Shown here: one piece after another, positions 1 through 31,692 of the stretch
Numbering within the stretch: the stretch's first letter is position 1
Layout: every line of letters starts with the position of its first letter
The notes under the pieces: generated by a model
Told to the model about the DNA's origin: nothing
The model's input: the letters and a program-made list of their open reading frames with translations, nothing else
Database searches by the model: none
Virus record (IMG/VR): IMGVR_UViG_3300010885_007567
Coordinates: 1-31,692 of that record
DNA from: a virus
Reading direction: 5' to 3' (one strand)
Length of the DNA stretch: 31,692 bases
Program-made: the position numbers and the translations under genes

Positions 1-31
1 AATTTTTTAAAAAATTAAAATTAAAATAAAT

Positions 32-328
32 ATGCAAAAATCAGAAGTAAAAACAACCGACAACAACATGATCGCTGGAGTGAGATTATTCTCCAAGCAT
101 CCAAACGCACCAGAATTTGTAATTGCCGACATGGTACTTACACTAGATGACCTTTACAGTTGGGCAAAAACCAATCCTGAAACCTTAACAGAGTACCAGG
201 GCAAAAAGCAGGTTAAGTTACAAATCCTTCGCAGTAAGGATGGCGCACCTTATGCCAAGCTAAACACCTACAACGCTAGCAAGCCAGCAGAGCCTAAAAA
301 GGAAACAACTGAAGATTTACCATTCTAA
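32..328 (+). CDS. Small SSB-like protein with acidic C-terminal tip
   Basis: A 98-aa soluble protein. It ends in KKETTEDLPF; an acidic stretch finishing in a Pro-Phe tip is the hallmark of bacterial single-stranded DNA-binding protein tails, which recruit replication and repair enzymes. The body (residues 14-78) is short and beta-rich looking (VRLFSKHP, FVIADMVLTL, VKLQILRSKDG), compatible with a compact OB-like fold, but I cannot prove that fold. It is the first gene seen and lies upstream of the primase-helicase and SF2 helicase, which fits a replication role. The start is the first ATG after a purely A/T leader without a ribosome binding site, usual for Bacteroidota. Function is inferred from the tail and context; it could be another partner that borrows the same tail to bind SSB-interacting proteins. 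Confidence 0.75.
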   Translation: MQKSEVKTTDNNMIAGVRLFSKHPNAPEFVIADMVLTLDDLYSWAKTNPETLTEYQGKKQVKLQILRSKDGAPYAKLNTYNASKPAEPKKETTEDLPF

Positions 329-337
329 GCAAACCAA

Positions 338-381
338 CTATTCAGCCGGTATAGCCTACAGCTTCGCAAGCAACTGAATAG
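338..381. other. Perfect 8-bp inverted repeat with nested hairpin
   Basis: CTATTCAG (338-345) and CTGAATAG (374-381) are perfectly complementary and enclose 28 nt that contain a second hairpin, GCTT (361-364) with AAGC (368-371) around a CGC loop. There is no T tract, so it is not a standard intrinsic terminator. It sits just after the SSB-like gene and before a 50-aa gene. It could be a structured mRNA element, a processing site or a protein-binding site; function is unknown. Confidence 0.4.
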
Positions 382-397
382 CTAAATTAATAAAACT

Positions 398-550
398 ATG
401 TACAAAGCAATAAAAGAAAGCCAAGAAAAAAAGCGCAAGTTACGACTTTACAAAACTAAAATAGTGGATTATCCAATTGAGCGCATTCCACATCCAACAT
501 TAAAAAATACTTGGATTGAGAGAAGAAAAAAAAGTGTAAAGTGTAAATAA
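398..550 (+). CDS. Small basic hypothetical protein (50 aa)
   Basis: An ATG at 398 opens a 50-codon frame ending in TAA at 548-550. The product (starting MYKAIKESQEKKRKLRLYKT) is strongly basic, with lysine/arginine clusters at both ends and a central YPIERIPHPT segment. The start lies 17 nt after the inverted repeat and behind an A/T-rich stretch. I do not recognise a family. Its charge would suit nucleic-acid binding, and its position in the replication module is consistent with that, but this is only inference. Confidence 0.55.
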   Translation: MYKAIKESQEKKRKLRLYKTKIVDYPIERIPHPTLKNTWIERRKKSVKCK

Positions 551-557
551 AAAGTTG

Positions 558-565
558 TATATTTG
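558..565 (+). promoter_or_regulatory. Candidate Bacteroidota promoter -7 box (TATATTTG)
   Basis: TATATTTG matches the Bacteroidota -7 consensus TAnnTTTG. No good -33 TTTG element is visible at the usual distance. Initiation would fall near 570-573, at the 5' end of the structured RNA described next. Confidence 0.5.
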
Positions 566-570
566 CAACG

Positions 571-657
571 TATCTGGTCCATACATAAACAATAATTTTA
601 TTGCCCCCATTTTTAAAGTGAAAGGACCAGCTACACTTTTAATTTGGGGGTTTTTTT
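571..657 (+). ncRNA. Candidate pseudoknot ncRNA or attenuator leader
   Basis: This stretch lies between a TAnnTTTG box and the ATG of the primase-helicase. A terminator-like hairpin (604-620 with 634-650) has a 13-nt loop containing GGACCAG (624-630). That sequence is the exact complement of CTGGTCC at 574-580, near the predicted RNA 5' end. The loop can therefore pair with the 5' end to form a pseudoknot, or that pairing can compete with the hairpin. The hairpin is followed by seven T. Either a compact RNA of about 85 nt ends here, or this is an attenuator controlling the downstream replication gene. No known RNA family is recognised. The pairing is seen; the function is inference. Confidence 0.5.
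604..657 (+). terminator. Rho-independent terminator before the primase-helicase
   Basis: CCCCCA (604-609) pairs with TGGGGG (645-650). After small internal loops, TT (612-613) pairs with AA (641-642) and AAAGTG (615-620) pairs with CACTTT (634-639). A run of seven T (651-657) follows. The GC block stands out in an AT-rich neighbourhood. The next gene starts only 8 nt after the T run, so termination here directly gates that gene. Confidence 0.75.
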
Positions 658-664
658 ACTTAAT

Positions 665-2785
665 ATGAAGATAAATCTATTTAAAGCAGGAAACCAATCA
701 TCAAAACCTATTCAAGAAATAGAGTTTGAAAACTATTTATCAAATGTAAAGAATGGATTATGGCAAGATGATGTATTGGCATACAGAACAGGCAATTTGC
801 AAAAGGAAAAATTACCATGTATTACAACAAGTGGCATATTTTCAGAAAGGAAAGAAGATAAGATAATAGAACATTCTGGATTTATTTGCATTGATTTGGA
901 TGCAAAAGACCAGATAGTAAAGTTTGATATTGATAAAATTAAACAAGATAATTATGTGTATGCAGTACACCAATCTGTAAGCGGATTTGGCTATGCAGTT
1001 TTCTTTAAAATTAATCCTGAAAAACATAAAGAAAGTTATTTTGGCTTAGAAAAGTATTTTTTAGATAATTATAAATTGATAGTTGATCCAGCACCAAAAA
1101 ATGTTTGTTCACTTAGATTTGTTTCTTATGATCCTGACCTTTACCAAAACGAAAAGGCAAAGATATTTAAGCAATATCCAAAAAAAGAAAGCAAAAAAGA
1201 TACATTTACTTATTACCCAACTACACAAAATGACTTTGACGAAATAGTTAGAGAGGTAACTAATAGAGGTTTAAATTTGTGTGATGATTACGAAAATTGG
1301 GTAAACTTTTCATTTGCATTAGTATCTGAATTTGGTGCAAATGGTAGGAATTACTATCATGCTTTTTCCTGTGCTAGTCAAAAATATACATCGGAGTCCA
1401 CAGACAAGATGTATGATATAGCTTTAAAAAGAAACAAAAGCGGAATATCCATTAAAACAATATATTACCATTGTAAAAATGCTGGTGTAAATATTGTTTC
1501 GGAAAAAACAAAGCAAATTGCAACTATAACAAAATTATCAACATCTAAAGAAGAAGCAAAAATAAAGCTAAAAGAATTAGGAATAGATGATGGTGGATTG
1601 GTAGATAAGATAAAAAGTGAAGAAAAGGAAAAAACTATACTTGATGAAGTTATTGATTTAATTAAACTTACAAACATTAAATTTAATGAGATAACGAGAA
1701 ACTATGAGTTTAATGGTGAGCAAATGACTGATAGAGTTTTGGCTAAATTTTACGCTAAGGCATGGAAATTAATTGATGAAGATTTAAGCAAGGATAAAAT
1801 ATTTACTTTAATTGAAAATCCTGAAAATACAATCACATACAATCCAATTAAAAACTTTTTTGTGAAAAATGCACATTTAACACCTAAAGGCAATTTTGAA
1901 TTGCTTTGCTCATGCTTTGAAGTAGAACACAGGATGATACACGAAGGTAAATCTGTACTGGTGTTAGATTACTTGGAAATATTTTTAAAAAAGTGGCTAT
2001 TATCTATTATTGGTTCTGCACATGGCACGTATTCTTTAATGATTTTGGTATTAAATGGAAGGCAAGGGATAAGCAAAACAGAGTTTTTTAGGGGTTTATT
2101 GCCAGATGAATTGCGCGAATATTATGCAGAGTCAAACCTAGATGAAGGGAAAGACAGTGAAATTTTAATGACTAAAAAATTATTAATTGTGGATGATGAA
2201 TTTGGAGGTAAAAGTAAAAAGGATGCAACAAAATTAAAAAGATTATCAAGCCAACAAACATTTTCAATAAGAAGACCATACGGAAAGGTAAGCGAAGATT
2301 TAAACAGATTGGCAGTATTAGGTGGAACATCAAATGAAAGTGAGGTAATTAATGATCACACAGGTAATAGACGTATTATTCCTGTAAATGTTGTAAATTT
2401 TGATTTGGTAAAATATAGGTCCATTGACAAAACAGAATTATTTATGGAGCTTTATCATGAATGGCAAATTGACCGTACATCTTGGTTTTTAACATCAAAT
2501 GAAATTGAAAACTTGAATCTATCAACTATCAATAATCAAGAGGTAATGACTGAAGAAGAAATAATTAATAAAATATTTGTCTATGATAAATTCCACGAAA
2601 TGACAAACACAGAAATAAGATTGGCAATAGAAAATAAATTCCCATCTGTAAGAACCAGCTCAAAAAGAATTGGGATGGCATTGAAAAAATGTGGATTTAA
2701 TCAAGAGGTAAAATATGCGGATGGGATCACAAAAAGAATTTATAATTTAAGAGTAAAAACAGACGATATTAAGCCAATTTTTTAA
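665..2785 (+). CDS. Primase-helicase, BT4734-like/VirE family
   Basis: A 706-aa replication protein. The N-terminal part (about residues 15-160) looks like the BT4734-like primase fold, with acidic pair Asp77/Asp79 in ICIDLDAKD and a conserved SGFGYAVFF segment. A PriCT-2-like middle region (about 190-285) contains YENWVNFSFAL. The C-terminal half is a VirE-type P-loop ATPase with Walker A GRQGISKT (465-472) and Walker B LLIVDDEF (Asp510, Asp511, Glu512), followed by GGTSNE and NRRIIPV motifs. Such proteins prime and unwind DNA at phage or plasmid origins. I chose ATG 665. An in-frame TTG at 644 would start inside the terminator stem and is unlikely. The iteron-bearing intergenic region lies immediately downstream. 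Confidence 0.9.
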   Translation: MKINLFKAGNQSSKPIQEIEFENYLSNVKNGLWQDDVLAYRTGNLQKEKLPCITTSGIFSERKEDKIIEHSGFICIDLDAKDQIVKFDIDKIKQDNYVYAVHQSVSGFGYAVFFKINPEKHKESYFGLEKYFLDNYKLIVDPAPKNVCSLRFVSYDPDLYQNEKAKIFKQYPKKESKKDTFTYYPTTQNDFDEIVREVTNRGLNLCDDYENWVNFSFALVSEFGANGRNYYHAFSCASQKYTSESTDKMYDIALKRNKSGISIKTIYYHCKNAGVNIVSEKTKQIATITKLSTSKEEAKIKLKELGIDDGGLVDKIKSEEKEKTILDEVIDLIKLTNIKFNEITRNYEFNGEQMTDRVLAKFYAKAWKLIDEDLSKDKIFTLIENPENTITYNPIKNFFVKNAHLTPKGNFELLCSCFEVEHRMIHEGKSVLVLDYLEIFLKKWLLSIIGSAHGTYSLMILVLNGRQGISKTEFFRGLLPDELREYYAESNLDEGKDSEILMTKKLLIVDDEFGGKSKKDATKLKRLSSQQTFSIRRPYGKVSEDLNRLAVLGGTSNESEVINDHTGNRRIIPVNVVNFDLVKYRSIDKTELFMELYHEWQIDRTSWFLTSNEIENLNLSTINNQEVMTEEEIINKIFVYDKFHEMTNTEIRLAIENKFPSVRTSSKRIGMALKKCGFNQEVKYADGITKRIYNLRVKTDDIKPIF

Positions 2786-2810
2786 ATAATTGATAATCAA
2801 TGAAATACAT

Positions 2811-2849
2811 ATTACAAACATTACACATCATTACAGATTATTACAGATT
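2811..2849 (+). repeat. Iteron cluster 1 (about 10-bp period)
   Basis: Four tandem units begin ATTACA at 2811, 2820, 2830 and 2840. The last two are exact ATTACAGATT. The second exact unit also forms a perfect 9-bp hairpin with AATCTGTAA at 2856-2864 across a loop of six A. Confidence 0.75.
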
Positions 2850-2895
2850 AAAAAAAATCTGTAAGACGCACTACCATTGACTTACAGCTATATTA

Positions 2896-3017
2896 TTACA
2901 GATATTACACATTATACATATATTATAACTAGTATAGAAAAAAATAAAAAAAAAATAAAAAAAAAATATCTACGTAGGGAAAGTTTAAATTATTGCAAAA
3001 ATGTGTAATATCTGTAA
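2896..3017. repeat. 16-bp perfect inverted repeat flanking A-tracts
   Basis: TTACAGATATTACACA (2896-2911) is the exact reverse complement of TGTGTAATATCTGTAA (3002-3017). The arms are 90 bp apart and enclose the poly-A stretch and the CTACGTAG palindrome. Each arm contains one TTACAGAT iteron, so the whole core is arranged symmetrically. Confidence 0.75.
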
Positions 3018-3057
3018 GAAATAGCAAAAAAATCAACGAAACGCAATACCAGACTAC

Positions 3058-3086
3058 ATTACAGATCATTACAGATTATTACAGAT
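3058..3086 (+). repeat. Iteron cluster 2 (three ATTACAGAT, 10-bp period)
   Basis: ATTACAGAT occurs at 3058-3066, 3068-3076 and 3078-3086, each separated by one base, exactly one helical turn apart. The cluster ends 14 bp before the ATG of the SF2 helicase, so a bound protein could also repress that gene. Confidence 0.8.
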
Positions 3087-3100
3087 AAAAATTATAAAAA

Positions 3101-4603
3101 ATGCTTAGAAATTACCAAATTGAAATAAAAAACAAGGTTCAAAACATTGAATTTAGAAAAAATATATTGCAGATGCCAACTGGTTCTGGTAAAACTTTTA
3201 CTTTTATTGAGATAGCAAAAGATCATTTCACAGAAACTACTGAACGAATTTTAATATTAGTACACAGAATTGAATTATTGGAACAAGCCAGAAAATCATT
3301 AGGCGAAAAATGTTTTATTATTAATGCAGGAATAAAAAATGTTCCACATAATTACGATTATTATATTGGGATGGTAGAAACTACTTATAAACGTATTCAA
3401 ATGTTGCCTAAATTTGGATTAATAATAATAGATGAATGCCACTTTGGTTCTTTTAAAAAATTGCCTTATTTTGGTCCAGAATACAATGAAAAGATATTAG
3501 GAGTAACTGCAACACCAATTGCAGAAACACCATTGGCTAATTATTACGACAATTTGATTTTAGGTCCAACAGTTGAAGAATTGATAAATGAAAAACATTT
3601 GTTGAATTGTGATGTTTACGGCTTTGCATCGGATTTGGTAAGTAAAGAAAAATGGAAGATAAAGAAAGGTGAATTTGACGAAAAGCAAATGGAAGATTTT
3701 TACTCATCTGAAAAAATGGTAAAGAATGTTGTGAATGCTTATTGGGAAAAGTCAGCAGGTAAAAAAACATTAATATTCAATGTAAATTTGAAACATAATG
3801 AATGTGTGCAACGAGCATTTGCACTTGAAGGATTAGAAGTTAGGACCATATCAAGCGAAACCGATAAAAACCAAAGAAAAGAAAATATAAATTGGTTTAG
3901 AACAAATAAACATGCAATACTTTGCAATGTTGGAGTATTGACAACTGGGTTTGATGAGCCAAGTATAGAAACAATAATTTTAAATAGAGCAACCAAAAGC
4001 CTATCGTTATATTTACAGATGGTGGGTAGAGGTTCAAGATTATCTGAAAATAAAGAAAAGTTTTTGGTATTAGATTTAGGGAAAAATACCACTAGGCATG
4101 GAGCATACACAGATTATTTTGATTGGCAGGCATATTTTCAGCATGGCGCAAAACTAAATGATGGTAAAAAAGGTTCTGGAACTGCACCTGTTAAAGAATG
4201 TCCTGAATGCCATTATTTGCAACATACTAGAAAATTAGTTTGCGCAAGTTGTGGTTTTTCTTTTGAAGATGAGCAGAAAAAACAAGAGCAGGAAGAAAAA
4301 AAACAAAAGTTGGTATTATTGATAAGTACAAAACCTATTGAATTACCAATTGATAGGTTGTTAAATATGGCTAAAGATAGAGGGTGGAAGCCATTTGCTG
4401 TATTGCATAAGATTGCAGAACATTTAGTGAATTACTATGTTAAACATAATCAAATAGATGGATTAAAGGACCTTATTTATTTAGAAATGGTAAAAGAAAC
4501 AGAAAAATGGTGTAAAGAATATAACAAGCAATTTAATAAGTGGATGAAAAATATATCTATTGAAATTTTAGAAGGTAAATTAAAATTTATTAGTAATGAA
4601 TAG
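3101..4603 (+). CDS. SF2 DEAD/DEAH-box helicase with C-terminal zinc finger
   Basis: A 500-aa superfamily 2 helicase. Visible motifs are RNYQ near the N-terminus, Walker A MPTGSGKT (25-32), motif Ia LVHRIELLEQA (about 53-63), motif II DECH (111-114), motif III VTATP, and motif VI QMVGRGSR (306-313). A four-cysteine zinc ribbon (Cys367, Cys370, Cys381, Cys384) follows the helicase core, then a helical tail. This arrangement is common in phage ATP-dependent DNA helicases that act in replication, fork reversal or recombination. Its last 8 nt overlap the first nuclease gene, so the two are probably translationally coupled. The iteron cluster directly precedes its start. The helicase assignment is firm; the exact pathway is inferred. 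Confidence 0.92.
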   Translation: MLRNYQIEIKNKVQNIEFRKNILQMPTGSGKTFTFIEIAKDHFTETTERILILVHRIELLEQARKSLGEKCFIINAGIKNVPHNYDYYIGMVETTYKRIQMLPKFGLIIIDECHFGSFKKLPYFGPEYNEKILGVTATPIAETPLANYYDNLILGPTVEELINEKHLLNCDVYGFASDLVSKEKWKIKKGEFDEKQMEDFYSSEKMVKNVVNAYWEKSAGKKTLIFNVNLKHNECVQRAFALEGLEVRTISSETDKNQRKENINWFRTNKHAILCNVGVLTTGFDEPSIETIILNRATKSLSLYLQMVGRGSRLSENKEKFLVLDLGKNTTRHGAYTDYFDWQAYFQHGAKLNDGKKGSGTAPVKECPECHYLQHTRKLVCASCGFSFEDEQKKQEQEEKKQKLVLLISTKPIELPIDRLLNMAKDRGWKPFAVLHKIAEHLVNYYVKHNQIDGLKDLIYLEMVKETEKWCKEYNKQFNKWMKNISIEILEGKLKFISNE

Positions 4604-4934
4604 AGAAGAAGATATACTGCAATCTGAAATAGTTACATGGTATTCTTTAGAATATGGAAAAACACATCATAAATGCCTATTCCATTGCAACAACAAAGCA
4701 AAAAATGCAATAGAAGGAAACAGGATGAAAGGGATGGGAGTAAAGACTGGAGTATCTGATTTAATATTAGTGGCGAAAAATATTATTATATTTGTTGAGT
4801 TAAAAACGCAAAAAGGTAAACAAGATCCAGAGCAAATTATATTTGAAAAGCAAGTAAAAGAATTAGGGCATACTTATATAATTATTAGGAGTTTAGATGA
4901 ATTTAAAAAAATTTGCATAAAGTATTATGGATAA
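4596..4934 (+). CDS. VRR-NUC domain nuclease
   Basis: A 112-aa protein that matches a minimal VRR-NUC domain, the PD-(D/E)XK nuclease group that includes phage Holliday junction resolvase-like enzymes. The catalytic core is seen as VSDLILVAK, then IIFVELKT (Asp in SDL, Glu and Lys in ELK). GKQDPEQIIFEKQVKELGH carries the conserved Gln, followed by YIIIRSLDEF, typical of the family end. It overlaps the helicase gene at its start and the next nuclease gene at its end, so all three form one translational unit. A role in recombination or replication-intermediate processing follows from family and context. Confidence 0.85.
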   Translation: MNREEDILQSEIVTWYSLEYGKTHHKCLFHCNNKAKNAIEGNRMKGMGVKTGVSDLILVAKNIIIFVELKTQKGKQDPEQIIFEKQVKELGHTYIIIRSLDEFKKICIKYYG

Positions 4935-5160
4935 AGTAATCAAGCTAATGGAGTCAAAAGGTTACTATGTGCTGAAGCTATCCAAGACTAATAAGCAGGG
5001 CATTCCTGATTTGCTTTGCCTAAAAAAAGATGAAGTACCTTTCTTTATTGAGGTTAAAACCGATAAGGGTGTAGTAAGTGCATTGCAACTTTATAGGCAA
5101 AAAGAATTAAAGGAATTGGGGTTTAAAAGTATAATTATAAACAATACTAATAACCTATAA
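4927..5160 (+). CDS. Second small PD-(D/E)XK (VRR-NUC-like) nuclease
   Basis: A 77-aa protein with the same core signature as the preceding gene: GIPDLLCLKK, then PFFIEVKTDKG (Asp, Glu, Lys catalytic triad) and LQLYRQKELKELGF. It lacks the N-terminal extension of its neighbour. The two genes overlap by 8 nt. This looks like a diverged duplicate or a partner subunit; short stand-alone VRR-NUC domains are known in phages. Activity is predicted from motifs only. Confidence 0.8.
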   Translation: MDKVIKLMESKGYYVLKLSKTNKQGIPDLLCLKKDEVPFFIEVKTDKGVVSALQLYRQKELKELGFKSIIINNTNNL

Positions 5161-5194
5161 AAAATAACTATATTTATATATGAATATATATTTA

Positions 5195-5202
5195 TAATAT
5201 TG
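5195..5202 (+). promoter_or_regulatory. Weak Bacteroidota-like -7 box (TAATATTG)
   Basis: TAATATTG differs by one base from TAnnTTTG and lies 5 nt before the ATG of the small lipoprotein. The spacing resembles that at 8459-8471 and 10040-10052. The surroundings are extremely AT-rich, so chance occurrence is possible. Confidence 0.35.
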
Positions 5203-5207
5203 CAAAT

Positions 5208-5303
5208 ATGGAAACATTAATCAAACACAAAGATGCTGTAATAATAGTATGCGCATTGATACTATTAGCAGCTTGCAGTAAAACCTATCAAATATATTTT
5301 TAA
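5208..5303 (+). CDS. 31-aa predicted lipoprotein
   Basis: The ATG at 5208 opens a 31-codon frame ending at 5303. The product has a basic N-terminus (METLIKHKD), a hydrophobic stretch (AVIIVCALILLAA) and the lipobox LAAC with the lipidated cysteine at residue 23, leaving only a nine-residue mature peptide (CSKTYQIYF). It should be exported and anchored to a membrane by signal peptidase II processing. It sits 2 nt before the next gene and behind a weak promoter box. Function is unknown; phage lipoproteins this small may act in superinfection exclusion or lysis, but nothing here shows which. Confidence 0.55.
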   Translation: METLIKHKDAVIIVCALILLAACSKTYQIYF

Positions 5304-5305
5304 TT

Positions 5306-5500
5306 ATGCAAATAACATTTACAACCAATTGCCAAGATGAGGCAAAAATACTTTTAAATGCAGTTGATAAATCAATAGCAGTATCTGAACTAAAACAAAA
5401 ATTAAGATATGGTTTAAAAGAAATTGACTTCGGAGAAAACCATAACTACATTGAGCAGTTATATCAATTGATTTGCGAGATAGATGCAATAGGGGAATAA
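5306..5500 (+). CDS. Hypothetical phage protein (64 aa)
   Basis: A 64-aa acidic helical protein starting MQITFTTNCQDEAKILLNAV. The frame is intact, starts 2 nt after the lipoprotein stop and ends just before the tRNA-like gene. I recognise the general pattern of small single-domain proteins common in Bacteroidota phages but cannot name a function. It has no membrane segment or signal peptide. Confidence 0.65.
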   Translation: MQITFTTNCQDEAKILLNAVDKSIAVSELKQKLRYGLKEIDFGENHNYIEQLYQLICEIDAIGE

Positions 5501-5507
5501 AAAACAT

Positions 5508-5592
5508 AGTCAGGTGGCGGAATGGTAGACGCGTGCTTCCCATAAGAACAGCACACCCATAGAGGTTACAGGTTCGAGTCCTGTCCTGACTA
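5508..5592 (+). tRNA. tRNA-like gene, class II body, aberrant anticodon arm
   Basis: A perfect 7-bp acceptor stem forms between AGTCAGG (5508-5514) and CCTGACT (5585-5591). The D-arm GCGGAATGGTAGACGC follows the tRNA-Leu pattern. The T-arm is perfect (ACAGG, loop TTCGAGT, CCTGT). A long variable region can form ACC/GGT, as in class II tRNAs. The anticodon arm is abnormal. With canonical numbering the loop is CCCATAA (anticodon CAT, C instead of the invariant T33) on a stem with one mismatch. Alternatively GTGCT/AGCAC pair perfectly around a 12-nt loop. CCA is not encoded. It may be a decayed tRNA-Leu, an unusual functional tRNA, or a tRNA mimic. Confidence 0.65.
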
Positions 5593-5614
5593 CTAAAAAA
5601 AAACAAACTAAAAC

Positions 5615-5794
5615 ATGCTAAGAGAAGTAGAAATTACAGTAACAAACATCAAGAAGATACTTGAAGAAGAGTATGGGTGGTTTCATCTGGATTCAGAAAG
5701 TCATAAATGGCTTGTTGATGAAATTATTGAAGACACATTGAAAATTATTGACGATAAATTAAAGTACCATAAAAATATTTCAATTAAATGCTAA
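5615..5794 (+). CDS. Small acidic hypothetical protein ending in attC-like site
   Basis: The ATG at 5615 opens a 59-codon frame (MLREVEITVTNIKKILEEEY and so on) that ends at TAA 5792-5794. The product is helical and charged, with GWFHLDSESHKWLVDEIIEDTL in the middle. The stop codon is the TAA inside the TAAC core of the first attC-like element, as often happens for integron cassette genes. The matching left cassette end (GTTAGCAT) is not found upstream, so a complete cassette cannot be claimed. No function recognised. Confidence 0.55.
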   Translation: MLREVEITVTNIKKILEEEYGWFHLDSESHKWLVDEIIEDTLKIIDDKLKYHKNISIKC

Positions 5795-5878
5795 CGGTTT
5801 GCAGCTTGGCGAAGGTGCAAGTGAAGCGTTGGATTTGTGCGGTTGCCTTGCACTTTTGCCAAACTGCTGTTATGCGTA
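5788..5878 (+). repeat. attC-like imperfect palindrome A
   Basis: Outer core TAAC (5792-5795) pairs with GTTA (5869-5872). Next, GCAGCTTGGC (5801-5810) pairs with GCCAAACTGC (5858-5867) with one mismatch. GTGCAAG (5815-5821) pairs with CTTGCAC (5847-5853). A 25-nt loop remains. Outside the inner stem there is a 5-nt bulge on the left (GGTTT) and one T on the right. Integron attC sites are likewise long imperfect hairpins with AAC/GTT outer cores and bulged spacers. The asymmetric bulge and the GTTATGC core depart from the canonical GTTRRRY form. Confidence 0.6.
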
Positions 5879-6862
5879 GATATGGGTAATTAAAGTAAAA
5901 AAAATAAAATAAAATAGAAATGAAACAAATAGGATTATTCAATACACCAACAAAGGATTACCCTTGTATTGCTTGGTGGTCAGGTGGTGCAGATTCAGCA
6001 TATACTTGTTTTTTATGTATTCAATACTTTGGTAAAGAAAATGTAAGAATAGTTGGTATAGATACCAAAAACGAACACCCAGACAATGAAAGGTTTAAAA
6101 GAGATTGTGAAAAATGGTATGGCAAAGAAATTGAAATGATTTATTCTAAAGAGTATGAAAGCATTGAGGATGTTTGGGACAAGCACTCAAGCCTAAATGT
6201 TGCTACTGGTGCCATTTGTTCAAGTGAGTTAAAACGAAAGGTTAGACAACAATTTCAAATGAAAAATAATTACACGTATCAAGCATTTGGATTTGATGCA
6301 AAAGAAATTGATAGGGCAATTGGAATGAAAAATAATTATAGTGAGTGTAATCCAATATTTCCTTTGATTTATGAATTAGTTAAAAAAGGTTCGTCATTAA
6401 AAAAGTTACAAAAAGCTGGGATAGAACCACCAATAGCATATCAAGAAGGATTCCATAATAATAACTGCTATCAAACTGGATGTGTTCAAGGCGGTATTGG
6501 TTATTGGCAAAAAATAAGAGATTCTAAAGATGGGAGATTTGATTGGATGGCAAATAAAGAACACGAATTAACAGACTTAAAGGGCGAACCTGTAACGTGT
6601 CTTAAAAGCGATACTAAGGATTATAGTGGCTTAGTATTTTTAAAGCCACATCCAAAATATCCAAACATAAAAGACTTGTCAATGTTTAAGCCGAAAAAAG
6701 TAGAATCATTAATGGATTGCAATGGCTTTTGTAATTCTAAAATAGAAAAAAGCTATTAATAATGAAGATGCTAATATTTACGCATAACGATTGGCAGATT
6801 TGCGATGCTTAAAAATTGCGTCTGCCAGTGCGTTGGGATTTTTAAGTATTGCAAATGTGCTG
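5870..6862 (+). mobile_element. Integron-cassette-like unit 1 (PP-loop enzyme)
   Basis: The unit runs from the TT of GTTATGCGTA (5869-5878) to the G of palindrome B (6862). It holds one gene on the + strand. Its two ends are matched: TACGCATAAC (6779-6788), the left arm of palindrome B, is the exact 10-base reverse complement of GTTATGCGTA at the unit's beginning. In integrons the right core of one attC is the first part of the next cassette and pairs with the left core of that cassette's own attC. This matched-end rule is precisely what is seen. No integron integrase is present in the window. Confidence 0.5.
5920..6759 (+). CDS. PAPS-reductase family PP-loop protein
   Basis: A 279-aa member of the adenine-nucleotide alpha-hydrolase superfamily. 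The PP-loop SGGADS is at residues 21-26 (SGGxDS), followed by VGIDTKNEHPDNERF, which resembles the phosphoadenosine-phosphosulfate reductase core. Several cysteines (CYQTGCVQGG in the middle, CNGFC near the end) could bind metal or an Fe-S cluster, as in some DndC-like and related phage proteins. Family members reduce PAPS, activate sulfur, or modify nucleic acids. Here the substrate is unknown. It lies alone between two attC-like palindromes, without a promoter box of its own, which is usual for cassette genes. A role in DNA or nucleotide modification or in resisting host defence is a guess. Confidence 0.85.
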   Translation: MKQIGLFNTPTKDYPCIAWWSGGADSAYTCFLCIQYFGKENVRIVGIDTKNEHPDNERFKRDCEKWYGKEIEMIYSKEYESIEDVWDKHSSLNVATGAICSSELKRKVRQQFQMKNNYTYQAFGFDAKEIDRAIGMKNNYSECNPIFPLIYELVKKGSSLKKLQKAGIEPPIAYQEGFHNNNCYQTGCVQGGIGYWQKIRDSKDGRFDWMANKEHELTDLKGEPVTCLKSDTKDYSGLVFLKPHPKYPNIKDLSMFKPKKVESLMDCNGFCNSKIEKSY

Positions 6863-6870
6863 TTAGCGGT
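6779..6870 (+). repeat. attC-like imperfect palindrome B
   Basis: Core TAAC (6785-6788) pairs with GTTA (6862-6865). GCA (6794-6796) pairs with TGC (6858-6860). The 19-nt arms 6798-6816 and 6838-6856 pair with two G-T type mismatches, leaving a 21-nt loop. As in palindrome A, a 5-nt left bulge (GATTG) faces a single T on the right. The two elements share TAACGRTTKGCAG at the left and TGCTGTTA at the right, but their inner stems differ in sequence, which is typical of attC sites, where structure is conserved more than sequence. Confidence 0.6.
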
Positions 6871-6915
6871 TCGGGCTTCTCCGCTTTTAGAAGTCCAAAT
6901 TTAAAAACAAATAAA

Positions 6916-7167
6916 ATGAGTGAAATTATTATCAAAATCGAAGCACAAGCATTAGTGCCTACGTTGCAAGTTTTCAAAGAATACTTTGATGCAAAATATC
7001 CTTGCATAGACGAAACAAATGATGGTTCAGATATGCCAATTCAAGACGAAATGAAGTATGCAACTTATAATTATCTGCTGTCCTTTTACAACAAATGTAA
7101 AGAGGTATTTGACGATGCTTACAAGGCTTCAATTAAAAAACTGTCTGATGCGGAGTTGGTGTCATAG
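6916..7167 (+). CDS. Cassette-borne hypothetical protein (84 aa)
   Basis: I chose ATG 6916 (MSEIIIKIEAQALVPTLQVF), which follows an A-rich leader. The frame remains open back to 6805, but that extension would be translated from the attC-like palindrome and is cysteine-rich nonsense. The 84-aa product is acidic and probably alpha/beta, with no signal peptide or membrane segment. I do not recognise the family. Small unknown proteins of this size are typical contents of sedentary integron cassettes. Confidence 0.65.
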   Translation: MSEIIIKIEAQALVPTLQVFKEYFDAKYPCIDETNDGSDMPIQDEMKYATYNYLLSFYNKCKEVFDDAYKASIKKLSDAELVS

Positions 7168-7171
7168 CCTG

Positions 7172-7180
7172 ACCGCTAAC
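7172..7180 (+). repeat. Remnant left core of a third attC-like site
   Basis: ACCGCTAAC mirrors GTTAGCGGT of palindrome B exactly; the similarity extends loosely outward (GCCTG here against the expected GCCCGA). No hairpin partner follows, so this is interpreted as a truncated site marking the right end of the cassette patch. Confidence 0.45.
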
Positions 7181-7216
7181 TTACTTATATACGCAATAAA
7201 ATAAACTTAACTATCT

Positions 7217-7426
7217 ATGTATCAATTTGTAAAGATAACCATTGATGACCGTATCTATTTTTTTAGCAAGCCACATCATCTATACTACGAAGGGAAACTT
7301 TATAAAGCATTTATTCATGGTAGCCAATTAGCTTGGAAAGTAAAAAATAAAATAATCACTTATAATAAACTTAAAAATTATGATAACAATAGAAAAAATA
7401 ACAGAGATAGTTGCAAAGACAGCTAA
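7217..7426 (+). CDS. Hypothetical protein (69 aa), overlaps next gene
   Basis: The product starts MYQFVKITIDDRIYFFSKPH, is rich in Tyr, Phe and Lys, and looks beta-stranded in its first 45 residues. The last 15 residues (NNRKNNRDSCKDS) lie in the 47-nt overlap with the DnaA-like gene and are low complexity. The overlap is long for this otherwise tightly packed genome, so the 3' end may be fortuitous. No family recognised. Confidence 0.5.
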   Translation: MYQFVKITIDDRIYFFSKPHHLYYEGKLYKAFIHGSQLAWKVKNKIITYNKLKNYDNNRKNNRDSCKDS

Positions 7427-7742
7427 TGCACCAATTGACAAAATATTAGGCAAAAGTAGGAAGCGTGAATTTGTGCAGCCGAGATTTGTGGCAATGAAGC
7501 TGGCAAAAGAGTACACTAAAGATAGCCTAGTTAAGATTGGTAATTATTTCGGTGGTAGAGATCACACCACTACCATCCATGCTATCCAAACTATCAATGA
7601 TTATATTGACATTAAAGCCAATCAACCTATGGAAAGCGCATTGTATTTTAGTGCAAAAGAGAACTTGCACAAATATTTATTAGACAATAATGGAATTTCA
7701 CAAAGTATTTTATTAACACCACATTCAGTACCTGTATGCTAA
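7380..7742 (+). CDS. Stand-alone DnaA domain IV protein
   Basis: A 120-aa protein whose central part matches the DNA-binding C-terminal domain of DnaA: KSRKREFVQPRFVAMKLAKE, then SLVKIGNYFGGRDHTTTIHA, including the DnaA signature GGRDHTT with the following His-Ala. The AAA+ ATPase domain of DnaA is absent. The protein could bind DnaA-box-like sites, bring replication to the phage origin, or compete with host DnaA. The C-terminal 40 residues are unassigned. The start ATG lies inside the preceding frame. The domain call is strong; the role is inferred. Confidence 0.85.
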   Translation: MITIEKITEIVAKTANAPIDKILGKSRKREFVQPRFVAMKLAKEYTKDSLVKIGNYFGGRDHTTTIHAIQTINDYIDIKANQPMESALYFSAKENLHKYLLDNNGISQSILLTPHSVPVC

Positions 7743-8161
7743 GAGAGATTGATATACCAGAGGCGCACTTTGATGAAGCCAATGCGAGTAGTATTTTGCA
7801 ATTGATATACATCCAAACATTAGCATTAGAGCAAAGTTTAGAGTTATTAGATAATAAAGATGTAACTATTTACGGAAAACCATTAAAGCAAAAGGAATTA
7901 AAAGTAAAGTTAGGACAGCTAAAGCCAATATTAGAAACATTTTATTTAAAGTTTAACCAGTACGGACAAAGTGATAGCAGTATAAACCTAATAGATGCCG
8001 TGAATAATTGTCACGAGTTGTTTAAGGCTATGGTGGTAGTTGGCATTGATAGCCTTAGCACTATTGGGGCATGTATTAGCCTGAAGCATTTTAAAGAACC
8101 GTTATGGAATACCTTAACAACAAACATTTTTAAATCAAATCTAATCAGTAAAGAAATATGA
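7736..8161 (+). CDS. Hypothetical protein (141 aa)
   Basis: A mostly helical 141-aa soluble protein with a leucine-rich central segment (ILQLIYIQTLALEQSLELLD) that could form helical hairpins or a coiled coil. It overlaps the DnaA-like gene by 7 nt and the next gene by 4 nt (ATGA), so it is clearly part of an operon. I do not recognise a family. Confidence 0.7.
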   Translation: MLREIDIPEAHFDEANASSILQLIYIQTLALEQSLELLDNKDVTIYGKPLKQKELKVKLGQLKPILETFYLKFNQYGQSDSSINLIDAVNNCHELFKAMVVVGIDSLSTIGACISLKHFKEPLWNTLTTNIFKSNLISKEI

Positions 8162-8421
8162 AACAAACCGCAACAGAATGGTTATTTGAGCAACTTTGGG
8201 AAACGCCAAAAGATAAGTTAACATGGTATGCTATTTTACAACAAGCCAAAGAAATGGAAAATAACCAAATAACAAATGCTTATTCACTAGGAGTAAAAGA
8301 AGATGGAATATGGGTTAAAGATGAAATACTTGATTTTCTTTATAATGAAATAACAGAACGTAGAGATTATAGTGCATCTAAGATGTGTGAAGTAGTTGTA
8401 GATTTTATTGAAAATATGTAA
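8158..8421 (+). CDS. Small conserved phage protein, EWLFEQL...QAKEME type
   Basis: An 87-aa acidic helical protein. The pattern TATEWLFEQLWETPKDKLTW then ILQQAKEMENNQITNAY is a recurrent layout in small proteins of Bacteroidota phages, whose function is not established. It starts in an ATGA overlap with the preceding gene. No catalytic motif, signal peptide or membrane segment is seen. Confidence 0.7.
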   Translation: MKQTATEWLFEQLWETPKDKLTWYAILQQAKEMENNQITNAYSLGVKEDGIWVKDEILDFLYNEITERRDYSASKMCEVVVDFIENM

Positions 8422-8458
8422 AAATAAACCTTTGGTAAATAAGTAAATAATTTATATA

Positions 8459-8466
8459 TATCTTTG
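8459..8466 (+). promoter_or_regulatory. Bacteroidota -7 promoter box (TATCTTTG)
   Basis: TATCTTTG matches TAnnTTTG exactly, and a TTTG at 8431-8434 could be the -33 element, though the 24-bp gap is a little long. The box ends 4 nt before the ATG at 8471, so the transcript would be leaderless or nearly so. It would start the metallopeptidase-like/phosphoesterase unit. Confidence 0.6.
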
Positions 8467-8470
8467 CACA

Positions 8471-8878
8471 ATGGTAAGACATCTATACACCGATGCTAAT
8501 TATGAATATACATTAGAGGTAATATTTACTGATGATGTAAAGAAAGCACTAAAGGCATTATTTAAAAGGTGGAAGATGGATGATGAAGCGTTGGATGCTG
8601 AAGGTTTTACAGTATGCTGTAAGAATGATACTTCAAAATATGCTTTGATATTTGACTATGATAAACTTACTAATAATCTTATAAGCCATGAGGTGCTGCA
8701 TGTATCTACATTTATACTAGATGATAGGACAATAGACCTTGCAGGTGGTAATGATGATTATGAGAATTTAGCATGGCTTAATGGACATTTAAACGACCTT
8801 GTAAGGCAAATAATAAAAAAGGAAGGTATTAGGTTACATCCTACTTTAATTCAATCTAAAACTAAAAAACTTGGGTAA
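8471..8878 (+). CDS. HEXXH zincin-like phage protein
   Basis: A 135-aa protein with HEVLH at residues 73-77 (HExxH zinc-binding motif) inside a hydrophobic helix (NNLISHEVLHVSTFIL). Glu98 in DDYENLAWLNGHL, about 20 residues later, is a plausible third ligand, giving a minimal SprT- or gluzincin-like arrangement. The first half looks like a beta-rich N-terminal lobe. It could be a protease or a degenerate structural zincin. A promoter box sits immediately before its start; the gene overlaps the phosphoesterase gene at its end. Confidence 0.7.
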   Translation: MVRHLYTDANYEYTLEVIFTDDVKKALKALFKRWKMDDEALDAEGFTVCCKNDTSKYALIFDYDKLTNNLISHEVLHVSTFILDDRTIDLAGGNDDYENLAWLNGHLNDLVRQIIKKEGIRLHPTLIQSKTKKLG

Positions 8879-10028
8879 ATGGACTGCATACAATAGCGAG
8901 ATAATTGCACTTTTACAAGGCAATGAGTCAATGAGTAACCATCTTGCAGCGCAAACAATCTTAAAAACTACCAACACAAAGGATGATAGTGTAGATGTAA
9001 ATAGCTTAACACAACATATTAGAAGGAATAGGGCGGAATTGCTAGATAAGAATGAAGGTATTTATAATGCAACAGAAGAAATGGATGTACCGAATAGCAA
9101 GGTTAAGCATCTTTGGTTAAAAAATAAAACAGCATCTTTATTTGTAAAAAATCCTGATTATGTTGATAGTGTTGAGGATAATTTATCTAATTTAAAAAAT
9201 GAGTTAATAAATGACTTGCAAGGCTACGCGCCAATATTTAGCAAGATTGAAAGAATTGAAAATAAAGATAGCTATTTATTGGTAATAGACCCAGCCGACA
9301 TCCACATCGGTAAACTATGTTCAGCATTTGAAACAGGCGAAGATTACAACAACCAAATAGCAGTTACAAGAGTGCTAGATGGTGTTAAAGGTATATTGCA
9401 AAAAATATCATCATTTAATATTGATAAAATATTATTTATAGGTGGTAACGATATTTTGCACGTTGATAATCCAAAACGAACAACAACAGCAGGCACTTCG
9501 CAAGATACTGATGGGATGTGGTACGATAACTTTTTAATTGCCAAACAGCTTTATATTGATATATTAGAAATGTTACTATCAATAGCTGATGTACATTTTA
9601 CTTTTAATCCATCCAACCACGATTATACAAATGGCTTTTTTTTAGCGCAAGTAATTGAAACATATTTTAAAAATTGCCAAAATATAACTTTTGATTGCTC
9701 AATAGCACACCGGAAGGCATTTAAGTACCACAATAACTTAATAGGCACTACGCATGGGGATGGTGCGAAGTTGCAGGACTTACCTTTGCTGATGGCAGTT
9801 GAGTTTTCAAACGATTGGGCATCAACAAAGCATAGATATGTGTACACTCACCATGTGCATCACAAGACAAGTAAAGATTATGCAGGAATAACAATTGAGA
9901 GCCTTAGGAGTCCATCAGGAACTGATAGTTGGCATTATAGAAATGGCTACCTTAGCATCAAGGCAATAGAAGGATTTTTGCATTGTAAACACAATGGGCA
10001 AATAGCCAGAATTACACACATATTTTAA
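8871..10028 (+). CDS. Calcineurin-like metallophosphoesterase
   Basis: A 385-aa protein. Residues about 136-340 contain the metallophosphoesterase metal-binding motifs in order: DIH (143-145), GGND (191-194), NHD (249-251), HGD (295-297) and HHVHH (327-331). The N-terminal 120 residues (EIIALLQGNESMSNHLAAQT and following) are helical and may include an HTH-like DNA-binding region. Such proteins often occur before the terminase genes in Bacteroidota phages and may act as a nuclease or phosphatase. The start is uncertain: TTG 8871 gives the frame listed and a short overlap with the preceding gene; ATG 8931 would remove 20 residues. Confidence 0.85.
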   Translation: MGKWTAYNSEIIALLQGNESMSNHLAAQTILKTTNTKDDSVDVNSLTQHIRRNRAELLDKNEGIYNATEEMDVPNSKVKHLWLKNKTASLFVKNPDYVDSVEDNLSNLKNELINDLQGYAPIFSKIERIENKDSYLLVIDPADIHIGKLCSAFETGEDYNNQIAVTRVLDGVKGILQKISSFNIDKILFIGGNDILHVDNPKRTTTAGTSQDTDGMWYDNFLIAKQLYIDILEMLLSIADVHFTFNPSNHDYTNGFFLAQVIETYFKNCQNITFDCSIAHRKAFKYHNNLIGTTHGDGAKLQDLPLLMAVEFSNDWASTKHRYVYTHHVHHKTSKDYAGITIESLRSPSGTDSWHYRNGYLSIKAIEGFLHCKHNGQIARITHIF

Positions 10029-10039
10029 ATAAAATTTTA

Positions 10040-10047
10040 TAATTTTG
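10040..10047 (+). promoter_or_regulatory. Bacteroidota -7 promoter box (TAATTTTG) before terminase
   Basis: TAATTTTG matches TAnnTTTG and ends 4 nt before the ATG of the small terminase gene, in the only gap between the phosphoesterase and packaging genes. No convincing -33 element is visible. It probably starts the late packaging/head operon. Confidence 0.5.
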
Positions 10048-10051
10048 CAGC

Positions 10052-10396
10052 ATGATAAATGTTAATAAAAACGATAAGAAAACGAGAAAGGTAAATGAAG
10101 GTGTAACATTCACAAGTGATTACCAGCCGAGTTCTGAGGCTAAAAGTGAAGGTTGGAAAAAATGGAGAGCAAAAAGGTTATTAACGCAAGAGATTATTAA
10201 AAAGATGATTGGTGAAGATGGCACACCAACAGCTACCTTTAAAGGCTATATAGATGCCTTAATTGAGAATGCAATGCAAGGCAATTCAAAAGCTATTGAT
10301 ACAATTAATAATGGACTAGAAGACCAAATAATAAAGCAAGAAATCACATTGCCGAAATTAGGCAAAGATTTAGAAGACGAAATATATGTTGATTAA
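10052..10396 (+). CDS. Putative small terminase subunit
   Basis: A 114-aa basic protein directly upstream of, and overlapping by 11 nt, the large terminase gene, the standard place for the small subunit that recognises packaging DNA. The N-terminus contains TFTSDYQPSSEAKSEGWKKW, a pattern seen in small terminase-like proteins of Bacteroidota phages. The middle is helical with FKGYIDALIENAMQGNSKAI. No clear HTH is obvious by eye. The assignment rests mainly on position and size. Confidence 0.65.
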   Translation: MINVNKNDKKTRKVNEGVTFTSDYQPSSEAKSEGWKKWRAKRLLTQEIIKKMIGEDGTPTATFKGYIDALIENAMQGNSKAIDTINNGLEDQIIKQEITLPKLGKDLEDEIYVD

Positions 10397-11861
10397 ATTT
10401 AGCCGTAAATATTTTAATCCATTATATTTTATTATTAATGCAATAGACAAAGATAATTCAATAAGAAGGGTACTAATTTATGGTGGTAAATCTTCAAGTA
10501 AAACTGTATCAATTTCACAATTTTTAACTAAAGAATGTGCATGCTTTGGCAGCAATACAATTGCATTTAGAAAAGAAAGCACAATAATAAAAACTACTTT
10601 AAAAAAATCATTTACTCTTGCTATCAATAACATGTATTTAAACCCAGCGTTTGAAAAGTTGGAGTTAAGTTTTAGGTGTAACTTAAATAGCGGTGAAATA
10701 GTGATGAAGGGATTGGATGATCCTGAAAAAGCCAAAGGTGTTGAAAGCTACAAGTATATCTACCTAGATGAGCTGAACCATTTTACCTATGCAGAGTATG
10801 AGCAGTTTGATTTATCTATGCGAGGCATTGAAGGACAAAAGTTATTTGCAAGTTGGAACCCAGTAGATGAGAATAGTTTTGTAAAAACAGAAATAGTAGA
10901 TAAAAACGAATGGAGCAGTACAGATAAGTTTGGCACATTACCTGATGCTAATAGCTTTGTGCATATTAGCAAAGATGGCAAAACAATTTTAATTCGCACT
11001 ACATACAAAGATAACTATTGGATAGTTGGCAGTCCATGCGGTACTTATGGTTATGTAGATAATAACCTTATTAGTTTGTACGAAGGATTAAGAGAAAAGA
11101 ATTTCAATAGTTACAAAGTAAATGTACTTGGTGAATGGGGCAAAACTACATTTGGTGGTGAGTTCCTTAAATCATGGCGAAGTGAAAAGCATGTTAGTGA
11201 ATGCAAGTATAATCCTGAATTGGCAATATATTGCATATTTGATGAAAATGTAAATCCATATTTCCCTTGTGGTATATTCCAAATTGATAAAAACGAAAAG
11301 GATTTTTACCTTATACATATTATTGCAAAGCGCAATCCTGAGAATACAGTTAGGCACATGTGCCAAGATATAAACCGCAAATTAAAGGAATGGAGGCATA
11401 CTGAAGCTGTTTTTATTGGTGGGGATGCAACCAGCGTAAAGAATGATGTTAAGCAAGAGAAAGGGCATGATTTGTTTTATTTGATTAGTCAAGAATTAAA
11501 AGAATACAAACCACGTAGGGCAGTATTAGGTTCTAACCCAAGTATTAGAATGTCGGCAGATTTCTTTAATGCAATATTGGAATACAACGAAAGCAATTTA
11601 AGTTTTAAAGTAGATAAGGAATGCAGATTAGCTATTTTAGATTTTGAGAATACAAAAGAAGATAAAAATGGTGGTGTTGATAAAAAGACCGTAACCGATC
11701 CAGTAACAAAAGTAAGCTATCAACCTTATGGGCATTTTTGCGATTTAACGCGTTATTTTATTTGTTATGTATTTAGAGATGAATATGTAAGTTACCAACG
11801 AGGTGGGGCGCAATTGCAAAGACCAGCATTAGGCAAATCATTTAGTAAGCATAATTATTAG
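10386..11861 (+). CDS. terL: Terminase large subunit
   Basis: A 491-aa DNA-packaging motor. The ATPase domain has Walker A GGKSSSKT (33-40) and Walker B YIYLDEL (Asp128, Glu129), with FASWNPVDE as the likely coupling/motif III region. The C-terminal RNase H-like nuclease has acidic residues Asp286 (IFDENVNPY), Asp347 (GGDATS) and Asp453 (FCDLTRY). Length and motif order fit Terminase_3/Terminase_6 enzymes. It binds the portal during packaging and cuts concatemeric DNA. The gene overlaps the small subunit and is followed by an 85-bp regulatory gap. Confidence 0.93.
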   Translation: MLIKFSRKYFNPLYFIINAIDKDNSIRRVLIYGGKSSSKTVSISQFLTKECACFGSNTIAFRKESTIIKTTLKKSFTLAINNMYLNPAFEKLELSFRCNLNSGEIVMKGLDDPEKAKGVESYKYIYLDELNHFTYAEYEQFDLSMRGIEGQKLFASWNPVDENSFVKTEIVDKNEWSSTDKFGTLPDANSFVHISKDGKTILIRTTYKDNYWIVGSPCGTYGYVDNNLISLYEGLREKNFNSYKVNVLGEWGKTTFGGEFLKSWRSEKHVSECKYNPELAIYCIFDENVNPYFPCGIFQIDKNEKDFYLIHIIAKRNPENTVRHMCQDINRKLKEWRHTEAVFIGGDATSVKNDVKQEKGHDLFYLISQELKEYKPRRAVLGSNPSIRMSADFFNAILEYNESNLSFKVDKECRLAILDFENTKEDKNGGVDKKTVTDPVTKVSYQPYGHFCDLTRYFICYVFRDEYVSYQRGGAQLQRPALGKSFSKHNY

Positions 11862-11881
11862 AAATTATCAAAAAGAAAGTA

Positions 11882-11939
11882 TAATTTTGCAAATGTACCC
11901 TACAATCAATAATACAATACCCTACAAACAATAATTTTG
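11882..11939 (+). promoter_or_regulatory. Twin TAATTTTG promoter boxes before connector operon
   Basis: Two exact TAATTTTG boxes (11882-11889 and 11932-11939) lie between the terminase and connector genes; the second ends 7 nt before ATG 11947. Between them is a short reading frame of 13 codons (ATG 11893, MYPTINNTIPYKQ, TAA 11932) that may be a leader peptide or chance. Confidence 0.5.
11894..11928. repeat. Paired TACCCTACAA motifs, candidate operators
   Basis: TGTACCCTACA (11894-11904) is a perfect inverted repeat around CCC. TACCCTACAAA recurs at 11918-11928. Both lie between the twin promoter boxes. The same motif, as the fuller palindrome TTTGTAcccTACAAA, is found in the intergenic gap after the RHH-like gene. 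Confidence 0.45.
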
Positions 11940-11946
11940 TAACCAA

Positions 11947-12786
11947 ATGGCATATTTAATTCAAAGTGATTATAAAAAACTAATTCAAGCGGATAACTTA
12001 GCGCAGATATTAGGCAATGATTACACCATGCTCCCACAAATAGAAAGTGCTGCGGTTAGTGAAGTAACAAGCTATTTGGTGCAAAAGTATGATGTGGCTA
12101 AGGAGTTCAAAACTATTGAAGTTGAAAGCATAAACCAACCTGACAAGTATTATGGGGATAGGGTTTATGTAGATGCTTTGCCTTATGATCCTAATAAAGT
12201 TTATGTAGATACTACTAATTGTCTTTATAATGGAAATGTGTATTATTGTAAAACAACTACGACACTTGGTGCTTTTGACTCTAATAAGTGGGTTAATGTT
12301 GGTAAGCAATATCAAATATACAATTTAGCATTGCCAACAGGTTATGCAGAATTTGATTATTACTATAATTACAAGCCAAATGATTTGGTATTTTATAATA
12401 ACAAAAAATACACAGTTAAGATAAATACTATCGGAGTATTCCCAACAGATAGCTTAGAAGCGTTTGGCGTGGGTGTTACTTATGTTATGCAAGATAGTCT
12501 TTACTTAGGTGTTGGTGTTTTAAATACTGCATGGGTAGCTGGTGATAATAGAAACCAACAAATGGTCAATTACTTGATTGATGTGGTTCTATATCATTTG
12601 CATAGCCGTATATCACCGCGCAACATACCTGAGTTAAGAGTTAAGCGTTATGATGATAGTATTGCATGGTTAAAGCAATGTGCTAAAGGCGAATACATAA
12701 CAGGCGGTTTGGCATTACTGCAACCAAAGCAAGGCAATAGAATTAGACATGGTGCATCTGTACCTAAACAATATAATAACTACTAA
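11947..12786 (+). CDS. gp36-like (DUF1320) connector with inserted repeat domain
   Basis: A 279-aa protein. Residues 1-55 (MAYLIQSDYKKLIQADNLAQ then AAVSEVTSYLVQKYDV) and about 203-260 (QMVNYLIDVVLYHLHSRISP, RYDDSIAWLKQCAKGEY) match the two halves of the Mu gp36-like family that forms part of the head-tail connector. That family is usually about 140-150 aa. Between the halves lies a beta-rich insert (about 57-200) holding two CBM5/12-like repeats with the pattern Y-x-x-x-x-V-x-Y-x-x-x-x-Y followed by W or F. The inserted modules may decorate the neck or bind glycans. The connector call is good; the insert function is unknown. Confidence 0.75.
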   Translation: MAYLIQSDYKKLIQADNLAQILGNDYTMLPQIESAAVSEVTSYLVQKYDVAKEFKTIEVESINQPDKYYGDRVYVDALPYDPNKVYVDTTNCLYNGNVYYCKTTTTLGAFDSNKWVNVGKQYQIYNLALPTGYAEFDYYYNYKPNDLVFYNNKKYTVKINTIGVFPTDSLEAFGVGVTYVMQDSLYLGVGVLNTAWVAGDNRNQQMVNYLIDVVLYHLHSRISPRNIPELRVKRYDDSIAWLKQCAKGEYITGGLALLQPKQGNRIRHGASVPKQYNNY

Positions 12787-14097
12787 ATGGCAAATTTTTT
12801 AAATAGGTTAATAAATAGCATTTTACCTGAAAAGGTAGAAAATGAAGCTATGGAAGATATGCACAAAGTTTACCAAGTGCCTTATCAATTACAGCGTATT
12901 AGACAAGATGCTTTAAGTAGACGCGAGGCAATAGAAGAAGCTGAAAGGGCGTATTTTCCGCATCGTGTTAGAATGCAGCAAATGTACTTGAACACTAAAG
13001 AAAATGGACATATTTTTGCATGTATAGAACGCCGTAAAGACTTAACGCGTTTGCGCAAATGGGAGTTTGTAAATGCAAATGGTGAGGTTAATCAAAAAGT
13101 TACTGATATTTTTTGCCATAACGTAAAAGGTAATAGTGTTGTAAAAGAATGGTTTGCTAAGTTGGTAAATTATATTTTAGATGCTAGGTTTTACGGTTAT
13201 ACATTGGTTTATCTTGGTGATATACATAATGGTGATTTTGACGATTTAGAAGTAGTAAAACGCTGGTTTGTTTCACCAGATAGAGAAATGCTTAACTCAG
13301 TATTGTACGATGTAAATGGTGCTAAATTTTGCGAAGATGAAAATATAAAAGATTGGTATTTGTATGTTGATACAGATAATGAAACTGGCACTAGTAAATG
13401 CGGTTATGGTTTATTTTATGAGTTATCAATTTACGAGATATTTGCTAGAAACTTACTTGGCTTCAATGGTGATTTTGTGGAGTTATTTAGCCAACCATTT
13501 AGAGTAGGTAAAACAAATAAAACAGAGGAGTCAGAAAGGTCAATGTTTGCAGAAACTTTGCGCGACATGGGTAGTAGTGGATGGGCATTATTAGATGCGC
13601 AAGATGATACAATAGAGTTCTTAGAAAGTAGTTTAGGTGGTAATGGATATCAAGGTTATGACAATTTTGAGAAAAGACTCGAAGATAAAATAAGTCAAAT
13701 TATACTAGGGCATTCAGATGCAGTAAAATCTATTGCAGGTAAGTTAGGCAATAGTAACGAAGACAGTCCAGCACAGCAAGCCTTAGAAGATAAGCAAACG
13801 CAAGATGGTAATTTTGTAAGCAGTATTATTAATGGCAAGCTATTTGAACAAATGCGTAACTTAGGCTTTGACATCCCAATGGATGTAAAAGCGGTGCTAA
13901 AGAATGATAATGAGCAAATGGAGATGATAGACAGCATGGCAAAGCTAGCTGAAACATTAAAAAAAGGTGGTTTGCAATTAGATGCAGAATACTTTACTAA
14001 ACAAACAGGAATACCAGTAACCAGCGCACCACAACCAGCACCACTACAAAAACTACCAACATCCATACAAAATAAACTAAATGAAATTTACCGATAG
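12787..14097 (+). CDS. Portal protein, DUF935 (Mu gp29-like)
   Basis: A 436-aa protein that fits the DUF935 portal family in length, layout and position between the connector and the gpF-like gene. Recognisable stretches are GHIFACIERRKDLTRLRKWE, YILDARFYGYTLVYLG, RWFVSPDRE, a central DWYLYV segment and SQIILGHSDAVKS. The C-terminus is helical and ends proline-rich (SAPQPAPLQKLP). It forms the dodecameric ring through which DNA enters and to which the terminase docks. It overlaps the gpF-like gene by 17 nt. Confidence 0.85.
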   Translation: MANFLNRLINSILPEKVENEAMEDMHKVYQVPYQLQRIRQDALSRREAIEEAERAYFPHRVRMQQMYLNTKENGHIFACIERRKDLTRLRKWEFVNANGEVNQKVTDIFCHNVKGNSVVKEWFAKLVNYILDARFYGYTLVYLGDIHNGDFDDLEVVKRWFVSPDREMLNSVLYDVNGAKFCEDENIKDWYLYVDTDNETGTSKCGYGLFYELSIYEIFARNLLGFNGDFVELFSQPFRVGKTNKTEESERSMFAETLRDMGSSGWALLDAQDDTIEFLESSLGGNGYQGYDNFEKRLEDKISQIILGHSDAVKSIAGKLGNSNEDSPAQQALEDKQTQDGNFVSSIINGKLFEQMRNLGFDIPMDVKAVLKNDNEQMEMIDSMAKLAETLKKGGLQLDAEYFTKQTGIPVTSAPQPAPLQKLPTSIQNKLNEIYR

Positions 14098-14842
14098 TCA
14101 AATAGAAGCTATGATTAAAGGTATAGAAGATGGATCTATAACTTTAGAGAAATTGCCAGTAGATTACTACAAGGCATTGACTGACTATTTAACTAAAGGA
14201 GTATTTAAAGGATTTGGTAAAACATTAAATACTGCAAGTGGTAAAGACTTAGAATTATTACAACAATTAAATACAAACGTTTATACTTTTGGAGCAGCTA
14301 AAACATTTCAACAAACAAAAGAAATAACTAGCTTATTGGTTGATGAAAATGGAGATGTAAGGACTAGCAGAGAATTTAATAAAATAGCAAGAGAAACATA
14401 CGACAATTGGAATAATAATTGGGGCGTAACAGAATATAACACAGCTATTGCACAGGCTGACATGGCTAATAAGTGGAATGTAATACAAAACCAAAAAGAT
14501 GTAATGCCAATGCTTAGATATTCTGCAATTGGTGATGCGTGTAGTATCTGCAAGCCACTAGACGGCATAACTGCAAAGGTAGAAGACCCTATTTGGAATA
14601 CTATCTACCCTACAAATCACTTTAATTGTTTATGTGTGGTATTGCAAGAAGATGAATTTACACCATCTACAAATGGCAATGAAGAAATAGTGAATGATGT
14701 TATGGACAAAATGAGTCCAATGTTTACCAATAATGTTGGTAAGACTGGGCAAGTATTTACAAAAGACCATCCATATTATGATGTGGCAAAGGAATATAAA
14801 GAATATGCAAAAGCCAATTTTAATCTACCAATAAATGAATAG
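14081..14842 (+). CDS. Phage head morphogenesis protein (Mu gpF-like)
   Basis: A 253-aa minor head protein. The C-terminal half carries the characteristic metal-binding block: Cys154-x-x-Cys157 in CSICKPLDG, then YPTNHFNCLC with His180, Cys183 and Cys185. The N-terminal helical half and AQADMANKWNVIQ segment also match the family. The protein assists capsid assembly and may be injected. Overlaps with the portal (17 nt) and next gene (8 nt) indicate a tight head operon. Confidence 0.88.
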   Translation: MKFTDSQIEAMIKGIEDGSITLEKLPVDYYKALTDYLTKGVFKGFGKTLNTASGKDLELLQQLNTNVYTFGAAKTFQQTKEITSLLVDENGDVRTSREFNKIARETYDNWNNNWGVTEYNTAIAQADMANKWNVIQNQKDVMPMLRYSAIGDACSICKPLDGITAKVEDPIWNTIYPTNHFNCLCVVLQEDEFTPSTNGNEEIVNDVMDKMSPMFTNNVGKTGQVFTKDHPYYDVAKEYKEYAKANFNLPINE

Positions 14843-15278
14843 TTTTAACTTACATATAGTACAACAAAGACTGGCTGAAACAAAGCGAGTTTTACCTATT
14901 GTATTAAGTAAGCAAGCAGAAAATTACTTTACAGGTAGCTTCACAAAGCAAGGCTTAGGTACTGATAAATGGCAAGAGGTAAACAGACGAATACAAGGTA
15001 CAAAGGAATATAAATACCCAAAGTTTAAAGGACTATCAAGACGCACAAAACCAATCTTAATTGGAACAGGTGCATTAAGGCGAAAGGTAAGTAATTCAAT
15101 TAGAACAGCTACATGGGAAAATATTACTTTAATAGTTGATTTGCCCTATGCAGGTGTACACAACGAGGGCGAAGGACATATACCAGCAAGACCATTCATG
15201 AAACAAACGCCTGAATTGACAATATTACAAAGAAATAAAATAACACAACATTTAAAAAAGATATGGCAAGGACAATAG
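14835..15278 (+). CDS. Phage virion morphogenesis protein (gpG/P2 gpS-like)
   Basis: A 147-aa basic protein ending in the family signature YAGVHNEGEGHIPARPFM, which is diagnostic for virion morphogenesis/tail completion proteins. RTKPILIGTGALRRKV in the middle is the second conserved block. It is expected to act at the head-tail joining region. It overlaps the genes on both sides, by 8 and 16 nt. Confidence 0.85.
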   Translation: MNSFNLHIVQQRLAETKRVLPIVLSKQAENYFTGSFTKQGLGTDKWQEVNRRIQGTKEYKYPKFKGLSRRTKPILIGTGALRRKVSNSIRTATWENITLIVDLPYAGVHNEGEGHIPARPFMKQTPELTILQRNKITQHLKKIWQGQ

Positions 15279-16126
15279 AGGAATGCAACGCGTATATACT
15301 TAGCAATTTAACTACTGAATTTGCAAGTATTGGAATAACAATTAATACAGCTACATGGAGTAAAAGAAACTTACTACGTGCAATATGCTATGTAATAGCC
15401 ATAGCGCAAAGTGTAGCTGAGCAAATGTATGATGTGGCAATTGCTAAGATGCAAGCTATTCAGAATGTAAGCGCAGCTGCTACTGCATTATGGCTACAAG
15501 ATGCAGTATTTAAATTCCAATACAGCGCAACCACCCCACAAAATCTAATCATAATTAATAACGTGCCAACTTATGCAACAATAAATGAGAATTTGCGAAT
15601 AGTTACGGCTTGTAGTGTGAATACAAGCGTTACCAATCAAGTAAATATTAAAGTAGCAAAAGGCAATCCATTAGCAGCTTTAACGAGTGGTGAAAAAACA
15701 GCTTTGCAAACTTATGTAGTATCAAAGGGCGCGGCAGGGATTACTTATAATGTAATTAGCAATAATCCTGATAGGTTATATTTAGCAGCGGATATTTATT
15801 ATCAAGGCACATATTCAACCGTTATAAGTGCAAGCGTAATTGATGCTTTAAATAACTTTCTTACTAATTTATCAAAGGTTAATTTCAATGGCAATATTTT
15901 AGTAAGTGATGTTGAGAGTTTAATTAGGAATATAGATGGAGTAAATGATGTGGTAATTGATAGAATGGCAATAAGAGAAAGCACACAGGCTGTTTTTGGT
16001 GGTACTGATATGGTTTTAGCTGGTGATTGGATTAATAGAAAAATGCAGTTTTCGGCAGGCTATGCAATACAAGAAGATACAGCTACTTATACATTTGCAG
16101 ACACTTTAACTTTTAATGCTGAGTAA
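15263..16126 (+). CDS. Baseplate J-like wedge protein
   Basis: A 287-aa protein. The C-terminal half fits baseplate J/gp47 proteins: DIYYQGTYSTVISASVIDAL, then VNFNGNILVSDVESLI and IDGVNDVVIDRM, the typical 'foot' region near the GV-x-x-V turn. The N-terminus is helical and alanine-rich. At 287 aa it is a little shorter than many J proteins (about 350). It is unusual to find it inside the head cluster instead of after the spike and gp46-like genes. It would form the wedges around the hub. Confidence 0.7.
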   Translation: MARTIEECNAYILSNLTTEFASIGITINTATWSKRNLLRAICYVIAIAQSVAEQMYDVAIAKMQAIQNVSAAATALWLQDAVFKFQYSATTPQNLIIINNVPTYATINENLRIVTACSVNTSVTNQVNIKVAKGNPLAALTSGEKTALQTYVVSKGAAGITYNVISNNPDRLYLAADIYYQGTYSTVISASVIDALNNFLTNLSKVNFNGNILVSDVESLIRNIDGVNDVVIDRMAIRESTQAVFGGTDMVLAGDWINRKMQFSAGYAIQEDTATYTFADTLTFNAE

Positions 16127-16779
16127 TGTTAGATATAAACTTTAACCAATTAGGCAAAGATAATTTGCCAGTAGCTGAAAGGTCAATAGAAAATAAAAGT
16201 TTATTAAAATCTTTATTATCAAGATTGCAAGCTACCTATAATATATTCATTGATTACATGAATGGTAGTAGTGCAAGTACATACAGCGCAGGTACATACT
16301 CTATTTATGCACAAGTAAAATATAAAGGTGCTATTTATGAGAGTTTAACCGATAGTAATACATCTTTACCTACCGATACAACCAAGTGGCGTAAGATAAT
16401 AGATAGTAGTATTGGCACAAATGAAAGCCAATATTACAACGGTGGTAAATTACAATTGGAATATGCTTTAAATAGACATTTTGGATTAACGTGGGTAAAC
16501 CCACCAAGTTCACCACCAATATTTATTAATAATAATGTAAAGACTATACAACAATTTTTTGTAGGTGAATTAGAAAATACATCAAGTACATTAAATACTA
16601 TAACTAGTTCTGAATTTGTGCCTTTGCAAGATATATCAATAACTACATTTTATGCTTTAACTATAAATGTGCCAACTGCATTTTATGCAAGTTTGGGAGT
16701 AGATGCAGAAATGCAAATTAGAAACATAGCAAATAAATACATAATAACAGGAATTTTTTACAATATAAATCAATATTAA
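16126..16779 (+). CDS. Baseplate/tail protein with CBM5/12-like module
   Basis: A 217-aa protein whose start overlaps the stop of the J-like gene (TAATG). Position suggests a gpI-like component that joins wedge and fibre. Residues about 53-92 (YSIYAQVKYKGAIYESLTDS, then PTDTTKWRKI) resemble a small carbohydrate-binding (CBM5/12-like) module, similar in pattern to those inserted in the connector protein. The C-terminal half is beta-rich with no recognised domain. The role is inferred from order and the module. Confidence 0.55.
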   Translation: MLDINFNQLGKDNLPVAERSIENKSLLKSLLSRLQATYNIFIDYMNGSSASTYSAGTYSIYAQVKYKGAIYESLTDSNTSLPTDTTKWRKIIDSSIGTNESQYYNGGKLQLEYALNRHFGLTWVNPPSSPPIFINNNVKTIQQFFVGELENTSSTLNTITSSEFVPLQDISITTFYALTINVPTAFYASLGVDAEMQIRNIANKYIITGIFYNINQY

Positions 16780-16781
16780 AA

Positions 16782-17564
16782 ATGTTTAGAATAAACACAA
16801 GTGGTATCACATCCACATCAGCAATGCCTTTAAAAAAAGGAACAATAGACCATTTACAAACAAGTATTTTAAGTGGTGATGTGTCATTGATAAGGTCGCA
16901 AATTGGCGCATCTTATTTAGCTACTAATATTTATGTAGTGTATGGATTAGATAGAACGGTAAGCGGTTCAGTACACACTTTTACAGATGGTGTGGTATTG
17001 TATAACAATCAACTTTATGCAATAGTTGGTAGTTCAATTACTTTAACAAGTGGAAACTATATTAATCTAAATCTTGTAAATTCATTTTTAACAACAAGTG
17101 GTTATGATCCAACTCAATTTAGTGATGGAGCATTTAAAAATATTCATGAGGTTAATGCAGGTAATTTAACACAATCTGCAACGGCTTCAAATGAAAGTAA
17201 CACATGGATTTACTTGAATAAAGTTTATAAAGTTACTAATCCAATAACTTATGGTTCAGCTTTATTAAATTCTAATTATTCAGGTACTTTATATTTTTCT
17301 TTAAAAAATCAAGTATTAAATATTAGTGGTATTGTTGCTGGTTTAACAAGTGCTGTAAGTGGTGATATATTATTTACTTTGCCAGTAGGATTTAGACCAG
17401 GTGCATCAACTATATTTATTTGCTGTAATAATAGCCTTTATCCTGAAAAGTTTGGCAATATTGTAGTGGCTACAAATGGGCAAGTAACCATTAATACTAT
17501 GGTAGGAGATCCAACAAGTTTAAATAATAGAATAGTTAGCTTTGGTAATAGTTTACACATTTAA
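16782..17564 (+). CDS. Tail-fibre or receptor-binding-like protein
   Basis: A 260-aa beta-rich protein with low charge and many Ser, Thr, Asn and Gly residues. The C-terminal block ILFTLPVGFRPGASTIFICC followed by GNIVVATNGQVTINT is typical of globular head domains at the end of tail fibres. It follows the J- and I-like genes by 2 nt, which matches the usual wedge-fibre gene order. A second, longer fibre gene lies at 28029-30404, so the phage may have two adhesins. Confidence 0.6.
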   Translation: MFRINTSGITSTSAMPLKKGTIDHLQTSILSGDVSLIRSQIGASYLATNIYVVYGLDRTVSGSVHTFTDGVVLYNNQLYAIVGSSITLTSGNYINLNLVNSFLTTSGYDPTQFSDGAFKNIHEVNAGNLTQSATASNESNTWIYLNKVYKVTNPITYGSALLNSNYSGTLYFSLKNQVLNISGIVAGLTSAVSGDILFTLPVGFRPGASTIFICCNNSLYPEKFGNIVVATNGQVTINTMVGDPTSLNNRIVSFGNSLHI

Positions 17565-17587
17565 TAATAAAAAAAACGCGTAAAAAT

Positions 17588-17800
17588 ATGGACAAAAAAT
17601 ATGCACCTACCATAGCAAAAGAAAGGAGAATAGACTGCTATCCTTCACCGCGTAACCATAATTTGGTAAACGCATTTAGTAAGGTTTATGAAGTTAGTAA
17701 ATCAAGCGTAGTTGATGATGCCTTAAAAATGTACTTTGATGCAATGCCACAGGATAAACGTACCATGCTACTAACTAATAAAGTAGATAATAATTTTTAG
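17588..17800 (+). CDS. Ribbon-helix-helix-like small regulator
   Basis: A 70-aa protein. The segment NLVNAFSKVYEVSKSSVVDD then ALKMYFDAM has the helix-turn-helix spacing of Arc/CopG-type ribbon-helix-helix proteins, with ERRIDCYPSP in front as the possible beta-strand. These proteins bind short palindromes as dimers. A perfect palindrome, TTTGTAcccTACAAA, lies 60 bp downstream, before the protease gene. It is separated from its neighbours by intergenic gaps, unlike most genes here. The fold is judged by eye only. Confidence 0.55.
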   Translation: MDKKYAPTIAKERRIDCYPSPRNHNLVNAFSKVYEVSKSSVVDDALKMYFDAMPQDKRTMLLTNKVDNNF

Positions 17801-17828
17801 GTTTCTTTTCATCCTTTATATCAAAATT

Positions 17829-17858
17829 CCACTTGCATTAACTTGTAGGTGGTTTTTT
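17829..17858 (+). terminator. Weak terminator-like hairpin after RHH-like gene
   Basis: CCAC (17829-17832) can pair with GTGG (17849-17852), followed by a T-rich run. The stem is only 4 bp around a 16-nt loop, so this is at best a weak terminator. Confidence 0.3.
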
Positions 17859-17860
17859 GT

Positions 17861-17875
17861 TTTGTACCCTACAAA
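17861..17875. promoter_or_regulatory. Perfect palindrome TTTGTAcccTACAAA, candidate operator
   Basis: Six-base arms TTTGTA and TACAAA flank CCC. The site lies between the RHH-like gene and the protease-capsid operon; a degenerate -7-like box (GACTTTTG, 17900-17907) sits between it and the ATG at 17915. Its position suggests control of the capsid operon, possibly by the adjacent RHH-like protein. Confidence 0.5.
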
Positions 17876-17914
17876 TGTAAATAGGTTTTACCAATAATTG
17901 ACTTTTGTATCGAA

Positions 17915-19033
17915 ATGTATATAGTTGATATAAACAGCGAAGAGCCTATAATGCTTTTGAATAAGCAAATAGGTATGACATGCAACGAAGATGGTACTTG
18001 GGATGGTGAATTATATATTGAGCCTACTGAGTTTCAAGAGCAATTACTGCAATTAGATGCGCTAGGTAAAAAACGTATTCAAGTATGGATTAATAGCGTT
18101 GGCGGTTCGGTTGTAGGTGGTATGTCTATATTCAATGCAATATTAAAATCTAAAACACCAGTAGATACTTATAATGTAGGTATAGCAGCAAGTATAGCAG
18201 GTGCAATCTTTATGGCAGGTCGTAAACGTGTTATGTCTGACTATGCTCAATTCATGATGCACCCAGTTAGCGGTGGGAGTGGTGCTAGTACAAGTGCAAT
18301 GACTGATAGCGTAATTAAAATGATTGAGGCTAAATGTGGATTGGATGGAAAACAAATAAAGAACATGATGGATTGCACTACATGGATGGGTGCAAGTGAT
18401 TGCCTTATGAATGGTATTTGCACAGATATAGAAGTTACCAAAGAAAGTAACAAAAAGAATATGCCAAGTGTTACATCTGAGATGTACGCTTATAGCAATA
18501 AATTAATATTAGAAAATTTTAATAGTAACAATAAAAACAAAAACACAATGAGTTTAACAAAAGTATCAAACATGCTAGGGTTAAATGATGATGCAACACA
18601 GGAAAATATTGTTGCTGAAATCACTAAACTAAGCAACAACCTAACTAACGCCAATCTTGAAAAAGATAGTTACAAAACACAGGCAGAAACATTACAAGCT
18701 GAAATAGAAGCTACAACAAACAAGCTAAATGAATTACAAAGTAATTATGATGCAATGGTAGCTGAAAAAGAAGCTAGCGAAGTAAGCGCAAAAGAACTTG
18801 CAGCAACTAATTTAATTACAGATTTTGTAAACAAAGGAGGTATTAAAAATGATGAGGCAATTATTGCAAAGTGGGTAAACCGCGCTAAGGCAGATTATGC
18901 AGATACTGAAAGTATCTTAAAAGAAATGCCAATCAACAAACAAGCTCCACAAATGCCAAACACTGCTACTACTAGCAATCAATTTGTAGAGGGTGCTGAT
19001 TTGCACAAGAGATTAAAAGATTTAAACAAATAA
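17915..19033 (+). CDS. ClpP-type prohead protease fused to scaffold
   Basis: A 372-aa head maturation protein. Residues about 1-180 form a ClpP-like serine protease: VWINSVGGSVVGGM oxyanion region, nucleophile Ser93 in GIAASIAGA, and His116 in FMMHPV. The third triad residue is not certain by eye (Asp153 is a candidate). A low-complexity linker rich in Asn/Lys (about 195-210) joins a C-terminal coiled-coil scaffold (about 212-315), followed by a proline-containing tail. The protease cleaves scaffold and itself during prohead maturation. The major capsid gene follows 27 nt later. Confidence 0.88.
   Translation: MYIVDINSEEPIMLLNKQIGMTCNEDGTWDGELYIEPTEFQEQLLQLDALGKKRIQVWINSVGGSVVGGMSIFNAILKSKTPVDTYNVGIAASIAGAIFMAGRKRVMSDYAQFMMHPVSGGSGASTSAMTDSVIKMIEAKCGLDGKQIKNMMDCTTWMGASDCLMNGICTDIEVTKESNKKNMPSVTSEMYAYSNKLILENFNSNNKNKNTMSLTKVSNMLGLNDDATQENIVAEITKLSNNLTNANLEKDSYKTQAETLQAEIEATTNKLNELQSNYDAMVAEKEASEVSAKELAATNLITDFVNKGGIKNDEAIIAKWVNRAKADYADTESILKEMPINKQAPQMPNTATTSNQFVEGADLHKRLKDLNK
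18548..19033 (+). CDS. Possible nested scaffold product, in-frame start
   Basis: Met212 of the protease-scaffold gene (ATG 18548) is in frame and begins exactly where the coiled-coil scaffold begins (MSLTKVSNMLGL). It is preceded by an A-rich run (18528-18547) of the kind that precedes real starts in this genome. A separate 161-aa scaffold would parallel phage lambda Nu3 within gene C and Mu gpZ within gpI. The nested start is inferred, not proven. Confidence 0.45.
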   Translation: MSLTKVSNMLGLNDDATQENIVAEITKLSNNLTNANLEKDSYKTQAETLQAEIEATTNKLNELQSNYDAMVAEKEASEVSAKELAATNLITDFVNKGGIKNDEAIIAKWVNRAKADYADTESILKEMPINKQAPQMPNTATTSNQFVEGADLHKRLKDLNK

Positions 19034-19060
19034 CACATAAAAAAAAACAAATAAAATAAA
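19034..19060 (+). promoter_or_regulatory. A-rich translation enhancer before capsid gene
   Basis: The 27-nt gap before the capsid ATG consists almost entirely of A with a few T and C and has no Shine-Dalgarno sequence. Such A-rich leaders drive strong translation in Bacteroidota, which suits the most abundant virion protein. Confidence 0.45.
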
Positions 19061-20050
19061 ATGGCACTATCACTTACAACATCTAATTATACTCAGTTTG
19101 AAAAAGATTTTTTCATAACTGATGCAGTAGTAGATTTAAACACCGTTAATGCTGGATTAATGTACGTTGCAACAGGCGTAAAAAATGACCAGTACACAAT
19201 CCCTACTTTAACAAGTACACCGCAATTAAACCCACGTTTGGCTACGCCAACGGCTTACGGTTCAACTGTATTAGGTAACAAAAATGTTGCTTTAGGCAAA
19301 TTCATGGTTTACGAAGAGTTTGATCCTTCAATCTTTGAAAATCATTGGCATGTAGACCAATTAAACGACCGTTTATTGGCTCGTGGCTTACCAGCTACAT
19401 TCAGCACATACTTAGGTGCTTATTACACAAAGAAAACATTTGCACCAGTAGAAACATTGATACACATGGGTTCAACTGGTTACACTACTTCTAAAGGTTC
19501 TATCGGTACTCCAGGAACTAACTGGAATTTCCAATATGTAGATGGTATTATTCGTCAAGCTATCACAGGTTCTGCATTATCAGTAGCATCTCCAGTAGCT
19601 TTAACAAGTACAAACATTGTTAGTAAATTAGAAGCTGCAAAAAATTTAATGCCAAAGGCGTTAATGGCTAGTCCTAATCGTTATGCAAGATTAAAATTTG
19701 TATTGTCAGTTGAAGATGCTCAAAAATATGAAGAGGCTTTAGCAACTACAACTTACAAAAACCAAGATACTACTGAGGCTGGTATTCGTAAGTACAAAGG
19801 ATTTAGAATTGAAGTAGTTGCAGGTTTACCTGAAAACACATTCTATTTCTGCGAGGCTACAACAGATGTAAATTCAAACTTACACATGCCAGTAACTGAG
19901 ACAGTTGGAATGAACTTTAACATTGACAAGTTACAAGCTAATAGCGATTTGTACTTTTACAAAGGTATCGTGAAAATGGGTGTGGCAATTGCAAAACCAA
20001 GTGAGTTTGTAATCTATACAACTAAAGTAGCAGCAGACTTTACAGCATAA
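19061..20050 (+). CDS. Major capsid protein
   Basis: A 329-aa protein directly after the protease-scaffold gene and before a strong terminator, with size and layout of a HK97-fold major capsid protein. Visible segments are an N-terminal arm, the DQYTIPTLTSTPQLNPR strand region, KFMVYEEFDPSIFENHW, and a late domain with KYKGFRIEVVAGLPENTFYF. Codons look more selected (CGT, GGT, more GC) than in neighbouring genes, as expected for a highly expressed protein. Family is assigned by position and overall pattern. Confidence 0.8.
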   Translation: MALSLTTSNYTQFEKDFFITDAVVDLNTVNAGLMYVATGVKNDQYTIPTLTSTPQLNPRLATPTAYGSTVLGNKNVALGKFMVYEEFDPSIFENHWHVDQLNDRLLARGLPATFSTYLGAYYTKKTFAPVETLIHMGSTGYTTSKGSIGTPGTNWNFQYVDGIIRQAITGSALSVASPVALTSTNIVSKLEAAKNLMPKALMASPNRYARLKFVLSVEDAQKYEEALATTTYKNQDTTEAGIRKYKGFRIEVVAGLPENTFYFCEATTDVNSNLHMPVTETVGMNFNIDKLQANSDLYFYKGIVKMGVAIAKPSEFVIYTTKVAADFTA

Positions 20051-20056
20051 TTAATA

Positions 20057-20092
20057 AGCCTACCAACTAGCAATAGTTGGTAGGCTAATTTT
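20057..20092 (+). terminator. Strong rho-independent terminator after capsid gene
   Basis: A perfect 13-bp stem, AGCCTACCAACTA (20057-20069) with TAGTTGGTAGGCT (20074-20086), is capped by a GCAA (GNRA) tetraloop and followed by AATTTTAAT. It lies 6 bp after the capsid stop codon and should end or attenuate the head transcript while stabilising capsid mRNA. Confidence 0.85.
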
Positions 20093-20112
20093 AATATTAA
20101 AAATATAAAAAG

Positions 20113-20274
20113 ATGTACGAACAAGATTTAATCAATACATTAGCCACGCATCCAAATATTGAGTATGTATGGTTTGATAAAGAGGACAAAACAATTTGGT
20201 ATTTTCAAGAAATGGAAGGTACTACCAAAATAAAAGCCGTTGATATTTTAAGCGGTAAACAATCAAAAAAATAA
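20113..20274 (+). CDS. Small hypothetical protein between capsid and sheath
   Basis: The ATG at 20113 opens a 53-codon frame (MYEQDLINTLATHPNIEYVW, then FDKEDKTIWYFQEMEG). It ends 9 nt before the sheath gene. The product is acidic at the start and basic at the end. Because it lies after the terminator, its transcription would need read-through or a new promoter; none is clear. Unknown small proteins in this position occur in many tail modules. Confidence 0.6.
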   Translation: MYEQDLINTLATHPNIEYVWFDKEDKTIWYFQEMEGTTKIKAVDILSGKQSKK

Positions 20275-20283
20275 TTTAAAAAC

Positions 20284-21810
20284 ATGCCACAACCACAAAT
20301 TACATTCATAGAAGGGCAAGGCGGTTTAGGAAGACCTTTAGAAACTAAAGACCATGTAAGTGGTATGGTTTTCTATACGGCTACTTTACCAAGTGGCTTT
20401 TCAACAACGGTAAGAGAGAAAACATTTTACCAAACATTAGATGCCGTAAATGCTGGCATCAAAAATGACCATTCAGATGCAACGGCTGCAACTGCAACAT
20501 ATTTAATTACTACATTAGGTGCAACAGGTAACACTATTGAACTAAAAGTAAATGATCTAAATAAAGCAACAGGAGCAACGCAAACAACATCTTTAGGAGT
20601 TTATACCAAAACAGCCTTAGATACTACTATTGCTATTATGGGTGCTAATATTGCAGCGTTGATAAATAGCGGAACAAGTACACATGGTTATACTGCAACA
20701 TTTGCAACTGCAACCATTACAATTACAGCACCAAAAAACTTTGGTATATTCTTAAATAGCGGAACGCCATTAAGTGCAACTATTGTTGGTACTATTGCAG
20801 GAACAATAACACAATTTACTGGCGGTGTAGCTTCTAAGTTAGCTATCTATTATTACCATATTAGTGAGTTTTTTAGAATAAACCCAAAAGGATATTTGCA
20901 CGTTGGTTTTTATGCAGTACCTACTACATACGATTTTACAGAAATTACTACTTTGCAAAACTTTGCTAATGGTGAAATTCGCCAAGTAGGTGTTTATAAA
21001 GATGCCGTTTACGCTACTGCCGACATGACTGCTATCAATGTAGTATGTGAAGCTAATAAAGCCGTTAAAAAGCCTTTAATTGCTTTATATGCAGCTAATA
21101 TACAAGCTACAACAGATGTTGCAACATTAACAGATATATCTACTTTAAATGCGCAAAATGTAACCAATGTTATTGGTCAAGATGCAGGTGCTTATGGTAA
21201 TTTCTTATACAAAGGAAATGCTAAAAGTATATCTTGCTTAGGTACTCAATTAGGAGTAGTTAGCGAAAGAAAAGTAAGTGAAAGCATTGCATGGGTAGAA
21301 GTAGCAAATGTAAGCAATGGTGTTGAGTGCGAAACAATAGGTTTTTCAAATGGTCAATTATTTAGCGCAGTTACAGATGCTACATTAAATGTAATAAATA
21401 GCTTTAGACATACTTATTTGCGTAAGTTTGTAGGTTATGCTGGTAGTTACTTTAATGATAGCCATACAGCAACTTTAGCAACATCTGACTATTGCCAAAT
21501 TGAGAATAATAGAACAATCCAAAAAGCTGAGCGTTTACTTTATGCACGTTACATGCCAAAATTAAATAGTCCTATTACATTTAATCAAAATGGTACTTTA
21601 TCAGATGTTACAATTGGAACATTTGAAACTATTGGTAATAGTGCTTTAGATGAAATGGTAGTGGCTGAGGAGTTAAGTGCTAGAAGTGTTTATATCAATC
21701 CTTTGCAAAATGTATTAGCCACATCAAAATTAATAATCACCGCTAACTTGGTAATCAATGGTGTCGCAAGACAAATTGAAATACCGATTGGCTTTAAACC
21801 AAGTATATAA
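20284..21810 (+). CDS. Contractile tail sheath protein
   Basis: A 508-aa protein of the DUF2586-like sheath type. The N-terminus (QITFIEGQGGLGRPLETKDH) and C-terminus (VVAEELSARSVYINPLQNVL, then LVINGVARQIEIPIGFKPSI) match the conserved core that builds the contractile tube. The middle (about 45-180) contains a beta-rich, Thr/Ala-rich surface domain with a TGNTIELKV segment. It is followed 3 nt later by the tube gene, the invariant sheath-tube pair of myoviruses. Confidence 0.85.
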   Translation: MPQPQITFIEGQGGLGRPLETKDHVSGMVFYTATLPSGFSTTVREKTFYQTLDAVNAGIKNDHSDATAATATYLITTLGATGNTIELKVNDLNKATGATQTTSLGVYTKTALDTTIAIMGANIAALINSGTSTHGYTATFATATITITAPKNFGIFLNSGTPLSATIVGTIAGTITQFTGGVASKLAIYYYHISEFFRINPKGYLHVGFYAVPTTYDFTEITTLQNFANGEIRQVGVYKDAVYATADMTAINVVCEANKAVKKPLIALYAANIQATTDVATLTDISTLNAQNVTNVIGQDAGAYGNFLYKGNAKSISCLGTQLGVVSERKVSESIAWVEVANVSNGVECETIGFSNGQLFSAVTDATLNVINSFRHTYLRKFVGYAGSYFNDSHTATLATSDYCQIENNRTIQKAERLLYARYMPKLNSPITFNQNGTLSDVTIGTFETIGNSALDEMVVAEELSARSVYINPLQNVLATSKLIITANLVINGVARQIEIPIGFKPSI

Positions 21811-21813
21811 TAA

Positions 21814-22230
21814 ATGACACCTTTAATTAATGGCGTATCATACGCATCAACAAATATCACAGCCGTAGTACCTTTGGTTGGTGTGCTTACTGGCATAGTT
21901 GGATTAGACTATGAAGTAAAGCAAGATGTTAAGAATAACTATTCTTTTCAGCAAGATCCAACAAGTAGAGCATTTGGGCAAAATACCTATACTGCAAGCG
22001 TAGAGGTTTATAAAGAGCAATGGAATAAAATAATAGATGCAAGTCCATTAAGAGATCCAATGAAATTGCCTTTGTTTGACATCACAGTAGTATTTGGTGG
22101 TGGTAATACTCTATACAGAAAAGAAGTATTAAGAGGCGTATCGTTTGCAAACAATCCAATGAGTGTAAAAGGTGGAGATACCAAATTGACTTGTAAGATT
22201 GACTTGGTGATTGCTGGAATAGATTACTAA
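21814..22230 (+). CDS. Tail tube protein
   Basis: A 138-aa protein directly after the sheath gene, the expected size for a tail tube monomer. It starts MTPLINGVSYASTNITAVV and is beta-rich with a helix near KEQWNKIIDASPLRDP. Hexameric rings of it form the inner tube through which DNA passes. Assignment is by size, order and fold pattern; no enzymatic motif is expected. Confidence 0.8.
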   Translation: MTPLINGVSYASTNITAVVPLVGVLTGIVGLDYEVKQDVKNNYSFQQDPTSRAFGQNTYTASVEVYKEQWNKIIDASPLRDPMKLPLFDITVVFGGGNTLYRKEVLRGVSFANNPMSVKGGDTKLTCKIDLVIAGIDY

Positions 22231-22245
22231 ACAAAAAATATATAT

Positions 22246-22623
22246 ATGAAGGAAAAAAAATTAACCGCTATTCTTAGCGAAGAAGAGAAACAAGAGTACG
22301 AAGCAAAAGCATTGGAGTTAAAAGAAAAATATAAGTGTGCAAATGTGTACACTTATATTGGAATACATCCTACAACGCTTGAAAGAATTGTAAGCTACAT
22401 TCAAGAGCCAAATTACATGACAAAGTTAGCCTTAATGGATAAAGCTGGTCAATTAGGTATTAACATGGCAGGAGAAGAATTAAGAATGATTTGCCAATTA
22501 AAAGATGAAAGCCATCCTTTAACCTATGGCGATACATTTGAAAGTGAGCCTTACAAATTAGGAGTTGTCCAGCTTTGTATTACTACAATTACAATGATAG
22601 CAGACGCTTATAAAAAAAAATAG
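22246..22623 (+). CDS. Tail assembly chaperone, frame-0 product
   Basis: A 125-aa acidic helical protein between tube and tape measure, the standard position of the tail assembly chaperone (Mu gp41-like). It starts MKEKKLTAILSEEEKQEYEA and includes a TMKLAL-like segment in YMTKLALMDKAGQLG. It ends DAYKKK with a TAG immediately after a run of nine A, the setting for a programmed frameshift described separately. The protein would bind the tape measure during tail assembly. Confidence 0.75.
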   Translation: MKEKKLTAILSEEEKQEYEAKALELKEKYKCANVYTYIGIHPTTLERIVSYIQEPNYMTKLALMDKAGQLGINMAGEELRMICQLKDESHPLTYGDTFESEPYKLGVVQLCITTITMIADAYKKK

Positions 22624-22799
22624 CACGCTACAAAATAACAGACAACTCCGATAGGTATAGCATTATGTGCGCTACCATTCGGGGTTGTTTGCGTTTAACA
22701 ATGAATGAAATAGAAACAATGACTGAAGATGAATTTTTACAAGCCTATTATCAATGTGAATATTATTTATCAATCACACACCAAGTAAAATTTAATTAA
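22246..22799 (+). CDS. Chaperone -1 frameshift fusion product
   Basis: The A9 run at 22612-22620 precedes the frame-0 stop. After a -1 slip the reading frame stays open for 59 codons (IARYKITDNSDRYSI, CATIRGCLRLT, ending HQVKFN) and stops at TAA 22797-22799, which overlaps the tape measure ATG (TAATG). The extension has no start of its own near the junction. Two-protein chaperones made by -1 slippage between tube and tape measure are a conserved feature of lambda and Mu-like tails. The join is shown by reading frame; slippage itself is inferred. Confidence 0.8.
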
Positions 22800-24421
22800 T
22801 GCAAAATATTGTAACATACGTTTTAGGCTTGCAAAGCGGTCAATTTGAGAGTGGATTGGCGCGTGCTAATGGATTAACCAACCAATTAACATCTAGTGTA
22901 AGCGGATTAGGTGCTGCAATAGGAGTGTCATTTGGTATTGCTGGTATAGCAATGTTTACAAAGTCAATGATTGATGCAGGTTCTAAAGTAGAGGATGCTC
23001 AAACAGGATTAACTACATTATTGGGGGATGCTGCGGAAGCTAGAAAAGTAATTAATAATACTTTAGAAGATGCCAAAAAAACACCATTTGCATTTGAAGG
23101 GTTACTAGCAGCAAATAAGGCATTAATAAGCGCAGATGAAACGGCAAAGGGTGCAAGGACTGCGGTATTAAATTTAGCCAATGCCATTGCAGCAACAGGC
23201 GGTGGTGATAATGAATTGCAAAGAATGGTTGTGAATTTACAACAAGTAAAAAATGTTGGATTTGCAAGTGCATTAGATATTAAACAATTTGCGTATGCAG
23301 GGATTAATATTTATAAAGTATTAACAGAGGCAGGGATTAAAGCTGGTGAAGGTTCAAAAATTACTTACCAGCAAATAACTTATGCACTACAAAAAGCACA
23401 TGACGAAGCTGGGATTTATCATAATGGATTAGAAAATATGGCTGAAAATACATCAACTAAAATATCAAATTTAGGAGATGCTTACTTTCAATTAAAAGTT
23501 ACGTTTTTTGAAAATTTAAAACCAATGATTGTAGATTTTGTAAATGGTTTTACAAGAGCTACCGAATTTGTAAAAGAACATAGCGATGGCATAATTGCAC
23601 TTACTAAAGGGTTAATTGCTGGTGCTTTAGCTTTTAAAGCTATTGCAATTGGTAGTGTAATTATTAATGCCTTAAAAGTAGCTTTTATTGGATTGCCACC
23701 AGCTATTGCAACTACAACAGTTGGTTTAGAAGGGATGGCAGTTGCATCTAATTTTGCATTAGGTCCAATAGGTTTATTAATAGTTGGTGTTACGGCTTTA
23801 GCAGTTGCATTTTCTAGTTTAGAAAGTGCAGAAGAAAGACAAGCTAAAAACCACCAAGCTTTGAAAGAATATATCGCAACCGATGAAGAAGAAATGCTGG
23901 CGGATGTTGAGAAAAAAAATAGTGGTAAAGCAGGATGGAGCAAAGCAATGATGTTTAAGAATGAAAAAGCCAACTTACAACAAAATTTAGCAGAAAATAG
24001 AAAAGAGTGGGAAAAAATAAATTACGATTTAAAAAGAGAACAAGAAGCGGCACAAGGAAGTGATGATTATTATTCCCCAAATACGGTACTAACAAAAAGG
24101 GCGAAAGATTTACAGGATGCAGGTGATATTTTACAATCAAGAATGGCAACCGTAGATAGATTACAAAAAGAAGCTAATCCAAAATCTGCACCAATAAAAG
24201 CATTAACCAATAAATCAAAAACATCGAATACAGGCGCGCCAAAGTTTGACAAAGCGCAAGGGCAAAAAAGTATTACTATCAATGTATCAATTAAAGACTT
24301 GATAGGCACTTATAATTCAACAGTAACAAATGTGCAAGGTAATGCAACCAAGATAAAAGAAGTGATACTTGGTGCGCTTACAGGTGCAGTAAATGATTTT
24401 CAAATAGTAGCAGGGCAATAA
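22799..24421 (+). CDS. Tail tape measure protein
   Basis: A 540-aa helical protein after the chaperone gene. It has hydrophobic stretches near residues 35-55 (LGAAIGVSFGIAGIAMF) and about 265-345 (GLIAGALAFKAIAIGSVIIN, then GPIGLLIVGVTALAVAF), followed by a charged helical C-terminal part. By the rule of about 1.5 angstrom per residue, it would set a tail of roughly 80 nm, short for a myovirus. It is assembled inside the tube and probably enters the cell envelope at injection. Confidence 0.88.
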   Translation: MQNIVTYVLGLQSGQFESGLARANGLTNQLTSSVSGLGAAIGVSFGIAGIAMFTKSMIDAGSKVEDAQTGLTTLLGDAAEARKVINNTLEDAKKTPFAFEGLLAANKALISADETAKGARTAVLNLANAIAATGGGDNELQRMVVNLQQVKNVGFASALDIKQFAYAGINIYKVLTEAGIKAGEGSKITYQQITYALQKAHDEAGIYHNGLENMAENTSTKISNLGDAYFQLKVTFFENLKPMIVDFVNGFTRATEFVKEHSDGIIALTKGLIAGALAFKAIAIGSVIINALKVAFIGLPPAIATTTVGLEGMAVASNFALGPIGLLIVGVTALAVAFSSLESAEERQAKNHQALKEYIATDEEEMLADVEKKNSGKAGWSKAMMFKNEKANLQQNLAENRKEWEKINYDLKREQEAAQGSDDYYSPNTVLTKRAKDLQDAGDILQSRMATVDRLQKEANPKSAPIKALTNKSKTSNTGAPKFDKAQGQKSITINVSIKDLIGTYNSTVTNVQGNATKIKEVILGALTGAVNDFQIVAGQ

Positions 24422-24422
24422 T

Positions 24423-24941
24423 ATGAGTAGTTTTACAAACGCAAAAACAGCAATTAGATTTGATGCTGGCAGTTACGAAGATAACAATGGCAATACAATT
24501 TCATTCCAACAATTAGCCTATAAATCGGCATTGGTTAGCGTAGGGCAAGCCAAGAAGATTATTAAGTCAGAGATGCAAGGTAGAGATGGCACAGTAAAGG
24601 AATATATTGGATTGGATGATTATAGTATAACAGTTACCGGTATTATAACTGGTGAAAATGGCATACAGCCAATAGATGAAGTAATTGCATTAAAGAATAT
24701 GTTAGATGCACCTGTAAAGATAGATGTGGTTTGTCCTTATTTGCAAACATTGGGCATTTATTCTTTGGTAGTGGAAAGTTACGAATTACCACAATTTGAA
24801 GGTGGTATATCGTACCAAAACTTTACCATACAATTTAGTTCAGATATTCCAACAGAATTAAGAATAAGCGAAAGCAATCAAACATCAAGTTTCAATGCTG
24901 CGGATTATGTAGGTACTTTAAATCTTTCTGCAAGTGTATAG
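24423..24941 (+). CDS. DUF6046-like tail/baseplate protein
   Basis: A 172-aa beta-rich protein with the block MQGRDGTVKEYIGLDDYSIT and ITGENGIQPIDEVIALKNML, which I associate with the DUF6046 family of Bacteroidota phages. It lies between tape measure and hub, the place of Mu gp43 (gpN), a DNA circularisation/baseplate protein, so a functional analogue is likely. It overlaps the hub gene by 8 nt. Confidence 0.7.
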   Translation: MSSFTNAKTAIRFDAGSYEDNNGNTISFQQLAYKSALVSVGQAKKIIKSEMQGRDGTVKEYIGLDDYSITVTGIITGENGIQPIDEVIALKNMLDAPVKIDVVCPYLQTLGIYSLVVESYELPQFEGGISYQNFTIQFSSDIPTELRISESNQTSSFNAADYVGTLNLSASV

Positions 24942-26145
24942 AGTTAGAACAAATATAAATATTGAGCAAATCCCTAAAGATGATTTTCCAACGCGTAAAA
25001 GTAAAATAAAATTAGACTTTTGCACAGCTTATGAATGGAATAGTAGTTGGGAAAACTTTACAGATAAAGGCACATTGACTTTTCCTAAAAACTTATTTTA
25101 CAAAGATGCAAATAATGCTTTAAGTACATTGAATGGCACAAAAGTAAATATAGGTGGTTTTAATGGTGATCCTTTAATAATGCGAGGTGATAAAATTAGT
25201 TTAGCTAGTGGCTACCAATATCGTAAAGAGGCATTGACTAAAGATGTGGTAGAGATGGCAACTATTTTTGAAGGCTATGTAAGTAAAGTATATTCAAGTA
25301 TTCCAATCAAGTTAGACATTGAGGATAATATGTGGCTTTTGAAACAAACCGCAATGCCAAATAAAACATTTACAACTAAAGATAATGTAGAAGATATTTT
25401 AAAGCTAATTATTGATACTGTGAATGCAAAACATAAAGTAAATTTTACTTTTTATGATGATGCCAAAACAAATATAGGCAATATTATTGTAGGTAATGAA
25501 ACCGCAGCACAACTACTTAATAGAATAGGCAAGCTATACGGTTTAAGAGCCTATTTTAGAGGCACTGAGTTAAGGTGTGGTGTGTTTATCAATATAGAAA
25601 AAGAAAGCCAAACACAGACATTTATATTGAACGGCACAAAGGCAAATGTGTTAGCTGAAGGGCAAGAATTAGAATATAGACGTAAAGATGATGTGGTGCT
25701 ATCTGCCATTGCACATAATACAATAGAAGAGGAAGTAAAAGGTAAAAAAAATAAAGATGGTAGCAATAAATCTAAACATAAAAGATTAGAAGTTTTAGTT
25801 ACTTTAAAGAATGGTGAATTTGAATATAATGAAATTACGCAAGGTGAGCAAGTGCCTGAGAATAACGAAGGTGAAAGGCGTACTTTTTTCTTTGCAGGTG
25901 CTAAGACAATTGCAGAATTAAAAGAATATGCAAAAAAAGAATTATTAAAATATTATTATAGTGGATTAAATGGTAGCTTTAAATCGTTGGCAATACCTTA
26001 TATTCGCCATAATGATAAAGCTAAAATAATTAACCCAAAGTTACCAGAGCAAAACGGCACATATAGAGTAAAAGCGGTTAATTATGAAGGCGGTGTAAAT
26101 GGATTAACTCAACAAATATATTTAGATTACAAGATAGATGGATAG
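24934..26145 (+). CDS. Baseplate hub protein (gpD/gp27-like)
   Basis: A 403-aa protein in the hub position before the spike gene. Features that suit the gp27/gpD fold are the N-terminal segment KIKLDFCTAYEWNSSWENFT, the central NVEDILKLIIDTVNA with GRIGKLYGLRAYFRG-like region (NRIGKLYGLRAYFRGTELR), and a C-terminal IIN-P-LPEQNGTYRVKAVNY block. The start is GTG 24934, overlapping the previous stop. The hub anchors the central spike and the wedges. Confidence 0.75.
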   Translation: MYRVRTNINIEQIPKDDFPTRKSKIKLDFCTAYEWNSSWENFTDKGTLTFPKNLFYKDANNALSTLNGTKVNIGGFNGDPLIMRGDKISLASGYQYRKEALTKDVVEMATIFEGYVSKVYSSIPIKLDIEDNMWLLKQTAMPNKTFTTKDNVEDILKLIIDTVNAKHKVNFTFYDDAKTNIGNIIVGNETAAQLLNRIGKLYGLRAYFRGTELRCGVFINIEKESQTQTFILNGTKANVLAEGQELEYRRKDDVVLSAIAHNTIEEEVKGKKNKDGSNKSKHKRLEVLVTLKNGEFEYNEITQGEQVPENNEGERRTFFFAGAKTIAELKEYAKKELLKYYYSGLNGSFKSLAIPYIRHNDKAKIINPKLPEQNGTYRVKAVNYEGGVNGLTQQIYLDYKIDG

Positions 26146-26650
26146 AGCAATAGGCATAGCAATTTCACAACTTGCAGGAACACACAACCAAGATAATGTA
26201 TTTATATTTGATGCGGTGGTAAATAGCATTGATAAACCAAATAGGATGTGCAATGTTACAAAAGTAGGTGGTGTAACTAGTGGGCAACTTGATGTAAGAT
26301 TAATGGCAAGCAAAGACGATGGGTGCTATGTAATACCAACAATAGATAGTAATGTAATTGTGATAGGTAGTAATAATGTAACTCCATTTATTGCACAATT
26401 TAGCGAAGTAGATAGTATTGAGTGGCTAGGTGGTGAAAATGATGGAGTGCCATTAGTTAAACCATTATTAGAAAAAATTAATAATTTAGAAAATTTATTA
26501 AATGATTTAATTAGCAAATTTAATACACATACTCATACATCTGCATGTACTGCTGGCGGTGCTACAACTCTACCAACTACAACACTAGAAACGGATGTTA
26601 TTACACCAACACAACAAAGCGATATTGAACACACTAAAATAAAACAATAA
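26138..26650 (+). CDS. Baseplate spike protein (gp45/gpV-like)
   Basis: A 170-aa protein. Residues about 20-110 are consistent with an OB-fold (AVVNSIDKPNRMCNVTKVGG, then CYVIPTIDSNVIVIGSNN), followed by a coiled segment (LLEKINNLENLLNDLISKFN) and a short C-terminal region with THTHTSACTAGG. An H-x-H motif near the tip can coordinate iron in P2/Mu-like spikes. It forms the membrane-piercing trimer below the hub. It overlaps the hub gene by 8 nt. Confidence 0.8.
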   Translation: MDRAIGIAISQLAGTHNQDNVFIFDAVVNSIDKPNRMCNVTKVGGVTSGQLDVRLMASKDDGCYVIPTIDSNVIVIGSNNVTPFIAQFSEVDSIEWLGGENDGVPLVKPLLEKINNLENLLNDLISKFNTHTHTSACTAGGATTLPTTTLETDVITPTQQSDIEHTKIKQ

Positions 26651-26946
26651 TGGCAAGACAGGATATAAGAATAAATGCAGATTATATAAATGCAAATAAT
26701 GATTTGGATTGGTATAATTCAGATGTTACCCACATTGAAAGGACTATTGAGGCAATGCCAAATAGTTACAAAGAGCATCCAAATGATGGCGTGGCAATAA
26801 TGAATTTTTTAAATAGCACAGGGCAAGAAGATTACCTGAGCCGTAAAGCAATAATCCAATTGCAATCAGATGGCTATAAATGCCAAAATCCAATAGTTAC
26901 AGCCGTAAATAATAAACTAACTTTAAACCCAAATATTGAACTATGA
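26650..26946 (+). CDS. Small baseplate protein (gp46/gp25-like position)
   Basis: A 98-aa acidic protein following the spike gene with a 1-nt overlap (TAATGG). It starts MARQDIRINADYINANNDLD and has DWYNSDVTHIERTIEAMPNS. In Mu-like phages the gene after the spike encodes gp46, a gp25-like wedge component of about this size. The match here is mainly positional; sequence similarity could not be tested. Confidence 0.55.
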   Translation: MARQDIRINADYINANNDLDWYNSDVTHIERTIEAMPNSYKEHPNDGVAIMNFLNSTGQEDYLSRKAIIQLQSDGYKCQNPIVTAVNNKLTLNPNIEL

Positions 26947-27185
26947 TAAAAGAATTTATTGCAGTTGATAATTCAACTATCTATGATGTGTGCATGAACT
27001 GCTATGGAACTTTAAACTTAATGGGTAAATTGGTACTTGATAATAATATTGATAACTTGGCTTTGTACCCTACAAATGGACAAATATTTCTATATGATGA
27101 TAATATTGTAAATGTATTGAATAATCTAAATTTAAACACTAACGTATCGGATGGTGTGAATAGATTAAAATACGCAACTAAATGA
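26943..27185 (+). CDS. LysM-like tail protein
   Basis: An 80-aa protein with the sequence pattern of a single LysM-like domain: STIYDVCMNCYGTLNLMGKL, then NNIDNLALYPTNGQIFLYDD. Similar small LysM domains (P2 gpX type) help to join hub and tube or spike. It overlaps both neighbours by 4 nt, in a compact baseplate operon. A TACCCTACAAA motif lies in this gene (27066-27076) but is explained by its Tyr-Pro-Thr codons. Confidence 0.65.
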   Translation: MIKEFIAVDNSTIYDVCMNCYGTLNLMGKLVLDNNIDNLALYPTNGQIFLYDDNIVNVLNNLNLNTNVSDGVNRLKYATK

Positions 27186-27721
27186 GTATAAAAGCTACCA
27201 TATTATCCATAGTACAAAAGTTGCAAACTATTGAGGTGCAAAACCAAGATGGAGCAGATACTTTGTTACATACTAGAATATGGAATAACGACATTGAAGA
27301 TTTAAGAAATGGCAATCTTACTTTTCCTTTGCCAGCCGTTATGGTTGAAACAATATTAGAAAATAATATTATGATTGGTAATTATAATAGTGGCAAAGAT
27401 GCTACTATTAAAATTCATATCATTCACGAAAATTACAATAATGAAGGTGGCTTGGATGCTAATTTATTAGTGTTTGACTTACGAGATAAAATACTTGGCA
27501 TAATGGCTAAATTTACTCCTGAAAGTGCAAGTACATTATCTTATGTAACTGAATATTTAGACCTTAACTCCGATAACCTTTACCATTACATAATTGATTT
27601 TAAAACTCATATTATTGAAAACTTAGATGCTATATTAGATAGTAATTATGGTGGTACAATACAACAAACAATTACTAATCCTACTTTACAACTTGATAAG
27701 GTAATAACAAAAACATTATAA
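27182..27721 (+). CDS. Putative tail terminator/completion protein
   Basis: A 179-aa alpha/beta protein (MSIKATILSIVQKLQTIEVQ, FPLPAVMVE, GKDATIKIHIIHENYNNE). The combination of an N-terminal helix, a proline-flanked strand and an IHI strand resembles tail terminator proteins that cap the tube and join it to the head. Its position among baseplate genes is unusual for a terminator, so a baseplate role is possible. It overlaps the previous gene by 4 nt and the next by 1 nt. Confidence 0.45.
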   Translation: MSIKATILSIVQKLQTIEVQNQDGADTLLHTRIWNNDIEDLRNGNLTFPLPAVMVETILENNIMIGNYNSGKDATIKIHIIHENYNNEGGLDANLLVFDLRDKILGIMAKFTPESASTLSYVTEYLDLNSDNLYHYIIDFKTHIIENLDAILDSNYGGTIQQTITNPTLQLDKVITKTL

Positions 27722-28029
27722 TGACTTACGATATTGCAAACGAAATAGAGTTAAAAAGACGCGCTGGTTATAGTTGGGATTTAGTTTTCACAGTACCTAG
27801 TATATTGACATTGGTAAGTGGTTCAAAGGCAAATTTTACCATCTTTAAAAATGGTGAAACAATATTTACCAAAGGCTATTCAAATATAACTATTGTAGGG
27901 CAAAATATTACCATTACAGCAATACCAACAGATACTGAAGGTAAGCAAGGTAATTACAATTGGAAGTTGGATGGATATATTAGTGGGAACAAAATATTAT
28001 TAGGTAGTGGTAATTTTATATTAGAATAG
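27721..28029 (+). CDS. Beta-sandwich tail protein upstream of fibre
   Basis: A 102-aa protein. The series DLVFTV, KANFTIFKNGETIFTKGY, NITIVGQNITITAIP and GNYNWKLDGYISGNKI gives an all-beta, Ig-like or BppU N-terminal-like domain. It directly precedes, and overlaps by one base, the long fibre gene, so it may be the adaptor connecting the baseplate to the fibre. No enzymatic motifs. Confidence 0.5.
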   Translation: MTYDIANEIELKRRAGYSWDLVFTVPSILTLVSGSKANFTIFKNGETIFTKGYSNITIVGQNITITAIPTDTEGKQGNYNWKLDGYISGNKILLGSGNFILE

Positions 28030-30404
28030 TGGCTGAGCAATTAAACATATTACTAGAAGATACAATATTATTAGAAATACAAACTAATGATGTTATCCCA
28101 ATTAATGCAATTGGCAATGTTACTTTAGTTACTGGTCCACAAGGTCCAATAGGTGCTACTGGTGCGCAAGGCATACAAGGTATTCAAGGAGTGCAAGGAG
28201 TGCAAGGAGATAGTGCCTATCAAGTAGCAGTTAGTCATGGTTTTAGTGGCACAGAGCAAGATTGGCTAAATAGTTTAATCGGTGCAGATGGCAATACAAT
28301 ATTATTTGGCAACATAGCACCTACAAATTCGCAAGGGGTTGATGATAATTTTTATATAGATTTAATTACTTGGAATTTCTACCAAAAAAAAGTTGGGAGT
28401 TGGGCATTACAAGGCAAAATTAAAGGTGATAATGGAACGAACGGAACAAATGGCACTAATGGCACTAATGGAACAAATGGCACTAACGGAACGAATGGAG
28501 TTGGGATAGTATCAATTATTAGAACTAGTGGAACAGGTGCAGCAGGGACTACCGACACTTACACAATAACTTATACCAATGCAACCACATCAACTTTCAA
28601 TGTAGTTAATGGTGCGAATGGTGCGCAAGGCATTCAAGGCATACAAGGCATACAAGGTGCAACGGGTGCGACAGGTGCAAATGGCACTAACGGTGTTGGA
28701 GTGCCAACAGGTGGAACAGCAGGGCAGATATTAACTAAGATAGATGCTACAAACTATAATACACAATGGATTGATGAAGCACCAGCAGCATCTTTTACAT
28801 CTACAATTAAACATAAAGTAAAACTAGGTTTAGCTATTGCTAAAGGGCAAGCGGTGTATGTATCATCTGCGGATGGTACTAATATGGTTGTAAGTAAGGC
28901 TTCTAATACAAGTGAAGCCACATCAAGTAAGACAATGGGATTGCTTGAAACAGGGGGAAGTACAAATGCACAAGTAAATGTAGTTACAGAGGGATTACTT
29001 ACAGGATTAAATACATCAACTGCGGTTATTGGTGATCCAGTTTGGTTAGGAGTAAATGGAGATTTAATTTATGGACTTACAAACAAACCATACGCACCTG
29101 CTCACTTAGTTTTCATTGGGGTAGTAACTAGAGTAAACTCTAGCAATGGAGAGATATTTGTAAAGGTGCAAAATGGCTTTGAATTAAAAGAGATTCACGA
29201 TGTGGATTTGATAACTAATACTCCAACTAACAACCAATTATTAGCTTACAATAGTACAAGTGGTTTATGGAAAAATAAAAGTGTTACATTAGCTGATATT
29301 TTAGCAACAGGTAGTGCTACTAATAACCTAGCTTTTTATAGTAATAATAATAGTTCTTATATTGAAGTACATGATAATTATATAGACTTAGTAAGAGGTG
29401 ATAGGGAGATATTTATTGATGATAGTCAGATACTTATTAATGAAGGTGGGGCTGGTTCACAAATACAGTTAAATGGTGGCGATATTCTTTTAGATTTTGC
29501 AGGTTATTTTAAAGCAAATGGTGATGAAGTAATAGTTACATCATCTTTAAATACAGCTTTAACAACTAAGCAAAACACATTATCATTAACAACAACAGGA
29601 ACAAGTGGTGCAGCTACATTAGTTGGTGCTACATTGAACATTCCACAGTATAGCGGTGGCGGTGATTACCTTAGTGTATTAACAGCGGCTGAAATAGCAA
29701 TTACAACAACTGCAACTGCAACTATTGGAAGACAACATTTAATTAGCGGAACGAGTGCGGATTACACCATTACACTACCTGCTGCAAGTGGAAATACAGG
29801 TAAGTTTATTGGGTTTAGAATAGATTTAAGTGCAACTAGATTATTCACCATTAAAGGCAATGGTGCGGAGTTAATAGATGGTTTGAATACTCGAATAATG
29901 TGGAAAGGCGAAAGTGCAATATTATATTGTGATGGTACTGGATGGAAGAAGATTGCAGGGTTAAGTATTCCAATGAAGTGTATTATATTTTTAAATGCAA
30001 CGCAATCAACATTATTCCCAACATCTACTGCTATTAAAGTCCCTTTAAATGCAACATATGTAAACAATACTGGTTTTATGGCAAATCTAGCCAATAATAG
30101 GATAGATTTTAAAAGAAAAGGAGAATATATTTTATACGGAGCTGTTGAATTTAATAATTTATCTGTAAACAGTCCAAGATGTTTAACGCAAATAAATCTA
30201 ACTGGTACTGTTGTAGCTAATGCAGAATGTAGTGGTTTAAGTACTGGATATCCAACACCATTTGCCACAACATCTATTACAGTTGCAACTACTGATAATC
30301 TATCTTTATTTGGTTACCAAAATAGCGGAGTAACTCAAGGAGCATGGGGCAATATTGGACAGATAGTAACATTTATAGGAGTAACAGAAATAATAACATG
30401 GTAA
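28029..30404 (+). CDS. Collagen-like tail fibre with C1q/TNF-like tip
   Basis: A 791-aa fibre starting at GTG 28029. The N-terminus (about 1-35) attaches to the baseplate. Collagen-like G-x-y repeats follow at 36-60 and 133-157 (seven Gly-Thr-Asn triplets), then 194-222. Between them lies the AYQVAVSHGFSGTEQDWL module, which often accompanies phage collagen repeats. GGTAGQILTKIDATNYNTQW (228-247) is a common fibre linker. The C-terminal about 135 residues are beta-rich and resemble a C1q/TNF-like jelly roll, a probable receptor-binding tip. Trimerisation is expected. Host receptor is unknown. Confidence 0.85.
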   Translation: MAEQLNILLEDTILLEIQTNDVIPINAIGNVTLVTGPQGPIGATGAQGIQGIQGVQGVQGDSAYQVAVSHGFSGTEQDWLNSLIGADGNTILFGNIAPTNSQGVDDNFYIDLITWNFYQKKVGSWALQGKIKGDNGTNGTNGTNGTNGTNGTNGTNGVGIVSIIRTSGTGAAGTTDTYTITYTNATTSTFNVVNGANGAQGIQGIQGIQGATGATGANGTNGVGVPTGGTAGQILTKIDATNYNTQWIDEAPAASFTSTIKHKVKLGLAIAKGQAVYVSSADGTNMVVSKASNTSEATSSKTMGLLETGGSTNAQVNVVTEGLLTGLNTSTAVIGDPVWLGVNGDLIYGLTNKPYAPAHLVFIGVVTRVNSSNGEIFVKVQNGFELKEIHDVDLITNTPTNNQLLAYNSTSGLWKNKSVTLADILATGSATNNLAFYSNNNSSYIEVHDNYIDLVRGDREIFIDDSQILINEGGAGSQIQLNGGDILLDFAGYFKANGDEVIVTSSLNTALTTKQNTLSLTTTGTSGAATLVGATLNIPQYSGGGDYLSVLTAAEIAITTTATATIGRQHLISGTSADYTITLPAASGNTGKFIGFRIDLSATRLFTIKGNGAELIDGLNTRIMWKGESAILYCDGTGWKKIAGLSIPMKCIIFLNATQSTLFPTSTAIKVPLNATYVNNTGFMANLANNRIDFKRKGEYILYGAVEFNNLSVNSPRCLTQINLTGTVVANAECSGLSTGYPTPFATTSITVATTDNLSLFGYQNSGVTQGAWGNIGQIVTFIGVTEIITW
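28434..28496 (+). repeat. 9-bp tandem repeat encoding Gly-Thr-Asn
   Basis: Seven consecutive 9-bp units of form GGn-ACn-AAy encode collagen-like Gly-Thr-Asn triplets. Synonymous third-base differences between units suggest the array is not very recent but can still expand or contract by slippage, changing fibre length. Confidence 0.85.
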
Positions 30405-30415
30405 AATAAAAAAAA

Positions 30416-30697
30416 ATGGCTAAATATACACAAATAGAACCAATAACAATACCTACTAAGGGAGTAGGTAAATATATTACAATAGATGCACAATCATTTA
30501 CATTAGGAGCAGATGCAGTTAATCTATATTGGCGAATATTAGAAAATGTTGAATTAAATAGTGGCGCACCATTGGAAGGTAAGGAATTATTAAATGATAC
30601 TTTAATAATGGCTAACGAAGATTTAGCCAGTTGGGGTGCTGATGACAATGTAGCTATTGACTTTGTAATTAATACTTTAAATCTAACTAAAAAATAA
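30416..30697 (+). CDS. Conserved small phage protein after fibre
   Basis: A 93-aa acidic protein (MAKYTQIEPITIPTKGVGKY, then LEGKELLNDTLIMANEDLAS and WGADDNVAIDFVINTLNLTK). Proteins of this layout are frequent after tail fibre genes in Bacteroidota phages, but their function is not known to me. It begins 12 nt after the fibre stop, and could be a fibre assembly factor or a virion decoration protein. Confidence 0.65.
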   Translation: MAKYTQIEPITIPTKGVGKYITIDAQSFTLGADAVNLYWRILENVELNSGAPLEGKELLNDTLIMANEDLASWGADDNVAIDFVINTLNLTKK

Positions 30698-30698
30698 A

Positions 30699-30971
30699 AT
30701 GAAAAAAGAAAAACATTTCATGCAGTCCAAGACCATCATATTTAACTTCGTATTTTTAGCACTAGCAATGTTTGATAGATCATTCTTTGAAACATTGGGA
30801 GTAGCACAGGAAGCCATCCCAAAGATAGAAGTGATATTGGTAAAAATATGCGCAATAGGTAACTTAGCTTTAAGATATTTTGGAGATGGAACGCAAATTA
30901 AAAAGATTACAGGCGATGATCAAGAAACTAAATCTTTAGTAATGGTGATGGCATTTATATTAGCTTTGTAA
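30699..30971 (+). CDS. Holin-like membrane protein
   Basis: A 90-aa protein with a basic N-terminus and a hydrophobic segment (TIIFNFVFLALAMF, about 12-25), a second moderately hydrophobic segment (VILVKICAIGNLALRYF, about 45-62) and a hydrophobic C-terminal end (SLVMVMAFILAL). Two or three membrane segments in a small protein just before an endolysin gene are typical of holins. It starts 1 nt after the preceding stop. The lysis role is inferred from context. Confidence 0.6.
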   Translation: MKKEKHFMQSKTIIFNFVFLALAMFDRSFFETLGVAQEAIPKIEVILVKICAIGNLALRYFGDGTQIKKITGDDQETKSLVMVMAFILAL

Positions 30972-30973
30972 TT

Positions 30974-31237
30974 ATGACAACTTTAGAAATAAACGATGCT
31001 GTAATAGACGCAATAGGAGAGCAATATCCTGACAAAGGACTATTTGATAAGCATTTCAACATTGCTTTGCATAGAGTGCCTAAAAATGCACCAAAAGACC
31101 TTATAATAAGTATAATGGTAACATATATGCAAAGTATGCTAAATGATTATGCAAATACTACTGCAAAGACAAAAGGCGGTAAGGTAGCAAGGTTGATAGC
31201 AAGATTATATCCAATACTTTCAATATTTAAAAGATGA
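30974..31237 (+). CDS. Hypothetical lysis-module protein (87 aa)
   Basis: An 87-aa basic-ended helical protein between the holin candidate and the endolysin, overlapping the endolysin start by 4 nt (ATGA). It contains HFNIALHRVPKNAPKDLIIS and a basic tail (TKGGKVARLIARLYPILSIF). There is no signal peptide. It might be a lysis accessory protein; no family recognised. Confidence 0.55.
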   Translation: MTTLEINDAVIDAIGEQYPDKGLFDKHFNIALHRVPKNAPKDLIISIMVTYMQSMLNDYANTTAKTKGGKVARLIARLYPILSIFKR

Positions 31238-31692
31238 TTAAGACAACAACACCGGCGCAAACACCACTATTTACATTGGTAGATAAGCCAAGTATGGATA
31301 AGATAAATAAACTGCATCCATTTGTACGCAATGAAGTTAAGGTAATTATACAAGAGTGCAATACATTATTGACTGGCAAAGCAAAGGTAAGAATTGCGCA
31401 AGGTTTTAGAACATTTGCAGAACAAGATGCACTATTTGCACAAAGACCAAAAGTAACTAACAGTCGTGGTGGTCAATCAATCCACAACTTCGGTTTCGCA
31501 GTGGACATAGTATTAATAATAGACGGTAAAGAAGCTAGTTGGGATGTAAAAACAGATTGGGATGGAGACAAGAAAAGTGATTGGATGGAGTGTGTGAATG
31601 TGTTTAAAAAGCATGGATGGAATTGGGGCGGTGATTGGCAATCATTTAAAGACATGCCACATTTCGATAAGACAGGATTTGGAGATTGGAGA
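31234..31692 (+). CDS. M15 peptidase endolysin, truncated by window edge
   Basis: The frame opens at ATG 31234 and is still open after 153 codons at the right edge, so the C-terminus is missing. It carries the metal-binding motifs of the M15 L-alanyl-D-glutamate/D-Ala-D-Ala peptidases: RIAQGFRTFAEQDALFAQ, then SIHNFGFAVDIVL (His and Asp ligands) and WNWGGDWQSFKDMPHF (third His, in PHF). This family (VanY/CwlK/Ply500-like) cuts peptidoglycan cross-link peptides and acts as phage endolysin. It follows the holin candidate, which supports a lysis cassette. Confidence 0.88.
   Translation, partial: MIKTTTPAQTPLFTLVDKPSMDKINKLHPFVRNEVKVIIQECNTLLTGKAKVRIAQGFRTFAEQDALFAQRPKVTNSRGGQSIHNFGFAVDIVLIIDGKEASWDVKTDWDGDKKSDWMECVNVFKKHGWNWGGDWQSFKDMPHFDKTGFGDWR

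Follow-up and report, generated by a model that had tools for sequence, protein, structure and literature searches.

The closest described counterparts of the locus analyzed here are the origins of PICIs, SCCmec, and the satellite P4. PICI origins consist of an AT-rich region flanked by two sets of iterons, and that of the Escherichia coli island EcCICFT073 has been tested experimentally (PMC6092414). In SaPIbov1, SaPI5, and EcCICFT073, which use Rep or Pri-Rep, the iterons directly adjoin the 3′ end of the pri-rep gene. The SaPI Rep provides a precedent for a C-terminal domain, iterons directly 3′ of the gene, and apparently two hexamers (PMC7581432). In SCCmec, the D5-like helicase Cch2 binds, through its C-terminal domain, short repeats located immediately after its own gene, although these are three 5-nt AAGTG iterons and the primase is encoded separately (PMC7581432). 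P4 has two cis sites, ori1 and crr, approximately 4.7 kb apart, and its crr units begin immediately past the 3′ end of the alpha gene.

The stretch of DNA considered here (hereafter, the window) is a virus record of 31,692 nucleotides that, by gene content, represents a full contractile-tailed phage. It encodes a terminase, a portal, a head protease, a virion structural protein that is probably the capsid, a tail sheath, a tape measure, and a baseplate hub. An intergenic module (2786–3100) lies directly 3′ of a primase-helicase gene (665–2785, plus strand), as do the iterons of the PICI and SaPI origins. Judged from sequence comparison, this module is very probably the replication origin of the phage; it would be read by the primase-helicase encoded directly upstream, with probably one hexamer on each half to melt the core and give rise to two forks. 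Such an origin would be of the P4/PICI kind, a kind that is already known. However, P4 is a satellite, whereas the genes of the window for terminase, portal, head, sheath, tape measure, and baseplate are those of a full tailed phage rather than a PICI.

Layout of the intergenic module

The word TTACAGAT occurred exactly eight times in 2786–3100 (plus strand at 2831, 2841, 2896, 3059, 3069, and 3079; minus strand at 2857 and 3010), as an earlier, sequence-only reading of this DNA had counted. That reading had also called the repeats far beyond chance, and this was borne out: shuffles of the region that preserved dinucleotides gave a mean of 0.025 copies and a maximum of 2, and in 2,000 shuffles no 8-mer with at least two G/C exceeded three copies. 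In the whole window, 16 copies were observed versus 1.76 expected. Copies with one mismatch were found at 2821 (TTACACAT), 2882 (TTACAGCT), 2905 (TTACACAT), and 3001 (minus strand), three of which (2821+, 2905+, and 3001−) filled out a regular layout, giving the full order 2821+, 2831+, 2841+, 2857−, 2896+, 2905+, an 88-bp core, 3001−, 3010−, 3059+, 3069+, and 3079+.

The left half therefore consisted of three direct iterons, one inverted iteron, and two direct iterons, with spacings of 10, 10, 16, 39, and 9 bp. These correspond to an outer array (2821–2848, plus strand), an inverted single iteron (2857–2864, minus strand), and an inner pair facing the core (2896–2912, plus strand). The right half was built as 2+3 rather than 2+1+3, without the inverted single: an inner pair (3001–3017, minus strand), inverted relative to the left pair, was followed by an outer array of three direct iterons (3059–3086, plus strand). 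The helical phasing proposed earlier held for the two outer arrays, in which the 10-bp spacing was exact (2821/2831/2841 and 3059/3069/3079), but not for the inner pairs (2896/2905 and 3001/3010), which were spaced by 9 bp. The single inverted iteron formed the previously noted 9-bp hairpin with the end of the left array (2841–2849 with 2856–2864, loop AAAAAA). The perfect inverted repeat reported as 16 bp was present and proved to be 18 bp long (2896–2913 with 3000–3017), and the palindrome CTACGTAG was located at 2970–2977, inside the module.

The core (2913–3000) is an A/T-rich stretch of 88 bp with 15% GC and A-tracts, and is a candidate unwinding element. No 300-bp stretch of the whole window was less stable than the region of the module; for stretches of 100 and 200 bp it was second in instability to one at 5121. 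A tRNA gene (5508–5592; Rfam RF00005, 42.9 bits) lies near this other unstable stretch (approximately 5121–5320), and was the only match at the gathering threshold in the Rfam search of the window and its relatives. As the sequence-only reading had stated, the module is gene-free, with no ORF of at least 60 amino acids and a longest stop-free run of 48 codons, and it lies between two replication genes, the primase-helicase and a DEAD/ResIII helicase (3101–4603, plus strand). Because GC skew stayed positive over almost the entire window, the cumulative-skew check suggested earlier gave no origin signal. An IHF-like match at 2783 (minus strand) touches the left edge of the module, one of seven such matches in the whole window. 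The spacers between the outer and inner repeats (2865–2895 and 3018–3058) share ACGCA.TACCA-like words, a direct repeat family designated D2.

The primase-helicase and its relatives

Counted from the ATG at 665, the primase-helicase has 706 amino acids; the TTG at 644, given as the start in the ORF list, falls in the leader described below. Pfam assigned BT4734-like_N, PriCT_2, and VapE-like domains, and the PHROG assignment was DNA primase (3e-140). The AlphaFold2 model (mean pLDDT 77, pTM 0.46) most closely matched the solved structure of SaPI PriRep1 (7pds), with AsfvPrimPol, NrS-1, and the SaPI5 primase-helicase (7ola) ranking lower; thus, two SaPI proteins were among the best matches of the predicted structure. 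At the C-terminus, approximately residues 630–698 (2552–2758, plus strand) were predicted to form three helices and a beta hairpin, a winged helix that is the candidate reader of the iterons. The last 95 residues modelled alone also gave a winged helix (pLDDT 82), whose top matches were RFX DNA-binding domains and the origin-binding domain of phage P4 (1ka8; Z 7.4, 2.3 Å over 75 residues), itself a winged helix. Because Z values of approximately 7–8 are also seen for a common fold, this match supports a reading function rather than proving it. The protein appears to combine an SF3/D5-type (VapE-like) helicase domain with a predicted C-terminal winged helix, as expected of an initiator at a P4/PICI-type origin. 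A 98-amino-acid protein encoded at 32–328 of the window ends in EDLPF, as an SSB would; SSB-like tips (NNNEVPF, EEPMPF, SEELPF, and DIDRPF) also end primase-helicases among loci L071, L078, L085, L086, L088, and L091.

The primase gene of the window is preceded by a leader (563–664), also found at L006, L011, L012, L022, L040, L053, L054, L081, L149, and other loci. It extends for approximately 100–110 nt from a TATATTTG-type box to, usually, the primase ATG and can form an H-type pseudoknot, with stem 1 at approximately +10/+70, a crossing stem 2 at approximately +40/+90, and a U-rich end. Among 33 distinct leaders, 31 outscored all 40 of their shuffles, and the stem sequences differed wholly between clades, which indicates covariation. 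Rfam returned only chance matches for the leader, which looks like an undescribed structured RNA and is perhaps an attenuator. In L012, a gene resembling an HNH endonuclease by eye (approximately 425–959) separates the pseudoknot leader from the primase gene, and the two are 633 nt apart.

For comparison, we collected 58 viral loci with close primase relatives, to which an alignment search added viral contigs and bacterial genome contigs; 84 near-full-length primase proteins clustered at 85% identity yielded 38 representatives. Cultured relatives included Nonlabens phages P12024S/L, Cellulophaga phage phi46:1, and Flavobacterium phages mumin9-1 and snusmum6-1. When a repeat cluster was defined as a 7-mer repeated at p ≤ 0.01 within 450 bp of the primase gene, such a cluster followed the gene in 24 of 38 representatives and preceded it in four of 37. 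The four upstream loci (L011, L051, L081, and L149) all lacked the downstream cluster. From the opposite direction, when tandem ATTACAGATNATTACAGAT was the only feature sought in viral contigs, 14 stretches were returned, 12 of which were beside a primase-helicase of the same family. No repeat cluster was found near the primase at L077, L087, and L088, and the Nonlabens phages P12024S/L (L076/L079) had a weak cluster there, below the test threshold.

The sequence-only reading had named conservation of the repeats in related phages as a check. Conservation held for the cluster beside the primase and for its geometry; the word itself changes between clades. TTACAGAT or TTACACAT was the repeat word in the window and in the L011, L018, L054, L062, and L183 clades, and AGGTAACC in the mumin and snusmum phages, whereas other clades used GACTACA, TACTACA, GGTTGTA, GGTTGCA, GGTTGACA, TGCGACA, AGTGACC, GTGTAAC, GTGGTAA, or CCTTACC. 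No DNA similarity was found between the window module and the cultured phages. Across clades, the geometry is kept while the repeat word changes. The innermost repeats flanking the central gap were opposed in 28 of the 32 modules with a measurable gap, and in the 27 modules in which they faced it, the median gap length was 94 bp (range, 83–137). Inner pairs were spaced by 6–12 bp, mostly 7–9 bp, indicating that exact 10-bp phasing is a local feature; outer arrays were often spaced by 9–11 bp. Covariation of the iteron word with the winged helix was not clear-cut and speaks against the origin reading: the partial rank correlation was 0.20 with the winged helix and 0.36 with PriCT, and distant pairs gave no signal.

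The core is an A-tract in the clade of the window; the L014/L018 clades have a GT/GTGCGTG tract instead. In the L014–L049 clade, this tract (approximately 25–45 bp), which replaces the A-tract core, is of a sequence type that can form Z-DNA. Spacers between the outer and inner repeats of relatives often contain TATTGAT or ATCAAT, and those of L090 carry inverted copies of one word, one in each spacer. In mumin9-1, a nuclease gene with similarity to PF10544 (L078, 5217–5780) lies inside the iteron array, which is continuous there in snusmum6-1 (L080). Loci L030 and L052 lie near opposite ends of one contig (IMGVR_UViG_3300042310_000167, 39,621 bp) and differ from each other in both the primase gene and the origin module; either the assembly is chimeric or the genome has two origins.

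Probable origin function and competing explanations

Repeats far above chance expectation lie beside the gene of a putative initiator and adjoin an A/T-rich element (88 bp, 15% GC). Three comparative results argue for the origin reading: the module follows the primase gene through changes of gene order and replacement of the word, the two-sided layout is kept around the least stable DNA, and the signed repeat layout is the same as in P4 ori1 and the EcCICFT073 origin. The iteron-type origin proposed from the sequence alone is thus supported by gene linkage, layout, and likeness to known systems. In the proposed mechanism, the C-terminal winged helix of the primase-helicase would bind TTACA(G/C)AT iterons, and each half-site (outer array, inverted single, and inner pair; six sites on the left) would gather approximately one D5/VapE-type helicase hexamer, a number that six sites per half would suit. 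Facing each other over the 88-bp A/T core, the two complexes would melt this DNA and then be loaded onto its strands, after which the N-terminal primase domain would prime both strands for bidirectional replication with the host polymerase.

The repeats could instead be operators through which a phage regulator controls transcription of the downstream DEAD helicase operon, since the module lies just upstream of the start codon of that helicase, and short tandem and inverted sites would also suit a repressor. Yet at L011 and L051, where the primase and helicase genes are only 1–7 bp apart, the module lies upstream of the primase and is separated from that gene by the leader and a TATATTTG-type box that resembles a promoter; relatives with no module at this place have a box and a leader of this kind before the primase too. 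The gene that follows the module is, moreover, often not a helicase, being VRR-NUC in L071 and snusmum6-1 and a nuclease gene in mumin9-1. Regulation would also leave unexplained the 3+1+2 layout shared with P4 ori1 and the conserved gap of approximately 94 bp. Because the module changes side and neighbor, and the primase box and leader are alike with or without it, we regard a purely regulatory function as improbable; a double role in replication and autoregulation is possible.

A DnaA-type origin, read by host DnaA or by a phage protein with DnaA domain IV, is more improbable still. A 120-amino-acid protein encoded at 7380–7742 matches Pfam Bac_DnaA_C (1e-24), and another small protein with a DnaA_C-like sequence (by eye) precedes the primase in L062. 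However, the module contains no site within one mismatch of TTATCCACA and no DnaA box (TTATNCACA) with fewer than two mismatches, which makes the DnaA-type binder suggested by the sequence-only reading unlikely; in the whole window, TTATNCACA occurs once, at 16305. GGRDHTT is the contact motif for canonical DnaA boxes, and because the 7380–7742 protein keeps it, this protein should read a word other than the iteron. The motif is kept even though the window has a single TTATNCACA, and DnaA boxes of the host, rather than the phage origin, might be the target of the protein. Packaging, partition, and recombination sites can likewise contain clustered repeats, but such a function is the least probable here, with no result in its favor: more than 7 kb separate the module from the terminase gene, no partition gene was recognized among the proteins searched, and the module tracks the primase gene rather than packaging or recombinase genes.

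The 3+1+2 half-site in P4, EcCICFT073, and the phages

With the module read as a replication origin, its position at the edge of the primase-helicase gene and the 3+1+2 half-site on its left side correspond to P4 and PICI origins. P4 ori1 (> 10 > 11 > 22 < 43 > 10 >) has the same signed layout as the left half of the window (> 10 > 10 > 16 < 39 > 9 >), with repeats taken from the annotation of the P4 record and GGTGAACA taken as forward. The crr units start with a pair spaced by 9 bp, followed after 43 bp by an opposed single. In EcCICFT073, which we located within 1.374–1.390 Mb of CFT073, the half-site with the word GGTAGA also followed the 3+1+2 layout, with spacings of 9, 11, 22, 46, and 9 bp. 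The systems differ in arrangement. The two P4 sites are far apart, whereas both halves of the window origin lie in one 315-bp region around the A/T core; EcCICFT073 has inward-pointing triples and outward-pointing pairs, whereas in the window the pairs face inward across the 88-bp core. The P4 word GGTGAACAG resembles GGTTGACAG of L190 and differs from the repeat word of the window. The hhalign comparison of the primase-helicase with P4 alpha, made against a single template sequence, detected no sequence similarity (probability, 0.2%).

From these layouts we derived a 3+1+2 rule, with spacings of approximately 10, 10, 22, 45, and 9 bp. A complete half-site was found in 10 of 34 modules of the family (null mean, 0.07–0.18; maximum, 2), and a pair with an opposed single at 34–56 bp in 26 of 34 (null mean, 5–7; maximum, 13); these nulls overstate the significance because the words and tolerances were set after the data had been viewed and the 34 modules are mutually related. 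The P4 and EcCICFT073 matches were independent of the words chosen from the window, with the tolerances shared. We give an even chance to a wider proposal, namely that P4 ori1/crr, the PICI origins, and these Bacteroidota phage origins share one six-iteron half-site (3+1+2) that would dock a single winged-helix D5/VapE helicase hexamer. Under this proposal, the compact origin would be two half-sites placed face to face around a melting core, the two distant cis sites of P4 would be a split form, and the iteron words would change along with the initiator, the half-site spacing remaining constant.

New here are the occurrence of a probable origin of the P4/PICI kind throughout a family of full tailed Bacteroidota phages and its compact face-to-face form. 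So are the exchange of repeat words without a change in spacing, the switch of the module from one side of the primase gene to the other, and a 3+1+2 rule that P4, a PICI, and the phages have in common. Our literature search, in which subscription papers were mostly outside the scope and earlier descriptions are therefore possible, returned no paper describing the origins of these phages or of P4. This kind of putative origin is also present in cultured phages, such as the Flavobacterium phages mumin9-1 and snusmum6-1. The 3+1+2 spacing rule predicts one hexamer per half-site, and the comparison offers an explanation for the split ori1 and crr of P4. Candidate origins may thereby be obtained for many uncultured phages from their sequences alone.
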